This document shows, piece after piece, positions 1 through 64,000 of a stretch of 64,000 nt of DNA. Every line of letters begins with the position of its first letter. Position 1 is the first letter of the stretch. Source of the stretch: a virus; IMG/VR virus record IMGVR_UViG_3300033145_002224, positions 1 to 64,000 of that record. One strand, 5' to 3'. The translations under genes and the position numbers were made by a program. The notes below the pieces were generated by a model. That model worked only from the letters and a program-made list of their open reading frames with translations, had not been told where the DNA came from and made no database searches.

Positions 1-2
1 CA

Positions 3-515
3 AACCCAAATATAGAAACAACAGTAGGATACCATAAAACAAACACATGTAACACACTATCCGTAAACACAAACCCATCTACAAAAACTACTGAAGAAAT
101 AAGATTTAAAAAACCAACAACAGAAGAAGATTATGTAGATGACGAAATACCAAACACACCAGATGGAATAAGATATAAAACAATCAGAGAAACATTTAAT
201 AAAGCAGTAGACAAAATAACTGATATAATTGAATCAATAGAAGACGAAATAAATGACACAGAAGACGGTGCACATCATATAGATATACAACCAAAAATCA
301 TAGAATTTGAAGCAACCATAGAAGACGCAATTAAAGATTCAAAAGAAGCTGAAATGCAATACCATATAACAACCACAAAAATAAAAAACAATACAATAAA
401 TAACGAAGACCCATTTGCAAATATACAAAAAACAAACCTAAACTCAAACATAGAAAAAAACGAAAAACAAATACTTAACCTAGCAACTATGGGAACAAAA
501 CTATATGCCAAATAA
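3..515 (+). CDS. Hypothetical protein, 3' part only
   Basis: An open frame runs from the left edge of the window, codons beginning at base 3, to TAA at 513-515, about 170 codons. The start lies outside the window. The product is rich in Asn, Thr, Ile, Glu and Lys, with an acidic stretch in the middle and no domain I recognise. Its end overlaps the start of the next gene at 505 by 11 bases, so the two are probably co-translated. The coding strand is strikingly A- and C-rich with few G, like the three genes that follow. Confidence 0.7.
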   Translation, partial: NPNIETTVGYHKTNTCNTLSVNTNPSTKTTEEIRFKKPTTEEDYVDDEIPNTPDGIRYKTIRETFNKAVDKITDIIESIEDEINDTEDGAHHIDIQPKIIEFEATIEDAIKDSKEAEMQYHITTTKIKNNTINNEDPFANIQKTNLNSNIEKNEKQILNLATMGTKLYAK

Positions 516-957
516 TACAACCACAAAAAATAAAACATACCCAACACCAGACCAAATAATCGCCAACAAAATACCAATAGAACCAGAAATAATAACAATG
601 ACAAAAAACTGGAAAGAATATACATGGAAAAACGCAAAAATAAATACTCAACACAAACCATTCGCATTACAATCTCTATGTTTAATGATTATCGCATACA
701 AAAAAACAAAAGGAAAAGTAAAATACATTTCAGAAGCAGAATACAGTTATAATCCAACAACTCAAACAATAATACTAAATAAACAAAATTCAATAATATC
801 AACACTGCACGAACTAGCACATCACCTATACGGACCAAATGAATACAATGCATGCCGTTGGAGTATACAATTATTTAAACTAACCTTTCCACGAGCATAT
901 AGTCTGCTAAAATTTCGCGGTCATATGTTAGTGAAACACATTAATATGAAAAAATAA
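505..957 (+). CDS. HExxH zinc-metallopeptidase-like protein
   Basis: A 150-residue protein with a clear HELAHH motif at residues 102-107, the HExxH zinc-binding and catalytic signature of gluzincin/ImmA-SprT-type peptidases. The motif follows a hydrophobic strand and Ser-Thr, as in small phage and ImmA-like proteases. A third ligand is not obvious; Glu113 or a downstream His are candidates. There is no signal peptide, so it is probably cytoplasmic. It overlaps the preceding gene by 11 bases and is followed by one base before the next ATG. The substrate is unknown. The motif assignment is good; the family is not certain. Confidence 0.65.
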   Translation: MPNNTTTKNKTYPTPDQIIANKIPIEPEIITMTKNWKEYTWKNAKINTQHKPFALQSLCLMIIAYKKTKGKVKYISEAEYSYNPTTQTIILNKQNSIISTLHELAHHLYGPNEYNACRWSIQLFKLTFPRAYSLLKFRGHMLVKHINMKK

Positions 958-958
958 A

Positions 959-1471
959 ATGTCACAAACAAAAGAAACAAAACAAAAACAACTAACAGCA
1001 AACAACATACACATGAAAGCTTTCATACACACAACAAATGAACCAAACACACAACATCTAACAGAACAAGAAAAAGAAGAATATAACCAAATCAACTTTG
1101 AAAGCCCAGCAATAAATCTTGATATCAAAATTCCATATACAGGTTTCTACTTAAGATTTATCAAAAAGAGAAACGAAATAAATAAATGGCAACTAGATAT
1201 CATAAAAAATCCAAGAGTACCAAAAAAAAGCGAAACAAGAACAATAACAAAAGATATAACAACAGAAAACGCATGCATGCTCATTGACAAATTAATATCA
1301 AAACTTGAACAAAAAATTCAAACAAAAACAAAAACAAAATTCCCTAGAAACATTGATAGATTATCCATAACTATCTCTGCTATTCTAGAAGAAACGCTAA
1401 TAAATAATAAAAAATACCAAAACCAAAATCAAACACAAAAAATAAAAACCAAAAAAACAAAACTTAATTAA
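959..1471 (+). CDS. Hypothetical protein
   Basis: A 170-residue lysine- and threonine-rich protein starting two bases after the preceding TAA, so clearly in the same operon. A central segment around residues 45-110 alternates hydrophobic and charged residues and may fold. The last 25 residues are Lys/Gln/Asn-rich low complexity. No catalytic motif or membrane segment is visible and I do not recognise the family. Codon use is A/C-biased like the neighbours. Confidence 0.65.
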   Translation: MSQTKETKQKQLTANNIHMKAFIHTTNEPNTQHLTEQEKEEYNQINFESPAINLDIKIPYTGFYLRFIKKRNEINKWQLDIIKNPRVPKKSETRTITKDITTENACMLIDKLISKLEQKIQTKTKTKFPRNIDRLSITISAILEETLINNKKYQNQNQTQKIKTKKTKLN

Positions 1472-1490
1472 CTCATAACAAACTAACAAC

Positions 1491-1979
1491 ATGCCCAAAA
1501 ACAACAAAAACGAAACCAACAACTCAACATTAAGCACACTCTGCGACAACCTTCGCACAATTGCACGAAACATGCTAAGACTAAAAGCAATAAACAAACT
1601 AAAATACGACAAATACGAACAAGAAAAAATTGTAACTTCAAACGAAAACAAACTAACCCCAGAAAAACTTGACCTAGGAGTAAGAAAAGCAGAATATAAA
1701 CTCAGCAAACTAGACGAAGCAGACCCAAGCTATGATAAGAAAAAGAAATCCTGTGACAAAATAGTAAAACTAGAAAAGGAAACAATGAAATATAACGAAG
1801 AAGACTACAAGGAAATCATTAAAGACGCTAAAGAAGAAATCAAAGAAATCAACGAAAGAATTGAAAAGATAGATTCAGGAGAAACCAAAATGAACCACGA
1901 AGACATCTTAGAATTAAGCACCAAAATGACAAAACAATACGCAACAGAACAAGTACGAACACTTGCAAGAGTAGAGTAA
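1491..1979 (+). CDS. Hypothetical coiled-coil protein
   Basis: A 162-residue, highly charged protein with a long helical, heptad-like Lys/Glu region from about residue 45 to 150, consistent with a coiled coil. There is no signal peptide or enzymatic motif. It is the last gene of the rightward A/C-rich block and is followed about 30 bases later by a good intrinsic terminator. A structural or scaffolding role would fit the composition, but this is only inference. Confidence 0.65.
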   Translation: MPKNNKNETNNSTLSTLCDNLRTIARNMLRLKAINKLKYDKYEQEKIVTSNENKLTPEKLDLGVRKAEYKLSKLDEADPSYDKKKKSCDKIVKLEKETMKYNEEDYKEIIKDAKEEIKEINERIEKIDSGETKMNHEDILELSTKMTKQYATEQVRTLARVE

Positions 1980-2007
1980 ACATATACAATTAAATATAAA
2001 TATAAAG

Positions 2008-2042
2008 AGCCATTTGGGGTCCAAACTCAAGTGGCTTTTTTT
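2008..2042 (+). terminator. Intrinsic terminator of the rightward block
   Basis: A 9-bp stem, AGCCATTTG pairing with CAAGTGGCT (one G-T pair), is followed directly by a run of T residues to 2042. It lies 28 bases after the stop of the coiled-coil gene and faces a leftward terminator, as expected between converging operons. Confidence 0.85.
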
Positions 2043-2125
2043 ATGGTCCCAAATTCCAAACAAACATACACCACAATATATATAAAAAACACCCTAGCCC
2101 TCTCTATTTGGGTTGAGGGAAACAC

Positions 2126-2154
2126 AAAAAAAAGACAACCGCCAGCCCGGCGAT
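2126..2154 (-). terminator. Intrinsic terminator of the leftward block
   Basis: Read leftward, ATCGCC pairs with GGCGGT around a GC-rich loop, and eight T residues follow after TGTC. It sits 20 bases beyond the stop codon of the CHAP gene. Together with the terminator at 2008-2042 it insulates the two converging transcription units. Confidence 0.7.
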
Positions 2155-2173
2155 CGCCTTTAAACGAAATATT

Positions 2174-2656
2174 TTATTTTTTTACAATATATACAACTAT
2201 AGATTTACTTTTAATATCAATTTTTCTCTTTGACTTCTGATACAAACCAATATAATTTTGTTCAGAAATCAGAATTGAAGATGTAGAAACCCCTTCAACC
2301 ACCGCAATATGTCCAGGACCGTCTGTTGTAATAACAACAGCACCAATTTGTGGTTGGGATGTGGTTGCCAATGTATCATTAAGACGATACATAACGGTAC
2401 TAGCCGCACCATAAACAGGCAAACCAGAACGATGTCTGGCATATGGCATACAAGAACCATTTCCACTATACCACACTTTATTCAAGTTGGCTGGTAAATG
2501 ATTCTTAAAATCGTATTTTTTAGGTGGAAAACTCTCAAAATAGAGCTCTTCCCACGTTTTTTCGCCGTCTAAACCACTCTCCATAGCTGGTAATGGCCAA
2601 AAAATGACCAGAATTAAAGCCATGATGAACAAAAAAATGCCCAATTTTTTAGGCAT
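2174..2656 (-). CDS. CHAP-domain peptidoglycan hydrolase, membrane-anchored or secreted
   Basis: A 160-residue protein. Residues 4-20 form a hydrophobic signal-anchor after a basic start. Residues 60-140 look like a CHAP/NlpC-P60 cysteine amidase or peptidase: Cys69 in a GSCMPYA context is the likely nucleophile, His116 in GHIAVVE the likely base, followed by an SEQNY strand typical of CHAP domains. The family cleaves peptidoglycan peptides, so lysis or wall remodelling is likely. The gene ends a leftward unit and is preceded by a ~380-bp leader with strong secondary structure and its own promoter-like sequence at 3019-3048. There is no Shine-Dalgarno. Confidence 0.75.
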   Translation of the reverse strand: MPKKLGIFLFIMALILVIFWPLPAMESGLDGEKTWEELYFESFPPKKYDFKNHLPANLNKVWYSGNGSCMPYARHRSGLPVYGAASTVMYRLNDTLATTSQPQIGAVVITTDGPGHIAVVEGVSTSSILISEQNYIGLYQKSKRKIDIKSKSIVVYIVKK

Positions 2657-2681
2657 AAAACAAAACTTTAATAATTAGCGC

Positions 2682-2776
2682 AGAGGAATTGTTAAAACAC
2701 GATAAAATTGTTGCTTTTTGCAACAATAAATCGGGTATATCACTATCTCCCTGATCTAAAATCATAAAATTCCTCT
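2682..2776 (-). ncRNA. Putative structured RNA element in CHAP gene leader
   Basis: A 95-base segment is closed by a perfect 9-bp stem, 2682-2690 with 2768-2776 (AGAGGAATT/AATTCCTCT). Inside are an 8-bp hairpin (ATTGTTGC, five-base loop, GCAACAAT) and a second stem pairing ATCGGG with CCCTGAT. It lies 26 bases upstream of the CHAP start codon and downstream of a promoter-like sequence, so a leader RNA or riboswitch-like element is possible. The orientation is inferred from the gene. Confidence 0.5.
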
Positions 2777-2851
2777 AGACAGAAACGAGGCATCAGCAAA
2801 AGCAAAAGCCCCTATTCTGCTTGTTTTTACTTAATCCACTTAACTTAGTAA

Positions 2852-2978
2852 GGGTAGTCGTAGATTACCCCACAACATCCTACATTATCATTAAATAAAA
2901 TAAATAATAACAATAAATATTACTAACATTAGAGCCCTATATAAAGTGAGACAATTATGACTTATTGTATGCTCTCAC
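2852..2978. other. Two further hairpins in a gene-free stretch
   Basis: The ~380 bases between 2657 and 3035 hold no convincing gene. Besides the closed element at 2682-2776 there is an 8-bp hairpin with a three-base loop at 2852-2870 (GGGTAGTC/GATTACCC, one wobble) and a two-part hairpin at 2946-2978 (GTGAGA/TCTCAC with inner CAAT/ATTG). The whole stretch therefore looks like a structured leader. Confidence 0.45.
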
Positions 2979-3018
2979 ACATATATAAAACCTTATACTA
3001 GAAATTAAATCCACCCCC

Positions 3019-3048
3019 AGTATATCATAAGTCACCTATACATGTCTA
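3019..3048 (-). promoter_or_regulatory. Promoter, ACTTATG-spacer class
   Basis: Read leftward: TAGACA, an 18-base spacer ending GGTGACTTATGA, then TATACT. The spacer end matches those of the promoters at 16168, 49187 and 58840. It would drive the CHAP gene with a long structured leader. It lies inside the 3' end of the upstream gene. Confidence 0.55.
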
Positions 3049-3317
3049 CTTTTCCTCCTTTTCTTCATATCCCTAATATCACCATAAGAATAATCACCCC
3101 ACCTCTTCTGTCCACCGGACAGGTCTTTGGTTTTAAGTTTACCATCTTTAAAATCAAGTATCGGAACATGTATATCCTCATTACCGGCCACCATTAATAA
3201 CAATTTTTCTTTTTCAACATCAACCCTTATCCCAACTATTTTAAAATTATATTCACCCCCAGGTTCACGATAATGTATAAGAATAATGGGGTCTTCTTTT
3301 TTAACCTTCTTCTTCAT
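3036..3317 (-). CDS. Hypothetical protein
   Basis: A 93-residue, strongly basic protein (Lys/Arg-rich at both ends) with a predicted beta-rich middle. Its start overlaps the end of the upstream gene by 17 bases, implying co-translation. No recognised motif or membrane segment. It is the last gene before the promoter of the CHAP unit, which overlaps its 3' end. Confidence 0.6.
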   Translation of the reverse strand: MKKKVKKEDPIILIHYREPGGEYNFKIVGIRVDVEKEKLLLMVAGNEDIHVPILDFKDGKLKTKDLSGGQKRWGDYSYGDIRDMKKRRKSRHV

Positions 3318-3687
3318 TGTTATAATTCACCACTTTTGGATCATACACAGTTAACAAAACCTTCTGGTTGATACCAAGTTTTGAAACAAACACACATTTG
3401 AATACAAATATAAAACCATTAAAAATTTTATAAGACGTACGCCCGTATTTCCTGTTTCTTAATAATTTACAGAGCACCCTATTATTAATCTTCTCTTTAT
3501 TATACCAAGACTTAATAATAACCTTTTTTATTTTATTTTCACTAACATTAAATCGTTGTTTTATCCCTTCCTCTGCATGTTTTGTTATAAGAAATTCTGG
3601 AGGAAGTCTTGTTTCATATTCTACCCCCCATGACTTACAATATGTAACAGCCCAACGAATAATTATCTTTTTTATTTTCTTAACCAT
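3301..3687 (-). CDS. Hypothetical basic protein, possibly RelE/DUF4258-like fold
   Basis: A 128-residue basic protein. Residues 30-115 contain a TKHAEEGIKQRF segment, then a helix and several beta strands ending in LLTVYDP. That pattern recalls DUF4258/RelE-like small nuclease folds (helix with His-Ala..Arg, then beta-sheet). No partner antitoxin is evident. It overlaps both neighbours by a few bases in a tightly packed operon. The family suggestion is tentative. Confidence 0.55.
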   Translation of the reverse strand: MVKKIKKIIIRWAVTYCKSWGVEYETRLPPEFLITKHAEEGIKQRFNVSENKIKKVIIKSWYNKEKINNRVLCKLLRNRKYGRTSYKIFNGFIFVFKCVFVSKLGINQKVLLTVYDPKVVNYNNEEEG

Positions 3688-3943
3688 AAACTAATTTATA
3701 ATATATAATTATAACCGTCATCATTAACACCAAAATATTAGTAATAAAAATTACTTTATTCTTCTCCATAAATCCATAGCAAGACCATAGCATCACCTCT
3801 AGAGCTATAATAATAAATGTTAATAATGCTAACGCCTCTGTCTCTTTTGTAAGAATAACCTTAATCATCTGTGGAACAAAAGCAAATACTGTTAATGTCC
3901 CAGCAGAAACTCCAAAAAAATTCTTTATATACTTTCTATTCAT
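3680..3943 (-). CDS. SemiSWEET-like (PQ-loop) sugar transporter
   Basis: An 87-residue protein with three hydrophobic helices (about 10-28, 37-57 and 64-84), the exact size and topology of bacterial SemiSWEETs, which dimerise to form a sugar uniporter in the inner membrane. The helix-1 PQ motif is present (Pro24-Gln25), and Trp53 and Asn69 lie 16 residues apart, matching the spacing of the Trp/Asn pair that contacts substrate in characterised SemiSWEETs. It overlaps the next gene by 8 bases in a packed phage operon. A phage-borne sugar channel would be unusual. The fold assignment is strong; the substrate is unknown. Confidence 0.8.
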   Translation of the reverse strand: MNRKYIKNFFGVSAGTLTVFAFVPQMIKVILTKETEALALLTFIIIALEVMLWSCYGFMEKNKVIFITNILVLMMTVIIIYYKLVYG

Positions 3944-3944
3944 A

Positions 3945-4616
3945 TTATTCTTTTACACGACTAGGAGCAATTCTTGTACGATAGTTTCTACGAGCTTTCA
4001 TTCGCAAAGATTCTGCTATCAATGGATCTTGACTTCTAAGTTTTATTTCTTCCTTACGTTTTTCTTTGTTAATTATATTATATTTTTTATGATACTTCCT
4101 TTGTTTTTCCACATAAAGAGCGTACCTCTTTTCATCTAGGCGCAACTTAACATGATATTTTCGAATAACCTCTTGATGCTTTCGTCTTATTTCTGGACAC
4201 TCATATCTATCTGCCTGATAACATCTAGCACAAAAACCCTTACTATGATATGGCCTTTTTGTACTATTACATCGAAGACAGGCATCATACTCCCAATGCC
4301 AACGAAAACCAAGCTCAACTTCCTTTTTACGTTTATGTTTAAATTCACGCTTCTCTAAATAATCATCCCCATACTTTTCTTTTCTTTTATTTTCTGCATC
4401 AATTTTTTTAAAATTTCTAACTTTCACTGATATTTTTGTAGCGACATCCCTACCAATTTCTTTATAAACAATTTGCCTACACCTCTCCCTGGTCATATTA
4501 TACAATCTAGCTATCTCAGCCATATTAAATAGTTCGCGCTTAAATAGTGCTATTATTTCAGCATTACGAATATAAAATTGTTTATGGCCTAACTGTCTCT
4601 TTTTTCTTTTTTTCAT
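3945..4616 (-). CDS. Sigma70-region-4-like HTH and zinc-finger protein
   Basis: A 223-residue, very basic protein. Residues 20-52 form a helix-turn-helix (MAEIARLYNMTRERCRQIV) closely resembling the DNA-binding helix of sigma70 region 4. Residues about 110-135 contain two Cys-x2-Cys pairs (CLRC and CARC), a probable zinc finger. The C-terminal third is rich in Lys, Arg and Tyr. A DNA-binding regulator or a homing-endonuclease relative are both possible. It has a 4-base ATGA overlap with the upstream gene. Confidence 0.6.
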   Translation of the reverse strand: MKKRKKRQLGHKQFYIRNAEIIALFKRELFNMAEIARLYNMTRERCRQIVYKEIGRDVATKISVKVRNFKKIDAENKRKEKYGDDYLEKREFKHKRKKEVELGFRWHWEYDACLRCNSTKRPYHSKGFCARCYQADRYECPEIRRKHQEVIRKYHVKLRLDEKRYALYVEKQRKYHKKYNIINKEKRKEEIKLRSQDPLIAESLRMKARRNYRTRIAPSRVKE

Positions 4617-4909
4617 ATAAATTTTTTATCAATAAATTTTATTTTCTTTTTACCACAACCAGAGCACTCATAATAGAATATATCAGTAGAATCTTTCATC
4701 CACTCTGGTAATTTTTTTTCAGAAACCTTTTTAAAATCGTGCTCACCCTTGAGTCGTTTACAGGGGAACTTACCTTTAGCCGGACGAGCTTTCACCTTAT
4801 TATTCTCTAAATAACCAAGATTCTTTTTATTCTTTTTATGTTGCTTATAATCTTTTTCTAATTTTCCTAGTCTCCACTTCGCGAGACCATCTCTTCTCTT
4901 CTTACTCAT
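4613..4909 (-). CDS. Hypothetical basic zinc-ribbon-like protein
   Basis: A 98-residue Lys-rich protein. The C-terminal third has CSGCGKKK after a Tyr-Tyr-Glu strand, and an upstream Cys lies in a GKFPCKRL segment. Together these could form a small zinc ribbon. It is the first protein gene after the tRNA in this leftward unit and is coupled to the next gene by an ATGA overlap. Confidence 0.6.
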   Translation of the reverse strand: MSKKRRDGLAKWRLGKLEKDYKQHKKNKKNLGYLENNKVKARPAKGKFPCKRLKGEHDFKKVSEKKLPEWMKDSTDIFYYECSGCGKKKIKFIDKKFI

Positions 4910-4941
4910 ATTACACCTATTTAAATTTAAAAATTATAGTT

Positions 4942-4998
4942 GTCCCTGCCTGGAAGATGGTGAGCCTGCCAGGGCTTCTGTCACCACCAGGCGTCCCT
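4942..4998 (-). other. Long hairpin flanked by a direct repeat, just 3' of tRNA-Phe
   Basis: On either strand GCCTGG..CCAGGC (4948-4953 with 4987-4992) encloses TGGTGA..TCACCA and an inner GCC..GGC, a near-continuous stem of about 15 bp. It is flanked by a 6-base direct repeat GTCCCT at 4942-4947 and 4993-4998. It lies 14 bases downstream of the tRNA 3' end in the transcribed direction. It lacks a T-loop and is not a second tRNA. A processing signal, a small RNA or the footprint of a tiny mobile hairpin are all possible. Confidence 0.5.
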
Positions 4999-5012
4999 AT
5001 GTGGCTACATTG

Positions 5013-5086
5013 TGGAGAGAGTTGGACTTGAACCAACGACACCCAATTCTTCAAATTGGTGCTACTACCAGCTGAGCTACCTCTCC
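5013..5086 (-). tRNA. tRNA-Phe (GAA)
   Basis: A full cloverleaf of 74 bases. The acceptor stem is GGAGAGG/TCTCTCC (last pair G-T), the D-stem GCTC..GAGC-like, the anticodon stem CCAAT/ATTGG with loop TTGAAGA giving anticodon GAA, and the T-arm GTTGG-TTCAAGT-CCAAC. The discriminator is A and CCA is not encoded. Its 5' end coincides with the last base of a small coding sequence, so it is probably processed from an operon transcript. Confidence 0.93.
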
Positions 5087-5190
5087 TAAAAATCAGCAAA
5101 TATTATACAAGAAGCAAATAATGCAGCTATAAAATAAAACATTGCCAATATATAATCGAACTCTTTAATAAAAGTAATTATTTTTTTCAT
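5086..5190 (-). CDS. 34-residue membrane microprotein
   Basis: ATG at 5190 overlaps the TGA of the RlpA-like gene as ATGA, and the frame runs to TAG at 5086-5088, whose final G is the first base of the tRNA. The product has a basic start and one hydrophobic helix (residues 14-32). The translational coupling and membrane character argue that it is real. Its function is unknown; a holin-like or accessory role next to the RlpA-like protein is speculation. Confidence 0.5.
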   Translation of the reverse strand: MKKIITFIKEFDYILAMFYFIAALFASCIIFADF

Positions 5191-5678
5191 AACTGTTCTA
5201 CGGTTACATTTTTAAGCACACCCAGCCTTAAATCAGCGATTGCAGAAAACGAGGCACTAGATAAATCTATAATTCTTTCTGGAAAAATATCAAAAGATGG
5301 TCCAAAATCAGTTATTTTGCATTCAACAGTTTTGCCGTTGTCTAGGTTAGTGACAAGGACATATGAATATCTCTCAAAATCCCTGGTAGCACAAACATAA
5401 TGTCCTACAGAACTCCAGCCAGAATTCAATACATAATCATAATAACTGGCCTCTCCGGCTAATTTTAGTGGAATACTCTCCATTTCTTCGATTTCTTCTT
5501 CGGGTACAATTTCATCCACAGAACGATTTTGCACCTTTTCTATCTCCATTGGATACATCGCCTCCATCTCTGACTTAAAATTTGTATTAAAGATAAACAA
5601 CACTCCAAGCACTAATATTATCATAGAAGATAAAACTATCAGGCCAGAAGCAACGTACTCTTTTTTATTTTTGTACAT
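5187..5678 (-). CDS. RlpA-like double-psi beta-barrel protein, membrane-anchored
   Basis: A 163-residue protein. Residues 12-30 are a transmembrane anchor, followed by an acidic linker and, from residue 75, a GEASYYDY..GWSSVG start typical of RlpA/3D/expansin-like double-psi beta-barrels. It continues with VECKITDFGPS (catalytic-Asp region of the barrel) and IIDLSSASFSAI, the usual RlpA ending. RlpA proteins act on peptidoglycan in the envelope. It is coupled by ATGA to the microprotein at 5086. A wall-remodelling or lysis role is likely. Confidence 0.75.
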   Translation of the reverse strand: MYKNKKEYVASGLIVLSSMIILVLGVLFIFNTNFKSEMEAMYPMEIEKVQNRSVDEIVPEEEIEEMESIPLKLAGEASYYDYVLNSGWSSVGHYVCATRDFERYSYVLVTNLDNGKTVECKITDFGPSFDIFPERIIDLSSASFSAIADLRLGVLKNVTVEQL

Positions 5679-5877
5679 ATAAAATTTCGTCTATGATCTT
5701 TAAGAAATTTCTTAAATAATCACGTTTAATTTGTAATTCTATTTTATATTTTGGACAACGCTCATTAAGCTCTCTTTGTATAATACCAGCTAACACCCTT
5801 AATTCCTTTTTTGTCAGTCCGACATAATAACGTTCCTCTCCCTTGTTGCCCGCCGCACCAACCTTTTCTATTTTCAT
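5665..5877 (-). CDS. Hypothetical protein
   Basis: A 70-residue basic protein with two predicted amphipathic helices, one around LTKKELRVLAGIIQREL and one over the C-terminal half. It overlaps the RlpA-like gene by 14 bases and starts two bases after the previous stop. No family recognised. Confidence 0.55.
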   Translation of the reverse strand: MKIEKVGAAGNKGEERYYVGLTKKELRVLAGIIQRELNERCPKYKIELQIKRDYLRNFLKIIDEILYVQK

Positions 5878-5878
5878 A

Positions 5879-6232
5879 TTATTGTTTTAACTCCTCTTGT
5901 TCTTTTTTAATTATTATTATCATTTTACCATGTGCTGCTAAAAATAAAGCATCACATAACTGATCAGCAGAAACAACACCACCATAACCATCAACATCTG
6001 TATATACGCCATAATCTACACCATTAAAATCAATTTTTACTAAATCATTTCCCAAAAATTCTATCAACTCACCAATAGTAAATTTAGGATAATCTAATTG
6101 ATTGCCGATTTTCATAGACCCAAGTGCTTCACTACGTTCAACACCTCTGATTTTAAATCTAATTAATTTCTTCTCATCCCCAGTAAGTTGATTCCACTGT
6201 TGAAATGATATATATTGTTTAATTCTTTTCAT
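5879..6232 (-). CDS. Hypothetical protein
   Basis: A 117-residue soluble protein. An N-terminal helical segment (QQWNQLTGDEKKLIRFKI) is followed by a beta-rich middle with YTDVDGYGG and a helix DQLCDALFLAAHG. I do not recognise the family. It overlaps the stop of the upstream microprotein by an ATGA quartet, indicating translational coupling. Confidence 0.6.
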   Translation of the reverse strand: MKRIKQYISFQQWNQLTGDEKKLIRFKIRGVERSEALGSMKIGNQLDYPKFTIGELIEFLGNDLVKIDFNGVDYGVYTDVDGYGGVVSADQLCDALFLAAHGKMIIIIKKEQEELKQ

Positions 6233-6321
6233 ATAGATATACTAATAAACTGTCTTATTGCTAAAGCAATAAATATAATAGCGATAATATAGCCTATAGT
6301 TTTTATTATTTTTAATATCAT
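6229..6321 (-). CDS. 30-residue membrane microprotein
   Basis: ATG at 6321 lies one base after the stop of the upstream microprotein, and TGA at 6229-6231 overlaps the next start as ATGA. The product is a basic start followed by one hydrophobic Ile-rich helix. Its position between two coupled genes supports it. No known family. Confidence 0.45.
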   Translation of the reverse strand: MILKIIKTIGYIIAIIFIALAIRQFISISI

Positions 6322-6322
6322 A

Positions 6323-6451
6323 TTATTCCATACCCTTATCGTGTTGTTCTTCTTCTTCTAAGTCTTTTTTTAATTCTTTATTAATCCAAAGTATCCAAGT
6401 TGCAACACCAGCGAGAAAAATAATAAAGATAATTATATTAGTCTCCACCAT
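6323..6451 (-). CDS. 42-residue membrane microprotein
   Basis: ATG at 6451, stop TAA at 6323-6325. One transmembrane helix (about residues 5-23) is followed by a highly charged KKDLEEEEQ tail, an N-out/C-in type profile seen in small phage envelope proteins and spanin- or holin-like peptides. It is directly followed by the 30-residue membrane gene. Function unknown. Confidence 0.5.
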   Translation of the reverse strand: MVETNIIIFIIFLAGVATWILWINKELKKDLEEEEQHDKGME

Positions 6452-6526
6452 ATTTTTGTTTATTTTTAATTATTAATTAGTTTATAGTTCTCCTTATTTA
6501 TCTTTATAGGGGTTGGTTATCTTCTT

Positions 6527-6706
6527 TCATTCTTTTATCTCTAAAGCATTTAATGATTTTTTAAGGAATTGTTTAATATCTTGTTTTAATAACTGACAGG
6601 GGCAACTAAAACTATATGAAATACGACATTTATTGCATAAAAATCTTCTTTCAAATTTCTCATCAAATTCCTTTAATATATTGTTTATTGTTTCTTCTTT
6701 ATTCAT
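6527..6706 (-). CDS. Small Cys-rich protein
   Basis: From the internal ATG at 6706 the product is 59 residues: a charged helix, then CNKC and CPCQ pairs that could bind zinc, and a Lys-rich helix. The frame is open to 6757, but those codons fall inside a structured intergenic element, so the internal start is preferred. No family recognised. Confidence 0.5.
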   Translation of the reverse strand: MNKEETINNILKEFDEKFERRFLCNKCRISYSFSCPCQLLKQDIKQFLKKSLNALEIKE

Positions 6707-6721
6707 ATATTTATATTGGAA

Positions 6722-6789
6722 CTCCGTGAAGGTACCGCCCCCTCGATAACTGTACACAAAACAGTGGTTATACTATTTAACTAACGGAG
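6722..6789 (-). ncRNA. Putative structured RNA element
   Basis: A 68-base segment is closed by CTCCGT/ACGGAG (6722-6727 with 6784-6789) and contains a hairpin CTGT..ACAG extended by ATAA..TTAT. It fills the gap between the phosphoesterase stop and the next start, in the same style as the elements at 2682, 15599, 17276, 17597 and 33214. It is the weakest of the group because its closing stem is only 6 bp. Confidence 0.35.
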
Positions 6790-6790
6790 C

Positions 6791-7294
6791 TTATAAATTT
6801 ATAAACCTTTCTAATAGTACTGGTTCATAATTTAAATTTTCCAGAACGAAACACTTGTGCTTTTCAGTTAAACGTCTCTTAAGATATGGCTCCTGATTTT
6901 TAATATCACCATTATGAAAATGCCCGAATACATTATAATCATAATTACCATTATCTTGTGGAGTATGAGAAAATAAAATCCTTTTACCAAAATAAGTATC
7001 AGTAAATTCTCTTGCTATAAAATCCCAGCCATGACTTAAATAAAAATTATTCGACTTATGATCATGATTTCCCCGGACAAGCCACTTCTTGCACGGTAAC
7101 GGGAGAATATACTTATTGTGTAACTTTTCACTATCTCCAATACAAACATCTCCAAGGTTGATTAATAAATCATCATGCTTAAGTAACCTTAAACAATTTT
7201 TTAAGATCAACTCATCAAAATTTTCTGGACGCCCACAATACTCCAACATTTTTGAATGTCCATGATGGTTGTCGCTAATTATAAAAACTCTCAT
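6791..7294 (-). CDS. Calcineurin-like metallophosphoesterase
   Basis: A 167-residue protein with the full order of metallophosphoesterase motifs: SDNHHGH near the N-terminus (D-x-H), NLGDV (GD), RGNHDHK (GNHD), FSHTP and FGHFH (GHxH) near the C-terminus. These residues bind two metal ions and hydrolyse phosphomono- or diesters. The single compact domain matches small phage phosphoesterases; the substrate is unknown. Its ATG overlaps the upstream 57-residue gene as ATGA, so both are read from the promoter at 7514-7542. Confidence 0.8.
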   Translation of the reverse strand: MRVFIISDNHHGHSKMLEYCGRPENFDELILKNCLRLLKHDDLLINLGDVCIGDSEKLHNKYILPLPCKKWLVRGNHDHKSNNFYLSHGWDFIAREFTDTYFGKRILFSHTPQDNGNYDYNVFGHFHNGDIKNQEPYLKRRLTEKHKCFVLENLNYEPVLLERFINL

Positions 7295-7464
7295 ATTATT
7301 TTATTAATATCCACCTCGTCATCTTTAAATATCTCCCGCCAAGGCGTACACCCAACATCCCCTAGCTCAATATCGTCTTTATTTAATTTATTGGTTGGCT
7401 GCCCACAAGTGGGGCAAACACAATTATTACACTCATCTATTGCTTTGTCTTTTGTTTTACTCAT
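7291..7464 (-). CDS. 57-residue Cys-motif (zinc-ribbon-like) protein
   Basis: ATG at 7464, TGA at 7291-7293 overlapping the phosphoesterase start as ATGA. The sequence has CNNCVCPTCG at residues 12-21, a compact four-Cys cluster likely to bind metal, then an acidic tail with GCTPWREIF. It is the first gene after the promoter at 7514-7542. Its coupling and motif support it. Role unknown. Confidence 0.6.
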   Translation of the reverse strand: MSKTKDKAIDECNNCVCPTCGQPTNKLNKDDIELGDVGCTPWREIFKDDEVDINKII

Positions 7465-7513
7465 ATTATTTTATTTATATTACTTATATTATTTATCCAC
7501 ACCCGATATAATC

Positions 7514-7542
7514 AGTATAGCAAACATTTTAACACTTGTCAA
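7514..7542 (-). promoter_or_regulatory. Early promoter with -35 palindrome and DnaA-box-like sites
   Basis: Read leftward: TTGACA, exactly 17 bases ending TTTGC, TATACT, then GATTATA. The -35 lies inside the palindrome CACTTG-T-CAAGTG, which overlaps TTATCCAC. A perfect DnaA box TTATCCACA lies on the plus strand at 7493-7501, just downstream. It matches promoters at 12477, 16228 and 23757. Confidence 0.8.
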
Positions 7543-7562
7543 GTGGATAACTTTTTATATTT

Positions 7563-7585
7563 AAAAAAAGAGCTATTATTAGCCC
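7563..7585 (-). terminator. Intrinsic terminator of the RecA/Ubl operon
   Basis: Read leftward, GGGCTA-ATAA-TAGCTC forms a 6-bp stem followed by seven T residues. It begins four bases after the stop of the E1-like gene and just before the promoter at 7514, so it cleanly separates two transcription units. In the other direction a shorter T-run follows. Confidence 0.75.
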
Positions 7586-7588
7586 TTT

Positions 7589-8176
7589 TTATACTACTAT
7601 CATATATGTTTTCAAGTCAAATATGATTTTTTCTGGTACTTTTTCTTTTTTAATCAATTTCTTAACCAAACTGCCTATAATTCCACCTATAACAGATGTA
7701 TTATAAACAATAGACCGAGCTGTGCATGGATCTCTATCAACACGATCGGGGGATGTCAGCGTTTTTCTCCACTCATCATTATTCTTACAAATATATAATT
7801 CCATTTGCTCAAGACCCATCCTGGCATCTATCACATAATCAAAACTAGAATTATTATTAGCTAAACGAATACGTTCTTTCATGCTATCTACCGCTATTAT
7901 TAAAATACTGGTAGTTGTTTTGTTAAATTGCTCATTTACATAATTTATCGTCTCACCCGTGAATTCTTTGATTGCCTTCGTGAGTGCTGTAACCTTTGCC
8001 TGGCCTGGCGAATTTTGTAAGAAGAACTGGGAAGGGAGATTGTGGGGTTCAACTCTGTCAGAGTCGTAAACGGTAAGTCGTTTAACTCCGAGCTTGGCAA
8101 GAATCGCGGCTGTCCATGAACCAATGCCTCCGGCCCCAACAATGATGATTGGTGTATTCTCTGTCTCTTCTGGCAT
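7589..8176 (-). CDS. ThiF/E1-like ubiquitin-activating (adenylyltransferase) protein
   Basis: A 195-residue E1/ThiF-superfamily Rossmann protein. Residues 10-20 read IIIVGAGGIGS, the ATP-binding glycine loop. DSDRVEPHNLPSQFF follows, the acidic adenine site plus the Asn-Leu..Gln element; the usual Arg of NLxRQ is Ser here, as in many JAB-linked E1s. DPCTARS offers a catalytic cysteine near the end. Known family members adenylate the C-terminal Gly of a ubiquitin-like protein and pass it to Cys. The start at 8176 is chosen for a strong AGGAGG eight bases upstream; an in-frame ATG at 8215 exists. It is the last gene of the Ubl, E2-like, JAB, E1 series. Confidence 0.85.
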   Translation of the reverse strand: MPEETENTPIIIVGAGGIGSWTAAILAKLGVKRLTVYDSDRVEPHNLPSQFFLQNSPGQAKVTALTKAIKEFTGETINYVNEQFNKTTTSILIIAVDSMKERIRLANNNSSFDYVIDARMGLEQMELYICKNNDEWRKTLTSPDRVDRDPCTARSIVYNTSVIGGIIGSLVKKLIKKEKVPEKIIFDLKTYMIVV

Positions 8177-8736
8177 GAGAACGTCCTCCTGCCTAATATA
8201 GTTTGTCTTGGACATAAATCTAATACTTTATTTTTTACATCTTTTTTACATTTATTAAATATATTTAAATCAAAATTTTTACCACCTTGCAAATTTCCTA
8301 TTTTTATATCTTCTGCAACGACCCTAACCGGCTTAAAAACATCAAGTCTACATAAATAATCACCTCGTTTATTAATCACTAATGAAAAACCATATCCGCC
8401 AGAAGAAAATTGTTCTATTTCATGTATATCAGTAGGTGACCAAAATACACTCATATTAGCATGGCTGTGCCACCACATACACATATCCTTTAGTCTTGGT
8501 GAATCATTCTTTATAAAATCTGTCACCTCCTCGGCGAGTGCCTCTTCTATTAATTTTGTCCTTAGAGGTGAACATATCTGATCATAAATACGAATATCAT
8601 AACAATATAAAACATTATGATTGGTTGGATGCTGTTTTAAAAATCCCATCCCAGAAATCTCATTATCCGCAAAATGGACATAATTTTTGAGCTTAAGATA
8701 TGCCTCTTTACTAAATATTATTTTCATTTTCTCCAT
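7945..8736 (-). CDS. JAB/JAMM (MPN) metalloprotease, deubiquitinase-like
   Basis: Residues 1-165 form a Prok-JAB domain: Glu26 in an NEISGMG context, then His90-Ser-His92 with Ser100 and Asp103 (HxH-x7-S-x2-D), the complete zinc-binding JAMM signature. In the family this site removes ubiquitin-like tags or trims their precursors. The frame stays open for another 89 codons that overlap the E1-like gene out of frame. That tail is Ser/Arg/Gln-rich without domain character, so the functional protein may be the N-terminal 170 residues plus an incidental tail. It overlaps the E2-like gene by 26 bases. Confidence 0.85.
   Translation of the reverse strand: MEKMKIIFSKEAYLKLKNYVHFADNEISGMGFLKQHPTNHNVLYCYDIRIYDQICSPLRTKLIEEALAEEVTDFIKNDSPRLKDMCMWWHSHANMSVFWSPTDIHEIEQFSSGGYGFSLVINKRGDYLCRLDVFKPVRVVAEDIKIGNLQGGKNFDLNIFNKCKKDVKNKVLDLCPRQTILGRRTFSCQKRQRIHQSSLLGPEALVHGQPRFLPSSELNDLPFTTLTELNPTISLPSSSYKIRQARQRLQHSRRQSKNSRVRR
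8185..8190 (-). promoter_or_regulatory. Strong ribosome binding site for the E1-like gene
   Basis: AGGAGG lies 8 bases before the ATG at 8176. Strong Shine-Dalgarno sequences are rare in this genome, so this one decides the start and implies independent, efficient initiation inside the overlapping JAB reading frame. Confidence 0.65.
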
Positions 8737-10534
8737 TTACTTGATTATGAGGTGATCGAAGGGCTACTTGTACCGCTTGTTCTGATGTGCCACTATCCGA
8801 TTGGGCTCGTGGTATATCTTGATCTACTTGTTCTCTCCGCGCTTGTTCAACAGATTCCATAAGATCACGCCTACTCCGTTCATGTATATCTGGAGCAATC
8901 GCACGTTCTTGTATTTGTGCACGAAAACTTGTCTCAGCACGAAGCGTTTCCATTACACTACCCATTAATTCTTCACCAGCCCCATTCATAAAATTATGCC
9001 AATCACTAGAATATTCATTAGTATTCTGAGGTATAGCTCCACTCCAAGGACGCCTAATACTATGACCACTACTATTAATCAATGTAACAATTACCCTCTC
9101 CACTATTTCAACAACACTATTTCCATAAGATTCAAAATTTATATCACTTATGTGACGCGGTGAATTATCACTATGTAATATTTCAGAAGAAATAGCCCTA
9201 CTAATAAATCTATCAAGTTGTTCATGTAAACATCTACCAAATAAATGCGGGTTATTTCTAAACTCTAAATTCTCTGTAAGTGCAGATATAATACTTCCCT
9301 CTACTCTACCTAAAATTCTAAAAGCTACTCCGCCTGGATAAGCAATATTATAACCAGATTGTCGTGCCCCAGGCCTGATTGAATAATCTGCTGTAAACTC
9401 AGAAGCTACAGTATTGAGCTCTTCTGCAATTCTCGTATATTCTTTCTTAAAAGAACCCAACTCTTTCTTTCGTTTTTTCTTCATAGAGGCTACTCCAACC
9501 TCATCAAAAAACTTACTACTCTCAGACACAACAATAGCAGCTAAATGATTATCATTTAATATCTTTTTAATTTTAACCCGCTTTGCCTTTTTACACCACT
9601 CTTTCCAATGACAGTATGGATTCTTAACGGCCGGACTAGTTAAGTGTATCATCACAGCGGTTATAAACATCTCTAAACTACCCTCTGTGACCGCTTTTTT
9701 AACATCTTTCTGATATTCTCCTAAACAAACATTTCCTGGTTGTATACAATAATGTTCAAGATTATTGTATCTTTTATCTAGGTTAATTATTTTAATACCC
9801 AATTTTCCATTTTCATCATACCATGAAAGCCTAATTAAAAATCTACCGAGCCGATATCTTTCTACATATAAAGTATTAGTTAAAATATAAAGACCAAACT
9901 TATCTTCTTTAATGCGTCCCACCTTATTTATATCTGGATGGTGTGAAATAAAAGAAGTTAAATCATAAAGCTCAGTACCTTTCTCTAGGGCATCACGACG
10001 CTCTTTAATATTTTTCTCACATGATTTTATTAATTTTCCAATTTTATAAAACTCTGATTTATCCATTTTCAACATTGAGTCAGCCGCCTTCATCACATCT
10101 TTTTCAGCTTTACCATCAAAGTATTTCTTGGACTTATTCTTAATTAAATCCATCACATCTTTCTTCAGCATGTAATCAACCGCCTGGGCTTTAATAGTTT
10201 TTTCGCGTACCCTTATAAAAGATTCTAGCCAATCTTTAATCCCAACTATATTACTATCTATATCATTTATGGTAATTTTTTTAAGTTTTTCCAATAATTT
10301 TCCTCCATATACTTTTGCCCTTTTTGAAAATGTAGGCTCTTTTCTTACCTCTTCACATGTCAATCTATCTGGCGCGGTAGCTCCCCTTCGTACTACATCG
10401 ACAGCATCACTCACTGTGAGGGTTGGAGTAGAACTAGCAGTTGTCGTCCACGTAGAAGTACCTGTAAAAAAATCATCATCATCCCTTATTGTATTATTCC
10501 TCGTTATGTTGTACCCAGGACTTTCTGTCATCAT
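8711..10534 (-). CDS. Large protein with E2 (UBC)-like conjugating domain
   Basis: A 607-residue protein. Residues 1-60 are Ser/Thr-rich and probably disordered; 75-200 are helical and Lys-rich. Residues about 210-310 resemble an E2 fold: beta strands (GLYILTNTLYVER, RFLIRLSWYD), then His261 nine residues before Cys270 in HYCIQPGNVCLG, like the HPN..G-x2-CL active site of UBC enzymes, followed by LEMFITAVMIHLTSP..NP, like the E2 helix ending LLxxPNxxxP. The C-terminal half is unassigned. The E2 call rests on motif spacing plus the neighbouring Ubl, JAB and E1 genes. Cys270 would carry the Ubl thioester. It could instead be an unrelated Cys protein. Confidence 0.65.
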   Translation of the reverse strand: MMTESPGYNITRNNTIRDDDDFFTGTSTWTTTASSTPTLTVSDAVDVVRRGATAPDRLTCEEVRKEPTFSKRAKVYGGKLLEKLKKITINDIDSNIVGIKDWLESFIRVREKTIKAQAVDYMLKKDVMDLIKNKSKKYFDGKAEKDVMKAADSMLKMDKSEFYKIGKLIKSCEKNIKERRDALEKGTELYDLTSFISHHPDINKVGRIKEDKFGLYILTNTLYVERYRLGRFLIRLSWYDENGKLGIKIINLDKRYNNLEHYCIQPGNVCLGEYQKDVKKAVTEGSLEMFITAVMIHLTSPAVKNPYCHWKEWCKKAKRVKIKKILNDNHLAAIVVSESSKFFDEVGVASMKKKRKKELGSFKKEYTRIAEELNTVASEFTADYSIRPGARQSGYNIAYPGGVAFRILGRVEGSIISALTENLEFRNNPHLFGRCLHEQLDRFISRAISSEILHSDNSPRHISDINFESYGNSVVEIVERVIVTLINSSGHSIRRPWSGAIPQNTNEYSSDWHNFMNGAGEELMGSVMETLRAETSFRAQIQERAIAPDIHERSRRDLMESVEQARREQVDQDIPRAQSDSGTSEQAVQVALRSPHNQVNGENENNI

Positions 10535-10559
10535 GAAAAAATTAATAATAAATATGCTT

Positions 10560-10579
10560 GGGCAACCGTAAAGTTGCCC
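10560..10579 (-). other. Hairpin between Ubl and E2-like genes
   Basis: GGGCAAC pairs perfectly with GTTGCCC around a six-base loop in the 65-base gap between the two genes. There is no T-run directly after it, so it is more likely an RNA-stability or processing hairpin than a full terminator. It could raise the level of the small Ubl relative to the large E2-like protein. Confidence 0.5.
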
Positions 10580-10599
10580 TATGTATACTCACTATCTTG

Positions 10600-10863
10600 T
10601 TATCGCCCGCCCTCTTTAGCACCTACAATAGCAACGGCTGCACCTCTAGAAAGCTCTGTTTTAGAGAGCTTACCTTTGTCAATTTTTGTACCGTTTACAT
10701 AAACGCTTTCATTAGGCCCTACTTCAAAGTCGTTAACATCTAACAACTTATCAACAGTGGTGCCGGGCTTGACCTTGGCTGTTTCCATACCAGAGCCCAT
10801 GCGACCAATTTGCACATTAAAGCCACCAGAACCAGTAGCTTTATTTTTTCCGATTAAAGCCAT
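10600..10863 (-). CDS. ThiS/MoaD-like ubiquitin-like beta-grasp protein ending Gly-Gly-Arg
   Basis: An 87-residue protein with ThiS/MoaD/ubiquitin-like features: a VKPGTTVDKLL strand-helix, then ESVYVNGTKID and the final GAAVAIVGAKEGGR. This parallels the ThiS pattern of a V-NG strand, a charged stretch, G-D-VEIV and a terminal Gly-Gly. The Gly85-Gly86 pair is followed by one Arg, so a precursor needing trimming is plausible, and a JAMM protease is encoded two genes on. Known homologues are adenylated at the terminal Gly by E1/ThiF enzymes for conjugation or sulfur transfer. It is the third gene after recA in the same unit. Confidence 0.8.
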   Translation of the reverse strand: MALIGKNKATGSGGFNVQIGRMGSGMETAKVKPGTTVDKLLDVNDFEVGPNESVYVNGTKIDKGKLSKTELSRGAAVAIVGAKEGGR

Positions 10864-10874
10864 AAGATTCTAAA

Positions 10875-11174
10875 TTACTTTTTAGCACTTTTTTTCTTTT
10901 TAACCGAAGAACCATCTTCTTCCTCATCCTCTTCTTTCTTAATCTTGCGTAAGACCTCTAATAACTTCGGACGAACCGTAGTATAGAGTAACGCACTTAC
11001 AATTTCTTCACCTTCTTCGGTTAAATCTTCTAAGCAAAGACCATTTTCAAAACCAACTGAAGAATCTGGATCAACGATCCCATACTTCTCTAAAAGCTTC
11101 CGGTCTTTGTCTTTAAAAAACTTTTTGACCTTTTGCTTAATGGTTTCTTCTTTGTTTAGCACTTCATCTGCCAT
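10875..11174 (-). CDS. Hypothetical acidic/basic protein of the RecA-Ubl operon
   Basis: A 99-residue helical protein with a basic first half, a DLTEEGEEIVSALLYTT helix in the middle and a tail that is first acidic (EEDEEED) and then Lys-rich. No catalytic motif. It lies between the zinc-ribbon and Ubl genes with 11-base gaps, so it is very probably co-expressed with them. Substrate or adaptor of the Ubl system is possible but not shown. Confidence 0.6.
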   Translation of the reverse strand: MADEVLNKEETIKQKVKKFFKDKDRKLLEKYGIVDPDSSVGFENGLCLEDLTEEGEEIVSALLYTTVRPKLLEVLRKIKKEEDEEEDGSSVKKKKSAKK

Positions 11175-11183
11175 ATAATTTCT

Positions 11184-11591
11184 TTATATAATAATATTTG
11201 AATCACCAGGACGACTACTCCCCCGACCTTCGAGAGCGTCGACTATCTGGTTTCTTAATCTTTCGTATTTTTCTTTATGTTTGTCATCCATACCGGCGAT
11301 AGCGAAATTATTACCACACCTCTTGCATGACATTACAATCTCTGAGGGTGTAAATGGGTCACCATACTCATAAAGTGGAACAACATTAAAGTGTCCCTTC
11401 TCCTTGCACTTCTGACACTCTGTCTTTCTTGCCTCGTCCTTTGCCCAACTTATCATCCTTTTTGACATTTTTTCTAGTTTTTTTAACTGAGCTTCCATCA
11501 AGTTTGTTATAGATGGAGGTGTAGATTTTTGGGCTGTCTTTAAGGAATTTTTTAGTTTCTTCCCTGCCGACACCGAGCTTTTCTTCTTCAT
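11184..11591 (-). CDS. Zinc-ribbon protein overlapping recA
   Basis: A 135-residue protein with a Lys/Ser-rich start and a zinc ribbon of two Cys pairs, CQKC and CKRC, separated by about 30 residues, then a helical tail. The first ATG at 11591 gives a 206-base out-of-frame overlap with recA. Internal starts at 11498 or 11468 would shorten the overlap to 113 or 83 bases. A DNA- or RNA-binding accessory role is plausible given its position behind recA. Confidence 0.55.
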   Translation of the reverse strand: MKKKSSVSAGKKLKNSLKTAQKSTPPSITNLMEAQLKKLEKMSKRMISWAKDEARKTECQKCKEKGHFNVVPLYEYGDPFTPSEIVMSCKRCGNNFAIAGMDDKHKEKYERLRNQIVDALEGRGSSRPGDSNIII

Positions 11592-12468
11592 AATAATATG
11601 TATTACCTTTTTTATTAATTATTTTTCTATCTATTGCTGTATCCAGGGCATCTCCAACAGTATCAACTCCCTCTCTATAAATCAACTCAATATTAGCCTC
11701 TTTAAATGGAAGTCCAACTTTATTCTTAACACCAATAATTTTCATCCAATTACCGATCACATCTTCACCCTTTTTAATTTTCAAACCACGCTTCACCTCT
11801 AACCTAACTGATGCAAAAAATTTAAGAGAACGTCCGCCTGGGGTGGTTGTCTTAGCTCCCCAGAATACCCCGATCTTGTCCCTTAGTTGGTTGATAAAAA
11901 TAACAGCAGTATTCGTCCTTGATATTTCAGCTGCAAGCACCCTCATCATCTTACTCATTAACCTAGCCTGTAAAGCTATGTTTTCCTTTTCTATTTCACC
12001 ATCGATCTCTTTCTTGGGGACTAGGGCGGCTACTGAGTCAACAACAATTATGTCGATATTCCCGGTCTTAGCCATTTCACGGACAACATCCATACCTTCT
12101 TCACCATACATCGGTTGGGAAACATAAAGATCGTCCACATTTACACCTATATTTTTAGCATAATTCTTATCAAAAGCATGTTCTGCGTCAACCCACACGG
12201 CTCTTAGGCCCTGTTTCTGTGCCTGAGCGACTATAAATAAAGACATTGTGGATTTTCCCGATGATTCCAAACCAAATATTTCAATCATCCTCCCTCTTGG
12301 AAGTCCCCCACAACCAAATATTCTATCCAAACCAAAAGAGCCCGTAGGAATAGATTCACACTGAACCCCTTCGGCCTCTTTCATTATGACGACAGTATTG
12401 TCACCATATTTCTTATTTAAACTTTTCATAGCATCATTAATAGACGCCATTTTTTCATCTTTTTTCAT
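11386..12468 (-). CDS. recA: RecA-like recombinase
   Basis: A 360-residue RecA. Walker A is at residues 66-74 (GLESSGKST), followed by VWVDAEHAFD, the catalytic-Glu/Walker B region IDIIVVDSVAALVPK, the DNA-binding loops around MSKMMRVLA..FINQLRDKIGV and the TTTPGG loop 2 motif. The C-terminal KNKVGLPFKEA and GEDVIGNW segments are typical. It forms ATP-dependent filaments on ssDNA for strand exchange. The last 50 residues are Lys-rich and overlap the next gene. It begins a few bases after the predicted start of transcription from 12477-12505, so the mRNA may be nearly leaderless; Met7 is an alternative start. Confidence 0.93.
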   Translation of the reverse strand: MKKDEKMASINDAMKSLNKKYGDNTVVIMKEAEGVQCESIPTGSFGLDRIFGCGGLPRGRMIEIFGLESSGKSTMSLFIVAQAQKQGLRAVWVDAEHAFDKNYAKNIGVNVDDLYVSQPMYGEEGMDVVREMAKTGNIDIIVVDSVAALVPKKEIDGEIEKENIALQARLMSKMMRVLAAEISRTNTAVIFINQLRDKIGVFWGAKTTTPGGRSLKFFASVRLEVKRGLKIKKGEDVIGNWMKIIGVKNKVGLPFKEANIELIYREGVDTVGDALDTAIDRKIINKKGNTYYYEEEKLGVGREETKKFLKDSPKIYTSIYNKLDGSSVKKTRKNVKKDDKLGKGRGKKDRVSEVQGEGTL

Positions 12469-12476
12469 ATATTATA

Positions 12477-12505
12477 AAGATAGCATTTTATAATCCACTT
12501 GTCAA
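12477..12505 (-). promoter_or_regulatory. Early promoter of recA-Ubl-E2-JAB-E1 operon
   Basis: Read leftward: TTGACA (12500-12505), 17 bases ending AATGC, TATCTT (12477-12482). The -35 is centred in the palindrome CACTTG-T-CAAGTG and overlapped upstream by TTATCCAC. The TGA stop of the upstream gene lies inside the -35 hexamer. Transcription would start near 12470, almost at the recA ATG. Confidence 0.75.
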
Positions 12506-12735
12506 GTGGATAACTTTTTGCTAATTATTTGTGCTGCTAAACTAGCTTTCTTTCTCCAGTTATCAGCATTCTTCATCTGTAATTTTAGAGATGATATTTC
12601 GTCAACAACCAACTCTTCTTGTTTTTTTTCATTTATGCGTTCACGTTCTTTTATTAGCTCAACAATCTCATCAACCTGACCAGATTCATCTATGAGAGCT
12701 TCTAATTGTGCACGCATGCCTGTCTCATCTAACAT
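12502..12735 (-). CDS. Hypothetical coiled-coil protein
   Basis: A 77-residue, mostly helical protein with heptad-like Glu/Lys/Leu spacing (IVELIKERERINEKKQEEL), likely a coiled coil. Its last codons, Lys-Leu-Ser-Thr-stop, are encoded by the DnaA-box-like/-35 sequence of the recA promoter. It lies directly after the NrdD-like microprotein. Function unknown. Confidence 0.6.
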   Translation of the reverse strand: MLDETGMRAQLEALIDESGQVDEIVELIKERERINEKKQEELVVDEISSLKLQMKNADNWRKKASLAAQIISKKLST

Positions 12736-12741
12736 ATTATT

Positions 12742-12879
12742 TTATTTATTTGCTTTAAACTCTCTCCTATGATTATGTTCAGCGACCTTAGCATCATTCC
12801 ATTGATTCACTGGCCTGAGATAACCACAAACACGACTGTACACCTCGCATTCTTGGCGTTTTGTTTTAATTGGACTCAT
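12742..12879 (-). CDS. 45-residue stand-alone NrdD C-terminal-like protein
   Basis: ATG at 12879 (AGGAAA nine bases upstream), TAA at 12742-12744. Residues 8-41 (RQECEVYSRVCGYLRPVNQW then a basic tail) closely resemble the C-terminal segment of class III anaerobic ribonucleotide reductase NrdD, which has Cys-x-VYSR-x2-GYxRPVxxWN. The large catalytic part of NrdD is absent from this window. Short stand-alone versions of this motif occur as database proteins often named after NrdD; their role is unclear. Confidence 0.65.
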   Translation of the reverse strand: MSPIKTKRQECEVYSRVCGYLRPVNQWNDAKVAEHNHRREFKANK

Positions 12880-12947
12880 ACTTGTTTTCCTCTTAAAAAT
12901 TAATAAAATATGTTATTTTGATATAATGTACCACTTTACCATTAAAA

Positions 12948-12972
12948 GCTCACCACGGGGTGCTGGTGAAGC
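12948..12972 (-). terminator. Hairpin, possible weak terminator after primase-like gene
   Basis: Read leftward, GCTTCACCA pairs with TGGTGAGC around a GC-rich loop, with one bulged base, and TTTT follows. It lies 12 bases beyond the stop of the CHC2 gene. The T-run is short, so attenuation is more likely than full termination. Confidence 0.45.
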
Positions 12973-12983
12973 CAGTTTAACGC

Positions 12984-13598
12984 TTAAAACCGCTTCAGAT
13001 AGGCTATTGCGTCGGGAAAATTCAAATTATTCTTCTTCATTATAAAATCAACTGCATTTGATCCATGTGCCATGCACCCAAAACAATGCCAAGTATTCTC
13101 TGGAAAAATAAAAAAGGAACCATCCTTCTCTTTGTGAAACGGACAAAGCATACGCTTACGTCCTTTACCTACATTAAAAACCTGACCGGCTATTAACTTC
13201 TCAACTGGAACATTTCTAGCTAACTCAATTTCATTTTTGCTATATTGCCCCTCCGTTTGTTTGTCTGTGTTAACAATACCATACTCCATATAAAGACGTT
13301 TATATTTATTTTTGATTTCCTTTAACTCTTTTCCTAATATAAAAAATTCTCCATGTTTCTTTTTTAATGCCAGCAACCTTTCTAATTTTGTTCTTAGAGG
13401 TGATATAACACCACGCAAATATCTTATCCGAGACTCCCTAATAAAATCATCACCCATTTCATCTTTAAATTCAAATATTCTTTTATCATTTTCAAATTGA
13501 ATCACCCTATAATAATAATCTTTTTCCTCACCGCAATTAATCATTTCAAAATACAATTCATCTATCTTTCTCTTCGTCTTTTTTCTCTCTGACTTCAT
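12984..13598 (-). CDS. CHC2 zinc-finger, DnaG primase N-terminal-like protein
   Basis: A 204-residue protein. Residues 1-110 are charged and helical. Residues about 145-204 are a CHC2 zinc-binding domain like that of DnaG: MLCPFHKEKDGSFFIFPE, WHCFGCMAHG with CPFH..CFGC ligands, then DAIAYLKRF. No Toprim catalytic domain follows, so it is either a primase template-recognition subunit or a reduced phage primase. It overlaps the upstream DnaB-like gene by 41 bases, matching a replisome operon. Confidence 0.75.
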   Translation of the reverse strand: MKSERKKTKRKIDELYFEMINCGEEKDYYYRVIQFENDKRIFEFKDEMGDDFIRESRIRYLRGVISPLRTKLERLLALKKKHGEFFILGKELKEIKNKYKRLYMEYGIVNTDKQTEGQYSKNEIELARNVPVEKLIAGQVFNVGKGRKRMLCPFHKEKDGSFFIFPENTWHCFGCMAHGSNAVDFIMKKNNLNFPDAIAYLKRF

Positions 13599-14679
13599 TT
13601 ATTTTGTCTTTAGCATCTGTTAAATATAAAAGCTGTTCGTATTCTTCATATGGGTAAAATCTATTTTTCCAAAATCCAAGAGGCATTCGTCTAGTTAAAC
13701 CATTCCTACGATTAGCTTCTAGGGATAACCACGAATAATCATGGTAAACAATAGATCTATCATCTTTGGGAATTGATAAATCCTTTTTTCCACCCCTACT
13801 AGTTTCTTTTTTTGCGCGTTGCCTCCAAATTAAAAAGGTAAAATCTGACTCTTGAGTGATGAAGCTCGAATCGCGAACCGAGTTAAGGTCCGGTTCATCC
13901 TGTGTATCCATTTTTTTGGTATGGGCGACAAGAAATATTGGAATATTTCTTTTTACTGCTATCTTTTTTAGTTCCCTAACTATTCCACCAACAAGAAACG
14001 AAACATTCTGATTGAAATCTTTTAATGGTAAAAGAAAATGTAAATGATCTATGTATATGCATGAAATATGATTTTCTTTTTGAGCTTTCTTAATCTGGGA
14101 ATCTAACCAACTAAGAGACAAACTTGAATTATCTATTGGCATGAATATTGGCAAGTCAGAGGTGGTAAATTTACTGCCTTCGCCCTCATCTATTTCTCTA
14201 AACTTTTTTATCAGCTCCTGCCAACTCATCTCTAATGTAAACCAAAGTGCTGGAAAATTATTTTTACCCTGAAGATATGAAAGTGTCTGGCATAGCGAGG
14301 TTTTTCCTTGTTTTGTTATCCCAGAAATAATAATAAGCTCTCCTCCCTGGAAACCACCGTCAACTAAATCATCAATTGGCTGAAAAAAGGTTGGGATTTT
14401 TGCTTTATCACCTTGTTCGTCAAGCTTTTTAAGTAACTCCTGATAACAATATAATTTATTATCTACAAACGGTGCGCTTACATCAGCTAATTGTTTAGCA
14501 CTTAAACCATCTGGAGGTGGTAAATCTTCAATCGACACATTATCATAATTTTTCGGCTCTGTCGCCATTAATAGCCTAGCCAGCTTCTTTTTTTCCTTTT
14601 CGTCTTCTGTGTCTGGGAAAATATCACTTGGAGTGATGTTCGGATCATTTTTAAGTTGTTTTAATGTTATTTTGGTCAT
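13558..14679 (-). CDS. DnaB-like replicative helicase
   Basis: A 373-residue RecA-fold ATPase. Walker A is GITKQGKTS near residue 120, after a GGFQGGELIIIS strand typical of DnaB/KaiC-type helicases. ALWFTLEM follows, then Walker B in SCIYIDHLHFL, IFLVAHTKK, and a late NRRNG-like segment. It lacks the long N-terminal DnaB domain. Between the initiator-like gene upstream (29-base overlap) and the CHC2 gene, it is the likely replication-fork helicase, moving on ssDNA with ATP hydrolysis. Confidence 0.8.
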   Translation of the reverse strand: MTKITLKQLKNDPNITPSDIFPDTEDEKEKKKLARLLMATEPKNYDNVSIEDLPPPDGLSAKQLADVSAPFVDNKLYCYQELLKKLDEQGDKAKIPTFFQPIDDLVDGGFQGGELIIISGITKQGKTSLCQTLSYLQGKNNFPALWFTLEMSWQELIKKFREIDEGEGSKFTTSDLPIFMPIDNSSLSLSWLDSQIKKAQKENHISCIYIDHLHFLLPLKDFNQNVSFLVGGIVRELKKIAVKRNIPIFLVAHTKKMDTQDEPDLNSVRDSSFITQESDFTFLIWRQRAKKETSRGGKKDLSIPKDDRSIVYHDYSWLSLEANRRNGLTRRMPLGFWKNRFYPYEEYEQLLYLTDAKDKINEVREKKDEEKDR

Positions 14680-15538
14680 TTATGTTTAATATTTTTTCAT
14701 ATCCAGAATATTCTTGTTCAAATTTACCTTTAAATTTATAAACAGTGGCTAAGTTATCAATAAATTCTGGATTTTCGTCTGGCCTCTTTTCACCATCGTA
14801 TTTTGCCATCATTTCTCCTGCAAAAATAAAAAGGTCTGTGTAATAATCATCTTCCCAGAGATGGTCTCCCAAAAGCTTGCCCTCTCTAATATTTCTACGC
14901 AAAATTGTATTAAATTCTTTTTGGGTAGCAAATTTCTCATTGAATTCTTTGGTGCGATAATTAAAAAATAGCCCCACTATTCTTTCCTGGCGCTTGTTAC
15001 TTTCCATTAACTTTTTTATGGCTCCAACATGAGAAAACTTTTTTTCTTCTTTTTTAGAAAGAGTTTTCGAGATTGAAGAATTGGTGTGTTGTGGAACCCC
15101 TTTTTTAGGGGGTCCACTAAATACATGTTTATTATTTGTATTATTATCTGGTATAGGTTGGGTATCTTCACCCGTTCCATTGGGTGATTCTGCCCGATCA
15201 ATTGGTGGTGTTTGCACCCCTACATATATTGCAGAATACCACAATGTTCTATCATATTTAGATTTGTTATAATTGGCTGATTTTATGTATTTTTTATTTT
15301 TAAGATTTTTTAGAATACGCTTTATTTGGTCTTCTGTCCAAAACGGAAATAATTTACTAAAAGCTGTTTTTGAATTATATGTCCAATAACATCCACCATG
15401 TAAATGTTTATTATTAGCCTTATTTTTTTCACACCAGAATTCGATATTAGAGTACATTATAGCCTCTTCTACGCCTATATTTTTAGCAATTTCTGGGTCG
15501 AATTGCATTTTTATAACTGTTTTCATACTTTTTGTCAA
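14651..15538 (-). CDS. Replication initiator-like, winged-helix (DnaD-type) protein
   Basis: A 295-residue protein. Residues 20-110 look like the winged-helix domain of phage replication initiators/DnaD-like proteins (EAIMYSNIEFWCEKN, then WTYNSKTAFSKLFPFWTEDQIKRILKNL). A polar Pro/Asn/Thr linker follows, then a C-terminal helical domain. Such proteins bind the phage origin and load the helicase, here encoded immediately downstream with overlap. It is the first gene of the leftward replication operon; its leader contains the structured element at 15599-15703. Confidence 0.7.
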   Translation of the reverse strand: MTKSMKTVIKMQFDPEIAKNIGVEEAIMYSNIEFWCEKNKANNKHLHGGCYWTYNSKTAFSKLFPFWTEDQIKRILKNLKNKKYIKSANYNKSKYDRTLWYSAIYVGVQTPPIDRAESPNGTGEDTQPIPDNNTNNKHVFSGPPKKGVPQHTNSSISKTLSKKEEKKFSHVGAIKKLMESNKRQERIVGLFFNYRTKEFNEKFATQKEFNTILRRNIREGKLLGDHLWEDDYYTDLFIFAGEMMAKYDGEKRPDENPEFIDNLATVYKFKGKFEQEYSGYEKILNINDQNNIKTT

Positions 15539-15598
15539 TTTAATTATTAATGATTCACTAATATTAGGGAAAACATATATATTTTAAAGCCAATAAAA

Positions 15599-15703
15599 AA
15601 TCTGTAACTCTCCATTGGCGAAGGCCTTTCGGGTATCTGTGTAAAACCCGTGGCTTTGGCGAAGATGCCTATTTGCCCCTCCGCCAGTGGAAAACTACAG
15701 ATT
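15599..15703 (-). ncRNA. Putative structured leader RNA of the replication operon
   Basis: A 105-base segment is closed by a perfect 8-bp stem (15599-15606 with 15696-15703, AATCTGTA/TACAGATT). Inside are a 9-bp stem with one mismatch (CCAcTGGCG/CGCCAaTGG), a hairpin GGC-AAATA-GGC..GCC-AAA-GCC with A-rich internal loop, and a CGGGT/ACCCG hairpin. Read leftward it begins about 27 bases after the expected start of transcription from 15737-15765, and six T residues follow the closing stem, so it could also terminate. No known family could be assigned with confidence. Confidence 0.55.
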
Positions 15704-15736
15704 ACACAGGTTTTTTAAAGGATTTACGCTATAATC

Positions 15737-15765
15737 AGTATATCAAAGTACACTGTATTTGTCAA
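15737..15765 (-). promoter_or_regulatory. Early promoter of the replication operon
   Basis: Read leftward: TTGACA, 17 bases, TATACT, GATTATA. The -10 and downstream bases match the promoter at 7514, but the -35 palindrome is missing, so it may escape whatever factor reads that palindrome. Confidence 0.75.
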
Positions 15766-15795
15766 GGGCATAAAATTTATGAAATATTAGCCCTT

Positions 15796-16119
15796 TTATT
15801 TTTTTTCTTCGTCCTGACTTGTATTCTTGAATTTATCTAAATTAACTTTTGGTGACTTATACACGTTCATCACTTGAGCCTTTAGGCTCCGTAAATTAGT
15901 GATAAACTGACGTGGCTCAACTGATAATTGGCCTTGCCAGTACTTTTGTATGGCCTCTTGAAGCTTTTGGTCATCTACAAAATTAAAATAACCCACCGGC
16001 ATGGGTCTTTCACCCTCAATCTGAAAATCTAATCCACACATATAGAATTTAAGCGTGACTAGTGTTGAGGCGAGATATAGATCTCTAGTACAATAAACAT
16101 TTTGTTCTTTATCTGACAT
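15796..16119 (-). CDS. DUF5659-like small phage protein
   Basis: A 107-residue protein beginning with a Cys-Thr-Arg-Asp-Leu-Tyr-Leu-Ala segment, followed by YFNFVDDQKLQEAIQKYW and RQFITNLRSLKAQV. This is the pattern of DUF5659, a small family common in phages and Patescibacteria; its function is unknown. It is preceded by its own promoter at 16168-16197 with a ~40-base leader. Confidence 0.6.
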   Translation of the reverse strand: MSDKEQNVYCTRDLYLASTLVTLKFYMCGLDFQIEGERPMPVGYFNFVDDQKLQEAIQKYWQGQLSVEPRQFITNLRSLKAQVMNVYKSPKVNLDKFKNTSQDEEKK

Positions 16120-16167
16120 ATTTTTTTTATTTCTAATAATTAATTAATTTGATTTTCATATAATGCT

Positions 16168-16197
16168 ATTATAGCATAAGTCCCCTGTACTTTTCAA
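16168..16197 (-). promoter_or_regulatory. Promoter, ACTTATG-spacer class, driving 15796-16119
   Basis: Read leftward: TTGAAA, 18 bases ending GGGGACTTATGC, TATAAT. The spacer end is shared with 3019, 49187 and 58840. It stands next to a perfect DnaA box at 16199-16207. Confidence 0.7.
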
Positions 16198-16198
16198 G

Positions 16199-16207
16199 TG
16201 TGGATAA
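16199..16207 (-). promoter_or_regulatory. Perfect DnaA box in divergent promoter region
   Basis: TTATCCACA on the minus strand, directly upstream of the leftward -35 and 12 bases from a near-match TTATCCACT at 16220-16228. The 15539-16289 region lies between divergent early operons and is AT-rich, so it is a candidate origin or DnaA-controlled switch. Confidence 0.5.
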
Positions 16208-16227
16208 TTACATTAATAGTTATCCAC

Positions 16228-16256
16228 TTGACAAGTGCTGAATTTTTTGCTAGACT
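16228..16256 (+). promoter_or_regulatory. Early rightward promoter
   Basis: TTGACA, 17 bases ending TTTTTTGC, TAGACT, GATTATA. The -35 is centred in CACTTG-A-CAAGTG, preceded by AGTTATC. It is nearly identical to 23757-23785, and leaves a ~27-base leader before the start at 16290. Confidence 0.8.
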
Positions 16257-16289
16257 GATTATAGCTTTAAAAAATAAAAATTTATTACT

Positions 16290-16736
16290 ATGCTCGAATT
16301 TACTTCTCGTATCAGGCGAAAAGAAGTCGAACCACGTATTTATACAATTGTGTTAATTGACAAGGGTGTGGCAAGAAAACTTTGGACCGGTCTGGCTTAC
16401 ACATTTGAGGATGCACTAGACGCAGCACGAGTTGATGCCTCTGACGCATTTCCAGCAGAAGGGGAGAGTGTCTTTTTCTGGAAACCACTCATGTTTGATA
16501 TTATATCATTCCACGATTTAAAAAAGATGTTGATAGAAATGGGAGCACTAGAATTAACAGCTAGACAAGTCAAGAAGAAAACTACAAAAAAAAGAATAGT
16601 AAAAAAAAAGATAAAAAGCACAAAAAATGATTTGATAAAAGATATAATTGATAATAAAGATAAAAAATTATTAAATCTTAATAAGAGTATGCTCACGAGT
16701 GCTGAATTGAAATATGTTAAAGATAAATTAAAATGA
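16290..16736 (+). CDS. Hypothetical protein
   Basis: A 148-residue protein. Residues 1-85 look globular with strands IYTIVLIDKG and an Ala-rich helix EDALDAARVDASDAF. Residues 90-148 are very Lys-rich, then a helix. It is the first gene of the rightward early block and overlaps the Fic gene by 4 bases (ATGA). No family recognised; a DNA-binding or host-takeover role would be guesswork. Confidence 0.65.
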   Translation: MLEFTSRIRRKEVEPRIYTIVLIDKGVARKLWTGLAYTFEDALDAARVDASDAFPAEGESVFFWKPLMFDIISFHDLKKMLIEMGALELTARQVKKKTTKKRIVKKKIKSTKNDLIKDIIDNKDKKLLNLNKSMLTSAELKYVKDKLK

Positions 16737-17278
16737 TAAAATATAAGAAAAAAGACATAATAGAATTTTTACAACACTCAAACTATATTGAACGAGAATA
16801 TGGTGAACAAGCTTTTACTGATGCATTTAAGGCTTGGGAATATGGTGTTAGAAATATTAAAAAAGGAATCACTAATAAGTTTATTTTAGAGATTCATAGA
16901 ATTCTATGCGAAAAAATTCATCCTGAGATCGCTGGTAAATTCAGGACCTGTGATGTTTTTATTGGTGGAGAACGAAAGATATTTGTTAGTAGTAAAATTC
17001 TGAGTGATATGGTTAAGGAATTATGTAAAAAAGCCAAGCCGGTTATGACAGAAAAAGAAATTAAAGATTGGCACATTGGGTATGAGGGTCTTCATCCCTT
17101 TGCCGATGGGAATGGAAGATCTGGTCGATTATTAATGAACTTACAAAGACTAATTTCTGGTTTACCGATTCTTATCGTTCATGAAGATTATGATCAGTAT
17201 GAATATTACGGATGGTTTAATGATACTATCAAAAATCCATATAAAGAATGTAATTATTGCGATATATTTTATAGATAA
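16733..17278 (+). CDS. Fic-domain AMP-transferase-like protein
   Basis: A 181-residue single-domain Fic protein. The active-site motif is perfect at residues 121-132, HPFADGNGRSGR (HxFx-D/E-GNGRxxR), preceded by the flap IFVSS and GKFRTCDVF strands. The N-terminal SNYIER resembles, but does not fully match, the inhibitory (S/T)xxxE(G/N) helix, since Arg stands where Gly/Asn is usual. Fic enzymes transfer AMP or other nucleotides to Tyr/Thr/Ser of target proteins, and phage copies could modify host factors. It is early, coupled to 16290-16736, with a structured RNA element starting at its stop codon. Confidence 0.85.
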   Translation: MIKYKKKDIIEFLQHSNYIEREYGEQAFTDAFKAWEYGVRNIKKGITNKFILEIHRILCEKIHPEIAGKFRTCDVFIGGERKIFVSSKILSDMVKELCKKAKPVMTEKEIKDWHIGYEGLHPFADGNGRSGRLLMNLQRLISGLPILIVHEDYDQYEYYGWFNDTIKNPYKECNYCDIFYR

Positions 17279-17355
17279 GGGATACATAAAACAAAGGACT
17301 TACCATAGCTTCGGTGATTGGTTGTGCAGATACTGAACTGCTATTGTATCCCTTA
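17276..17355 (+). ncRNA. Putative structured RNA element after Fic gene
   Basis: An 80-base segment is closed by a 10-bp stem, TAAGGGATAC/GTATCCCTTA, the first three bases being the Fic stop codon. Inner helices include ATAGC/GCTAT and GCAG/CTGC. It fills most of the gap to the next gene. Confidence 0.5.
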
Positions 17356-17387
17356 AATAAAAATTCTTTTAATAAATAATAAGTTAT

Positions 17388-17573
17388 ATGAATAAGAAAC
17401 TTAAAAGTGATATAAAAGCAATAATATTTGGTATATTTTTTATTATTTGGTTAATAAGCCTTATATACTCCGTAGCAAAAATTACTTATGCCCATGAAAA
17501 TAAAATGAAAGCTACAGTATCCAAGAACGAATGTAATCAAAATATAGAATTATTATTAAAGTGTTGTAAATAA
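17388..17573 (+). CDS. Small membrane protein
   Basis: A 61-residue protein with a basic start, one strong transmembrane helix (about residues 10-30) and a C-terminal part carrying Cys residues (ECNQ, KCCK). It sits between two structured RNA elements. Function unknown. Confidence 0.55.
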   Translation: MNKKLKSDIKAIIFGIFFIIWLISLIYSVAKITYAHENKMKATVSKNECNQNIELLLKCCK

Positions 17574-17596
17574 AAAAAACAAGATATTGTTTTTTG

Positions 17597-17742
17597 AATG
17601 CTGATGTGCCATTCAACCTGACGAGGGGTCATAACAACGAGGTTACGCCGTTGAGTTCTAGCTAGACAAAATACGGCCTCTGAAATGTAGTGTCCGGGTA
17701 CTCTATCTCGTGAGTTAATTTCAATCTCGGAACATCAGCATT
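17597..17742 (+). ncRNA. Putative structured RNA element, largest of the set
   Basis: A 146-base segment is closed by a perfect 11-bp stem, AATGCTGATGT/ACATCAGCATT. Inside are CATTCA/TGAAATG with one bulge plus GAGG/CCTC, a CAACG/CGTTG hairpin, and CCGGG/CTCGG enclosing ACTC/GAGT, so it can fold as a multi-branched RNA. No open reading frame spans it. The 3' flank TTTAGTAAATAATT is shared with the element at 33214. Confidence 0.6.
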
Positions 17743-17768
17743 TAGTAAATAATTTATAAATAAAATAT

Positions 17769-18101
17769 ATGATAATAGCTTTTGATGTTGACGATACATT
17801 GATAATACCCAAAATAATATTTGATACAAATCAAGATATACCTAACTATGAAACCATAGCTGTTTATAGGTGGTTTCAGAAACAGGGGCATAGAATGATT
17901 ATTTGGTCTGGTGGCGGTGTTGATTATGCAAAAATGTGGGCTATAAAACTTGGTTTAAACCCTAACGAAATTAGGATTAAACAAAAAAGTGATGATATAG
18001 ATATAGCTTTTGATGATTGTATAGTTGATTTGGCTAAGGTGAATATTCAAGTAAAAAGATTAAAAAATAATATAAACCGAAAAGAGTGGAATAAACATTA
18101 A
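17769..18101 (+). CDS. HAD-superfamily phosphatase-like protein
   Basis: A 110-residue minimal HAD protein: DVDDTL at residues 6-11 with the nucleophile Asp, IIWSGGG as the second motif with a Ser, and DIAFDDCIVD as the acidic C-terminal motif. HAD enzymes of this size (cap-less) dephosphorylate small substrates or nucleic acid ends. A second HAD gene lies at 18497. The substrate is unknown. Confidence 0.75.
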   Translation: MIIAFDVDDTLIIPKIIFDTNQDIPNYETIAVYRWFQKQGHRMIIWSGGGVDYAKMWAIKLGLNPNEIRIKQKSDDIDIAFDDCIVDLAKVNIQVKRLKNNINRKEWNKH

Positions 18102-18108
18102 CTAATAA

Positions 18109-18387
18109 ATGAAAAATAGAAAAGACACAATTAAAAAAGACAAATTATTATTACAGTGTGATTGCCTGGGCGGCCATTTTATGCAATGGTTGAAATTTTG
18201 GGATGAGCAAGGTGATGAGGGTTGGGAACCAGAAATGTATGTTTGTTTTTTCGGGACAGATATTAGTCCGTTTTGGCGTAGAATAAAGATAGCTTGGACA
18301 ATAATTAGATATGGGGAGTGGGAAAATGATGGTATCTTATTGAATCATGAATTACACAAACTTAAGGAGTGGTTAAAAGATAAATAA
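18109..18387 (+). CDS. Conserved phage hypothetical protein
   Basis: A 92-residue protein with LLQCDCLGGHFMQW, MYVCFFGTD, and FWRRIKIAWTIIRYGE. This CDC-x3-H / FWxRIKxAW pattern looks like a small phage family I have seen without function. It may bind metal through Cys/His. It starts seven bases after the HAD gene. Confidence 0.6.
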   Translation: MKNRKDTIKKDKLLLQCDCLGGHFMQWLKFWDEQGDEGWEPEMYVCFFGTDISPFWRRIKIAWTIIRYGEWENDGILLNHELHKLKEWLKDK

Positions 18388-18392
18388 TAATA

Positions 18393-18494
18393 ATGAAACT
18401 AACTAAGGCAGAAAAAAGAGAGAAAAAGAAAAGACGTAAAATGAAAGTAAGTGGAAATAGCGTAAAACAATTATTAAAAATAATTAAAAAATAA
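18393..18494 (+). CDS. 33-residue very basic microprotein
   Basis: ATG at 18393 to TAA at 18492-18494, filling the gap between two genes. The N-terminal half is almost entirely Lys/Arg/Glu, the C-terminal half a short helix. Its fit in the gap supports it, but length and composition leave doubt. Confidence 0.4.
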   Translation: MKLTKAEKREKKKRRKMKVSGNSVKQLLKIIKK

Positions 18495-18496
18495 GC

Positions 18497-18841
18497 ATGG
18501 AAAATAAACAAAAAGAAGAGCTTTATAACATTTTAAAGGACCCAAACGATAAATTAATAGCTGTTGATTTAGATGGAACACTCTGTGAGGGTGTGTTTTG
18601 GGGTGATGGAGACCCAAGGCCATTAATACATCGTATTAAATATTTTAATAAACTATATAAAAGGGGTGCTCACATAATAATTTATACAGCTAGACAACCC
18701 AAGTGGTTACCAGAAACACAATCCTGGCTTGATAAACATGAAGTTATGTACCATGGAATAATGATGCAAAAGAAACCTGGGGCAGATTTATATATAGATG
18801 ACTTAGCACTTAATATAAATGATTTAGATATAAAAGAATAA
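18497..18841 (+). CDS. HAD-superfamily phosphatase-like protein
   Basis: A 114-residue cap-less HAD protein: DLDGTL at about residues 24-29, IIIYTARQPKW as motif II, a Lys in MMQKKPGADLYIDDLA covering motifs III and IV. The YTAR form is frequent in phage nucleotide/polynucleotide phosphatases. It differs from 17769-18101 in motif detail, so the two are not a recent duplication. Confidence 0.75.
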   Translation: MENKQKEELYNILKDPNDKLIAVDLDGTLCEGVFWGDGDPRPLIHRIKYFNKLYKRGAHIIIYTARQPKWLPETQSWLDKHEVMYHGIMMQKKPGADLYIDDLALNINDLDIKE

Positions 18842-18899
18842 TAAGGTTGATTATATAGATATGGTATGGTATGATGGGAGTATAATTATTAAATAAAAA

Positions 18900-19367
18900 A
18901 TGATGCTTTCAAAAGAATTACAAATTGGAAAAGCAGGAGAACATCTTGTTTGTTATGATTTGATAAGACAGGGTTATAATGCTTTCTTGTCAGACCAGGG
19001 ATTACCCTTTGATATAATTGCTGAACAAAAAGGTATTTTAAAAAAAATTCAGGTTAAAACAACACAAAAATTATTTAGTTGCGGTAAAATTAAAAATATT
19101 TATCGCTTTGGATTAAGGAGAGCTAAAAATAAACAAGGGAGATTAAAAGAAGTTGATTGTGATTATTATGCATTTGTTGCATTAGATATAAAAATTATTG
19201 CCTATATCCCGATGAAAAAAATGTATGGTCGTAATAATAAATTGAAATCTACGATGGATTTTAAAAGTAGAAATATAAAATATTTTGGTCGTACATATCC
19301 AAACGGAACGGTTAGAAATCCCGATTGGGGTAAATGTTTACAAGATTTTAATAAATTTAATTTTTAA
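18900..19367 (+). CDS. PD-(D/E)XK endonuclease-like protein
   Basis: A 155-residue protein with GKAGEHLVCYDLIRQGYN, PFDIIAEQKG and KKIQVKTTQK, the Glu..Asp..Gln-x-Lys arrangement of PD-(D/E)XK nucleases of the group I intron-endonuclease/restriction type (PF11645-like). It is complete in length. It could be a free-standing homing enzyme or a DNA-processing nuclease. Confidence 0.65.
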   Translation: MMLSKELQIGKAGEHLVCYDLIRQGYNAFLSDQGLPFDIIAEQKGILKKIQVKTTQKLFSCGKIKNIYRFGLRRAKNKQGRLKEVDCDYYAFVALDIKIIAYIPMKKMYGRNNKLKSTMDFKSRNIKYFGRTYPNGTVRNPDWGKCLQDFNKFNF

Positions 19368-19368
19368 T

Positions 19369-19440
19369 ATGCAAAAGAAAGGAAAAACGGTCGGCGTGAA
19401 CAGTGGAAAAAAATATTCCATTATTTACGCCGACCCGTAA
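19369..19440 (+). other. Displaced N-terminus of the MT-A70 methyltransferase
   Basis: ATG at 19369 opens a 23-codon frame whose end reads KKYSIIYADP then TAA. YSIIYADP is exactly what should precede PWKY in an MT-A70 enzyme. The remainder continues in another frame from 19444. Removing seven bases near 19437-19443 would restore the canonical sequence. Confidence 0.7.
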
Positions 19441-19987
19441 TCCGCCTTGGAAATATAATAGTCGGGCAAATCATAAAACTAGGTTTAGGGGAGGGGCATG
19501 TGGTCATTATAATTTAATGACTATGGATGAAATAAAAGCATTACCAGTCCCAACATTAGCAGCCAATAATTGTGTTTTATTTCTATGGACAACATTCCCT
19601 TACCTTGAAGACCAGATAAAATTATTTAAACATTGGGGCTTTAAATATAAAACACTGGGGTTTAGTTGGATAAAGACCAACTCTAAGAGCGGTACTCCAT
19701 TTTTTGGTGTAGGATATTATGCAAAAAGTAATTGTGAGGTTTGTTTGATGGGTATTAAAGGAAAAATGAAACCAGTATCGAATAAGGTTTCATCTGTTAT
19801 AATTTCACCCAGAAGAGAGCATAGTAGAAAACCAGATGAAGTAAGAGAAAAAATTGTAGAATTATTTGGTAATTTACCACGTATAGAATTATTTGCCCGT
19901 GATAAAACTCCCGGATGGGATTATGTAGGTAACGATATTAATAATGAAGATATTAATATTTCGATAAAAAAATTAATAAAAGCATAA
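19403..19987 (+). CDS. MT-A70 family adenine-N6 methyltransferase, N-terminus frame-disrupted
   Basis: The body of the enzyme is intact: NPPWKYNSR, LFLWTTFPYLE, GFKYKTLGFSWIKT, ISPRREHSRKPDE and ELFARDKTPGWDYVGN are all MT-A70 hallmarks. The enzyme transfers methyl from SAM to adenine N6. The open frame starts only at GTG 19403 and gives TPTRNPPW in place of the expected YADPPW, because of an apparent 7-base insertion. NPPW still fits the (D/N/S)PP(Y/F/W) rule, so residual activity is possible, although the strand in front is altered. Confidence 0.75.
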   Translation: MEKNIPLFTPTRNPPWKYNSRANHKTRFRGGACGHYNLMTMDEIKALPVPTLAANNCVLFLWTTFPYLEDQIKLFKHWGFKYKTLGFSWIKTNSKSGTPFFGVGYYAKSNCEVCLMGIKGKMKPVSNKVSSVIISPRREHSRKPDEVREKIVELFGNLPRIELFARDKTPGWDYVGNDINNEDINISIKKLIKA

Positions 19988-19989
19988 GT

Positions 19990-20871
19990 ATGGAAAACAA
20001 CAACTTTAAAAGAAAAACACCATTATTTTCAATTATAATTCCTTCGTGGTTTACACCGGGACAAAATGGGAGGTGGGGCGAAAACGAAACATTTTGGTTT
20101 GCGGCTAAATGCTTAGAACGTTTGTTCGAAGTAACTAAGGGTAATTTTGAATTAATAATCATTGATAATGGTAGTACATTATCAGACAAAGAAGTTCTTG
20201 GTAACCATTATTGCTATACTGTTAGTGAATATTTTTCATTAGCAGATATTCTTATTCGTAATCAAACCAACTTAGGGTTCGGACCAGCCTGTAATCAAGG
20301 GTTCTATTTAGCCAGGGGAGAATATATAATTTGTTTGAACAATGATTTATTACTTTGGAATAATTGGGTTGATGCACTCATAGAACCATTTAATAATAAA
20401 AAATTGGATCCACCGGCTGGAGTCGTTATGCCAGCACTAGTAAATAATCTTAGAGATGCTAATGAAGCTCTAAAATTAAGAACTGTTGATTTGAGCCAGA
20501 ACTACGACGCACTTGGTCCTCATGCTGAATTTGGGAGTTTATGGTGTACCACTAAAGAAATAATGGAAGATGTTAAAATAAATGGATATGTCTTTGATGA
20601 AAGATTTACAAAAGCATTTAAAGAAGATCGTGATTTATGGAGAAGAATTAGATTATTAGGTAAAGAAACATATCGTACTCATAAAAATAGAGTGTATCAT
20701 TTGGGTAATCTTAGCATAACAAAATTAGAAAATAGGAAACAATATACAATCCCTAACAGAATTTATTTTGAAAAATTATCAGAAAAAGAATGTGATGGGA
20801 CAATATTATCAGAAAAGGAAAAAGATATATTAAGATTAGAAGCACAACAAGAATATGAACGTGATAAATAA
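19990..20871 (+). CDS. Family 2 glycosyltransferase
   Basis: A 293-residue GT2-fold protein. FSIIIPSW opens the nucleotide-sugar fold, FELIIIDNGST and NLGFGPACNQG follow, CLNNDLLL is the DxD-equivalent, and KEDRDLWRRIRLLG is the acceptor/catalytic helix. It resembles rhamnosyl/galactofuranosyl-type transferases. A phage copy may decorate host surface glycan or virion proteins. It starts three bases after the methyltransferase stop. Confidence 0.8.
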   Translation: MENNNFKRKTPLFSIIIPSWFTPGQNGRWGENETFWFAAKCLERLFEVTKGNFELIIIDNGSTLSDKEVLGNHYCYTVSEYFSLADILIRNQTNLGFGPACNQGFYLARGEYIICLNNDLLLWNNWVDALIEPFNNKKLDPPAGVVMPALVNNLRDANEALKLRTVDLSQNYDALGPHAEFGSLWCTTKEIMEDVKINGYVFDERFTKAFKEDRDLWRRIRLLGKETYRTHKNRVYHLGNLSITKLENRKQYTIPNRIYFEKLSEKECDGTILSEKEKDILRLEAQQEYERDK

Positions 20872-20890
20872 TTTAAAATAAATTTAATAT

Positions 20891-21142
20891 ATGACAAAAG
20901 TTAAAGAACCAATTTCATTAAATGAATTAGCAAAAGAACTTGGCTTGTCAAAATCTGCGCTAACATATTATACGTCAATGGGTTTACTTGAGCCGGTCAT
21001 GCTGGTTAGTAAAATGCGTGTCTTTGAAAAGAAAGACGCCTTACGTATAATTAAAAAAATTCAAGAAGGTAAAAAAAGCGGTTTATCATTAAAAGAGATC
21101 AAATCATCTTTAAATGAAACAAATAACAAAAGAAAAAACTAA
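20891..21142 (+). CDS. MerR-like helix-turn-helix protein
   Basis: An 83-residue protein with a MerR-type winged HTH: SLNELAKELGLSKSALTYYTSMGLLEP (helix-turn-helix and Tyr-x-GLL wing), then an RIIKKIQEGKKSGLSLKEI helix. It lacks the C-terminal effector domain, so it may act as a small DNA-binding protein, possibly an early regulator. It overlaps the next gene by 29 bases. Confidence 0.7.
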   Translation: MTKVKEPISLNELAKELGLSKSALTYYTSMGLLEPVMLVSKMRVFEKKDALRIIKKIQEGKKSGLSLKEIKSSLNETNNKRKN

Positions 21143-23738
21143 ATATTTCGAATACTTATTTGCATTTGATTACAGTTTGGATATTCTTGAGTTTTGTAGA
21201 CACCTCAAAAAGAAACATGGATTTCGTCATTTTGGTTATGTCCCAGAAAAAAAGGCTTGGGGATTCAATAACTCAACAATTATTGATGAAATTAAATCCA
21301 GGTATAGTGATGCAGCTATTTCATCAGACGCTACAAACGCATCTGAACAGGCGAAATTAGAACTAGCAGCTGATGAACTCTTAGTTAAAAACGTGAATCG
21401 TATTAAGCGTGCGAAGACTTCAAACATCCAAATCAAAGGACTTAAAAAAGAGCTTTACCCATATCAAAAAGTAGGGGTTGAGTTTTTTGTTAGTGCTAGA
21501 GGAAGAGCCGTCCTGGCTGACGAAATGGGCGTTGGTAAAAGTATACAAGCTATTGCATATACCATACATCAAGAATTTTCAAGAACATTAATTATAGCAC
21601 CAGCGAGTGTAAAATATTCTTGGGAAGCAGAGATTAAAAAGTGGACTAATTTAAAAACCTGTGTAATAGATAGTAAAACAAACCTGGAACAAGCGCTATT
21701 AATTGATTATAATATTTATATAATCAATTATGATATATTAAAAAAATTCTATAATCAACTTAGATTTGCCAGATGGGATTGCCAGGTAGTAGATGAATGT
21801 TTTACTGATAAAACAGAAATTTTAACAGATGAAGGATTTAAACAATTTAATAAATTATCAAAAAAAGAAAAAATAGCCCAATGGGATAATGGAAATATTT
21901 CTTTTGTTAAACCATTAAGATATATAGAAAGAGATCATAGTGGTGAAATAGCAATGTTTAGAGTAAAAAATAATATTAATGTCCCTATGACATTAGGGCA
22001 TAATCAAATTTTAATAAATAAATCTACAAGTAAAGTAATCAAAAAACCAATATCTAAATGTAGTTTTAATAGTGGTTGGTTACTTCCAATTTCTGGTTTA
22101 TCTACGATAAAGAGTAAAAAATTATCCTCACTAGAAAGAATGTACATTGCGATACAGGCAGATGGATCAATCCACGGTGTTTTTAAAAATCATGTTACTA
22201 TAGCATTTTCTTTCAAAAAGAAAAGAAAAATAATTAGAATAAAAAAATTAATAAAAGAAACCAACCTAGAATGGTCTGAAGTAAAACCTGGCCGTGGCGC
22301 ATCTGTTAGATTGATGGTAAAAATGCCACTTGGGACAACAAAGGATATAAGAAACCATATTAAATATCCCATGGGTGCAGAAAAGGCCAGGGAAATTATA
22401 GAAGAAATGGTTAATTGGGACGGACACAGGACTTGCACTGGTAATCAATATTATTTTTCCTCTAAAGATAAGAATCAGGTTGATTTTTATGCTCAAGTTG
22501 CTATTTTAGCGGGGCATAGATGTTACCAAAGTATTCAAAAAGATAATAGAAAAGAAAATTATTCTGATATATATAGACTTTATATTTCGATTAATAAGAG
22601 AGTGGTAGGTACTCAGGGGTGTTTTGTTAAATCATCTTATTATAATGGAAAAGTTTACTGTGTGGAGGTTCCATCTGGGGCGATCATAGTAAGACATAAT
22701 GGATATATTTTTATTAGTGGTAACTGTCATTATATTAAGAATCAAAAAGCGATTAGAAGTAAGATGGTAAAAGGTATAGGCGCTGTTATACCACATATAT
22801 TATTATTATCAGGAACACCAATGCTGTCCAGGCCGGTTGAACTATATAATGGTTTAAACTTATTAGACCGAAGTAGGTGGAATAACTGGTATGATTTTTC
22901 TGTTCGTTATTGTAACGGTCATCAGGGAAGGTGGGGCTGGGACACCAAGGGCTCTTCAAATATACCTGAATTAAGACAAAAGATAGAAAGATATTTCTTG
23001 CGAAGAACCAAGGAAGAGGTTCTACCAGATTTACCAGAAAAACAATATATAGACCTGCCGATTGAACTTTCACCAGAAGAAAGAAAAAACTATAATTTTG
23101 TAGAAGAATCTTTTGTAGATTATTTAAGAGAAATCAAGTTAATGAAAGATAAAGATATTAAACGTAGTATGCAGGCTGAAACACTTGTTAAATTAAATGA
23201 GTTACGTCAAATCACTTCCAGGGGTAAAATAAAGCACGCAGAAGAAGTTATCCAAAATATAATTGACAGTGGACAAAAAGTAGTAGTATTTTCGGTATAT
23301 AATGAACCATTAATACACCTTAAGGAAAAGTTCGGTGAAGATGCTGTCATGCTTATAGGGAATATGTCTGGACCTGAGCGACAAAAGATGATAAATAAAT
23401 TTCAAGAAGATTCTAATGTTAAAGTATTTCTTGGTGGCACGAAAAGCGCCGGTGTGGGTATTACGCTAACTGCTGCTTCAAATGTTTTATTATGCGATTT
23501 TCCCTGGAATCCAAGTGACATGAGACAGGCGATTGATAGATGTCACCGGATAGGTCAAAAAAACTCAGTTTCTATTTATCAATTATATGCAAGAAATACA
23601 ATAGATCAGTATATGAGAGAATTAATTGACGATAAACAAAAAATATTTAATGAATTAATTGAGGGAAAAATTGAAGAAACAAAACAAAAGGGGATTAATC
23701 TTGTAGCTAATGTAATACGAAAAATAGAGGAAAAATAA
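21114..23738 (+). CDS. SNF2-family helicase interrupted by an intein
   Basis: 874 residues in total; about 565 after removing a 309-residue intein. The host protein is an SNF2/SMARCAL1-like dsDNA translocase: Walker A DEMGVGKS (136-143), LIIAPASVKYSW, motif II VVDE-CHY split by the intein, LLLSGTPM, FLRRTKEEVLPDLPEK, and motifs V-VI GVGITLTAAS and AIDRCHRIGQ. Such phage proteins act in recombination or fork remodelling. The reading frame is unbroken, so protein splicing is expected. The MerR-like gene overlaps its start. Confidence 0.88.
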   Translation: MKQITKEKTKYFEYLFAFDYSLDILEFCRHLKKKHGFRHFGYVPEKKAWGFNNSTIIDEIKSRYSDAAISSDATNASEQAKLELAADELLVKNVNRIKRAKTSNIQIKGLKKELYPYQKVGVEFFVSARGRAVLADEMGVGKSIQAIAYTIHQEFSRTLIIAPASVKYSWEAEIKKWTNLKTCVIDSKTNLEQALLIDYNIYIINYDILKKFYNQLRFARWDCQVVDECFTDKTEILTDEGFKQFNKLSKKEKIAQWDNGNISFVKPLRYIERDHSGEIAMFRVKNNINVPMTLGHNQILINKSTSKVIKKPISKCSFNSGWLLPISGLSTIKSKKLSSLERMYIAIQADGSIHGVFKNHVTIAFSFKKKRKIIRIKKLIKETNLEWSEVKPGRGASVRLMVKMPLGTTKDIRNHIKYPMGAEKAREIIEEMVNWDGHRTCTGNQYYFSSKDKNQVDFYAQVAILAGHRCYQSIQKDNRKENYSDIYRLYISINKRVVGTQGCFVKSSYYNGKVYCVEVPSGAIIVRHNGYIFISGNCHYIKNQKAIRSKMVKGIGAVIPHILLLSGTPMLSRPVELYNGLNLLDRSRWNNWYDFSVRYCNGHQGRWGWDTKGSSNIPELRQKIERYFLRRTKEEVLPDLPEKQYIDLPIELSPEERKNYNFVEESFVDYLREIKLMKDKDIKRSMQAETLVKLNELRQITSRGKIKHAEEVIQNIIDSGQKVVVFSVYNEPLIHLKEKFGEDAVMLIGNMSGPERQKMINKFQEDSNVKVFLGGTKSAGVGITLTAASNVLLCDFPWNPSDMRQAIDRCHRIGQKNSVSIYQLYARNTIDQYMRELIDDKQKIFNELIEGKIEETKQKGINLVANVIRKIEEK
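21798..22724 (+). mobile_element. Intein with LAGLIDADG/DOD-like homing domain
   Basis: Residues 229-537 of the SNF2 protein. Block A CFTDKTEILTDEGF starts with Cys1, block B has VPMTLGHNQIL, a YIAIQADGSI motif marks a DOD/LAGLIDADG homing endonuclease, and block F/G is KVYCVEVPSG..GYIFISGN followed by Cys+1. The terminal Asn is present, but the residue before it is Gly, not the usual His. Insertion is exactly within the DECH Walker B box, a highly conserved site favoured by inteins. Confidence 0.9.
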
Positions 23739-23756
23739 GGGTAAAAAGTTATCCAC

Positions 23757-23785
23757 TTGACAAGTGTCAAATAATTTGCTAGACT
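23757..23785 (+). promoter_or_regulatory. Early rightward promoter
   Basis: TTGACA, 17 bases ending ATTTGC, TAGACT, GACTATA, with CACTTG-A-CAAGTG on the -35 and TTATCCAC upstream. Nearly identical to 16228-16256. It restarts transcription for the HD-ParB-SbcCD block after the SNF2 gene. Confidence 0.8.
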
Positions 23786-23885
23786 GACTATATATGTTAA
23801 CAACTTAATAAAATATTAATAAATTGGTAAATATTAATTAAACGAGACAAGCATCATATGTAACGATTAATTAATATAATATAAA

Positions 23886-24506
23886 ATGGAATTAGACAAA
23901 AAGGGATTAAAGGAGAGTTTTCTTTCTACCTTAATGAGCACAAATCGTCCAGGTATCGAAAACCTGTGTGTATATCTGGATGAACAATGTGACTTCTTTA
24001 AGGCTCCAGCATCAACCATCTTCCACACCAACTACGAGGGAGGTCTCGCCCATCACAGTTGGTTAGTGTACCAACTCCTTAAGGAGAAGATAGAACACTA
24101 CGGTCTAGACATAGAGTCTAACACAATTGCTATCGCTGGCTTATGCCACGATTTATGCAAGATAGATTTCTATATCCGGGCGAGAAAGTGGAAGAAAGAG
24201 AATGGAAAATGGGTCGAATATGAAACCTGGGAAGTCGATGACAAGTTCCCAGCTGGCCATGGTGAGAAATCTGTTTTCGTGTTAAATAAATTCATTCAAC
24301 TGACAGACGAAGAGATTCTCGCAATTAGGTGGCATTTATCATTTTTCGACCCAGGTGCCCATTTTAATTATCCATCAGGATTTCCATTAAGAAAGGCTAT
24401 GCGTGAACAGTCATTAGTAACGCTATTATTTACAGCCGACCTTGAATCATCAAGTCTTGTGGAATATAATGATAAATTATTAAAAAAGTATACAAGTAAA
24501 AGTTAA
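23886..24506 (+). CDS. HD-domain phosphohydrolase
   Basis: A 206-residue HD protein: GGLAHHSWLVYQLL (first His), AGLCHDLCK (the His-Asp doublet), GHGEKSVFVLNKF and EILAIRWHLSFFD, then LLFTADLESS. These ligands form a metal site hydrolysing nucleotides or cyclic/phosphate esters. The substrate is unknown; phage HD proteins can hydrolyse dNTPs or signalling nucleotides. It begins the block behind the promoter at 23757, with a ~95-base leader. Confidence 0.8.
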   Translation: MELDKKGLKESFLSTLMSTNRPGIENLCVYLDEQCDFFKAPASTIFHTNYEGGLAHHSWLVYQLLKEKIEHYGLDIESNTIAIAGLCHDLCKIDFYIRARKWKKENGKWVEYETWEVDDKFPAGHGEKSVFVLNKFIQLTDEEILAIRWHLSFFDPGAHFNYPSGFPLRKAMREQSLVTLLFTADLESSSLVEYNDKLLKKYTSKS

Positions 24507-24527
24507 TTAATATAATAAATATTTATT

Positions 24528-25160
24528 ATGACAAAACAACCAAACATCTTTGATGATGAAAACAAGGTAATGAGCAAATTCTTTGACTTTAAGGAGGTGG
24601 GTGACCAAGTCCAAGGGACTTATATTCGTAGAGTAGAAGTAGACAATGATCGTTTTCGTGGTAATTGTTACAACTACGAAATTAAAACAGCAGAAGGAGA
24701 AATCTGGGTAGTTAATGGGGGGAAGGAAAAGAAGGGCGTACTTGATTCTAATATGAACTCTGTCACACCTGGTCAAATCGTAGGCTTTAAACTCGTAGAA
24801 CTACGGGATACTGGCAAGGTTAATAAAGCCAAAATAATTGAGGTTTTCGCTAACGCTAAATTAATCGATGAAGACTGGCTACAAAAACAAGAGGAACTTA
24901 AGTCTGGAGAAGAAAGCGCTAAAGAGGAAGAGGTAAACGCGACAGAAGAAAATGCACCAGCAGAATCAGAGGAACCGGCACCAGCTGCTAAAGTTCCAAC
25001 AGATAAAGTATCTGCCATTCATGAATTAGCCAAGCAAAAACTCGGTGTTATCAAAGCAGAAGAGGTAAAGGATAAAGTAATGGAAACTACTACCCTGGCC
25101 TTTCTACCAGCTAATTTAGATGAAATTATTGCTAAATTAGAAGAAATGCCTAATAAATAA
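24528..25160 (+). CDS. OB-fold/SSB-like protein
   Basis: A 210-residue protein. Residues 10-110 alternate beta strands (FFDFKEVGDQVQGTYIRR, NYEIKTAEGEIWVVNG, GQIVGFKLVEL, NKAKIIEVFAN), consistent with an OB fold. A Glu/Ala/Pro-rich linker (125-155) and a C-terminal helical domain follow. Phage proteins of this layout are often annotated SSB-like. Single-strand DNA binding would fit its neighbours (HD, ParB, SbcCD). Confidence 0.5.
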   Translation: MTKQPNIFDDENKVMSKFFDFKEVGDQVQGTYIRRVEVDNDRFRGNCYNYEIKTAEGEIWVVNGGKEKKGVLDSNMNSVTPGQIVGFKLVELRDTGKVNKAKIIEVFANAKLIDEDWLQKQEELKSGEESAKEEEVNATEENAPAESEEPAPAAKVPTDKVSAIHELAKQKLGVIKAEEVKDKVMETTTLAFLPANLDEIIAKLEEMPNK

Positions 25161-25199
25161 TCACAACTTAATATAATTAATTATGAAATGTAAAAAAAT

Positions 25200-26081
25200 A
25201 TGAAAAAAAATTCAGTCATGCAGGGAACGGTTAAGAAAATGCCATTAAAAATGGTTACACCAGACCCTGAACAACCAAGACAGTCTTTTGATGACACAGC
25301 ACTCAAGCAATTATCAGACTCAATATCCGACAAGGGTATGATGCATCCAATTACAGTAGAACCCAAATTAAAGGGCAAGTATATGATTGTAGACGGTGAA
25401 AGACGCTTTCGTGCTGCAAAGCGCTTAGGTCTTACATCCGTACCAGTCAATGTACTTAGTAAAAGCCTGGACGAAGCAGAACGTAATATAATTAGGTTCC
25501 AAATCCAGGAGAACCACCAACAGTGGTCAGTATTCGAAAAAGCAGAAGCTATGTATGCGCTAAAAAATGCATTAGGTCTTAGTACCGCAGAATTAGCAAG
25601 GTCTCTTAGTATTATACCATCTACAGCACAGAACTATATGAATGCGTTATCTTTCCCAAAGAAAGAAAGACGTCTAGCTATTGAGATGAAAATTCCATTC
25701 GTATATATCATGGCATTATCTAACATGCAAAACATTATGCCAAAAGAGATTGAAAAGGACTACCCAGATTATCTAGTAAGAGTTCTTAAAAAGTATAAAG
25801 CAGGCTATATACGCAACGATAAAGAACTTCGTGTAATCAATCGGCTTATTAAAGCCGGAGCATATGATGTAATCCGTAAATTTTTCAAGAAATTAGACTA
25901 TACCGCAATTCAAGCAGAGATGGATTCTGATTACGTAAAGGATCGTCATGTAGATAGTGTGATTAATCGCGCTAAATGCCTCTTACGTGACATACGTGTT
26001 CTTAAGAAAAACAAACTAAAGGTCAATAAAATTGGAACAGCAGTCTTCGATGAATTGGTCGAAGAGATATTGAGCGTATGA
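25200..26081 (+). CDS. ParB/Spo0J-family protein
   Basis: A 293-residue ParB-like protein. MVTPDPEQPRQSF and the GERRFRAAKRLG box, the CTP-binding motif of ParB, are followed by QIQENHQQWSVFEKAEAM and an HTH (TAELARSLSIIPSTAQNYM). No parA gene is visible in the window, so plasmid-type segregation is not implied. Phage ParB proteins may act in transcription or DNA packaging. It overlaps the next gene by 4 bases. Confidence 0.8.
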   Translation: MKKNSVMQGTVKKMPLKMVTPDPEQPRQSFDDTALKQLSDSISDKGMMHPITVEPKLKGKYMIVDGERRFRAAKRLGLTSVPVNVLSKSLDEAERNIIRFQIQENHQQWSVFEKAEAMYALKNALGLSTAELARSLSIIPSTAQNYMNALSFPKKERRLAIEMKIPFVYIMALSNMQNIMPKEIEKDYPDYLVRVLKKYKAGYIRNDKELRVINRLIKAGAYDVIRKFFKKLDYTAIQAEMDSDYVKDRHVDSVINRAKCLLRDIRVLKKNKLKVNKIGTAVFDELVEEILSV

Positions 26082-26416
26082 AAGTAATTTGCGACGAATT
26101 CACTGTCGAGGTATTCGACACAGATATCGAACGTAAGGTTAGGGAGATTATTCTTAATCTTTCATTCGATAAAAAACAAAAGGATAAACCAAGAGAAACA
26201 ATCAAAAAACCAGTAGCAGCACCAAGAAATCATTGGTCTGAGGAAGATGAAGATATATTGGTCGAACTTTTCGAAGAGGGTTGGTCGGGTCTTCAAATAG
26301 CGGATCGTATGAAACGTACGTTCTCAGCTATTAGTAATCGTCTTTGGATTCTCCGTAGAGATGGAAGAATAAAATCTGGCCTTGGTATAACAAAGCAAGA
26401 GAAAAAGGAAAATTAA
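26078..26416 (+). CDS. SANT/Myb-like helix-turn-helix protein
   Basis: A 112-residue protein. The C-terminal half reads HWSEEDEDILVELFEEGWSG then QIADRMKRTFSAISNRLW, a SANT/Myb or GcrA-type HTH in which Trp and acidic residues start helix 1. The N-terminal half is short and charged. It is coupled to parB by an ATGA overlap, suggesting a joint DNA-binding role. Confidence 0.65.
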   Translation: MKVICDEFTVEVFDTDIERKVREIILNLSFDKKQKDKPRETIKKPVAAPRNHWSEEDEDILVELFEEGWSGLQIADRMKRTFSAISNRLWILRRDGRIKSGLGITKQEKKEN

Positions 26417-26419
26417 ATT

Positions 26420-27499
26420 ATGACTAATAGTAACAAAACAAAATCTAGTAAAAAAGGCTCATATATCGGTGTGGTGGGGGATTTACATTTTCGTCGATCC
26501 CTCGGCTACGCTGAGTTGATAGAGGATAATCGTATCTCTGAGAAAAAAGAGACGCTAGATTTAATTGTAGAATCATTTAAGGATTGTAATACTATAGTAT
26601 TTCTTGGAGACCAACTCAATGGTCGTAATAATCTATCAGTTGTAATTAAAGAATTTGTACAATTTATTGAGCGTTTTAATGATAAAGAAGTATATATTAT
26701 AGCTGGAAATCATGAGGTCTATGGAGACGGAAAAAGTGCTTTAGACTTCCTTAAAGAGATAAAGAACCCGAAAAGGCATATTATCACCAAAACGGTAGAA
26801 AAAGCGCGTATAGGGCCACTACAGGCTGTCCTATGTCCTTATTTTACTAAGTCTGAACTAGGCACTGATAGTAATAAAGAAGCTACAGAGATGGTAATGG
26901 GTAAACTAGACAAAGGTGATATTCTTTTTGTTCACCACACAATATCTGATACTTTTACAAATAGCGGAATTCAGACAAATATTTTTAACGAAGTCGTATT
27001 ACCAAAGTCTGATTTATTTAAAAAATATAAGATAGTGTTTGGTGGCCATATACACAAGCCACAGAATATAGAGGATAAGTTGATAATAGCCGGTTCGGTC
27101 TTTACCAACGAGGTAGGAGAAAAAGATAAGTATGTCTGGAAATTAGATCCAAGTGATCTAAGTGTAGAAAGCATAAGACTACCGGTCAGGCCAATCATTA
27201 AAATGGAGAATCCTGAATTTTTGGGCGAAACCGTCCCGGCTAATGGTATTATCAAAATTATTTTAACAGACAAGAAAAAATATAGAGGTAAATTGGATGA
27301 ATTAAAAGATAGTTTTAAAATTGCCTTAAAGGATGGTGCATTTATTATACTAGAACAATATCCCAATACAAGGAAGAAGGTTCATTTTGAAGAAGGAATG
27401 CTAGAATTTAATGTAGAAGATTTATTAGGAGTGTATGCTAAACAAAAAAAGGTTGATCATAAAAAATTACTTAGGGGATGGGAAATAATTAATAAATAA
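26420..27499 (+). CDS. SbcD/Mre11-like (T4 gp47-type) nuclease
   Basis: A 359-residue protein. Motifs GDLHFR, FLGDQLNGRNN, IIAGNHEVYG, FVHHTISD and GGHIHKPQ give the full Mre11 metallophosphoesterase site; a C-terminal cap domain follows. With the Rad50-like partner at 30962 it should form an ATP-dependent nuclease processing DNA ends for recombination-dependent replication. The pair is split by eight intervening genes, which is unusual, since SbcD and SbcC genes are normally adjacent. Confidence 0.82.
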   Translation: MTNSNKTKSSKKGSYIGVVGDLHFRRSLGYAELIEDNRISEKKETLDLIVESFKDCNTIVFLGDQLNGRNNLSVVIKEFVQFIERFNDKEVYIIAGNHEVYGDGKSALDFLKEIKNPKRHIITKTVEKARIGPLQAVLCPYFTKSELGTDSNKEATEMVMGKLDKGDILFVHHTISDTFTNSGIQTNIFNEVVLPKSDLFKKYKIVFGGHIHKPQNIEDKLIIAGSVFTNEVGEKDKYVWKLDPSDLSVESIRLPVRPIIKMENPEFLGETVPANGIIKIILTDKKKYRGKLDELKDSFKIALKDGAFIILEQYPNTRKKVHFEEGMLEFNVEDLLGVYAKQKKVDHKKLLRGWEIINK

Positions 27500-27506
27500 T
27501 AAATAA

Positions 27507-27788
27507 ATGTATTATAATAAACGAGGTGAAGAAATAGATATAATGGAATGGACAGAATTAACGGAAGATGAGGAATATAGAAAAATAAAACAAGAAAATG
27601 TTGGTAAATATTTTATTTCAACTGTTTGGATTGGTTTAAATCATAATTTTGGTGATGGTGAACCATTAATATTTGAAACTATGGTTTTTGGAGGTAAGGA
27701 AAGTGATTTAGATATGGATAGATATTCAACATTAAAAGAGGCGGAAAAAGGACATAAGAAAATTGTTAAAAAATGGTCTAAAAAATAA
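27507..27788 (+). CDS. Hypothetical protein
   Basis: A 93-residue acidic protein. VGKYFISTVWIGLNHNFGDG and LIFETMVFGG look like beta-strands of a small domain, and the end is a helix EAEKGHKKIVKKW. The pattern is shared by many small phage proteins of unknown role. It starts eight bases after the SbcD-like stop. Confidence 0.6.
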   Translation: MYYNKRGEEIDIMEWTELTEDEEYRKIKQENVGKYFISTVWIGLNHNFGDGEPLIFETMVFGGKESDLDMDRYSTLKEAEKGHKKIVKKWSKK

Positions 27789-27792
27789 ATAG

Positions 27793-28179
27793 ATGAAAGA
27801 CGAAATAACTATTGTTATACCGGAAAGTGCTTCTAACAATGTAGAATTAGATTTAGTTAATTTAACAGAGTATCTTGTTAAAAACGGACATGATGATGGC
27901 TCTGGCGGCGGTTATGGCCTGGGCGGTAAGTATGGATATGGAGTTGATTTTGAAAACGATACCTTTATGATGCATCCTCAATGTTGGTGTGAACAGGATA
28001 ATTGTAAGTGGTGTAATCCTGATGAAAATGATAACTATGCTCCTAATTTTCATTATAAACCAAGCGATTTTAAAATAGAGTGGTACAAGTGGGTGGGAAG
28101 AAGTATGGAATATAATCGTAAACTTAAAAAGGGTGAGTGGGGAAAAATATATAAAGAAGTAATTAAATCAATAAAATAA
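27793..28179 (+). CDS. Hypothetical Gly/Cys-rich phage protein
   Basis: A 128-residue protein. A Gly/Tyr-rich loop (about 33-50) precedes CWCEQDNCKWC, a four-Cys cluster likely to bind metal, followed by FHYKPSDFKIEWYKWVGRSM. I have no name for the family. It starts five bases after the previous stop. Confidence 0.6.
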   Translation: MKDEITIVIPESASNNVELDLVNLTEYLVKNGHDDGSGGGYGLGGKYGYGVDFENDTFMMHPQCWCEQDNCKWCNPDENDNYAPNFHYKPSDFKIEWYKWVGRSMEYNRKLKKGEWGKIYKEVIKSIK

Positions 28180-28183
28180 CTAT

Positions 28184-28456
28184 ATGAACAAATACTTAAT
28201 AACAATTCTAAAAAAGATGTGCTCCGTTGTGGGTGCTGATTATAGTAAAATTGACTTTAAAGAAGCTCAATGGTTTTGGAAATACGAGTGGAGTCAAGGG
28301 CAAGAAGATAAATTTAAGGAGTGGATGATCAAGTATTTAACAGATAATAAAGAAGCTAGAAAATTCATGATGGAATATCCCAGAAAAACTAAAAAAGTTA
28401 TAAAAAAATTAGTTGATGAATTTATTTGGAACTGGGGATGGAAAGTAAAAGAATAA
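28184..28456 (+). CDS. Hypothetical protein
   Basis: A 90-residue protein rich in Trp and Lys (QWFWKYEWSQGQEDKF, FIWNWGWKVK). It appears wholly helical and soluble. Operon position and spacing support it; no family recognised. Confidence 0.6.
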   Translation: MNKYLITILKKMCSVVGADYSKIDFKEAQWFWKYEWSQGQEDKFKEWMIKYLTDNKEARKFMMEYPRKTKKVIKKLVDEFIWNWGWKVKE

Positions 28457-28459
28457 AAG

Positions 28460-28981
28460 ATGACTAGTGGAATACCAAAAAATGGATTACCAAATAAGGG
28501 GTGGTTTAAAAGGGGGCATAAACCCGTTGATAATACTGGTCGTTTTAAAAAGGGAAATCCGGGTTATTGGCTTGGTAAAAAACGTTCTATCGAAGACAGA
28601 AAAAAAATAGGTGCCGGTCACATTGGTGTATGTGCTGGAGATAAACACCCTAACTGGAAGGGGGGAATAACCAATTTTAGAGTACGTCTTTATGTTTCTT
28701 ATAAATATACTAATTGGCGTAGAACTATTTTCAAACGAGATTGTTATACTTGCCAAGAATGTAATTAAGTTGGAGGAAAATTAGAAGCACACCACATTAA
28801 ATGTTTTTCAGGTTTATTAAAAAGATATAATATTAATTCATATGATGAGGCATTGGAATGTGATGCATTGTGGGATATAAATAATGGTGAAACATTATGT
28901 AAGGATTGTCATAAAAAAACTCCAAACTATAAAAATAAAATAGTACTTCTTAGTAGACTTGGTAAATTTGAAAAAATATAA
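28460..28981 (+). pseudogene. HNH homing endonuclease interrupted by an in-frame TAA
   Basis: The frame from 28460 encodes NUMOD3-like repeats (GHIGVCAGDKHPNWKGG) and the first Cys pair of an HNH zinc site (CYTCQECN), then TAA at 28766-28768. The same frame continues without interruption to 28981 with VGGKLEAHHIKCF and LCKDCHKKTPN, the HNH core and second Cys pair. Thus one nonsense codon cuts an otherwise complete 173-residue enzyme. TAA ends most genes here, so recoding is unlikely. Either a recent inactivating mutation or a sequencing error explains it. Confidence 0.8.
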
Positions 28982-29002
28982 AACAATAATTAAATAACAA
29001 GC

Positions 29003-29518
29003 ATGACAGTACTAGGCATAGATCCATCTTTAACAGCAACCGGCTGTGTTAAACTAAAAGATGGTAGCATATTAAGCAAACAATTAATCAAAACTAAACC
29101 ATCTGGGAGTCTTCCAATAGAAGAGCTCGGCCGGTTACAATATATTCGTGACAGCATTGACACTACGGATGTTAAAATAGCAGCAGTGGAGGGATTGGCT
29201 ATGATGAGTAGGAAATCTACATCGTTGGTTCAACTGTCTGGATTGAACTATTTTATTAGAGAATATTTACAACTCTCAGAAGTTCCATTTATCATAGTCC
29301 CTCCTACTGTCTTGAAGAAATTTATAACAGGAAAGGGTAATAGTCCAAAGGAATTAATGCTGTTAGAGGTTTATAAGAGATATGGGGTATCATTTGATGA
29401 TAACAATACCTGTGACGCATATTGCTTGGCCAGGATATGCCATGCCATTAAATATCCAAAAGAAAAAATAACAAAAATACAACAAGATATAATTAAATTA
29501 TTAAAAAAACAATTATGA
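29003..29518 (+). CDS. RuvC-like Holliday-junction resolvase
   Basis: A 171-residue RNase H-fold protein: GIDPSLTATG with the first Asp, AAVEGLAMM with Glu, KKFITGKGNSPKELML, and NNTCDAYCLARI with the last acidic residue, all in RuvC order. It should cleave branched DNA during recombination or packaging, consistent with the nearby SbcC/SbcD-like genes. It has an ATGA overlap with the next gene. Confidence 0.85.
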   Translation: MTVLGIDPSLTATGCVKLKDGSILSKQLIKTKPSGSLPIEELGRLQYIRDSIDTTDVKIAAVEGLAMMSRKSTSLVQLSGLNYFIREYLQLSEVPFIIVPPTVLKKFITGKGNSPKELMLLEVYKRYGVSFDDNNTCDAYCLARICHAIKYPKEKITKIQQDIIKLLKKQL

Positions 29519-29793
29519 AAATTCTAGATCAAGAGCAATTAGACTTTATTAAGCTAGTGTACATTCAAAAGCAGTACGATATGGTACAGACTGTTTTGGG
29601 TACAGAACAATCGACTGTCTTAGCTATGTCAGATTTTATTAATAGTGACACAAATGATTTTATGGAGGTTTTACAGCAATCCGTGGTTGCTCAAGTTGCC
29701 ATAGATAATATCAAATCTGAAAAAAGTAGCACTGGAAAAATCGCTAAGAAGACTGCTAAAAAAAGAGTTAAAGTAACTATTAAAAATAAATAA
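29515..29793 (+). CDS. Hypothetical protein
   Basis: A 92-residue protein, helical, with a Lys-rich C-terminal tail (KKTAKKRVKVTIKNK). Its ATG overlaps the RuvC-like stop. No motif recognised; the basic tail could contact nucleic acid. Confidence 0.6.
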   Translation: MKILDQEQLDFIKLVYIQKQYDMVQTVLGTEQSTVLAMSDFINSDTNDFMEVLQQSVVAQVAIDNIKSEKSSTGKIAKKTAKKRVKVTIKNK

Positions 29794-30111
29794 ATGGATG
29801 AAACAAAGACCATTAAGGTCATTACGCCCAGCCGATGCCCTCTATGTAATGGGGACATCCATGTTTGTGTTTCTCAAGTGCCCGCTTCATTAAATTGGGT
29901 ATTGGACGCAAAGGTCATTGAACAAAATAAAAAAAATCTTAAAAAGAAATTAGATGAAATTAAATTTAAGAATAAAGGTGAAAAAGAACTAATTTTTGAG
30001 TGGTTGAAAAATGAGGCTACTATCATAGGACCGGAGGATGTCGAAAGTCTATTTCAACAAATATTAGCTGATCAAAATGCAAAAGAAGTACAAGATAAAA
30101 ATAAGAGTTAG
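29794..30111 (+). CDS. Hypothetical Cys-motif protein
   Basis: A 105-residue protein with CPLCNGDIHVC near the N-terminus, a possible zinc knuckle, followed by a Lys-rich helix and an acidic helix. It starts directly after the previous stop and overlaps the next gene by 35 bases. Confidence 0.55.
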   Translation: MDETKTIKVITPSRCPLCNGDIHVCVSQVPASLNWVLDAKVIEQNKKNLKKKLDEIKFKNKGEKELIFEWLKNEATIIGPEDVESLFQQILADQNAKEVQDKNKS

Positions 30112-30337
30112 AGTTGGGCATCTTACTGTTTATTCTGACTCTGAAGTCTTACAACCCAGTAAATGTCGCCGGTGCGGCAAGGTTATTTACTGGGTGACTA
30201 CTGTAGGAAATAAAAAAATGCCTATTTCCCGGTTGAGTGATGGTGACTTTGTAAGTCATTTCTCCAATTGCCCGCATGCTAATTACTTTAGAAAAAAACA
30301 TGTCAAAAGCAATAGATATAACAGGACAAAAATTTGA
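30077..30337 (+). CDS. Small zinc-ribbon protein
   Basis: An 86-residue protein. CRRCGKVIYWVTT and a later HFSNCPHAN provide Cys/Cys and Cys/His ligands of a one-domain zinc ribbon; KKMPIS lies between. Small proteins of this kind are common in phages beside recombination genes. The last 38 bases overlap the homing-endonuclease gene that follows. Confidence 0.6.
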   Translation: MQKKYKIKIRVRVGHLTVYSDSEVLQPSKCRRCGKVIYWVTTVGNKKMPISRLSDGDFVSHFSNCPHANYFRKKHVKSNRYNRTKI

Positions 30338-30950
30338 TAGACTAACCGCTATTAGGTTTGATTATATAGGGAGAGGCGGAAACCATTATTGGCTTTTTAA
30401 ATGTGATTGCGGTAATTATACAATAGCCTCAAAAAGCTGTGTTAAATATGGCACAATAAAAAGTTGTGGGTGCTTGAATAGTGAACTTACAATAAAAAGG
30501 AACACAACACATGGTATGTCTAGTACTCGTTTTTATAGAATTTTTTATTTAATGAAGGGAAGATGTTATGATAAAAAAAATGATTCTTATAAATATTATG
30601 GTCAACAAGGAATTAGGGTTTGTGATAGGTGGTTAAAATTTGAAAATTTTAGAGATGATATGTACGAATCTTATCAGAAACACGCAAAGAAATATGGTGA
30701 AAAAGATACTTCTATAAATAGGGAAAGAAATACAGAAAATTATTGTTTTGAAAATTGTGAGTGGAACACACAAGAAAAACAACAAAACAATAGAAGAAAT
30801 AATCATAAATTAACCTATAAAGGACAAACTTTAAATATATGTCAGTGGGCAAAAAAATTCAATATTAATAGGCAAACTTTGTCATATCGCATTGATCTTG
30901 GTTGGTCCATGGGAAGGGCCTTGAAAACTCCGACCAAACAACATAAATAA
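30300..30950 (+). CDS. Phage homing-endonuclease-like protein
   Basis: From ATG 30300 the product is 216 residues. An N-terminal zinc-binding part (FKCDCG..KSCGC), a central THGMSSTRFYRIF..RCYDK segment, a GIRVCDRWLKFENFRDDMY block and a C-terminal HTH (INRQTLSYRI) match a common phage homing-endonuclease architecture. It is a clear paralogue of 59272-59934, which supports the start at 30300 over 30276. Such genes are selfish and not needed for growth. Confidence 0.7.
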   Translation: MSKAIDITGQKFDRLTAIRFDYIGRGGNHYWLFKCDCGNYTIASKSCVKYGTIKSCGCLNSELTIKRNTTHGMSSTRFYRIFYLMKGRCYDKKNDSYKYYGQQGIRVCDRWLKFENFRDDMYESYQKHAKKYGEKDTSINRERNTENYCFENCEWNTQEKQQNNRRNNHKLTYKGQTLNICQWAKKFNINRQTLSYRIDLGWSMGRALKTPTKQHK

Positions 30951-30961
30951 CATAAGAAACG

Positions 30962-33064
30962 ATGATAGTTTTAAAAGAAATAAAATTAATAAATTTTCTA
31001 AGTCACCAAAAAAGTCGAATCAACTTCCGCCTAAATCAGAAGCTTTTAATTGATGGAAAAAGTGGAAGTGGAAAAAGTACGGTTTTAGACGCTTTAGTAT
31101 GGGTATTATATGGGAGGGGGAGGGCTGATAATCGTTCATTGATTAAACGTGGTGAAAAAACAGCTAAAGTTGATGTCATCCTAGCCGATGATGATAAATA
31201 CTATAAGATTAAGCGTGTAATCACCTCGAAAGGCAAGCATTCGCTTAGCCTGAAAGAATCAAAAGACGGTAAAAAATATACATTAGTAAAGGTGACTGGC
31301 GTTAAAGAAACCCAGGATTATATAGAGAAGAAAATACTACACTCCTCTTACTTACTTTTTATAAATTCGATCGTCTACCCCCAAGACAACGCTGACACCT
31401 TTGTAAAACAAAATGCCTCTAAACGCAAAGAACTTTTAATGGAAATAATAAATGCTGACAGCTATGATGAGCACCTCAAAAAGACAAAAGAAATACTTAA
31501 GGATAATGAGACAAAACTAGTTATAGCAAATTCTGAAATAGGGCAAAGAACAAATATTATAGAAGAAAATGAGGAAGAAGCTAGTAAACTAAAACAATAT
31601 AAAGAAAAAGAAGCAAAAATAAACGATAAATTAGAAAAAGCCGAAGAAAAGATAGATAAGAATATGGAAGCCAAACGGGCTAATGACAAGATAGTAATAA
31701 CGGCAGAAGCTAAGAATGCTGAAATAATCAAAAACACCTCTGAAGTGGATATTAAACAAGAGTCCCTAGAAGAGTTAAATAAGGTCTATATAAAATTACA
31801 GACACAAAATGTCGATGAAATAGTCGAAAAGGTGGAGTTGTTGAAAAAAAAGCGGGTCTACCTCCTTAAAATCGAGGTAAAACGGGACGCTATAATCAAA
31901 TGGAAAGATGAATATTCAAAAATTGTAGCAGAGCAACCAATCGGATATAATTATGATAATGATATAAGCGAATTGAACAGACGTATTATAAATATACAGA
32001 CAGAGAAAATAGAAAATTGTCCTGTTATAAATAAAGCATGTCCACTACTTGAAAAGAAACAAGAGGATAGGGTAAGAGAATTTGAAAAAGATTTAGAAGA
32101 CAAGACAACCAGAAAGAAGACGCAGGGAGAGGAGCTTGCTATCTTTAATAAACAAATTGAAGAATTAGGTAAAGCACCAGAGTTTGATGAGGGTGCCTTT
32201 ACTCAACTTAGGGCAGAAATATCCACCCTAGAACCATACCAAGAAAAATATGAACAATCTAAGCAGGTAGAACAAGAACTTAAAATAATAGAAGAAAAGA
32301 TAACTACCGCTAAACAAGATATAAAAAAAATAAAAGAAGATAAAATTACCCTTGAGAATGATTTTGAGAAATTACGAGAGAGTATTAGAACAAAAGAACT
32401 ATTGGATGAACAGACAATCCTTATAACTGAACGCTCTAAATTAAGATCTGAACATGATGAAAATATAAAGAACACCGTTAGCGCCCAAGCAGCTGTTAAC
32501 ATTATTAAAAATTCTAAGGAGGAGCTTAAAAAAGCAAAAATTGTTGTTAAGAAACTTAGCGGTAATGTAGAGAATTTAACTCTACTTAAAGACGCGTTCG
32601 GGCCGAATGGTATTAAGGCAATAGTCATAGATTACACGATTCCAAGGTTAGAAGATAAGATTAATGATATACTCGGTAGGCTTAGTGATTTTAGGGTACG
32701 TCTAGACACCCAGAAACAGGCTATAAGCAATGAAAATACCATAGAGGGACTGTTTATCACGATTATTAATGATATGGGTGAGGAGTTAGACTATGAGTTA
32801 TTCTCAGGGGGTGAAAAAATTAAAATATCTATAGCAATAAACGAAAGTTTAGCAGGAATTTCTAAGATAGATTTTAGAATATTGGATGAAGCAATTGTTT
32901 CTCTAGATAGTGAATCAACAGAACAATTTATAGAAACAATATTAATGATTCAGGATCAAATTTCTCAAATCATTTGTATTAGCCATATAAATGAGATAAA
33001 AGATATTTTTGAAGATAAAATGATGGTTAAAAAGATAAATGGTGATAGTGTTATAGTTAAATAA
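30962..33064 (+). CDS. SbcC/Rad50-like (T4 gp46-type) ATPase
   Basis: A 700-residue SMC-family ATPase. N-terminal Walker A GKSGSGKST (32-40) and a Q-loop region; about 350 residues of coiled coil in two halves; a central CPVINKACP that may act as a hook; C-terminal ABC signature ELFSGGEKIKISIA and Walker B DFRILDEAIVSLD. The partner nuclease is at 26420. The complex tethers and resects DNA ends. Confidence 0.87.
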   Translation: MIVLKEIKLINFLSHQKSRINFRLNQKLLIDGKSGSGKSTVLDALVWVLYGRGRADNRSLIKRGEKTAKVDVILADDDKYYKIKRVITSKGKHSLSLKESKDGKKYTLVKVTGVKETQDYIEKKILHSSYLLFINSIVYPQDNADTFVKQNASKRKELLMEIINADSYDEHLKKTKEILKDNETKLVIANSEIGQRTNIIEENEEEASKLKQYKEKEAKINDKLEKAEEKIDKNMEAKRANDKIVITAEAKNAEIIKNTSEVDIKQESLEELNKVYIKLQTQNVDEIVEKVELLKKKRVYLLKIEVKRDAIIKWKDEYSKIVAEQPIGYNYDNDISELNRRIINIQTEKIENCPVINKACPLLEKKQEDRVREFEKDLEDKTTRKKTQGEELAIFNKQIEELGKAPEFDEGAFTQLRAEISTLEPYQEKYEQSKQVEQELKIIEEKITTAKQDIKKIKEDKITLENDFEKLRESIRTKELLDEQTILITERSKLRSEHDENIKNTVSAQAAVNIIKNSKEELKKAKIVVKKLSGNVENLTLLKDAFGPNGIKAIVIDYTIPRLEDKINDILGRLSDFRVRLDTQKQAISNENTIEGLFITIINDMGEELDYELFSGGEKIKISIAINESLAGISKIDFRILDEAIVSLDSESTEQFIETILMIQDQISQIICISHINEIKDIFEDKMMVKKINGDSVIVK

Positions 33065-33202
33065 ATGGAAATAATAAAAATTATATCAATCCACAAACGG
33101 AAACTTAAAGAAAAACCAGTAAAATCCGGAAATAAAAGGGTTATGGCTATTATAAAAGATTTTAATATTGTTCAAACAAGGCATATAGACGTTCCTGAAT
33201 AA
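33065..33202 (+). CDS. 45-residue hypothetical microprotein
   Basis: ATG follows the SbcC-like stop directly, and TAA is at 33200-33202. The product has a basic start and an alternating hydrophobic segment (RVMAIIKDFNIVQTRHIDV). Its tight junction with the previous gene supports it. No family recognised. Confidence 0.45.
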   Translation: MEIIKIISIHKRKLKEKPVKSGNKRVMAIIKDFNIVQTRHIDVPE

Positions 33203-33213
33203 ATTGTTTGTTG

Positions 33214-33315
33214 AAAGCTGGGTTTAATGTAGTTGTCTCGTAAGTGCTAAGGCCTAGGACAACTGGGATATATATTGAAGGTTAAATAGATATATAGTCA
33301 ACCTCACCCAGCTTT
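33214..33315 (+). ncRNA. Putative structured RNA element
   Basis: A 102-base segment is closed by a perfect 10-bp stem, AAAGCTGGGT/ACCCAGCTTT. Inside are a 7-bp stem AGTTGTC/GACAACT and pairing of GATATATA with TATATAGTC around GGTT/AACC. The 3' flank TTTAGTAAATAATT, then A/T-rich bases and ATG, is nearly the same as after 17742. Confidence 0.55.
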
Positions 33316-33339
33316 TAGTAAATAATTAAATAAAACAAT

Positions 33340-33447
33340 ATGACATTAAAACAACAAATTTGGTTTATTTCTATGTCTATTGTATTACCATTCACCCTGG
33401 CCGGGCTACGTGGTATTTATAGTAGATATTTGGAATATAGAAAATAA
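33340..33447 (+). CDS. 35-residue membrane microprotein
   Basis: ATG 33340 to TAA 33445-33447. One hydrophobic helix (about residues 7-23) is followed by a basic, Tyr/Arg-rich end, consistent with a single-pass inner-membrane peptide. It directly follows the structured element at 33214. Confidence 0.45.
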   Translation: MTLKQQIWFISMSIVLPFTLAGLRGIYSRYLEYRK

Positions 33448-33462
33448 CAATTAAAATTATAT

Positions 33463-33828
33463 ATGGCAAATAAAAAATACAAGATTGAGTATGATAAATT
33501 TATTGATACCTATAAAAAAGGTATTGTAGATGGTGAAGAAGTGGGGGCACAAATAGTAAGACTAGCACAATACTATGCTGAGACTAATGTACAATTAACA
33601 TTAGCAGAAAATTCATTATCTATTATTTATAGGGAAATAGCCGGTGAGGTTGATGAAAATACAGACAAACCAATAGCAGTTGGTAAAGCTACTATTAAAG
33701 TAGATGCTACGCCTGAAGCGGCGATTGTAAGAGAATGTAAGGCTGATCTAAAAAATATAGAACAATTTATCAACTCTCTAAAGAGTTTACAAAAGGGGAT
33801 TCTAAATGAATATAGCCACATGAGCTAG
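33463..33828 (+). CDS. Conserved phage hypothetical protein
   Basis: A 121-residue, mainly helical protein ending IEQFINSLKSLQKGILNEYS, with a central TIKVDATPEA hinge. The conserved-looking ending recalls small proteins encoded near phage recombination genes, but I cannot name it. Function unknown. Confidence 0.6.
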   Translation: MANKKYKIEYDKFIDTYKKGIVDGEEVGAQIVRLAQYYAETNVQLTLAENSLSIIYREIAGEVDENTDKPIAVGKATIKVDATPEAAIVRECKADLKNIEQFINSLKSLQKGILNEYSHMS

Positions 33829-33848
33829 TCCCCATTTAAAATAAAAGC

Positions 33849-34106
33849 ATGCAAACGCATTATAAGTACTGCAAAAATCCTGATTGCGGTCAGTTGTTTC
33901 TTGAAACAACTAGTAGACAAATATACTGTTCTCGGAAATGTTTTAAGCGTCATTATAAAAAAACGCAGAAAGTCTCAGATTATCCATATTACGTTTGTGT
34001 TAACTGTGGCAAAAAAACAAAGCTCGACTTTCATCCGAAGTCGAGTTCTGTTAAATGGAGATTTTATACTTGTAAATTTTGTGGGTATCAAAGGAAGGAA
34101 GATTAG
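33849..34106 (+). CDS. Double zinc-finger protein
   Basis: An 85-residue protein with two zinc modules: CKNPDCGQLF..YCSRKC and CVNCGKKTK..CKFCG. It resembles small phage treble-clef/zinc-ribbon proteins. It is the last rightward gene, and its stop overlaps the stop of the converging leftward gene by a few bases. A leftward terminator hairpin is embedded in its coding sequence. Confidence 0.65.
   Translation: MQTHYKYCKNPDCGQLFLETTSRQIYCSRKCFKRHYKKTQKVSDYPYYVCVNCGKKTKLDFHPKSSSVKWRFYTCKFCGYQRKED
34011..34045 (-). terminator. Intrinsic terminator of leftward virion genes, inside the converging gene
   Basis: Read leftward, CTCGACTT pairs perfectly with AAGTCGAG around seven bases, followed by CTTTG and seven T residues. 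It lies 58 bases beyond the stop of the 1363-residue protein and within the coding region of the zinc-finger gene on the other strand. Confidence 0.8.
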
Positions 34107-37100
34107 TTTTTTGGTCTAATAATCATACTACCAATAAGTCTGGCAAAATCTTCAGCTATTAATGATATTTGACTATTATTTAGCTCCTTAATATCTTCCA
34201 GTGGTTTTAGTGATGAACTCATTATATTTGTAATAGTCTGTTCTGTCATTTGTTGTTCTGATTTAATATTCCCCAGAAGACCTTTAATTTCTGTTCCATA
34301 TCTACCAGCCAAGTCTACTACCTCCGAATCAGACAATTTTTTATCACTAGCTAATTCAAAGTACTTATCAGAAGGTACTTTTTTGATATATGTACGTATA
34401 TCATCAAATGCATTATAGAATTTTTGTGGATTGTATTGTTTCCTACTTGGACTAGATATAATCTTTACATTAGGATATTTGGCTATCACATCCTCGATAG
34501 TCTTTTTTAATTCTTTGGGAAGTTTCTCATAACGTTTTGTACGTACATGTTTTTCTATATTAGAGATAGCTTTATCAACCGTTTTATCTATACCGGCCAT
34601 TCTGTGCCAATTAGGATATTTATCTGCTTGATATTGCCAAAGTTTACCACCGCTCAATTTAGCTACTGGTGAATACCATGGTGTACCCTTGCCATAAAAT
34701 TTATTCATCTTTTGGACAACCTCTGACCAAAAATGCTTTACTTTAGGATCTTTCGCTGTTTTACCAGAAGTAAGAAGTTCATTAGCAAAATCATTATATC
34801 TTTTATCAGTCACTTTTTTATGATCAGATATAACCGGCATAGGTGTGAAGCCTTCTATGTCTTTTCTTTCCAGCATCTTTGGTATGGTACCATTTTTTAT
34901 ATATGCGTCATATTCCTTTTTAGTAATTTCACCTTTATAGTGCTCAACTAAACTATCTAGTTTTTTTTGTTTAATTTTTAATGCCTCAGGTGTTTTATCT
35001 CTATATATATCTTCTTGGGTTATATTCTTGTATTTAGTCCTTTGTTTAATTTCAGATGTACGTCGTTGTTCTAACGTATTTAGAATACGCTCTACTTGCA
35101 TATTTTCTACCTGTTTTTTGTTAGACTTAGAAAGCTTTTTATTAATTTGATTCACTTTTTTAAGCAGTATATCAGTATCTTTCTTTTTAACTGCCTGCTC
35201 TCCCATTATAATATCTAAAATACCAGGTTTTTCAACTATTTCTTTAGCTGGTTTTTTAGTAACAGTTTTAACGGCCTTAACAGCCTTAACAGCTTTTGGA
35301 TATTTTAATGGCAATTCTTTTATTGGAACCATTTTACCATCTTCACCTATCTTATATCCCTTAGGTGGCTGGACAGGCTTTTTTGATACTACCTTAACAA
35401 CATCTGGTATTTTCTTTTCCAATACTATCTTTTGGTCAATCTGTCCGACATCTTTAACTGGCACTATATCTTTGGTCAATTTCGTATTATTAACAACCAT
35501 TTTCTGGTTGGGTGTCATACCTTCATAAAACATATTAGTCAGCATATAATACTCTTTTCCTTTTGGAGTAAGAGTATTTTTTTTGAGTCCAGAATCTAAC
35601 CATTTCATAACCGTTTCTACTTTAACTGGGGTGGAACCATTCATAACACTCGCAGCTGTTTTTATATCTATCACCTCTCCAAGTTCACTGTTAATATTTT
35701 CTTGGAATCGTTCTGCTGTTTTAGCTGAACCCATTATTTTTTCTACTGCTCCGGTTAGTTTCGATATATATTGTGGTCCGGCATTACTAAACAAGTTATC
35801 ATTAGTCGTGACACTTTCTATAGTTTTAGTGGCTGATTTCTGTGGAACTGGTGTAGTTTTATTATTTCTAGCTAGGGCTTCCCTAAATGCATCTTTGGTT
35901 AAATTAACGATGATATATGGTTCTTGGCTTTCTTTAGCTCTACTACTAATATTAAAACGTGCATTATCACCCTCACTATATGGTTGACCAATTCTTGGCT
36001 CAATTTCAACTTCTAAACTAGTAATTCCTTCACGTTTCATTGCATCTGATAATGAATTTTTATTTAAAGTTATATCAAATTCAGCACGATTAAATTTTTC
36101 GTATTGTTCATTCATTGTCCTAACATTATGATTAATACTTTTCATATTACCATTACCATCTATTCTCCACTCTCTTGGCCACCATGCCACAGGAAGATAA
36201 CCACGTCCTTCTACATATACAAACGCTTGTACGTTTTTATCTGGATTTTTGTAAAATTGGTCCTCTCCCTTTTTAACCTTGGGACCAAGACGTTCATTAA
36301 CACGTTTCATAACCCAACTCATTACAGGGTCAGAGCGTTCAAGTAAAAGGACTCTTGGGTTACCATTCGGACCCATTCTAACCTTACCTTCGTCAATTGC
36401 TTTATTAACGTCTTTTATGTTTTTAGCCATTTGAGAATTTTTTTCAGCAGCCTGGCCGGTTAATTGCATTCTACCCTCTGGAACGAGCCCACTTGTTTCT
36501 GGCATATTTTCATATGTCTTTACTTTTAACTCTACTAAATCTGGGTTTTTTTCTACATGCTCTACCATTCTTCTTGGAATACCCTGTTTGGCGAGTGAAA
36601 TACCAGGTAAATCACCCTTTATTTTATTTCCTATACTAAAGAAATCAAGAACCTCTTCCTTTAGTCTTGCTTCCTTAGATAGGCTTTGTTTATATAAATG
36701 TTTTGCAGCTGTTACGGATTTGGCCCATTCTGCACCAGCTTGATCTATTGTAAGTTGACCTTCAATATATAAATCTGTAATTCTATCCTCTGTTCTTTTT
36801 AATCTATTACCTAGCGCCTTATCTACATTTTTTGATTCTGGCATTGTGACACCCTTATCCTTTAGTGGCGCGTATCTATTTAATTGATCTGTAGCAACAC
36901 TAGTTGCTTCTTTCTCTAATAGGGCCTTAGATTGAGCATTCGTTTTTCTATATCTTGGATAACCCAAACCATGTAAACCTACCATAACAGCCGCATTCAT
37001 AAGTGCGTCTTCTTCTTCAGCCCCCTCTATCATTGATAATGTATATACACCCATACCAAGACCAGCATAACCCTTCCAGGTTTGTCCTACGGTACCAACC

Positions 37101-38194
37101 ATTGTACCCATTGTTATATCACTAAGAAATCTTTTTGTTCTACCTTCGAAATCATTTTGTTCTAATTTAGATAACTGTCCGTGTAAACCAAATAATCCAG
37201 CTGTTTCAAATACTCTGGCTACTTTTTGAGTTGGTACAGTAATTCCACGAGTACGAATTACACCCCTAGTATCATATAGTTTTTTACCCACCCTAGATGC
37301 CCTTACTAATCTTGTTAAACCAAGGGCTGAGGCAGCTCCCCTAACCAATCCACCCAATAGGACAAAGCTTCCAATTGTACCTGCTGTTTCACCAACAAAT
37401 CGAGCTGTATTGACGGCCATTTGTTCACCCCTATCTTTATATTCATGTTCAGAGGGTGGTATCCATCTACCAGACAAGCCACTTGCTAAGGAATGTGCAA
37501 ATTCTCCAGCCACACCTTTGGGGCCCTCTTTAAATGCATCTATTATATTGGACCATTTTAATTTTGGAGGTGCTTCCCATTCTTTCTTTTTAGACTGGGC
37601 AGTTGCTATAGATGTATCACCTTGTTTATTAACTGCTATACCATCAACATTTTTATCTTTCCAATTAACTAGTATCCCCTGTGCTTCACGTAGACCTATT
37701 TCCTTAGAATAATATAATCTTCTAGCCACAGCACCTACCTTTGTTTTCTTATCATGTTCTACATTAGAAAGAATTTGTCTATTAGCCACGGTATCGCTTC
37801 CACCAGCCCATAAAGGCATAATATGATCTACATCATAGAACCTACTGGATAAGCCACCACGCAAAAAAGCGTTCATCATAGAATCATATGAACCCCTTTC
37901 TGATTTAATAAGTTTCCCAGTTTGGGAACTATCAACTGTATATTGTCCAGCACCTAAATGTGATGGTAGAGATGCAAAACGAGCAGAAGTTGTGGGTGCT
38001 ACTGCTCCGGTTTGCTGAAACCCTGGTTGTGCTGGTGCAAATTTATATCCCTTTGGAACACTACTAAACCTGTCTGTTGTAGGTAATAATGGAGCACCAG
38101 TTTTTGCACTAGCTTGTCCCGTACCAGCACTAAGACGACTCTGTATTACTGGTGACGGCTTTAACAGTGGATTTGTTTGAGTTTGTTGTGCCAT
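34103..38194 (-). CDS. Giant virion-associated protein with HNH-like domain
   Basis: 1363 residues. A Pro/Gln/Thr-rich start (1-85) precedes an HNH-like nuclease segment (DVDHIMPLWAGGSD at about 118-131, then ANRQILSNVEHDKK). Around 235-300 there is a Gly/Ala-rich hydrophobic stretch (VGETAGTIGSFVLLGGLV). The rest is charged and largely helical, with a Lys/Val/Pro repeat zone near 960-1030. As the last of the large genes behind fibre and lysin genes, an injected internal virion protein is the best guess. The HNH part may act on DNA during entry. Confidence 0.6.
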   Translation of the reverse strand: MAQQTQTNPLLKPSPVIQSRLSAGTGQASAKTGAPLLPTTDRFSSVPKGYKFAPAQPGFQQTGAVAPTTSARFASLPSHLGAGQYTVDSSQTGKLIKSERGSYDSMMNAFLRGGLSSRFYDVDHIMPLWAGGSDTVANRQILSNVEHDKKTKVGAVARRLYYSKEIGLREAQGILVNWKDKNVDGIAVNKQGDTSIATAQSKKKEWEAPPKLKWSNIIDAFKEGPKGVAGEFAHSLASGLSGRWIPPSEHEYKDRGEQMAVNTARFVGETAGTIGSFVLLGGLVRGAASALGLTRLVRASRVGKKLYDTRGVIRTRGITVPTQKVARVFETAGLFGLHGQLSKLEQNDFEGRTKRFLSDITMGTMVGTVGQTWKGYAGLGMGVYTLSMIEGAEEEDALMNAAVMVGLHGLGYPRYRKTNAQSKALLEKEATSVATDQLNRYAPLKDKGVTMPESKNVDKALGNRLKRTEDRITDLYIEGQLTIDQAGAEWAKSVTAAKHLYKQSLSKEARLKEEVLDFFSIGNKIKGDLPGISLAKQGIPRRMVEHVEKNPDLVELKVKTYENMPETSGLVPEGRMQLTGQAAEKNSQMAKNIKDVNKAIDEGKVRMGPNGNPRVLLLERSDPVMSWVMKRVNERLGPKVKKGEDQFYKNPDKNVQAFVYVEGRGYLPVAWWPREWRIDGNGNMKSINHNVRTMNEQYEKFNRAEFDITLNKNSLSDAMKREGITSLEVEIEPRIGQPYSEGDNARFNISSRAKESQEPYIIVNLTKDAFREALARNNKTTPVPQKSATKTIESVTTNDNLFSNAGPQYISKLTGAVEKIMGSAKTAERFQENINSELGEVIDIKTAASVMNGSTPVKVETVMKWLDSGLKKNTLTPKGKEYYMLTNMFYEGMTPNQKMVVNNTKLTKDIVPVKDVGQIDQKIVLEKKIPDVVKVVSKKPVQPPKGYKIGEDGKMVPIKELPLKYPKAVKAVKAVKTVTKKPAKEIVEKPGILDIIMGEQAVKKKDTDILLKKVNQINKKLSKSNKKQVENMQVERILNTLEQRRTSEIKQRTKYKNITQEDIYRDKTPEALKIKQKKLDSLVEHYKGEITKKEYDAYIKNGTIPKMLERKDIEGFTPMPVISDHKKVTDKRYNDFANELLTSGKTAKDPKVKHFWSEVVQKMNKFYGKGTPWYSPVAKLSGGKLWQYQADKYPNWHRMAGIDKTVDKAISNIEKHVRTKRYEKLPKELKKTIEDVIAKYPNVKIISSPSRKQYNPQKFYNAFDDIRTYIKKVPSDKYFELASDKKLSDSEVVDLAGRYGTEIKGLLGNIKSEQQMTEQTITNIMSSSLKPLEDIKELNNSQISLIAEDFARLIGSMIIRPKN

Positions 38195-38198
38195 AATA

Positions 38199-40313
38199 TT
38201 AACCAGTTATACTATTCATGGCTTGGCCCCGTAACCAACTATCATAATCTACTAAAATGTCTGAGGCTAAATCATTATCATTCTTTTTTAAATCGTATAT
38301 TTCTTTAAGAGGATGTTGTTCAATGTGACGAGAATAATTATCAAACAAGAAATCAAGCATATCATCACTTACTTTACCTTGGTTCTTTTTCTTAAATTTA
38401 TCTTTTTCATCAACATCATATTCTGCTCCACGCGTACTCCAGCCAGTTAGGTCCTTAAGGGTTTCACGTACACCTTGTATATTATAATTATCGCCAACCA
38501 TATAATCATCCATTCCTCTCACTAGATTATTAATCACTTTTGATGATAGTGCGATACCATCGGTCTCTGCTTCATCTTTTCCGCTAGATCCGATACTATT
38601 TAAAACTTCACTCATATCTCCCCAAAAACTTAAAAATGAACCCTTAGAAGCTTCTTTACTAGCAAGTTGGGCTACTGATGAACCATACCTTGATTTAACA
38701 GCGTCACTACTATAACCCTCATCTACAGCTTGACCCATAAGACCATAATAGTCTCCTAAATCATAAGCTCCTTCTTCTGGATTTATAGTAGAGAGTAAAT
38801 CTGTATAGTATTTTATATCAGCACTACTTACTTTTGCATCCTCAACTCCTATATTAGCAGTTTCAGCATTTGTTTTATTAGCATCAGCTATTGTTTTAAG
38901 TAAATTAGCCTGTGCTTGAGATAGGGCAAGATTATCTACCATTCTATCATGTTGTAATTGTTCTTGTCCGGCGAGATTAGTATATAAATCTCCCAACATT
39001 CCTTTAAAATAATTATATTGCTCTGTCTTGATTGCCCCTTGTGTAGCTAATTCATCCTGATATTTAGTTATACCAATATTATATTGTTCTTGTGAGAATG
39101 ATAAATCAGCATTATGTTGTTCAATTGATGTATTCACATAATCAACATAACGTTTTTCTTGTCGTCCCTTAAGCACGTATAGATAGTTCATATACTTATT
39201 CATTCTTTCGTTTACATGTGGATTAGCCATATCCATACCAGCCATTTTATCTTTAGCTCCAGTTATCATACCATCTAATTGACCAAGATATTCATCACGA
39301 CCACGCACATAGTCGGCTAAATCAGTTTTAAGTGTTGCTCCTCGTCTTTTAAGGTTGTTAAGATTACTTAATTGTTGTTCTAGCCCGCTTTCTTTATATA
39401 TTGTATTTTTAAGATCTGCTAATTGGCCAGAAAGTAATGCTCCATCTGGTAACCATTCTTCTGGTACACCTGGGAACATCTTTTTTAATTCTTCTTTATC
39501 TGACATTACCTGGAATGCAAAGGCAGACTGGCCTATGCCAGTATTTACAGCCTCATATAAGGTTTTCCACTTTTCTTGTTGTTCAGAGTCAAGTCCATCA
39601 AACCAAGTGTCATAATAGGATGAATAATCCATGGATGAGTCAGCATTTGAAGTTCCAACTGGAGCGGTATATCCTGCTGGTGCCTGTTGTGGGCCTATCA
39701 TGTTTTGAGGTCCCATTTGGACGGTCGATGGTGCTACTGTTTTAGTTGTTCTTGTCTCTACTGGATCTAAACCTTGAATATGTGGAACGACATTACCAGT
39801 TGCATCTACTATAAATTTACCCCTATATGGATCTCTTGGATCTACTTTGGGTTGTGCTCCGGGTCCGACTGTTAGTGGCGTCGGTTGTGGTTGCTCAGAT
39901 ATTGAGGTTGGTGGAGGCGGTAACATTGTCATAAATGTAGGATCCTGTTTTCTTTTCTCTTCTAATTGACCCATTTGCTCCATAAGCATTTGTTGATCTT
40001 GCTGTTGACCCTGTTGCGCCATACCAGCATCACTATATGGCATTGGTGTTACATTTTGAGCTGACTGTTGACCTTCATTCGCGCCAAGAAAATCCCACAT
40101 ACCACCTTTACCGTCGTTTATAGCACGATTTCTATTGGTACGCCAAAGAGATTTCATTACAGAACGGGCTCTATCACGCTTTGTACTTCCTACTGGAGCA
40201 TCAAGTGCTTCTTGCATTAACTTATTCAAGCGCTCATTTCCCATTATAGCGCCCACCGTTATTGCTTTAGACTTTGCTTGACCTTTGTCTACTATTGGTA
40301 CGTTATTTAACAT
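38199..40313 (-). CDS. Large Gln-rich virion/ejection-like protein
   Basis: 704 residues. An N-terminal helical part, a Gln/Met/Pro-rich linker (about 80-200), then long helices with coiled-coil character (280-500) and a globular end. There are no enzymatic motifs. Its place between an M23 peptidase gene and the giant HNH protein suggests a component of a phage ejection apparatus. It overlaps the M23 gene by 11 bases. Confidence 0.55.
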   Translation of the reverse strand: MLNNVPIVDKGQAKSKAITVGAIMGNERLNKLMQEALDAPVGSTKRDRARSVMKSLWRTNRNRAINDGKGGMWDFLGANEGQQSAQNVTPMPYSDAGMAQQGQQQDQQMLMEQMGQLEEKRKQDPTFMTMLPPPPTSISEQPQPTPLTVGPGAQPKVDPRDPYRGKFIVDATGNVVPHIQGLDPVETRTTKTVAPSTVQMGPQNMIGPQQAPAGYTAPVGTSNADSSMDYSSYYDTWFDGLDSEQQEKWKTLYEAVNTGIGQSAFAFQVMSDKEELKKMFPGVPEEWLPDGALLSGQLADLKNTIYKESGLEQQLSNLNNLKRRGATLKTDLADYVRGRDEYLGQLDGMITGAKDKMAGMDMANPHVNERMNKYMNYLYVLKGRQEKRYVDYVNTSIEQHNADLSFSQEQYNIGITKYQDELATQGAIKTEQYNYFKGMLGDLYTNLAGQEQLQHDRMVDNLALSQAQANLLKTIADANKTNAETANIGVEDAKVSSADIKYYTDLLSTINPEEGAYDLGDYYGLMGQAVDEGYSSDAVKSRYGSSVAQLASKEASKGSFLSFWGDMSEVLNSIGSSGKDEAETDGIALSSKVINNLVRGMDDYMVGDNYNIQGVRETLKDLTGWSTRGAEYDVDEKDKFKKKNQGKVSDDMLDFLFDNYSRHIEQHPLKEIYDLKKNDNDLASDILVDYDSWLRGQAMNSITG

Positions 40314-40899
40314 ATTGTTGTTTTAGATACTTAAATGGATTAATATACTTACCGTATAAATCACGAATTCTATAATCTAGATGGCTTCCAGTTCCTCCGT
40401 GCATGCTATATGTTTGGCCGGTATTACCCATGAGTCCTCCAATTTGACCAGCTTGAACCTGTTGGCCTGGTTTTACAAATGATTGATGTAGGTGGCTATA
40501 ACGATGCTTTGCACCCTGTGGATCTGTGACAACAACATAGTTGCCGAAACCAGAATCTCCCTGTTTTTTACCAGATACAACCTCACTAACTGTCCCGGCT
40601 GTTTTAAATGGGATTTGTGTTCCAATTTTATTAGCAACATCTATCCCTGGATGAAATTGTTCGTATTTAGTCGAACCTCCATATGGTACTGTAGTTGTAC
40701 CAAGGTTTGAAAAATAATCAGCACCAGTTGCTTGTGATACATTTGGAAATTGTTGACCTACGTTTATAGATTTTTGAGGCTTTGCCTGTTGAGCTGGTTG
40801 CGGTTGCATTTTTGGTAATGATTTACCAAGATCATAAGCCGCTCCTACACCAGCTTTAAGAAGTTTATTAGCCTGATATGTTTGGTTTTCTTTAAGCAT
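40303..40899 (-). CDS. M23-family (LytM-like) peptidoglycan endopeptidase
   Basis: 198 residues. The C-terminal 120 residues form an M23 domain: FHPGIDVAN, GFGNYVVVTDPQG, HRYSHLHQSFV, AGQIGGLMGNTG and GSHLDYRI, which supply the zinc ligands (His of HPGxD, Asp, and the HxD-like pair). In HLDYRI a Asp/Tyr replaces the common HLHFE, a small deviation. The N-terminal 70 residues are Gln/Pro-rich. It probably acts as a virion-borne lysin that opens the wall on entry. Confidence 0.8.
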   Translation of the reverse strand: MLKENQTYQANKLLKAGVGAAYDLGKSLPKMQPQPAQQAKPQKSINVGQQFPNVSQATGADYFSNLGTTTVPYGGSTKYEQFHPGIDVANKIGTQIPFKTAGTVSEVVSGKKQGDSGFGNYVVVTDPQGAKHRYSHLHQSFVKPGQQVQAGQIGGLMGNTGQTYSMHGGTGSHLDYRIRDLYGKYINPFKYLKQQYVK

Positions 40900-40903
40900 A
40901 TTT

Positions 40904-43339
40904 TTATGATTTAGTAAATCCTTGAGCTGTTAAATCTTCTGGTGTAAAGTATCCATAGGGTGTTTGATAATTATCATTTATATCAATTGTTAAGCCTCCC
41001 TTTTTCCATATACCACCACCCGATATTTGCGTTGATGGTGTTGGTGTACTACTTTGTTGATTCATTGCACTACTTGTAGCAGCAGCAGCTTCCGCTGCTT
41101 GACCAAGTCCTGTATCAGCGACACCACTAGATTGTTGATTAGCTGGATTAATCGACCAGGCGCTAGAATCAGATGGGTCAGTTCCTGTTTGTTGATTAGC
41201 CTGAGCCGTAGCGGCTGCGGCTTGTCCCAATGCTGTATTTTCTGGATTAATTGACCAAGCGCTAGAATCAGATGGGTCAGTGCCTGTTTGTTGCTGTGTT
41301 GTTGGTGCTGAGTCAAATGCGCCAGCCTGTGTATATTCAGCATATCGTTTTTCTTCTTCATTCTTTTTTTGTTCTAAAAGCTGATCGAGTTGATATGTTT
41401 TCTTAGATTCACTTATACCATATTTATTAGCATATAAATTCTGATAAAGTGTACTCCTATAATTACCATTTTCATCAATCATTAAATCTCTATATGCTAT
41501 AGCCTCTTGTTCACTTAAACCATATTTACTTACTAAATTTTGTACATCAAAGAAACTAAGCACATCTTGGCTTGGCGTTAATCCCCAAGCAACCCTCTCC
41601 TCTGCTGTTAGTGCTGCTATTTCTTCTGGGGTAGCATTAGCTAATAAGTGTTTTCGTCTAGCTTCTGTTTCTTGGCTGGCTTTACTCTCTCTAACGGTTT
41701 CGTCGCCTCTCCTTACGTCTTGTAAATATCTATCCTTAGCTTCTTGTAATAAACCACTATCACCAAGATTAGCCTGACCATAACCACTTGTTATTGAATT
41801 AATTTGATCCCACGCACTATATGCATTATCACTAAGCTGTATACCATATAATCGATTCATTTCTTGTCTAAATGTTTCCCACTCATGGTCTGCGATAGCT
41901 TTTTGTTGATCAGTTTGTGCTTCTAATTGTTTGGTAAGTACATCATGATAGGCTGATTTAATTTTTTCAGCCTCTTCTTGTGCCTCTGGAGATGTCCAAT
42001 CAAATGGTTGTACAAGTGTTTGGAATACTTCACTTGGAAGTTGAAATATAGATAAGTCGAGTAATGATGTGTCTATATCACCAAGTTGTGGAGGTGGGGC
42101 TAGTTCCATATTACTACGTATTGCTTGTCCTTCTGCGGTAGCATGATACTCATTAGCTGTTTGAGTACTATGTATAACCTGCATATTGGCATATTCTGAA
42201 TCGCCTCCCTTAACTAATTGTTTACGTTTTAAGTCTCTATAAATATCATTTGGACCATATCCACCATAAGCCAATGCATTAACATATAAACCTATTGTAT
42301 TTGGATCATTAAGGGCTTCTTGTACTACATCTGGATCAATACCACTATCTGTCATCTCCTTGATTAAGCCTAGCCAGTGATCTACAACCTTAAATGAGGC
42401 TTGTTGCGCTTGAGCGTTATATTCTTGACCATATAGTCTACCAATATCTTCCTCAGAGACGTTATCTGGAGTATATGTACCGGCTTCATTTATGCCCTGT
42501 TCATTGCCAAGTAACTGAAAGTTGAATAAAGTAGAATCTTGATTTGTTAAAGCTGTTGTTGGTAGTGTCGTAATTAACCCACTATCCATTGCTTCTTGAG
42601 GTGACATACCATATTTAGCTATAAAACCAGTCTCGTCTAAAAATGGTCTCATTGATTGGCTGTTTTTGTCTACTAACCAAATCGTTGAGGCATCCCCCGG
42701 AGCAGCTCCATTAGGATCATCATTAAATTTAACAAGAGCCTCATTCCCTTGAAAGAAAAAATCATTAGTTTTACCTGAAATATCAGTCTGTGCTTTCGCA
42801 TCTTCTTGTGCTTTTTTTCTTGACATCTCCAAATCTTTTCTCAACACAGAGTCATCAAGATGACTCATATACATATCTATTTCTTGTTGATTTGCATCCC
42901 GGCCAAGGTAAAGTTGATAAAGATGATTTACTGCATTTTTGCCTATAGTTTCACTTTCCGTTGGTTGTTGCATTGGTGTTTTTGGGGTTGGAGCCGGAAC
43001 TGGAGTAGGGGCAGGGGTTGGAGTCGGAACTGGAGTAGGGGCAGGGGTTGGAGTCGGTTGTTTTGGGGCATATCCTCTCGGCTTTTGCCAATTAACACCT
43101 GTAGAAGTTAATAATTTATTTATTTCTGCTTGTGATTTCCAATTAAAACTAGGTTTAGTACTAATTGGTTTACCGTCTGGTATGTCAGTTAAATGACTAG
43201 AATCAATATCGACAAAAGCACCACCGCCTAAAACCTCCATACTTGTTATATGCCTTTTAGTCCCATTATCAATAAAATAGATTACATTATTAGAGTTATC
43301 TCTTACTAATATTCCATTTGGTAATTTGGTTGTTGCCAT
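40904..43339 (-). CDS. Large virion protein with Pro-Thr linker
   Basis: 811 residues. An N-terminal beta-rich domain (GILVRDNSNNVIYFIDNGTK) of a type seen in cell-surface proteins ends in a Pro/Thr/Ala/Val repeat linker (about 95-120), followed by long helical stretches. Near the C-terminus two copies of QQTGTDPSDSSAWSINP occur. The end is a small Gly/Tyr-rich domain. Probably a structural or ejection protein. No enzyme motif. Confidence 0.55.
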   Translation of the reverse strand: MATTKLPNGILVRDNSNNVIYFIDNGTKRHITSMEVLGGGAFVDIDSSHLTDIPDGKPISTKPSFNWKSQAEINKLLTSTGVNWQKPRGYAPKQPTPTPAPTPVPTPTPAPTPVPAPTPKTPMQQPTESETIGKNAVNHLYQLYLGRDANQQEIDMYMSHLDDSVLRKDLEMSRKKAQEDAKAQTDISGKTNDFFFQGNEALVKFNDDPNGAAPGDASTIWLVDKNSQSMRPFLDETGFIAKYGMSPQEAMDSGLITTLPTTALTNQDSTLFNFQLLGNEQGINEAGTYTPDNVSEEDIGRLYGQEYNAQAQQASFKVVDHWLGLIKEMTDSGIDPDVVQEALNDPNTIGLYVNALAYGGYGPNDIYRDLKRKQLVKGGDSEYANMQVIHSTQTANEYHATAEGQAIRSNMELAPPPQLGDIDTSLLDLSIFQLPSEVFQTLVQPFDWTSPEAQEEAEKIKSAYHDVLTKQLEAQTDQQKAIADHEWETFRQEMNRLYGIQLSDNAYSAWDQINSITSGYGQANLGDSGLLQEAKDRYLQDVRRGDETVRESKASQETEARRKHLLANATPEEIAALTAEERVAWGLTPSQDVLSFFDVQNLVSKYGLSEQEAIAYRDLMIDENGNYRSTLYQNLYANKYGISESKKTYQLDQLLEQKKNEEEKRYAEYTQAGAFDSAPTTQQQTGTDPSDSSAWSINPENTALGQAAAATAQANQQTGTDPSDSSAWSINPANQQSSGVADTGLGQAAEAAAATSSAMNQQSSTPTPSTQISGGGIWKKGGLTIDINDNYQTPYGYFTPEDLTAQGFTKS

Positions 43340-43348
43340 ATATTTTAA

Positions 43349-43504
43349 TTATTTTAAATTATCAATTAATTCTTTTAAAATTGCTTTTAACTCAAAGCTT
43401 CCAGCTACTTCTGCTTTAATTATTTGAGCCATATTACCATTGGTTTCAATAATAATTTGTCGCATTTTAGATTCTTTTTTTTCTTCTTGTTTTTTATCGT
43501 CCAT
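43349..43504 (-). CDS. 51-residue hypothetical protein
   Basis: ATG at 43504, TAA at 43349-43351, filling the gap between two virion genes. A charged helical start is followed by RQIIIETNGNMAQIIKAEVAG and a helix ILKELIDNL. Likely a small structural or chaperone-like protein. No family recognised. Confidence 0.55.
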   Translation of the reverse strand: MDDKKQEEKKESKMRQIIIETNGNMAQIIKAEVAGSFELKAILKELIDNLK

Positions 43505-43519
43505 AAAATTTATATTAAA

Positions 43520-46270
43520 TTATAATGCTTGCCAAAAATCATAATATGAAATATCCATAGTTTTTGATGCACTTGTTCTTGTTTCTAGATAAGCAGTAAA
43601 TAAATGGTCGGCATTAGAAGTCCCTGACGGTAGATTTGTAGTTATTGTTCCTTCGAGTACTCCATCGATATAAAATTTTGCACTTACACCAGGAACAAAA
43701 TCTATTCTTAAACTATAATCTGTACCGGCAGAAATTGCTCCGAAATCAGAGGTTGTATAAGAAGAACCATCAGCGGTCAAACCATAAATATTCCCATTTT
43801 GAACCAAGAATGCTATTTTCATATCGTTTACAATTCCTCCTGCCTGCTCATTGCACTCTCCAGTACCAAAAAGTATTCTAGTATTAATAACCGCAGTAAT
43901 TCTCATACCAATTTTAACACTTCTTTTTTTAGCCCAAGAAAAATCATTTTGATATAATGACCGTTTATATAAACAAACGTATTCGTATTGGTCAGCTCCA
44001 GTAATTAATTGAACAGAGTTTACACCCAACGAAAAGCTACCACCAGCACCGCCAATATCTTGTTCATATCCATCTATTGATTCAAATATCGTGAACCAAT
44101 GAAAATCATTTCTTCTTAAACTGTTTGCTACAACATTACCACTAGAATCAACTGAAAACAATGGAGAGCTGGCATTTGGTATATTGATTGTCCCAGCAGT
44201 AATAGCCCCACCGATTAAAGATATATCAGTTCCATCATATTTAAAAACTTTAGTCGCGGAACTTCCAATTTCAAACTTTGGTTTTGAAGCGGAATAATCA
44301 TAACCTAAAATGAAACCATTAGTTGCGTCCTGCCCAAAATCCGTCTTGCCGTAATTTATAATAACATCAGTGCTTGCCGCTACTGCGGTTAATCCTGTTG
44401 CTCCTACACTCCAATAATTAGTTGCTGTTCCAAATTTTCCGGAAGTAGCTTCTATATCTCCTTTAATTCTTAAACCATTTGTTGGGTCGTATTTTAAATA
44501 TTTTGTAGCCTCTCCAATCGCTATGCCATATTTATCAGAACTATATCCTAAATATCCGTTTAAATTTCCTATTCTTAATTTAGTTGATAAATCAGTCCAA
44601 GGTTCGCCTGCGTGTGTAAATACTGATAAATAAGGTGCGTTGCTTTCGCTCGCGGTCATATACACTCCACCATCTCCTGATTGTTTATAATTAACAACTG
44701 TCGCTCCTTTTTTCCAAGCTGGATTAGCATCTGCGGAGTAGTCGCCAGCCTTATCCCTTGTAACATTATAAGGATTAATAGCAGCTGTGGGTGTCAGATA
44801 AACATAAAAATTCATATCTACCCCACTATTAGCTATCCAACCTGACGTTTTGGTATCATAACAATAATAATTTCCAGAATGAGTTGGAGATGATTGGTCG
44901 CCTACTGAAAAAACATAATCTTCGGGTGAACCATATTCAATGCTAATACAATAATTTGTTCCAGCAGTTAAAGTTATTCTGTTTGCTCCAGAAAAAGTAA
45001 ATTCAGCGAGAGCTGGCGAATCTAATGAAAGGGTAGAAACATCAAGTGCGTCAGAAGTAGCCAGTGCAATACCAGTTGGTAAACTTGAAGTTCCATAAGT
45101 TCCAGAGTGTGCATAAATTTTAGCATAAGCGTTTCCTGTCGGAGATAAACTTTTATACATTAAAAATTTAGCACTTTCAAGAATGCCAGCAATGGCAATA
45201 AACGACTGACCCTGTGTTTTATTATTTTGGAGAGAAGCATCTTGACTTCCAAAATAATTATCAGCCACTATTGGGTCATTAGCAATAACTTCCATCCACT
45301 CATCATCTGTCCCGTCTTTAATTCTCAAAATATCACCTACCGCAAAAGTTGTTATTGCTTTTGTTGTTAAAGTGCTATCATCATCTGCCGTCATATCTTC
45401 ATCTAAAACATCCCCGTCTAATACTGCGAAATTTCCGCCCATAACATTGACGACATCTTTTTGAAATACTGCTGTTCTTATCAACCCCCTACAAGCTATG
45501 TTGCCTACTTCCAATAAACTATCACTTAAATGGAAACCTGCCCCGAATACCCCGCTTACATAATTGTCAGATTGTATTCTTTTATTATCGCCATCTATAA
45601 ATATTTTGTTTGTTGTGCCTACATCTATCCGTTTATTTGCTCCGTCAATTACTATTTCATCTGAAGTTCCGACTGTTATTTTTTTATTTCCACCATCAAG
45701 AATTATTTCATTACTTGCTGAATACATTGTAGTTGCTCCTAAAGTAAATCCACCAATTGTACCGCTTTGAAATTTAGCATAACCAGTATTTAAAATATAC
45801 GCATTTGCATTATCATTATCTGTATTAAAATCAGCTACATCACATCCCCACCAACTATTACCATCAGTATCGACATGAAAAGAATTACCGGTAGTTTCAT
45901 CCGGTATATCTAATTTACCGCCAATAATACCACCATCACCAACATAAAGTTGCATACATTCTATATATCCATTCAATCCGTCTATAAGAAATCCATGTTT
46001 TTTAGGATTATAATTCTGAGATTTTATCCAATTACGAATCCATAAATCACCCATTTGACCGGTTTGTATAGCACCTTCAGTTATCTGCCCCGGCGATTCG
46101 ACACTACCTCCCGATACACCACCAACACCACCGCTATCACCAGCAACGGAACTAGAGCTCCTAGCGGTATCACCAAGCCCACCACTGACAACACCACCTT
46201 CAGAACGCTCCAAACTGTCATTATAAGGGTTGTCAATATTTCCATAATTGTAATCATTTATGTTGCTCAT
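43520..46270 (-). CDS. Tail fibre/spike-like receptor-binding protein
   Basis: 916 residues. A Gly/Ser-rich N-terminus is followed by DLWIRNWIKSQNYNPKKHGF and a repetitive beta region with short repeats such as ILDGGNKKITVGT, IVIDGANKRIDVGT and IFIDGDNKRIQ, typical of beta-helical phage fibres. The C-terminal 200 residues form a jelly-roll/LamG-like sugar-binding domain (YSLRIDFVPGVSAKFYIDGVLEG). It probably recognises host surface glycans. It has an ATGA overlap with the nozzle-like gene. Confidence 0.7.
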   Translation of the reverse strand: MSNINDYNYGNIDNPYNDSLERSEGGVVSGGLGDTARSSSSVAGDSGGVGGVSGGSVESPGQITEGAIQTGQMGDLWIRNWIKSQNYNPKKHGFLIDGLNGYIECMQLYVGDGGIIGGKLDIPDETTGNSFHVDTDGNSWWGCDVADFNTDNDNANAYILNTGYAKFQSGTIGGFTLGATTMYSASNEIILDGGNKKITVGTSDEIVIDGANKRIDVGTTNKIFIDGDNKRIQSDNYVSGVFGAGFHLSDSLLEVGNIACRGLIRTAVFQKDVVNVMGGNFAVLDGDVLDEDMTADDDSTLTTKAITTFAVGDILRIKDGTDDEWMEVIANDPIVADNYFGSQDASLQNNKTQGQSFIAIAGILESAKFLMYKSLSPTGNAYAKIYAHSGTYGTSSLPTGIALATSDALDVSTLSLDSPALAEFTFSGANRITLTAGTNYCISIEYGSPEDYVFSVGDQSSPTHSGNYYCYDTKTSGWIANSGVDMNFYVYLTPTAAINPYNVTRDKAGDYSADANPAWKKGATVVNYKQSGDGGVYMTASESNAPYLSVFTHAGEPWTDLSTKLRIGNLNGYLGYSSDKYGIAIGEATKYLKYDPTNGLRIKGDIEATSGKFGTATNYWSVGATGLTAVAASTDVIINYGKTDFGQDATNGFILGYDYSASKPKFEIGSSATKVFKYDGTDISLIGGAITAGTINIPNASSPLFSVDSSGNVVANSLRRNDFHWFTIFESIDGYEQDIGGAGGSFSLGVNSVQLITGADQYEYVCLYKRSLYQNDFSWAKKRSVKIGMRITAVINTRILFGTGECNEQAGGIVNDMKIAFLVQNGNIYGLTADGSSYTTSDFGAISAGTDYSLRIDFVPGVSAKFYIDGVLEGTITTNLPSGTSNADHLFTAYLETRTSASKTMDISYYDFWQAL

Positions 46271-48051
46271 TCTTTGTCTGGTCTGGATTCTTCCTCCTCA
46301 CTTGTTTCAGTATAAATTATCGCCACCCTGGCTATTTTACACAATGATTTAGAATAATCTCTAAATGATAATTTAAGATTACGACACCTGGGGGGGGTGT
46401 TTTTGTCATTATCAGTATTATGAACTTTCAAAATTGTACATCCTTTAATTGCGTCACCATTTAATTCATAATATTTTCCATTATCCAATGATATAAATGT
46501 TTTTATATTACTACCCCGCTCTGTCTCTATTATTATTTCAGTAGGATAACATATTTTTTCAAATTGTTTCGATAGTGTTATTTTACCAGTATCTATTCTA
46601 AATGGTATTTCTGTTTCATCTACAGTGTTATCATCTGTTGCCCCATTAAATAATTCAAATATTGGAAATTTTGTATTTGTACTTGTATATTCAAGTAAAT
46701 CCGGATCAGATGATTCTAAATAGGTCGCAAATTGACTAGCCTTTATACCGGTATGGATAAACCAATTTTCTTGACGCATATTATATTCTAAACATACATC
46801 AGATAATGTTTTATCTTCTGAGCCATCATCTTTATATAATGAAACATTACCAATTGCAAAAAACACACTTAATCCTCTTCTACCAGCAGCAGCATCCTCT
46901 AACCCAGATTTAGTAGCACCCTCAATATATTTTTGTACTTTAGCTGACATTAATTTTGGACTCTCACCTGTTGTAGCATAAATTCCAGTATAGTGTACAA
47001 ACCAAAGTGTTCCGAGTGCTTTTACCCAGCCAGTATCAGACACGCACCCTATTCCAAGATCATATGGCTTCAAATATGAATTATTCCAGGTAGAGATATT
47101 ATTATTATTAGCCATTATCATTACATCACCAATATTCGTAAATATTTTTAATCTATCATTATCCCCACCGGCTAATTTAAAAGTATCATATTGCTTTACG
47201 GTTGTTCCGCTGGCCGGATTATCTGCCCAACGAAATACCTTTGCCCCCGTATATGTATCGGCTACCCAAAGTTCGTCTGAACTATTTAATGGATTTGTTG
47301 TTGCTGCAACAGTTATATCATTTTCTGTTTTTGCTGAAATTGTTAATGTTTCTATTTTTGTACCACCTCTATATACATCAAGACTGTCAGTACTTCTAAT
47401 ATATTTAGTGTCTGTAACACTTAATGTGGTTACGGCTGCGTCATGGTCACCATCAACTAATGATATTAGCCCAACCGGGACAGATGACATCATAATTCCA
47501 TTTTTATAACGTGTAGAGCCAACAGTATAATCACCCAAGTACATTTTATCTTTAAAATAATTAATCTTATATGCCTTAGGGGAATTATAAAGATGTCCAG
47601 TTGTTGTGTCAGAGTCAACCACAACTTCACCGGCAGAATTAATATATCTATTATTATCGGTCCCATTAGTTATAAAGCAACAACTCTCTGCGATAACCGT
47701 ATCTGTTTGAGCTGCTGTTAACCCAGTTCCTTTATCAGTTAACGCTTGCCATTCACTACTTGTATCAAGTTGATGTATTGCTACTGTATCGCTTAATTTA
47801 GACACACGGTACATTCCCTTATTTGAACTAGAATTATTAAAATAGAATATACCATAATTAGCCTGCCAGGATTTGACATCACCCAACCTTACCGTTCCTG
47901 CTCTTTTTTCAATACTACCAATCGTTTTAGATCTAGCATTTTCACAATGTTTTAGTTCCTGTTTTTTTCCAATATTATCAGCGACAAGAGTATTAACCCC
48001 ATCAAAAAATCCTATCTCAAGGCGACGTATGTTCGATTTTTCTTTAGCCAT
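46267..48051 (-). CDS. Nozzle/tail-tube-B-like virion protein
   Basis: 594 residues, beta-rich. The N-terminus (FFDGVNTLVADNIGKKQELK then a CENARSKTIGSIEKRAGT turn) resembles podovirus tail nozzle proteins (T7 gp12-type), which begin with a similar loop defining which residues are set by the genome and repeat as a beta-propeller. Position between the adaptor-like and fibre genes agrees. The assignment is by pattern only. Confidence 0.55.
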   Translation of the reverse strand: MAKEKSNIRRLEIGFFDGVNTLVADNIGKKQELKHCENARSKTIGSIEKRAGTVRLGDVKSWQANYGIFYFNNSSSNKGMYRVSKLSDTVAIHQLDTSSEWQALTDKGTGLTAAQTDTVIAESCCFITNGTDNNRYINSAGEVVVDSDTTTGHLYNSPKAYKINYFKDKMYLGDYTVGSTRYKNGIMMSSVPVGLISLVDGDHDAAVTTLSVTDTKYIRSTDSLDVYRGGTKIETLTISAKTENDITVAATTNPLNSSDELWVADTYTGAKVFRWADNPASGTTVKQYDTFKLAGGDNDRLKIFTNIGDVMIMANNNNISTWNNSYLKPYDLGIGCVSDTGWVKALGTLWFVHYTGIYATTGESPKLMSAKVQKYIEGATKSGLEDAAAGRRGLSVFFAIGNVSLYKDDGSEDKTLSDVCLEYNMRQENWFIHTGIKASQFATYLESSDPDLLEYTSTNTKFPIFELFNGATDDNTVDETEIPFRIDTGKITLSKQFEKICYPTEIIIETERGSNIKTFISLDNGKYYELNGDAIKGCTILKVHNTDNDKNTPPRCRNLKLSFRDYSKSLCKIARVAIIYTETSEEEESRPDKE

Positions 48052-48054
48052 ATA

Positions 48055-49164
48055 TTATGCGTTTGCTTTTGGATCTATACTCCATGAATCCAAATTACTA
48101 TCTTGCTTTATTGAAGTAACCTTTAACCTTTTAATTCCTTCAAGAAAATTTTTATAGAATTGATCTGCGTTAGATCTACTTAATTTTGGTGCTGCTCGAT
48201 ACAACATAAAATCTATCAAACAATAGAAGTTATTATTTGGTAAATCAACATTATCATAATAACTTGTTAGGGTTGTTGTTTTTGTCCTATATCTTATACC
48301 ATAAATTGTAACCTCTGTTGGTGTCGGTGAAAAACCTATATATCCACTTTTAAGATAGTATTTAGTTGTATTACTAGTTACGTCATCATAAACAGAAACA
48401 TTTTTAACATCAATTTTACTAACCGGCATATCTATACCATTATTATAAATTGATATGAGTTGACTAAAATTAGCCGGTAAGGCGTATTCCTTTGTACCGT
48501 CCGAAGTTGTTATTTCTTCTTCATCGTCAATTGTATATGATGTATTTACTAAATTTAGTTCATTTTGAGCAATGCTATAAGCCTCATTAAGGTAAGTGAA
48601 AGCTTCAGCGTTTGTAATCAATTTCTTTTCCTTATTATTTAATAATGAGAAGAATGTATCTAATATCTTTTTAACGGAATTTTCACCAAATCCAGCATAT
48701 GGAATTGCGTTTGATGCTTGTGTGGCCTTATTTGTAGTAGAATTATAAAACACAAACCACCCAAATCCCGTAGTATTAGTAGTATCATATCCCTTACTAT
48801 GTGTACTATCAGCCTGTATATCAACATAAGCGGTTACCGGATCTGTTGCTGAAAATGTAGCAGTATCAGTATGAAAAAATCGTACTTGATTATATCTTAT
48901 AATTGATACTTTTGTACTCTCACTGTGTGAAAACTTAGTATTTGCAGCAAGCGCGAGTGTATGTGTTGCTGCTGTCACGGTCGTAACTTTTACTATTTCT
49001 GTGGTTTCTGAGCCGAATTCACCTAATAATATATAATCATCATCTGCAAAACCCTCACTATTTGTGATGATAATAGAATCGATTCCTGAGCTATAATTCG
49101 TACTTAAATACGAATATTTTGCGTTTGTAGACAAAACCCTGTTGTCTGCGCGGAGTGTAATCAT
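48055..49164 (-). CDS. Head-tail adaptor/neck-like protein
   Basis: 369 residues. The N-terminal half is a beta-rich Thr-rich domain; the second half (KKLITNAEAFTYLNEAYSIA, then DGTKEYALPANFSQLISIYNNG, then YLKSGYIGFSPTP) looks like the helix-strand pattern of phage adaptor or stopper proteins that bind below the portal. It is the first gene after the promoter at 49187, read leftward into the nozzle, fibre and ejection genes. Confidence 0.55.
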   Translation of the reverse strand: MITLRADNRVLSTNAKYSYLSTNYSSGIDSIIITNSEGFADDDYILLGEFGSETTEIVKVTTVTAATHTLALAANTKFSHSESTKVSIIRYNQVRFFHTDTATFSATDPVTAYVDIQADSTHSKGYDTTNTTGFGWFVFYNSTTNKATQASNAIPYAGFGENSVKKILDTFFSLLNNKEKKLITNAEAFTYLNEAYSIAQNELNLVNTSYTIDDEEEITTSDGTKEYALPANFSQLISIYNNGIDMPVSKIDVKNVSVYDDVTSNTTKYYLKSGYIGFSPTPTEVTIYGIRYRTKTTTLTSYYDNVDLPNNNFYCLIDFMLYRAAPKLSRSNADQFYKNFLEGIKRLKVTSIKQDSNLDSWSIDPKANA

Positions 49165-49186
49165 AAAATTTGCTATTATTACTTAT

Positions 49187-49192
49187 ATTATA
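49187..49192 (-). promoter_or_regulatory. -10 element of ACTTATG-spacer promoter
   Basis: Read leftward, AAAGGGTACTTATGG precedes TATAAT at 49187-49192. The spacer end is identical to that at 58840. No good -35 is present, which suggests an activator or extended -10. It leaves a ~16-base leader before the start at 49164. Confidence 0.6.
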
Positions 49193-49205
49193 CCATAAGT
49201 ACCCT

Positions 49206-49922
49206 TTATCTTTCTCCAAGAACGTCTAAAACGTTAATATTACCCATAATATTAAAATTATAGTACTCCATTAAAAGAGTTGAGGTACTTGAACTTGTAG
49301 AACTAGAGGTACTAGATGTTGTGCTGGAGCTAGTACTTGAGCTAGTAGAACTAGACGTAGAACTAGAAGTAGAGCTAGAGGTACTGGATGTTGTGCTGGA
49401 GCTAGTGCTTGAACTTGTGCTGGATGTTGTGCTAGAACTTGTGCTGGATGTTGTGCTAGAACTGGTTGAACTAGACGTAGAACTAGAAGTAGAGCTAGAG
49501 GTGCTAGATGTTGTGCTGGAGCTAGTGCTTGAACTTGTACTGGATGTTGTGCTAGAACTTGTGCTAGAACTTGTGCTGGAACTTGTACTAGATGTTGTAC
49601 TAGAACTTGTGCTGGATGTTGTACTAGAACTTGTGCTGGAACTGGTTGAACTAATAGAACTAGAAGTAGAGCTAGAAGTAGAGCTAGAAGTAGAGCTAGA
49701 AGTACTAGAAATTGAACTAGAGGTAGAGCTAGAGGTACTAGAACTTGTTGAGCTTGTGGTGGAGCTAGAAGTACTAGAACTTGTAGAGCTAGAAGTAGAA
49801 CTAGATGTAGAGCTAGAAGTACTAGAACTTGTAAAACTAATAGAACTAGATGTAGAGCTAGAAGTACTAGAACTTGTAGAGCTAGAGGTAGAGCTAGAGG
49901 TAGAGCTAGAGGTAGAGCTCAA
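49206..49922 (-). CDS. C-terminal part of a frameshifted Ser/Thr-repeat protein
   Basis: The frame encodes about 210 residues of (Ser-Ser-Ser-Thr)n and ends with a unique tail STLLMEYYNFNIMGNINVL. It has no leader of its own and is in phase with 49919-51709 only if one base is added near 50070. I therefore take it as the distal end of that gene, separated by a one-base deletion, and not as an independent gene. The intact product would have 834 residues. Confidence 0.65.
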   Translation of the reverse strand: MSSTSSSTSSSTSSSTSSSTSSSTSSSISFTSSSTSSSTSSSTSSSTSSSTSSSTTSSTSSSTSSSTSSSISSTSSSTSSSTSSSTSSSISSTSSSTSSSTTSSTSSSTTSSTSSSTSSSTSSSTTSSTSSSTSSSTTSSTSSSTSSSTSSSTSSSTTSSTSSSTTSSTSSSTSSSTTSSTSSSTSSSTSSSTSSSTSSSTTSSTSSSTSSSTSTLLMEYYNFNIMGNINVLDVLGER

Positions 49923-50385
49923 TGAGCTAGAGGTAGAGGAACTAGTACTAGAACTTGTAGAGCTAGAGGTAGAGCTAGAGGTAGAGCTAGAGGTAGAGCT
50001 AGAGGTAGAGCTAGAGGTAGAGCTAGAGGTAGAGCTAGAGGTAGAGCTAGAGGTAGAGCTAGAGGTAGAGTAGAGGTAGAGCTAGAGGTAGAGCTAGAGG
50101 TAGAGCTAGAGGTAGAGCTCAATGAGCTAGAGGTAGAGGAACTAGTACTAGAACTTGTAGAGCTAGAGGTAGAGCTAGAGGTAGAGGAACTAGTACTAGA
50201 ACTTGTAGAACTAGAGGTAGAGCTAGAGGTAGAGCTAGAGGTAGAGCTAGAGGTAGAGCTAGAGGTGCTTGAGCTTGTTGAACTCGTTGTAGAGCTAGAG
50301 GTGCTTGAACTTGTAGAGCTAGAGGTAGAGGATATTGAACTTGATGTCGATGAACTTGTTGAGCTAGACGTACTAGAAGAAGTCG
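49281..50385. repeat. Ser/Thr-coding microsatellite with 200-bp internal duplication
   Basis: About 1.1 kb of degenerate 6- and 12-base units; read leftward they are AGC/AGT/TCT serine and ACC/ACA/ACT threonine codons. The unit starting AATGAGCTAG at 49921 recurs at 50121, exactly 200 bases on, whereas an in-frame unit would be 201 (67 codons). The missing base sits at about 50070, where GTAGAG is followed by TAGAG and not CTAGAG. Confidence 0.85.
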
Positions 50386-51709
50386 TTGTCGTGCCGCCCT
50401 CCGAATAAGTTACTTCAAGCTTAGGTCTTCTAATTGGATCTTCAGAAGTATCATCTGAAAAATAACAACCATTTTTATAACTAGTACTTGTGCCCGGTGC
50501 AGTATTACCAGCATCATAGGTTTGTTCCAGAACTCCAAACCAAGAGTTAGCATCTGGATTAATATTATCAAAAGAATCAAAATTAATTACATTATATTGA
50601 CCAGTTGACCAAGAAGCAATATCTCCTAGATTGGTACCACCTGGAATAGCTTGAGAATCAAAATCAGTAGTGTCTAAGGATTCTATGAGCGAACCAGCTT
50701 TTTGAATTTCAACACCCGCGCCACTATTTGTAACACCATACAAATTAAGAGACGCTGAAATAATATTAACATCTGTTGCTAAATCGGTTGTATCAAAAGT
50801 AAAAAATGAACGCCAAATACTATACCGACCCTTACTGTCGGTTTCTGCACCTATTGCTTCCGCTTCACTAATATCATTACCATCAAAATAATCTGCATCA
50901 CTATCATCTCTACAATTACTCCAACCAGTAGTATCAAGATTATAAACTACACCATCAGTTGTTTCTGAATAATAAGTATTTGTATCAATCAAAATTGGAT
51001 ATTGAGCTAAAATTAAATCATCCCTACCCTCTTTTGTCGGAATCTTGGTATAAAATAAATTTCCATCAATTTCTTCTAATGTATGTTCTATCGTTTTACA
51101 TTTTTTATTATTACTATCTTTAAAATATGGATTATTAATCCAAAATTTTATTTCTTCTTTTTCGTCAACAAATACAAATCGACCTCTTTCATTTGGAATA
51201 TACTTATTTCCTTCTTTTTCATTTGAACAATGTAATCCTTTTAGGTATATTTGTTCTACTATTTTAAAATTTTCAATTAAATTAGTTACTTTAACAAAGT
51301 TTGTTAAACTAACAGCACTTACCCTGCTAATAAGTTCAATACCAGAATCTAATTGGTGCTTAATTTCTGTTTTTGATTCTTTTTGTAGAAAACTGACCTC
51401 ATCATTTGTAATATATTCTACACTATCTAATTTTATTTCCTTAATTGACCCCTCAAATTGATGTTCATAATCATATCGTAAACCAAAATATTTTTCTAAC
51501 TTTAAGTCTCGTCTAAATCCAGCACTAACTTTATTTTTATCAGAAATCCAATTACCATTACCATCATCTAAAAATTCTAAATCTATATTTTCCCATTTAC
51601 CATCTTTATCATAATGTACGGGTGCACAACCACAAACAAGTTTACTCACACCATTACCGAGGTCAAAGGTTTTGTTTCGTTCACTTCTGCTTGATATTAT
51701 CTCAATCAT
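49919..51709 (-). CDS. Tail/surface protein with Ser/Thr-repeat stalk, frameshifted in the repeat
   Basis: A 596-residue frame. Residues 1-230 form a beta-rich domain starting MIEIISSRSERNKTFDLGNG, paralogous to the start of 54777-57875. Residues 240-435 resemble a carbohydrate-binding/DNRLRE-type domain (SIWRSFFTFDTTDL, SASLNLYG), then a Ser/Thr stalk. The last 30 residues become Leu-Pro-Ala repeats because of a one-base deletion near 50070. The true C-terminus is encoded at 49206-49922. Likely an adhesin or fibre with a flexible stalk. Confidence 0.65.
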   Translation of the reverse strand: MIEIISSRSERNKTFDLGNGVSKLVCGCAPVHYDKDGKWENIDLEFLDDGNGNWISDKNKVSAGFRRDLKLEKYFGLRYDYEHQFEGSIKEIKLDSVEYITNDEVSFLQKESKTEIKHQLDSGIELISRVSAVSLTNFVKVTNLIENFKIVEQIYLKGLHCSNEKEGNKYIPNERGRFVFVDEKEEIKFWINNPYFKDSNNKKCKTIEHTLEEIDGNLFYTKIPTKEGRDDLILAQYPILIDTNTYYSETTDGVVYNLDTTGWSNCRDDSDADYFDGNDISEAEAIGAETDSKGRYSIWRSFFTFDTTDLATDVNIISASLNLYGVTNSGAGVEIQKAGSLIESLDTTDFDSQAIPGGTNLGDIASWSTGQYNVINFDSFDNINPDANSWFGVLEQTYDAGNTAPGTSTSYKNGCYFSDDTSEDPIRRPKLEVTYSEGGTTTTSSSTSSSTSSSTSSSISSTSSSTSSSTSSSTTSSTSSSTSSSTSSSTSSSTSSSTSSSTSSSTSSSTSSSTSSSTSSSTSSSTSSSLSSTSSSTSSSTSSSTSTLPLALPLALPLALPLALPLALPLALPLALPLALPLALQVLVLVPLPLAH

Positions 51710-51713
51710 TCGT

Positions 51714-52385
51714 TTATATAATGTTACTGTTAATTATGTTCCAATCAAATCTTTTACTAATATTTTCAATGAATAAATCTATAAATGTTTCTCTACTAGT
51801 GATGCCAACTTCATCTAATCCAATAATAACATCAGAAATATCTTTAATATCACCTTTTTTAAGCATCTTTTCAGTATCTAATCTATAAACATCTCTTGCT
51901 AAATTATAATCAATTTTAAATGACACTGGTAAAGCATAGTAATCCCAACCATTTAACTCACAATGAAAAAACCCACAAAATTTTTTTAATTTATTATCGA
52001 TCTTAATAAGTAAATCATTGTTTTTATAAATAATATTATATTTTTGTAATTTTAATGTTCTAATAACATTAGCTATAAGGGCTTTTTCAACTATTTTTAC
52101 TGGTAACACCCCCCTTGGAATATGCAAATCAATCTTTGCGGTATCTTTAAAGTAGCAAATTACTCCCGCCTCGGTGTGTTCGGGCACGGGAACCCTTATT
52201 ACTTTAACGTTAGATGGTATCTTATCTATATATAAATACTTCTCTGGTTTATAATTACCAGTTAACATCAAGAACGTTGATTCTGGAAATCCACAAACAA
52301 ATGTTGGTAAATTAAATTTAATATTATGGTCATCTGCGAATGACTTCGGTTCTATTTTATTATTTTTTATATATTGAATTTCCAT
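51714..52385 (-). CDS. Possible lipoate-ligase-fold protein
   Basis: 223 residues. The middle (KALIANVIRTLKLQKYNIIY, then KNNDLLIKIDNKLKKFCGFF) carries an Asn-Asp-Leu..Lys-Lys-x-x-Gly pattern as in the LplA/BirA catalytic domain, where the Lys activates lipoate or biotin, and later ISDVIIGLDEVGITSRE resembles the C-terminal part. The usual RR-x-GGGAVYHD segment is weak (PEHTEAGVICYFKD). It may be a diverged ligase; confidence is modest. It overlaps the EamA gene by 26 bases. Confidence 0.4.
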   Translation of the reverse strand: MEIQYIKNNKIEPKSFADDHNIKFNLPTFVCGFPESTFLMLTGNYKPEKYLYIDKIPSNVKVIRVPVPEHTEAGVICYFKDTAKIDLHIPRGVLPVKIVEKALIANVIRTLKLQKYNIIYKNNDLLIKIDNKLKKFCGFFHCELNGWDYYALPVSFKIDYNLARDVYRLDTEKMLKKGDIKDISDVIIGLDEVGITSRETFIDLFIENISKRFDWNIINSNII

Positions 52386-53259
52386 CTTTTTTAAAAATTA
52401 AATAACTACTAAATAAAATTAATCCCATTCCAATCCCCTGAGTTAAATTAATAACTTGATTTAATATAAGAAATGATAATATCACGCCTAGAATAGGTTT
52501 TATATATGCTATAATTCCCACAGTAGATGGTATAAGTTTTTTCACACCATTATAAAACAACATAAATGCTATAAAAGTACAAACAATCCCCATATAAATA
52601 AGATTAGGGAGTGTGGTGGCATTAATTTGACTTAATGTTGTAGCGGGATTCTGTAAAAGCATTGTGCCAAAAAGTACAAATAAAAAAGTATAAAATAAAA
52701 TTGTAAAAGGATTATATTTCTTAAATAAACTTTTTCCTATCATTGTATAAATAGCCCAACACATTGCTGCTATAAACATCAGGCCAACTCCCATAAAATT
52801 TATTCCCGCCAAGGCTAATTGAGGCAAAAAACCTATAATAAACAATGAACCAGTTAACCCAAGAATTAAACTTAAAATCTTTCTTTTGCTAAATGATTCT
52901 TTCCAAAAAATTGCTGAAAATACTACTATCCAAACAGGGAAAGTAAAATAAACGCTAATTGCTGTCGGTATATGATTTAACGTTTTTATTCCTTGCCAAA
53001 ATGCCAAAAGATGAATTAATAAAACAAATCCTAATAATAATAAAATACCTATATCTTGTTTCTGAACCTTTAACCAACTCTTTTTAAATATTATTATAGT
53101 CAAAAACATCAAAACACTAGCAATTAAATATCTAACACTTAAAAGTGTTATTGGACTTGCCCCTCCACGATATACAAATGTTCCGGCTATTTCTATTGTA
53201 GCCCAACATATTTGAGAACCAATAACACTTAAGGCACCTATTAAAAATTTATTTTTCAT
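52360..53259 (-). CDS. EamA/DMT-family membrane transporter
   Basis: 299 residues with ten hydrophobic helices in two five-helix repeats, the EamA (drug/metabolite transporter) topology. WATIEIAGTFVYRGGASPIT in repeat 1, GWxQ-like FWQGIKTLNHIPTAISV, and CWAIYTMIGKSLFKKYNP in repeat 2 are family-typical. It lies inside the tail-fibre region, next to a Ser/Thr-repeat gene, and is likely a morphogenesis-independent (moron) gene expressed in the host membrane. Substrate unknown. Confidence 0.85.
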   Translation of the reverse strand: MKNKFLIGALSVIGSQICWATIEIAGTFVYRGGASPITLLSVRYLIASVLMFLTIIIFKKSWLKVQKQDIGILLLLGFVLLIHLLAFWQGIKTLNHIPTAISVYFTFPVWIVVFSAIFWKESFSKRKILSLILGLTGSLFIIGFLPQLALAGINFMGVGLMFIAAMCWAIYTMIGKSLFKKYNPFTILFYTFLFVLFGTMLLQNPATTLSQINATTLPNLIYMGIVCTFIAFMLFYNGVKKLIPSTVGIIAYIKPILGVILSFLILNQVINLTQGIGMGLILFSSYLIFKKDGNSIYKK

Positions 53260-53287
53260 AATTTTAGTTATTAACTAATTATTTTTA

Positions 53288-53950
53288 TTATAATTCATCA
53301 TTAATAGAACCCCAACCATCAATATCTAAAGAATCACCAAGAACATCAAAATCTTCATATATATGTGAAATTGTTGATGTAGAACTAGAGGTACTAGAAC
53401 TTGTACTAGAAGTTGTTGAACTTGATGTACTAGAACTTGTAGAGCTAGAGGTAGAACTAGAAGTAGAACTAGAGGTACTAGAACTTGTACTGGAACTGGT
53501 AGAACTAGTAGTCGAACTAGAGGTCGAGCTAGAAGTACTAGAACTTGTACTTGAACTTGTTGAACTTGATGTACTAGAACTTGTAGAGCTAGAGGTAGAA
53601 CTAGAAGTAGAACTAGAGGTACTAGAACTTGTAGAACTAGTGGTCGAACTAGAAGTAGAGCTAGAAGTACTAGATGTTGTACTGGAACTAGTAGAGCTAG
53701 TAGTTGAACTAGAGGTGCTAGAACTAGTAGAACTAGTAGTTGAACTAGAGGTACTGGAACTAGTAGAGCTAGTAGTTGAACTACTAGTACTTGAACTTGT
53801 TGAACTAGTTGTAGAAGAACTAGTACTAGAGCTAGTTGTTGTTTCAAACGAAACACCCCAAAGATCTGTTTCCAAAATCAAACCATCTCCGTCATATCCT
53901 ACACCGGAATCATCATATAATATTCTATTATCATCGTATTGAAGCGCCAT
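53288..53950 (-). CDS. Ser/Thr-repeat protein with short unique ends
   Basis: 220 residues. An N-terminal 37-residue segment (DDNRILYDDSGVGYDGDGLI) is followed by about 155 residues of Ser/Ser/Ser/Thr repeat, then an acidic 25-residue tail. It is the third member of the stalk family. It could be a linker or fibre component assembled with the neighbouring proteins. Confidence 0.6.
   Translation of the reverse strand: MALQYDDNRILYDDSGVGYDGDGLILETDLWGVSFETTTSSSTSSSTTSSTSSSTSSSTTSSTSSSTSSSTTSSTSSSTSSSTTSSTSSSTTSSTSSSTSSSTTSSTSSSTSSSTSSSTSSSTSSSTSSSTSSSTSSSTSSSTSSSTTSSTSSSTSSSTSSSTSSSTSSSTSSSTSSSTTSSTSSSTSSSTSTISHIYEDFDVLGDSLDIDGWGSINDEL
53371..53842. repeat. Ser/Thr-coding microsatellite
   Basis: About 470 bp of degenerate repeats encoding SSST/SST, related to those at 49281-50385 and 55199-55893, inside 53288-53950. 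Dense near-identical units make it prone to replication slippage and recombination between the three genes. Confidence 0.85.
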
Positions 53951-53954
53951 TTAA

Positions 53955-54746
53955 TTAGTTTTTATATTCCATAAATCCTTGATACAAACTTATAGTATTT
54001 CCAACATCTGCACTCGCCCATTGAGCCGTAATTATTACGTTCATATCAGCGGTTGTATTTATATCTGCTACAGCAATACTTCTGACTTCATCTCCAGTTG
54101 TATTTGGGTCACCAATTACCATGTGAATGTGCATTGCTCTCGCCCCAGAGGCTCCGATTGTTCTTTGAGTAGCGTTAGCGTTAATGTGCCAAGGCGTGTT
54201 AGCCGCTAATGTTTTTGTATCTGGACTTAATGTTACTTTTGTAACTCCGCCGACTTTTATTCTTATCGTTACCTCATCAGTATCCGTTGAACCTGTATTC
54301 GCCACAACGCCATCTGCATGAAATTTAAACAAATTTCCCGCGTCCAAACTGTTTGCCCCCATTTCACCTGTCCATAAAGTCGTTTCAATAATTGTATTTG
54401 CTACAGTAACAGTTGAAACTGCAACATCAGAAGTTCTATCTATTGCTCTTTGTTTTCCATTATTTGTTATATAAAATTTATCTCCACTATATTCTATTGT
54501 CCCCGACTCTGGATTTGTCAAAAGTGTTCCGGCATCAAACTTTAAAGGTGCTGTTCCCGCCGATGCTGTTCCCGCTGCTAAATGTAATCTAGCTGTTTGC
54601 GCTTCAGTACCAATACCAACATTATCACTAGAATTAACTGTGATTGTTTTTACTGTAGCACCTACGTCTACTGCTATAATTTTATGTAGGGTCGAATGAG
54701 ATGGGCTGTCTAGCGCATCTGCTGCCCCCGGCTGTTCTAATGCCAT
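53955..54746 (-). CDS. Tail-fibre-type protein
   Basis: 263 residues, beta-rich. NVGIGTEAQTARLHLAAGT, APLKFDAGTLLTNPESGTIEYSG and FYITNNGKQRAI form a pattern frequent in phage tail-fibre or head-fibre proteins upstream of a capsule-binding tip. A C-terminal jelly-roll-like domain follows (MHIHMVIGDPNTTGDEV). Probably a fibre tip or head decoration. No enzymatic motif. Confidence 0.65.
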   Translation of the reverse strand: MALEQPGAADALDSPSHSTLHKIIAVDVGATVKTITVNSSDNVGIGTEAQTARLHLAAGTASAGTAPLKFDAGTLLTNPESGTIEYSGDKFYITNNGKQRAIDRTSDVAVSTVTVANTIIETTLWTGEMGANSLDAGNLFKFHADGVVANTGSTDTDEVTIRIKVGGVTKVTLSPDTKTLAANTPWHINANATQRTIGASGARAMHIHMVIGDPNTTGDEVRSIAVADINTTADMNVIITAQWASADVGNTISLYQGFMEYKN

Positions 54747-54776
54747 ATGTTTATTATTAATTTATTAACTTATTTA

Positions 54777-57700
54777 TTATGTATCTTCTTGATAAACTCT
54801 ACCTGCCACCCAATTACTACCATCATAATAATCAGACACATTTAATGTCTTTGTACCGGTTAGTGTAAATTCAGTATCTGCGGCAGTTGTACTATCATTA
54901 TCTAACGCTTCCCACGTTGTAGAATCAAAATTATATATTTGTAGATATACTGTTGATGCGCTTGGTGCTGTTGTGGATTTTCCCTTCCATATTAGTGTTG
55001 GTGCTTCTGTATTACTATCATGTTGATCTTTAAATAAAAATATTGCATTCTCACTTATAGCCGCCTGGGCTACATATACATCATTATCTGTTCTAACATT
55101 TATATAATCAGCACCACCGAATAAATTTTCTAGATCTGTTTCATCAGCTGGTAACGCAGCATAATTCCCCCTACTGTAATCTTCATCTGTTGGTAATGAC
55201 GTAGATGAACTAGTAGAACTAGACGTAGAGGAACTAGTAGAACTAAGTGTATACGTAGTTGAACTAGAAGTAGAAGAACTTGTTGAACTAAATGTATGTG
55301 TAGTCGAGCTAGAAGTACTAGATGTAGTAGAACTAGAAGTAGAAGATGTTGTACTGGAGCTAGTAGAACTTGATGTACTGGAGCTAGTAGAACTTGATGT
55401 ACTGGAGCTAGTAGAACTTGATGTACTAGAACTGGTAGAACTAGTTGTAGAGCTAGAGGTGCTAGATGTGGTAGAACTAGAGGTAGAGGATGTTGTACTA
55501 GAGCTAGTAGAACTTGAAGTAGAGCTAGAAGTAGAACTAGAGGTAGAGCTAGAGGTAGAGCTAGAAGTAGAACTAGAGGTAGAGCTAGAGGTAGAACTAG
55601 AAGTGCTAGAACTTGTAGAGCTAGAGGTAGAACTAGAAGTAGAACTAGAGGTGCTTGAACTTGTTGAACTCGTTGTAGAGCTACTAGTACTAGAGGTTGT
55701 AGAACTAGAGGTAGAGCTAGAGGTGCTTGAACTTGTTGAACTCGTTGTAGAGCTACTAGTACTAGAGGTTGTAGAACTAGAGGTAGAGCTAGAGGTGGAA
55801 GATGTAGTACTAGATGTTGTGCTTGAACTTGTAGAGCTAGAGGTAGAGGATGTTGTAGAGCTAGAGGTAGAGCTGGAGGTACTAGACGATGTTGTTGTAG
55901 GTGCTGCGTTATGATGAATTCTAACCTCTGCTATACTGGCATTACAATTTGTTCCAGACACTTTATCAAAATAAAATTTAACTTCTAGAGCTTGAATTTT
56001 AGCCCATGTCCATCCGCCAGATGGGACATTAAGTGTTCGCCAGGTACTATAAGACCATCCTAGACTTGTATGATTAATTGTACAAAGTAAATCTATTAAT
56101 CCATCTGTATAAAATTTTGCTATTAATGAATCATCATTATTGCTAATAGCACCAGCAACTCTAACTTCAACATAACCTATATTAGACGCATCATCTATGG
56201 CGCTTGTTCCGCCACCTAATAAATAATTACTTGTATCATTTCCACCAGTTGTGGTGGTTGCAGCATCTACTGTATCACTATTAAAAGCAAGGGCATCATC
56301 AGACCAGGCGCCGCCTGTGTCTGTTGGCCCATTATCTGAGGCATCAAAATAGTAATCTACGTATTCTAATGTAGTAATAGATGAAGTAGAACTAGAGGTA
56401 GAGCTAGAGGTGCTTGAGCTTGTTGAACTCGTTGTAGAGCTAGAGGTGCTCGAACTTGTACTTGAGCTTGTGCTTGAAGAAGTAGAACTAGAAGTAGTTG
56501 TAGTCGTACCACCAACAGCGTGAGTTATTTTTATATATGGCTCATTACCATCCCAAATATCTACTCTCAATACATTCGCTCCGGTCGGAGTCACACCACT
56601 TATGTCTCCACTTAACCTAAAACCGACGATAGTATTTCCTGTCTTATTAATACAATCAAAATCAGTCAAGGAAAGTCCGACATCTATATCTGCTCCAGCA
56701 GTGGTAAAGTCTGTCAAATCACGACTACCAATAGATGTGCTTTCATAATCATTAAAATCCTCATCTACCATTGGGCTTTCAATATTGATATTATCTGTAT
56801 GATTTAAAGCAACTAAATCATAACCATTAGTATTACCACCTGTCGCATAAAGTCTAAACCAACAAACCGCAGCAGAAACAATGTCCCCGTCTGGAATAAC
56901 GGCGGTATTATAATAAATTTCTCCACGTCTTACGTAATAAGTCGCATACTTAGAATAATGTAGAGCATTACCCGAAAACCCAGCTCCCCTTGTGGCCGTT
57001 GTTGCATCTCTCGCTAGGGCTAAGGTCGCTTTATTGTCTGATTGATGACAAGAACTATTAGTACTATCATAATCAAAATCAGTAATAGTATCTGCTTTTA
57101 CTGGATATTCTGCGTCTAACAAAAATTGTTTAGGTAATATTTTTACTTGCCATAAATTACTATTATATTTTTTCCAAAATATTTTTATTTTTTGTATACT
57201 GAGTTCGTCTTTATCATGAATATAAGCTGAGCGTATCCAAGATTTTTTATCACTTGCTTCTTCTATTTTAAATCCATTCTCACTTTCAAAATATTCATTT
57301 TTATTCCACTCTGTCAACGACACCTTATTTTTAATATTTAATTCTTTATCAGTATCAAATTTAAAAAGAACTGCTAACTGATGTTTCTCTGTTGGAGATT
57401 TACCTATTTTATCATAATTATCAATTATGATTTCTTTTTTAAACCCCTTACTTGAAAGTGTAATTTCAAAATGTATTCCATCACCAAAAGCATTTTCATA
57501 TCTTATTGCATTACCAATTAACTTGCCTTTAACCGCAAATTGATTACGAAATACTTGCATATCAGAAAAGTCTTCTTTATTCACCCAAGCCAACATTTTT
57601 GGCTCATAATAAATTTTATGGTTAGAACCTCGGTAAACATTATCAAATCTTATCAATTGTTTAGCATTGAAATCTTTTTGAATAAAAAGTTTATAAGAAG

Positions 57701-57875
57701 CTTTGGTCATTTGCCAATAGCTTCCCATATCTTCCAATATTAAATTTACATCATTCCAACTATTATCAGTTCCTTTATAATGTAAATGTCCAGTACTAAT
57801 TTTTGTATCACAAGTACCATCACCATTATCAAAAGTCTTACTATGATATTGTCTTTTGTTTAGTATTTCAATCAT
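54777..57875 (-). CDS. Large tail/surface protein with two Ser/Thr stalks
   Basis: 1032 residues. The N-terminal domain (MIEILNKRQYHSKTFDNGDG) is paralogous to that of 49919-51709, followed by a beta-rich region to about 450. A first short Ser/Thr stalk at about 455-500, a ~160-residue beta domain with LDIYGP-like sugar-binding appearance, then a long stalk (~660-890), and a C-terminal domain (EDYSRGNYAALPADETDLEN). Likely a long, flexible adhesin. Confidence 0.65.
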   Translation of the reverse strand: MIEILNKRQYHSKTFDNGDGTCDTKISTGHLHYKGTDNSWNDVNLILEDMGSYWQMTKASYKLFIQKDFNAKQLIRFDNVYRGSNHKIYYEPKMLAWVNKEDFSDMQVFRNQFAVKGKLIGNAIRYENAFGDGIHFEITLSSKGFKKEIIIDNYDKIGKSPTEKHQLAVLFKFDTDKELNIKNKVSLTEWNKNEYFESENGFKIEEASDKKSWIRSAYIHDKDELSIQKIKIFWKKYNSNLWQVKILPKQFLLDAEYPVKADTITDFDYDSTNSSCHQSDNKATLALARDATTATRGAGFSGNALHYSKYATYYVRRGEIYYNTAVIPDGDIVSAAVCWFRLYATGGNTNGYDLVALNHTDNINIESPMVDEDFNDYESTSIGSRDLTDFTTAGADIDVGLSLTDFDCINKTGNTIVGFRLSGDISGVTPTGANVLRVDIWDGNEPYIKITHAVGGTTTTTSSSTSSSTSSSTSSSTSSSTTSSTSSSTSSSTSSSTSSITTLEYVDYYFDASDNGPTDTGGAWSDDALAFNSDTVDAATTTTGGNDTSNYLLGGGTSAIDDASNIGYVEVRVAGAISNNDDSLIAKFYTDGLIDLLCTINHTSLGWSYSTWRTLNVPSGGWTWAKIQALEVKFYFDKVSGTNCNASIAEVRIHHNAAPTTTSSSTSSSTSSSTTSSTSSSTSSSTTSSTTSSTSSSTSSSTTSSTSSSTTSSTSSSTSSSTSSSTTSSTSSSTTSSTSSSTSSSTSSSTSSSTSSSTSSSTSSSTSSSTSSSTSSSTSSSTSSSTSSSTSSSTTSSTSSSTTSSTSSSTTSSTSSSTSSSTSSSTSSSTSSSTSSSTSSSTTSSTSSSTTSSTSSSTTHTFSSTSSSTSSSTTYTLSSTSSSTSSSTSSSTSLPTDEDYSRGNYAALPADETDLENLFGGADYINVRTDNDVYVAQAAISENAIFLFKDQHDSNTEAPTLIWKGKSTTAPSASTVYLQIYNFDSTTWEALDNDSTTAADTEFTLTGTKTLNVSDYYDGSNWVAGRVYQEDT
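55199..55893. repeat. Ser/Thr-coding microsatellite
   Basis: About 700 bp of SSST/SST-coding repeats, with TTHTFSST and TTYTLSST variants near the 5' side on the plus strand. A second short tract of the same type lies at about 56380-56500 in the same gene. Confidence 0.85.
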
Positions 57876-57888
57876 GTTTTACTATAAA

Positions 57889-58734
57889 TTAAATCGATAA
57901 ATGATAATCATGCTCATCTCTAAAGAATTTAACCTTTGGAGAACCAACCTTACCCATTTGGTACCCTTTCATTTGGGCGTAGGACATATCATATCCCAAA
58001 TAATGACCAGTTACGATTACTAATTTCTTATGATAACTAATTATTTTATTCTTATAATCCACCATTTGCTCCTCAATAGTATCTGAAATCATGTCGTGTG
58101 TGTGTCCAGTAGCGAATACATCACACCTAAATGAACGTGATGCATCTATAGCGGCTTTCAATTTAGTGTGAGAAAATCTAGAACCAGTACTTCCATGAAT
58201 AGCATAAACTGTATAATTCTGCTTTCCAACCTTAAACCAACTCCATCTAGCAGAAAATAGATATGGCACATCTAAAAATCCACAAATTATTTTAGTTACA
58301 TTAATAGATGTAGCATTAGAGATCCTGTCTTCATGATTACCCTTAAGTAACCCAAGTAATAAACCAGCCTTTGCGACTGGTGCTAATAGACTTATAACTT
58401 CCTCCATTTGAGAATGTGGATTAAGTTTCTGTTGATAAACAGAGTCGCCTATAGAAGATGTCGTACCGCACTCCATCAAATCACCCATTCCAAGCACATA
58501 TATACCCTTTTCTACACAATATTCTAGGTTAGCCTTAGCTTTATCCAATAATGTAGTAGGATAACCAAGGTGTAAATCTCCAAAAAACAATACTTCAGCA
58601 TAATCTTTGCCTGGTCGGCACTTTAATGTGTGTTTATTAATAGATACTGGCCTACCTGGTCTTAAACTTTTAACAACCACCTCCATTTGGTCTAAACCAG
58701 TTTGTTCTCGTTGAAAAATGCTTTGTTTTTTCAT
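57889..58734 (-). CDS. Metallophosphoesterase
   Basis: 281 residues with FFGDLHLGYP, MGDLMECG, KGNHEDR, YAIHGSTG and FATGHTHDM, the complete calcineurin-like metal site. It is a different subfamily from 6791-7294. Its position at the head of the virion block, behind a promoter and terminator, is odd for an early-type enzyme. The substrate is unknown. Confidence 0.8.
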   Translation of the reverse strand: MKKQSIFQREQTGLDQMEVVVKSLRPGRPVSINKHTLKCRPGKDYAEVLFFGDLHLGYPTTLLDKAKANLEYCVEKGIYVLGMGDLMECGTTSSIGDSVYQQKLNPHSQMEEVISLLAPVAKAGLLLGLLKGNHEDRISNATSINVTKIICGFLDVPYLFSARWSWFKVGKQNYTVYAIHGSTGSRFSHTKLKAAIDASRSFRCDVFATGHTHDMISDTIEEQMVDYKNKIISYHKKLVIVTGHYLGYDMSYAQMKGYQMGKVGSPKVKFFRDEHDYHLSI

Positions 58735-58773
58735 TTTATTGTTATTTTAATAATAATTTTGTTTAAATATTAT

Positions 58774-58817
58774 AAAAAAAGACAAATTAACGCGTAAACA
58801 CGCACATAATTCGTCTT
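58774..58817 (-). terminator. Strong terminator or attenuator upstream of the phosphoesterase gene
   Basis: Read leftward, an 11-bp near-perfect stem AAGACGAATTA/TAATTTGTCTT, one G-T pair, encloses GTGTTTACGC and is followed by seven T residues. It lies downstream of the -10 at 58840 and upstream of the gene at 57889-58734, so transcripts from that promoter would be ~60 bases unless antiterminated. Confidence 0.8.
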
Positions 58818-58839
58818 CATATACATTTCATTTATTAAT

Positions 58840-58869
58840 ATTATACCATAAGTACCCCTATTCTTTGCT
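58840..58869 (-). promoter_or_regulatory. ACTTATG-spacer class promoter
   Basis: Read leftward: AATAGGGGTACTTATGG then TATAAT (58840-58845). The -35 position holds AGCAAA, a poor match. The spacer end is shared with 3019, 16168 and 49187. It faces the terminator at 58774-58817. Confidence 0.6.
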
Positions 58870-58877
58870 AAAATTGC

Positions 58878-59279
58878 TTACTTTTGTCCCTTTAAACGTT
58901 TTCTTAGTAATTTTAATGATACCCCCCTTTCATATGGTAAATAAATCACTGGTAATCCATATAAAAAATCTTTTTTAAATTTAATCTTTCTATTATCACC
59001 TATAAAAATAACATCTGGATTATATCTTTTTATAGACTCTATTTTATCAAAATCATTTGACTGCATATCTACATCATCAACATATTTATTAGCCATAACT
59101 ATTTTAAATCTCTGATAAAATGGGACTATTGGTAAATATCCATTCTTTTCTTCTATATATTCATCGGTAGAAACGCATACAACTAATCTACTACATAAAC
59201 TATTAGCCATTCTGAGTGACATTAGATGACCATATCCAAAAAGGTCAAAGCTTCCATAGAGCATTCCTATTTTATACAT
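58878..59279 (-). CDS. Cytidylyltransferase-like nucleotidyltransferase
   Basis: 133 residues with GSFDLFGYGHL at the start, the H-x-GH-type nucleotide-binding motif, here GYGH, and later DVIFIGDNRK and VIYLPYERGVS, as in TagD/RfaE-type enzymes. It would transfer CMP or AMP to a phosphorylated substrate such as glycerol-3-phosphate or a sugar phosphate. It forms the end of a surface-glycan block. Confidence 0.7.
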   Translation of the reverse strand: MYKIGMLYGSFDLFGYGHLMSLRMANSLCSRLVVCVSTDEYIEEKNGYLPIVPFYQRFKIVMANKYVDDVDMQSNDFDKIESIKRYNPDVIFIGDNRKIKFKKDFLYGLPVIYLPYERGVSLKLLRKRLKGQK

Positions 59280-59934
59280 GATTTTTATGATTATTAATTG
59301 GTATTGTTAGAGCTTCTTCCACCGACCAATTCCATCTATTTATACGTTCACGAAGTGTAGATTTGTTTATACCTGTTTTTTCTGCCCATTGTTTCATACT
59401 TAAAGCCTGTTTATTAAAAATAAGTATATGATTATTTCTTCTGTTATTAGCTTGTTTTTTATATGTAGACCATTCACAGTTTTCTAAATAATAATTTTTA
59501 TCATTATTTATTCTATCTATAGTCGTTTGTTTTTCTCCATATTTATTTATATGTTTTAGATAGTTTTTATACATATCATCTCTAAAATTCTCAAATTTTA
59601 ACCACCTATCACAAACAATAATTCCTCGTCCACCATAGTTTTTGTATGCTTCATGTTTTTTATTAAAGCATCTAGTCTTCATATTTCTCCAAACTCTATA
59701 AAAACGAGTTTTATACATTCCATGTTTTTTCCCATTAATATTATTACTTCTTATACATCCACAACTTTTAGTATTCCCATGTACCACATGTCCCTTACGA
59801 ATTATTCTTTCTTTTCCACAATCACATTTAAAAAGCCAAAGATGATGACCATCGTTCCCAGTATTACTGAATCTAACTGCGGTTAATTTATTATATTTTT
59901 TTCCTGTAATATCTATGTTTTTATATTTATTCAT
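59272..59934 (-). CDS. Phage homing-endonuclease-like protein
   Basis: From ATG 59934 (AAAGGA upstream) the product is 220 residues, with FKCDCGKERI, SCGCIRS, GIIVCDRWLKFENFRDDMY and a C-terminal HTH (INKSTLRERINRW). It is a clear paralogue of 30300-30950. Its end overlaps the cytidylyltransferase start by 8 bases. It interrupts a glycan gene block, as mobile endonucleases do. Confidence 0.7.
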   Translation of the reverse strand: MNKYKNIDITGKKYNKLTAVRFSNTGNDGHHLWLFKCDCGKERIIRKGHVVHGNTKSCGCIRSNNINGKKHGMYKTRFYRVWRNMKTRCFNKKHEAYKNYGGRGIIVCDRWLKFENFRDDMYKNYLKHINKYGEKQTTIDRINNDKNYYLENCEWSTYKKQANNRRNNHILIFNKQALSMKQWAEKTGINKSTLRERINRWNWSVEEALTIPINNHKNHV

Positions 59935-60559
59935 ATTTCCTTTGTTTAAATAATTTTTTACACACACTAGCTAGTTTCTTCTCGTCAATCTTGTGATTAA
60001 CATACCGACCAAGCTCTTTTAATGGTTCATCTCCAATATAATCATCTGGATACATTACTGAAACATGTGGAATGTTATATTTATTAACCAAATAATATAT
60101 ATTACCAATTCTTGCCATGAAGTCTGCATAAATATTAACCAGTGGCTCTGTCGGTGCTCCACCATAGGCTCTATCAGCTCTTTTTGCACTATTTGCTGAG
60201 TCCCAAACATCTCGTAAACAAATAATAACTAAGTCAATTGGAAAATCTATTTTTATCCATGCCTCTAATGTTTTAGAAAGTCGTGGATCTTTAACAAAAT
60301 CAATCCTGTCCGGCTGTAAATTTATTTCATCCCTTATTTCTTTCGCCCTACTGAGCATAAAATCCATTGATAGCCAACGATTCAATTTATAACAACGCGG
60401 TCCGATATGTCTGTTAAGTTTTGAGAATTCAGCATCCTCAAGTCCAGCTCTAGACGTACCATACCATCTTACCTTCTCACCAAACTTCCCACCACATTCC
60501 CTTAATATTCGTGCTAGAATTGATGTTCCACTCCTCCCACTTCCAGTTATAAAAATCAT
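59927..60559 (-). CDS. Sulfotransferase-like protein
   Basis: 210 residues. Residues 5-18 GSGRSGTSILARIL form a PAPS 5'-phosphosulfate loop, and the DFVKDPRLSKTLE and LRDVWDSANSAK segments resemble the 3'-phosphate binding region of sulfotransferases. The enzyme moves sulfate from PAPS to a hydroxyl, probably on a glycan here. It has a 4-base ATGA overlap with the methyltransferase at 60556. Confidence 0.72.
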   Translation of the reverse strand: MIFITGSGRSGTSILARILRECGGKFGEKVRWYGTSRAGLEDAEFSKLNRHIGPRCYKLNRWLSMDFMLSRAKEIRDEINLQPDRIDFVKDPRLSKTLEAWIKIDFPIDLVIICLRDVWDSANSAKRADRAYGGAPTEPLVNIYADFMARIGNIYYLVNKYNIPHVSVMYPDDYIGDEPLKELGRYVNHKIDEKKLASVCKKLFKQRKYE

Positions 60560-61080
60560 ACTTGTAAAATCCCTAATCCAGCCATACCATAATTAAGGGA
60601 TATTTTATTAAGGCCCTCAAACTCAGGTGAATTCCAAAGATCTTTAACTCCATGTTTCTCAATGTTAATATCATGAAAAATAATAAAACCACCTTTCTCA
60701 ACTAAAGAAGCATATAGTTCATAATCCCTTTTTACACCCTCATAAGAATGGTCACCATCAATTAATAAAAAACTATATTTTTTATCATCTACAAACGATA
60801 GTGTCTCAATTTTACTAGAGTTGGCAACAACATTATTCCAATATGGTTTTAAGTCATCAGATAAAATATTTGTAAGTCGTGATTTTATATCAATAGACGT
60901 TAAAAGACCATGCTTATTTTCGTGCATGGCAGATAGTATAACGCGTGTGCTTTGCCCTTTCATGACACCAATCTCTAAGACATAATCAGGTCTCATTTCA
61001 AGCGTCATTTCATAAAGTAAAAGAGTATATGGTCGCATTGCTCTTCTCATTTTTTTCATCTCTAAAATTGTGTTGTTCAT
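60556..61080 (-). CDS. SAM-dependent methyltransferase (class I, Methyltransf_24-like)
   Basis: 174 residues: YVLEIGVMKGQSTRVIL is the SAM-binding motif I, LLTSIDIKSR the acidic ribose-binding strand, SFLLIDGDHSYEG the family-typical aspartate loop, and GGFIIFHDI the catalytic-site strand. It resembles the small methyltransferases found next to sugar-modifying genes. The partial gene at 63666 is similar. Substrate unknown. Confidence 0.78.
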   Translation of the reverse strand: MNNTILEMKKMRRAMRPYTLLLYEMTLEMRPDYVLEIGVMKGQSTRVILSAMHENKHGLLTSIDIKSRLTNILSDDLKPYWNNVVANSSKIETLSFVDDKKYSFLLIDGDHSYEGVKRDYELYASLVEKGGFIIFHDINIEKHGVKDLWNSPEFEGLNKISLNYGMAGLGILQV

Positions 61081-61922
61081 AGTTTTAAATTATTTTCTTT
61101 TAAATATTGTTTAATTGTTAGGTCGTGTGGACTGGAAAATATTTCACCGTATTCCTCCGGTGTATATCTATTAGCCTCTTTTTCTAAGTGCCATAATTTA
61201 GTATTAAGATAATTGTCCCAGTTTTCTGCTATCTTCCATTTCCAATGATCTAATCTCCATTGTCGTTTCTCCTGTGTTAGCATTGCAAGGTGAACATTAA
61301 GACGCATTACTCTTATCTTCTGTTTTTTTTCAATTGGATATATGTGACATAATCCCTTATATGGTGTAAATGTTTGTTGTAAATCTGGCTTAAAAATACG
61401 TAGGTGGGTGTGCATGCATTCTTGACGAACAGTAAACATATCACCAAAAACATCAACTGGTTTCATGATTACAGCCTTTTTATCGTCCTGACCGGCTAAT
61501 TGTTTTAATATAACTTCTACATGATCTGAGAACAGTTCATCAGAATCCGGGGCCATTACAATATCTATCTTCTCACCTCCTTTAATCAACCCAAGAATAT
61601 GTTGTAACATAACCTCTCTAATTTCACCTTGTATAGTGTTGAAACGCTTAAAAAGCCCCCTTACTCGCGTTTCATGGGCATCTTTAGTCCATTTACCGCC
61701 TAAACTGTTTCGTACGTTAGAGTCAAATATTTCAACTCTTTTACTGTATTGTTTTTTATAGTTTTCAACTATCCTTCTTGTTTTTCTGTCCTCATTATCC
61801 AACATTATAATTATCCTATCTGTCCACTTTAATAATGCTGGAATTGTATGATGTAGAATATCACCACACCTCGAAACCATCATTGCTCCAACTATATTTT
61901 TTTTCTCTAAAAAGTTTCTCAT
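61077..61922 (-). CDS. Glycosyltransferase family 2-like protein
   Basis: 281 residues. VGAMMVSRCGDILHHTIPAL, TDRIIIMLDNEDRKT and DIVMAPDSDELF match a GT2 fold with a DxD-like acidic motif. The C-terminal half is rich in Trp and basic residues (RQWRLDHWKWKIAENWDNY). It probably transfers a sugar to the same glycan treated by its neighbours. ATGA coupling on both sides. Confidence 0.7.
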   Translation of the reverse strand: MRNFLEKKNIVGAMMVSRCGDILHHTIPALLKWTDRIIIMLDNEDRKTRRIVENYKKQYSKRVEIFDSNVRNSLGGKWTKDAHETRVRGLFKRFNTIQGEIREVMLQHILGLIKGGEKIDIVMAPDSDELFSDHVEVILKQLAGQDDKKAVIMKPVDVFGDMFTVRQECMHTHLRIFKPDLQQTFTPYKGLCHIYPIEKKQKIRVMRLNVHLAMLTQEKRQWRLDHWKWKIAENWDNYLNTKLWHLEKEANRYTPEEYGEIFSSPHDLTIKQYLKENNLKL

Positions 61923-63031
61923 AAATTAAAAATCTTAGTCATTCTATCCTCATCACTTAGCCCCCTCTCATAAGGTAAAGATGGATTAGATAAAACTTTT
62001 TTTGGGTCTTCATTCGAAAATAGAACCCATCCAAAATCAATTAGATATATTTTATTTGATAATTCCATTATATTAGCGTGTTTAATGTCTCTGTGTTCTA
62101 TACCATTTTCTTCTAATTCTTTTAAAATTTCCCTTGCATCATCCTTATATAGTGAGTGATCTATCCTTCTGTGTCTTCCAACATAATCCATTATTAAATA
62201 ATTATCACCTACTTCTAATATATTTGGATAATGATCATATTCTTTAAGCATTTTATATGCCCTTAATTCCCGGTCCTTAACCCAGTTATATTTAGGACGA
62301 TATATTTTTTTAATATACTTTCTGTTTATTCTTTCTACTATAGATGTTGTCGCTCGTTTAGTACCATCAATAATCAACCATGGACGAACACAAACAAAAA
62401 CTCTTCTACCACCAAGCCAACCACTGTTAGAGCCATAATCAGCTATGATATCAAAAATGGTGCATTCTTCTACCCAATGCTTAATATCTTCTTGTGTAGC
62501 TCCAACTATTCTGGCCATACCATCGTTAGCCGCACTTTCAAAAATCAACATATCACATTTTTTAGACACCTCAAAGAGTAAGTCTTTCGCGTATTTCATA
62601 CCATGCTGTTTTACTATCCACATCCATTGGGATAACCACACAATAACATCTACCTTCTCTAGGGATTTAACCCACTCTATGGTTATTTCTCCATTAATAA
62701 ATTCTACATTATCTAATTTAAGGTGCTTGGCAGCCGCCCTGGCTACATCTATACTCTGATTATCATAATCGATACCAATAACCTTAGTAGCCTTACGCTG
62801 TGCTAATCCAAGAGAAATTCCACCAACACTACAACCTATATCAAGGATCGTTTTATTTTTTGGCTTAATAATTCTTGCAATTTGTTTCATTCGTGCCAAC
62901 GTATTACCTCTATGACGTTGATGGTGATCTAGGCCAGGAAACGGTAAATCATGATATAGTTTACCATCAGCAGTAGAGCTACCCGCAAAACTACGTCCTT
63001 TTATATTTTGTACTTCTTTTTCTAAACTCAT
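61919..63031 (-). CDS. WbdD-like fused methyltransferase and kinase
   Basis: 370 residues with two domains. Residues 55-190 form a class I methyltransferase (ILDIGCSVGG, VIGIDYDN). Residues 235-345 form a protein-kinase-like fold: Lys241 in KKIYRP, Glu255, H313-R-D315, Asn320 and D332-F-G. In E. coli O9a/O8, WbdD has this very layout and caps O-polysaccharide by phosphorylation and methylation, fixing chain length. A phage copy could stop or alter host O-antigen growth, perhaps excluding other phages. Start/stop overlaps on both sides. Confidence 0.78.
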   Translation of the reverse strand: MSLEKEVQNIKGRSFAGSSTADGKLYHDLPFPGLDHHQRHRGNTLARMKQIARIIKPKNKTILDIGCSVGGISLGLAQRKATKVIGIDYDNQSIDVARAAAKHLKLDNVEFINGEITIEWVKSLEKVDVIVWLSQWMWIVKQHGMKYAKDLLFEVSKKCDMLIFESAANDGMARIVGATQEDIKHWVEECTIFDIIADYGSNSGWLGGRRVFVCVRPWLIIDGTKRATTSIVERINRKYIKKIYRPKYNWVKDRELRAYKMLKEYDHYPNILEVGDNYLIMDYVGRHRRIDHSLYKDDAREILKELEENGIEHRDIKHANIMELSNKIYLIDFGWVLFSNEDPKKVLSNPSLPYERGLSDEDRMTKIFNL

Positions 63032-63669
63032 TTATTTCTACTGTAAAATATCCACGTAGGGATATGTTTTATATATATTTTATCTTCGCCCTCACCTTTA
63101 GCTATTTTTTCTAAAAGTTCAATATCAAATTTATATCGCCGCTCCGGCCTGGCATTAAAATAACCATATTTATCAAAAAGTTCTTTTTTATATAAGAACC
63201 CTCCTAAATCACATTTTTGATGTTCTATCTTACATGTCTGAATTTTCTTATAATTTGGGTCTTTTGTACTCCTTATTTCAAAATCGGTTCCTAGTAAGGT
63301 GGCACTAGGAACTTTTTTATGCATGTCGACTAGTGTTTCTAAATGATTTGGATACCAAATATTATCTTCGTCATGCAAAATTATCCAATGCTCATCCCAA
63401 TTTTGCCTTCTACTCTGATGATGATAAACGAAAGAAGCCATTATCCCTATATTCCTAGCATAACAACCCGACCAATATGTTCTAATACCTAGGTCTATCC
63501 AGTGGCGTTTTTTACCATCACAATACTTCTTAAATTCTTTTCTAACCCCTGGGTTATTATCATTTATTAATATATGTTCCCACTCTGTAAATGTTTGAGC
63601 ATCAACAGATTTGATTAACTTCTTTAGATTTTTAACCTGCCAACAAGCAGATATTATTGTTATTTTCAT
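63028..63669 (-). CDS. Glycosyltransferase family 2
   Basis: 213 residues. ITIISACWQVKNLKKLIKSV and TFTEWEHILINDNN open a GT-A fold, ILHDEDNIWYP gives the acidic metal-binding motif, and GGFLYKKELFDKYGYF follows. ATGA coupling with the WbdD-like gene. Likely sugar transfer within the same pathway. Confidence 0.75.
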   Translation of the reverse strand: MKITIISACWQVKNLKKLIKSVDAQTFTEWEHILINDNNPGVRKEFKKYCDGKKRHWIDLGIRTYWSGCYARNIGIMASFVYHHQSRRQNWDEHWIILHDEDNIWYPNHLETLVDMHKKVPSATLLGTDFEIRSTKDPNYKKIQTCKIEHQKCDLGGFLYKKELFDKYGYFNARPERRYKFDIELLEKIAKGEGEDKIYIKHIPTWIFYSRNK

Positions 63670-64000
63670 GTTTTTTTAACTAAGCCCATTCCGTCTCCCC
63701 AATCTAAGTTTACTTTGGGATAATTAATCTCAGTCCAAAATTGCCTTACACCTTCCCAGTGAACAGTATCATGCATAAATATATATCCACCAGTTTTAAC
63801 AAATTTTTCATAGTTATAAAAATCAGCTTTAGCCATATCATAACTATGATTGCCATCAACTATTAATATATCTATTTGTTTATTCCAGGTTTTATGAAAA
63901 TCGATAGAATTAACACAATGAAAGACCCATCTATTCTTGTATTGCTCAGGCACCCTAGCACGATTACTACAATCTTTTATATCACAACTATGTAAAATAC
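63666..64000 (-). CDS. SAM-dependent methyltransferase, 5' end outside the window
   Basis: The frame is open to the right edge, so the gene continues beyond the window. Visible residues include LHSCDIKDCSNRARVPEQYK, then DILIVDGNHSYDMAKADFYN and TGGYIFMHDTVHW, the aspartate loop and catalytic strand of the same methyltransferase family as 60556-61080. GTG at 63953 is not needed as a start because the upstream codons are family-like. Confidence 0.75.
   Translation of the reverse strand, partial: ILHSCDIKDCSNRARVPEQYKNRWVFHCVNSIDFHKTWNKQIDILIVDGNHSYDMAKADFYNYEKFVKTGGYIFMHDTVHWEGVRQFWTEINYPKVNLDWGDGMGLVKKT

Follow-up and report, generated by a model that had tools for sequence, protein, structure and literature searches.

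A phage-encoded Ubl, E2-like, JAB and E1-like gene set predicted to form a reversible ubiquitin-like conjugation cascade

Prokaryotic Ubl-E1-E2-JAMM systems are known in bacteria and archaea, and the bacterial ones that have been tested fight phages. Among the closest described systems, the bacterial ISG15-like antiphage system Bil (BilABCD) comprises four separate genes whose order A-B-C-D corresponds to Ubl-E2-DUB-E1 (PMC11354881), and the Row 6d operons of Iyer et al. 2006 and PRTRC likewise keep Ubl, JAB, E1 and E2 as separate genes. Ubiquitin-like chemistry with E1, E2 and JAB activities is also found in type II CBASS (Cap2/Cap3) and 6A-MBL, and a phage Ubl with a nearby JAB peptidase occurs in the tail assembly proteins I and K of lambda and T1.

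Here, we analyzed a 64,000-nucleotide stretch of viral DNA (the window; positions 1 to 64,000 of IMG/VR record IMGVR_UViG_3300033145_002224), in which the original prediction had proposed four consecutive genes, encoding a Ubl, an E2-like protein, a JAB peptidase and an E1-like protein, as a self-contained phage set in a replication operon. All four ORFs were found where they had been placed and follow one another on the minus strand as Ubl, E2, JAB and E1 (Table 1). Profile matches and predicted structures support the proposal, as do the conserved catalytic residues and the synteny seen in dozens of other phages. On these sequence comparisons and structural models, we consider it very likely (about 0.82) that the set constitutes a phage-encoded reversible ubiquitin-like protein-conjugation cascade. 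Four general features of Ubl conjugation are present, namely a Gly-Gly beta-grasp modifier, a catalytic E1 domain, a UBC-type E2 with its Cys, and the JAMM motif E...HxH...SxxD.

Table 1 Features of the predicted conjugation cassette and its surroundings, in window coordinates
Feature	Position	Strand	Details
Metallophosphoesterase	6791..7294	-	Downstream; Pfam Metallophos_2 5.5e-7
E1-like adenylating enzyme (ThiF/MoeB/UBA5 type)	7589..8215	-	208 aa, single domain
JAB/JAMM metallopeptidase ORF	7945..8736	-	263 aa; Glu26, His90, His92, Ser100, Asp103
E2-like (UBC) ORF	8711..10534	-	607 aa; UBC core roughly residues 185-320; His261/Cys270
E2 modelled part, residues 95-330	9545..10252	-	AF2 model and alignment A5
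Catalytic motif His261-x8-Cys270	9725..9754	-	Codon 261 at 9754-9752, codon 270 at 9727-9725
Ubl	10600..10863	-	Single beta-grasp ubiquitin-like modifier, 87 aa, C-terminus Gly-Gly-Arg
Acidic 99-aa protein	10875..11174	-	Just upstream of Ubl; no family match
Zinc-ribbon-like protein	11184..11591	-	Two CxxC; overlaps RecA 3' end
RecA recombinase	11386..12468	-	Immediately upstream; Pfam RecA 4.2e-101
DnaG-type zinc finger protein, DnaB helicase, DnaD-like/replication initiation protein	12984..15538	-	Upstream context

The Ubl tail reads ...AKEGGR, and Pfam ThiS matches one domain (residues 28-86) at 24.3 bits against a cut-off of 22.5, in keeping with the ThiS-like protein ending in Gly-Gly-Arg that had been called from the sequence. 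A profile of 35 phage Ubls matches 1rws (7.3e-7) and SAMP2 (8.2e-7) as well as ThiS and TtuB, and the beta-grasp fold on which the original prediction hinged appears in the AF2 model (pLDDT 82), whose best PDB matches are MoaD-type proteins and ubiquitin. The proposed E1/ThiF protein carries a Pfam ThiF domain (2.7e-20) together with conserved catalytic residues: Asp51, Asp53, Asn59, Lys74, Asp110 and Arg115 are each conserved in 90/90 sequences, Arg8 in 89/90 and Cys164 in 88/90. Its profile matches UBA5 (1.4e-16) and also MccB, UBA1, MoeB, ThiF and Cap2. Plasmid E1 matches are no closer than phage ones, and the E1 alignment (A1) contained too little conservation for a scan of the collection.

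Since the best NCBIfam and Pfam scores of the Ubl and E1 are those of ThiS and ThiF, the cassette could instead serve a sulfur-carrier pathway (thiamine, molybdopterin or tRNA thiolation, with JAB trimming) rather than protein tagging. We regard this as improbable. Membership in the ThiF/ThiS thiamine biosynthesis families was rejected, as NCBIfam ThiF (64.9 vs. 159 bits) and ThiS (18.7 vs. 37.45) both fall far below their curated cut-offs and only the broader Pfam domains are matched. Moreover, an E2 with a conserved Cys lies between Ubl and JAB in most loci, while we know of no sulfur pathway that needs an E2, and inspection of loci by eye recognised neither a rhodanese or sulfurtransferase nor a gene of a target biosynthesis beside the cassette.

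The JAB protein contains the complete JAMM site that had been predicted, plus Glu26. Across 95 relatives, His90, His92, Ser100 and Asp103 are each conserved in 95/95 and the JAMM Glu26 in 94/95, and a profile of 5 relatives matches Rpn11-like (1.8e-7) and Rpn11 (4e-6) proteins. The JAB ORF overlaps the E1 gene by 271 nt in a different frame, involving the C-terminal ~90 codons of JAB.

The E2-like ORF carries E-HYCIQPGNVCLGEY, and its predicted H-x8-C arrangement was confirmed, with both His261 and Cys270 correct. As a single sequence, the protein retrieved nothing usable from viral contigs, named phages, Pfam, PHROGs, PADLOC or NCBIfam, because the E2 diverges too fast; its residues 1-95 and 331-607 have no relatives among the 5383 ORFs of the collected loci, and the E2s of loci L002 and L012, used as queries, recovered only themselves. 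An E2-core HMM built with the window excluded selects the window ORF from those 5383 ORFs at 9.5e-17, and 21 phage E2 cores combined into a profile align with human UBE2L3 (1.5e-5 to 2e-5) across the whole UBC domain, with the phage HPH...C sitting on HPN...C and the catalytic Cys in register. The original prediction also depended on a UBC fold around Cys270, which the AF2 model (pLDDT 84.4) reproduces: two long helices, a short helix, an antiparallel beta-meander, the Cys loop and two helices. Among the PDB matches listed by Foldseek, 50/50 are E2s, although these matches are modest (E-values 1e-2, TM-scores about 0.5). A coiled coil precedes the UBC core. The large E2 fusion that had been singled out as new is indeed present here but is not unique, as the same slot in relatives holds E2 proteins of ~200-660 aa.

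Our analysis also linked a marine clade of E2s to this core, on the basis of hhalign (2.4e-6, with control families at a probability of ≤0.4%) and a shared motif, although the His before Pro is absent in 8/28 of these relatives. A full-length profile of the clade (A7) retrieved no PDB entry that is an E2; the inserts of variable size or sequence that separate HP from Cys are the probable reason. Cys-less bacterial E2-fold proteins have been described (Iyer et al. 2006, PMC1779556), and the E2-like protein could by analogy be a non-catalytic RWD-like scaffold that supports no conjugation; this appears very improbable, since the Cys is invariant in the E2-core alignment (A5) and present in 28/28 marine-clade relatives despite wide divergence elsewhere.

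The family became accessible through JAB, and loci were chosen mainly by this gene: 80 viral loci fetched on JAB similarity alone were pooled with other loci to give 95 JAB loci. E1 accompanies JAB in 89/95 of these, which excludes chance. The full Ubl-E2-JAB-E1 order recurs across dozens of viral contigs. Upstream of 84 E2 candidates, about 53 genuine GG-ending Ubl ORFs were counted (57 by regular expression minus 4 judged spurious by eye). In two related loci (L010 and L011), whose records may be fragments, JAB, E1 and Ubl are present and no E2 was found.

We observed a matching gene order in cultured crAss001 (gp79-gp76), DAC15 and the Flavobacterium phages Fpv (as seen in FpV4), and also in Kolpuevirus 'frurule'. 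In these phages a Ubl-like protein is followed by an H-S-H...C-x-G protein, then JAB and ThiF, with a primase adjoining in the crAss phages; their annotations are hypothetical, metalloprotease or thiamine biosynthesis only. An hhalign comparison with 11 crAss E2 sequences gives a weaker E2 link, at E 3.5e-4 and a probability of 37% with His and Cys in register, where an earlier profile of 4 sequences had given 2% and no link. The Ubl link is weaker as well (E 1.3e-3, probability 19%), and the Ubl of these phages continues well past S-G in a long C-terminal extension. The E2 and Ubl identities in crAss001, DAC15 and Fpv are thus no more than probable, and these lab-grown phages probably carry the same kit.

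The cassette lies within a replication and recombination neighborhood (Table 1), and the acidic protein upstream of the Ubl probably shares its transcription unit; a promoter and terminator scan returned nothing decisive. In about 48 relatives the context runs from Sak4, ERF or Rad52-like through SSB-like to DnaB/primase, with AAA_24 (Sak4-type), ERF and DnaB among the context families. A recombinase is found near the cassette in 47/80 evaluable loci; in the marine clade, it and the JAB gene are separated by about 1.4-2 kb. A zinc-ribbon E3 partner, prompted by ORFs near the Ubl in the window and L002, was rejected for lack of clear enrichment (a small two-CxxC ORF ≤2 kb upstream in 8/84 loci vs. 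38/602 background genes).

The chemistry and its order, as we infer them, would begin with the E1, presumably a homodimer like MoeB/UBA5, adenylating the Ubl at its exposed C-terminal glycine and handing it, possibly through Cys164, to Cys270 of the E2, which would attach it to lysines. The coiled coil and long flanks of the E2 may choose the substrate, replacing a separate E3. The JAMM enzyme would first trim what follows Gly-Gly, an Arg in the window and different tails in relatives, and at a later stage strip the tag from conjugates. What the analysis itself establishes is the folds and catalytic residues, the constant complement and order of the genes, and their setting in phages.

As the context is one of replication and recombination, phage proteins of these processes are plausible targets, and it favors them over the tail, which had also been suggested. 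We tentatively propose that the tag is placed on phage replication or recombination proteins, e.g., the recombinase or ssDNA-binding protein, which would mirror, in a virus, the way SUMO/ubiquitin controls PCNA, RPA or Rad52. Phage replication modules are early modules, and the same conjugation chemistry could instead act on host proteins in early takeover or counter-defence, with co-transcription as its only tie to the replication genes. This alternative, which we also hold only tentatively, accords with the role of bacterial relatives in phage-host conflict (CBASS, PMC10097602; Bil, PMC12135933) and with the fast-evolving E2 flanks, whose lack of relatives in the collected ORFs is what an arms race predicts, but the repeated location close beside SSB-like proteins and recombinases of unrelated families is more specific than general early placement.

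The Ubl might also mark proteins for unfolding or degradation by an AAA+ machine, given that in two phage contigs (L020 and L021; 152 and 178 kb) the compact cassette is followed downstream, after 1-2 small genes, by a ClpC-like double AAA+ unfoldase. We consider this unlikely, as the unfoldase is close only in these two related contigs, a third match (L026) is 7.9 kb off, and neither the surroundings of the window cassette nor the marine relatives showed a Clp gene. A broader and somewhat speculative picture is that of a widespread tailed-phage system in which E2 flanks choose the substrates and replication/recombination proteins are reversibly tagged, with the tag perhaps feeding a ClpC-like unfoldase in some phages.

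Here, the phages themselves own a complete set, in the replication module and across many lineages. If the proposed cascade is correct, bacterial viruses would use post-translational tagging for DNA replication or host subjugation, phages would be a source of E2s whose active site is of the classical HP...C type, with a bearing on the origin of the eukaryotic system, and many phage genes labelled 'thiamine biosynthesis' would need re-annotation. As lab-grown crAss001, DAC15 and Fpv carry this gene order, the idea is directly testable. A search of the open-access literature found no description of a phage Ubl-E2-JAB-E1 set; phage operons may be mentioned in the surveys of E1 and E2 families by the Aravind group.

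Compared with known systems, the likeness to Bil, CBASS and PRTRC that had been proposed holds for function and gene content but does not extend to membership. PRTRC models score far below their cut-offs (PRTRC_ThiF 35.2 vs. 144.75 bits, PRTRC_A 12.2 vs. 101.8), and in the Row 6d E2 the classical His is missing while a His lies downstream (PMC1779556). CBASS and 6A-MBL have fused E2-E1 proteins and a CD-NTase or MBL gene, whereas the phage genes are separate and the Ubl is free; the 6A-MBL cap2_3 model scores 57.2 vs. a cut-off of 320 bits, and the matches of PADLOC E1-E2 models are confined to the area around the E1. The lambda/T1 I and K proteins are without E1 or E2 and are tail rather than replication genes. 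Archaeal (Caldiarchaeum) and eukaryotic ubiquitin systems share with the phage set a free Ubl, an E1, a UBC E2 with an HPN/HPH-like motif and Cys, and an Rpn11-like JAMM enzyme, but no RING E3 was found and the phage E1 is minimal and single-domain. In Bil, BilA has two Ubl domains and BilD two adenylation domains plus a Cys domain, compared with the single domains of the phage Ubl and E1; the BilB C-E-H-H motif (Cys, Glu+6, His+8, His+13) follows the Cys, whereas the phage E2 has Lys276, Val278 and Thr283 at these positions and its His precedes the Cys. Unlike Bil, the set described here is phage-borne and sits beside replication genes.

Pfam recognized the E1 as ThiF (2.7e-20) and the Ubl as ThiS (24.3 bits against a cut-off of 22.5); the JAB fell below threshold and the E2-like protein had no match. 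All catalytic residues named in the original prediction of a phage Ubl-E2-JAB-E1 cassette were correct; Glu26 supplies the JAMM glutamate. Profile comparisons matched the Ubl to 1rws (7.3e-7), SAMP2 (8.2e-7), ThiS and TtuB, the JAB to an Rpn11-like protein (1.8e-7), and the E1 to UBA5 (1.4e-16), MccB, UBA1, MoeB, ThiF and Cap2. The predicted Ubl model is beta-beta-alpha-beta-beta-beta, with MoaD-type proteins and ubiquitin as PDB matches, and the catalytic residues of E1 and JAB are essentially invariant among relatives.

For the E2-like protein, an HMM from 15 relatives, with the window left out, picked the window ORF at 9.5e-17 (5383 ORFs searched). The motif reads H-Y-C-I-Q-P-G-N-V-C-L-G here and typically H-P-H-V...G-x-x-C-[LFW]-G. 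A profile of 21 E2 cores (the UBC part) matched human UBE2L3 at 1.5e-5 to 2e-5, in an alignment that spans the UBC domain and pairs the catalytic Cys with Cys. Using an AlphaFold2 model of residues 95-330 (pLDDT 84.4, pTM 0.75), Foldseek against the PDB gave E2-type structures for 50 of the 50 matches listed (best probability 0.98, E 1e-2). The large marine clade carries [HFY]-P-[YF]-[ILV]...C, where Cys and Pro are present in 28/28 sequences and His in 20/28, and aligns with the E2 core at 2.4e-6 by hhalign, versus probability <=0.4% for seven control families. Marine E2s (L048, L069, L067, L031 and others) also keep a C...C.....C.GY-like cluster in the C-terminal third, after the UBC part—possibly a Zn or Fe-S domain. 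Two related loci have an extra E2-like domain directly upstream of the cassette (L012, 3483-4463; L017, 7043-7543).

An E1 search returned one close contig, L002, ordered Ubl, E2-like, JAB, E1, with a 654-aa protein and smaller ORFs inserted between Ubl and E2; among named phages, a related E1 occurs in Flavobacterium Fpv, in crAss-like phages and in ~227-kb phages of Xanthomonas/Erwinia. Searching with a JAB alignment yielded 187 relatives from viral contigs, of which 80 were kept, whereas a set of 84,980 species, each represented by one genome, gave only 9, all on MAG contigs. Because loci were picked by JAB alone, the neighboring genes are independent evidence: E1 is present at 89/95 loci (pooled; counts include a few near-identical pairs, the set not being dereplicated). 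JAB is the last gene of the available stretch in two of the other six (L076, L081), and the remaining four are NC10/Methylomirabilota MAG contigs, three with an E2-like gene. In 84 loci an ORF of 150 aa or more ends at the JAB start, and 57 of them carry a small Gly-Gly-ending ORF upstream (~53 once 4 spurious cases were removed by eye).

Gene content varies in places. L024 (6494-10199) and L041 (6322-11102) each have two ThiF-like genes, one before Ubl and one after JAB. L010 (3280-5551) and L011 (8560-12537) have JAB, E1 and Ubl, with no E2 found in the record; by eye, the intervening genes resemble JAB-fold proteins without the JAMM motif. Xanthomonas phage PhiXhv-12 (L005, 2778-6654) encodes an SGG-ending Ubl-like protein, an 892-aa protein that has Cys-rich termini and contains HGSLCLGSF, and next a ThiF, adjoining topoisomerase genes, with no JAB recognized nearby. 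Among cultured phages, crAss001 (gp79-gp76), DAC15, 'frurule' and Fpv phages share the cassette order with clear JAB and E1; position, motif and weak profile matches make their E2 (E 3.5e-4, probability 37%) and Ubl (E 1.3e-3, 19%) identities probable.

Within the window, the Ubl-E2 gap is 65 nt and the other cassette genes overlap, so a single transcription unit is likely. The source contig, a viral record of 101,437 bp, very likely derives from a tailed phage, since ORFs in its remaining part look, from their translations, like large terminase and portal protein and PHROGs recognizes structural and replication genes. That part also contains likely homing endonucleases amid structural genes (L103, 8741-9526 and 10293-10994) and encodes a 1272-aa protein carrying an intein-like insert (L104, 1181-4999). 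Window GC is 33.8%, and a Shine-Dalgarno signal is absent across 1-64000 (2/52 ORFs of at least 120 aa versus 2.4 expected by shuffling), which suggests a host with SD-independent initiation, e.g., Bacteroidota.

Features of the window, in 5' to 3' order of the minus strand
Feature	Position	Strand	Remark
DnaD-like replication protein		minus	first of those listed
DnaB helicase		minus	
Primase-type zinc finger protein		minus	
77-aa ORF		minus	
RecA		minus	
Zinc-ribbon protein		minus	
RecA/zinc-ribbon overlap	11386-11591		206 nt, RecA 3' end
99-aa acidic protein		minus	
Ubl	10863-10600	minus	
E2-like	10534-8711	minus	
JAB	8736-7945	minus	
E1	8215-7589	minus	
JAB/E1 overlap	7945-8215		271 nt, different frames; 0-90 nt in relatives inspected
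Metallophosphoesterase		minus	after E1
RlpA-like protein	5187-5678		by eye; also near L017 and L019 cassettes

In these enzyme families, E1 activates the Ubl, which passes to the E2 cysteine, is attached to lysine, and is trimmed or removed by JAB. By analogy, the parts of the phage cassette imply that it would run the same cascade. Ubl tails after Gly-Gly vary (R, VL, C, K, QA, none), which would fit JAB trimming. No conserved fifth gene occurs among relatives and the E2 flanks are long and fast-evolving, which suggests that E2 itself picks substrates.

In the marine clade, E1 is followed by Sak4-type AAA_24 (30 loci), ERF (15) or Rad52-like genes (3; by eye, no Pfam match), then an SSB-like protein (likewise by eye, no Pfam match) and DnaB/primase. 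In the window the neighbors are RecA, DnaB and the primase-type zinc finger protein; an SbcC-like protein lies downstream in L012, and in Steigviridae crAss phages the primase precedes the cassette, with uracil-DNA glycosylase, resolvase and exonuclease genes following it. That unrelated recombinase families occupy the same position argues for a link to recombination/replication, although clustering of early genes could produce the same picture; we give phage replication/recombination proteins as targets a probability of roughly 0.35-0.4, and host proteins are about equally probable targets. ClpC-like AAA+ genes lie 1-2 small genes after the cassette in L020 (10842-13373, 843 aa) and L021 (10458-12977, 839 aa), making tag-directed unfolding possible.

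The cassette would work like Bil, type II CBASS, row 6d (Iyer et al. 2006)/PRTRC and archaeal ubiquitin systems. We found no account of a phage Ubl-E2-JAB-E1 set in the open-access literature searched, which does not prove absence. By the features tested, it belongs to none of Bil, PRTRC, CBASS or 6A-MBL and is thus a distinct variant among Ubl systems, distinguished by being phage-owned, with a single Ubl, a classical HP...C E2 and a minimal E1.
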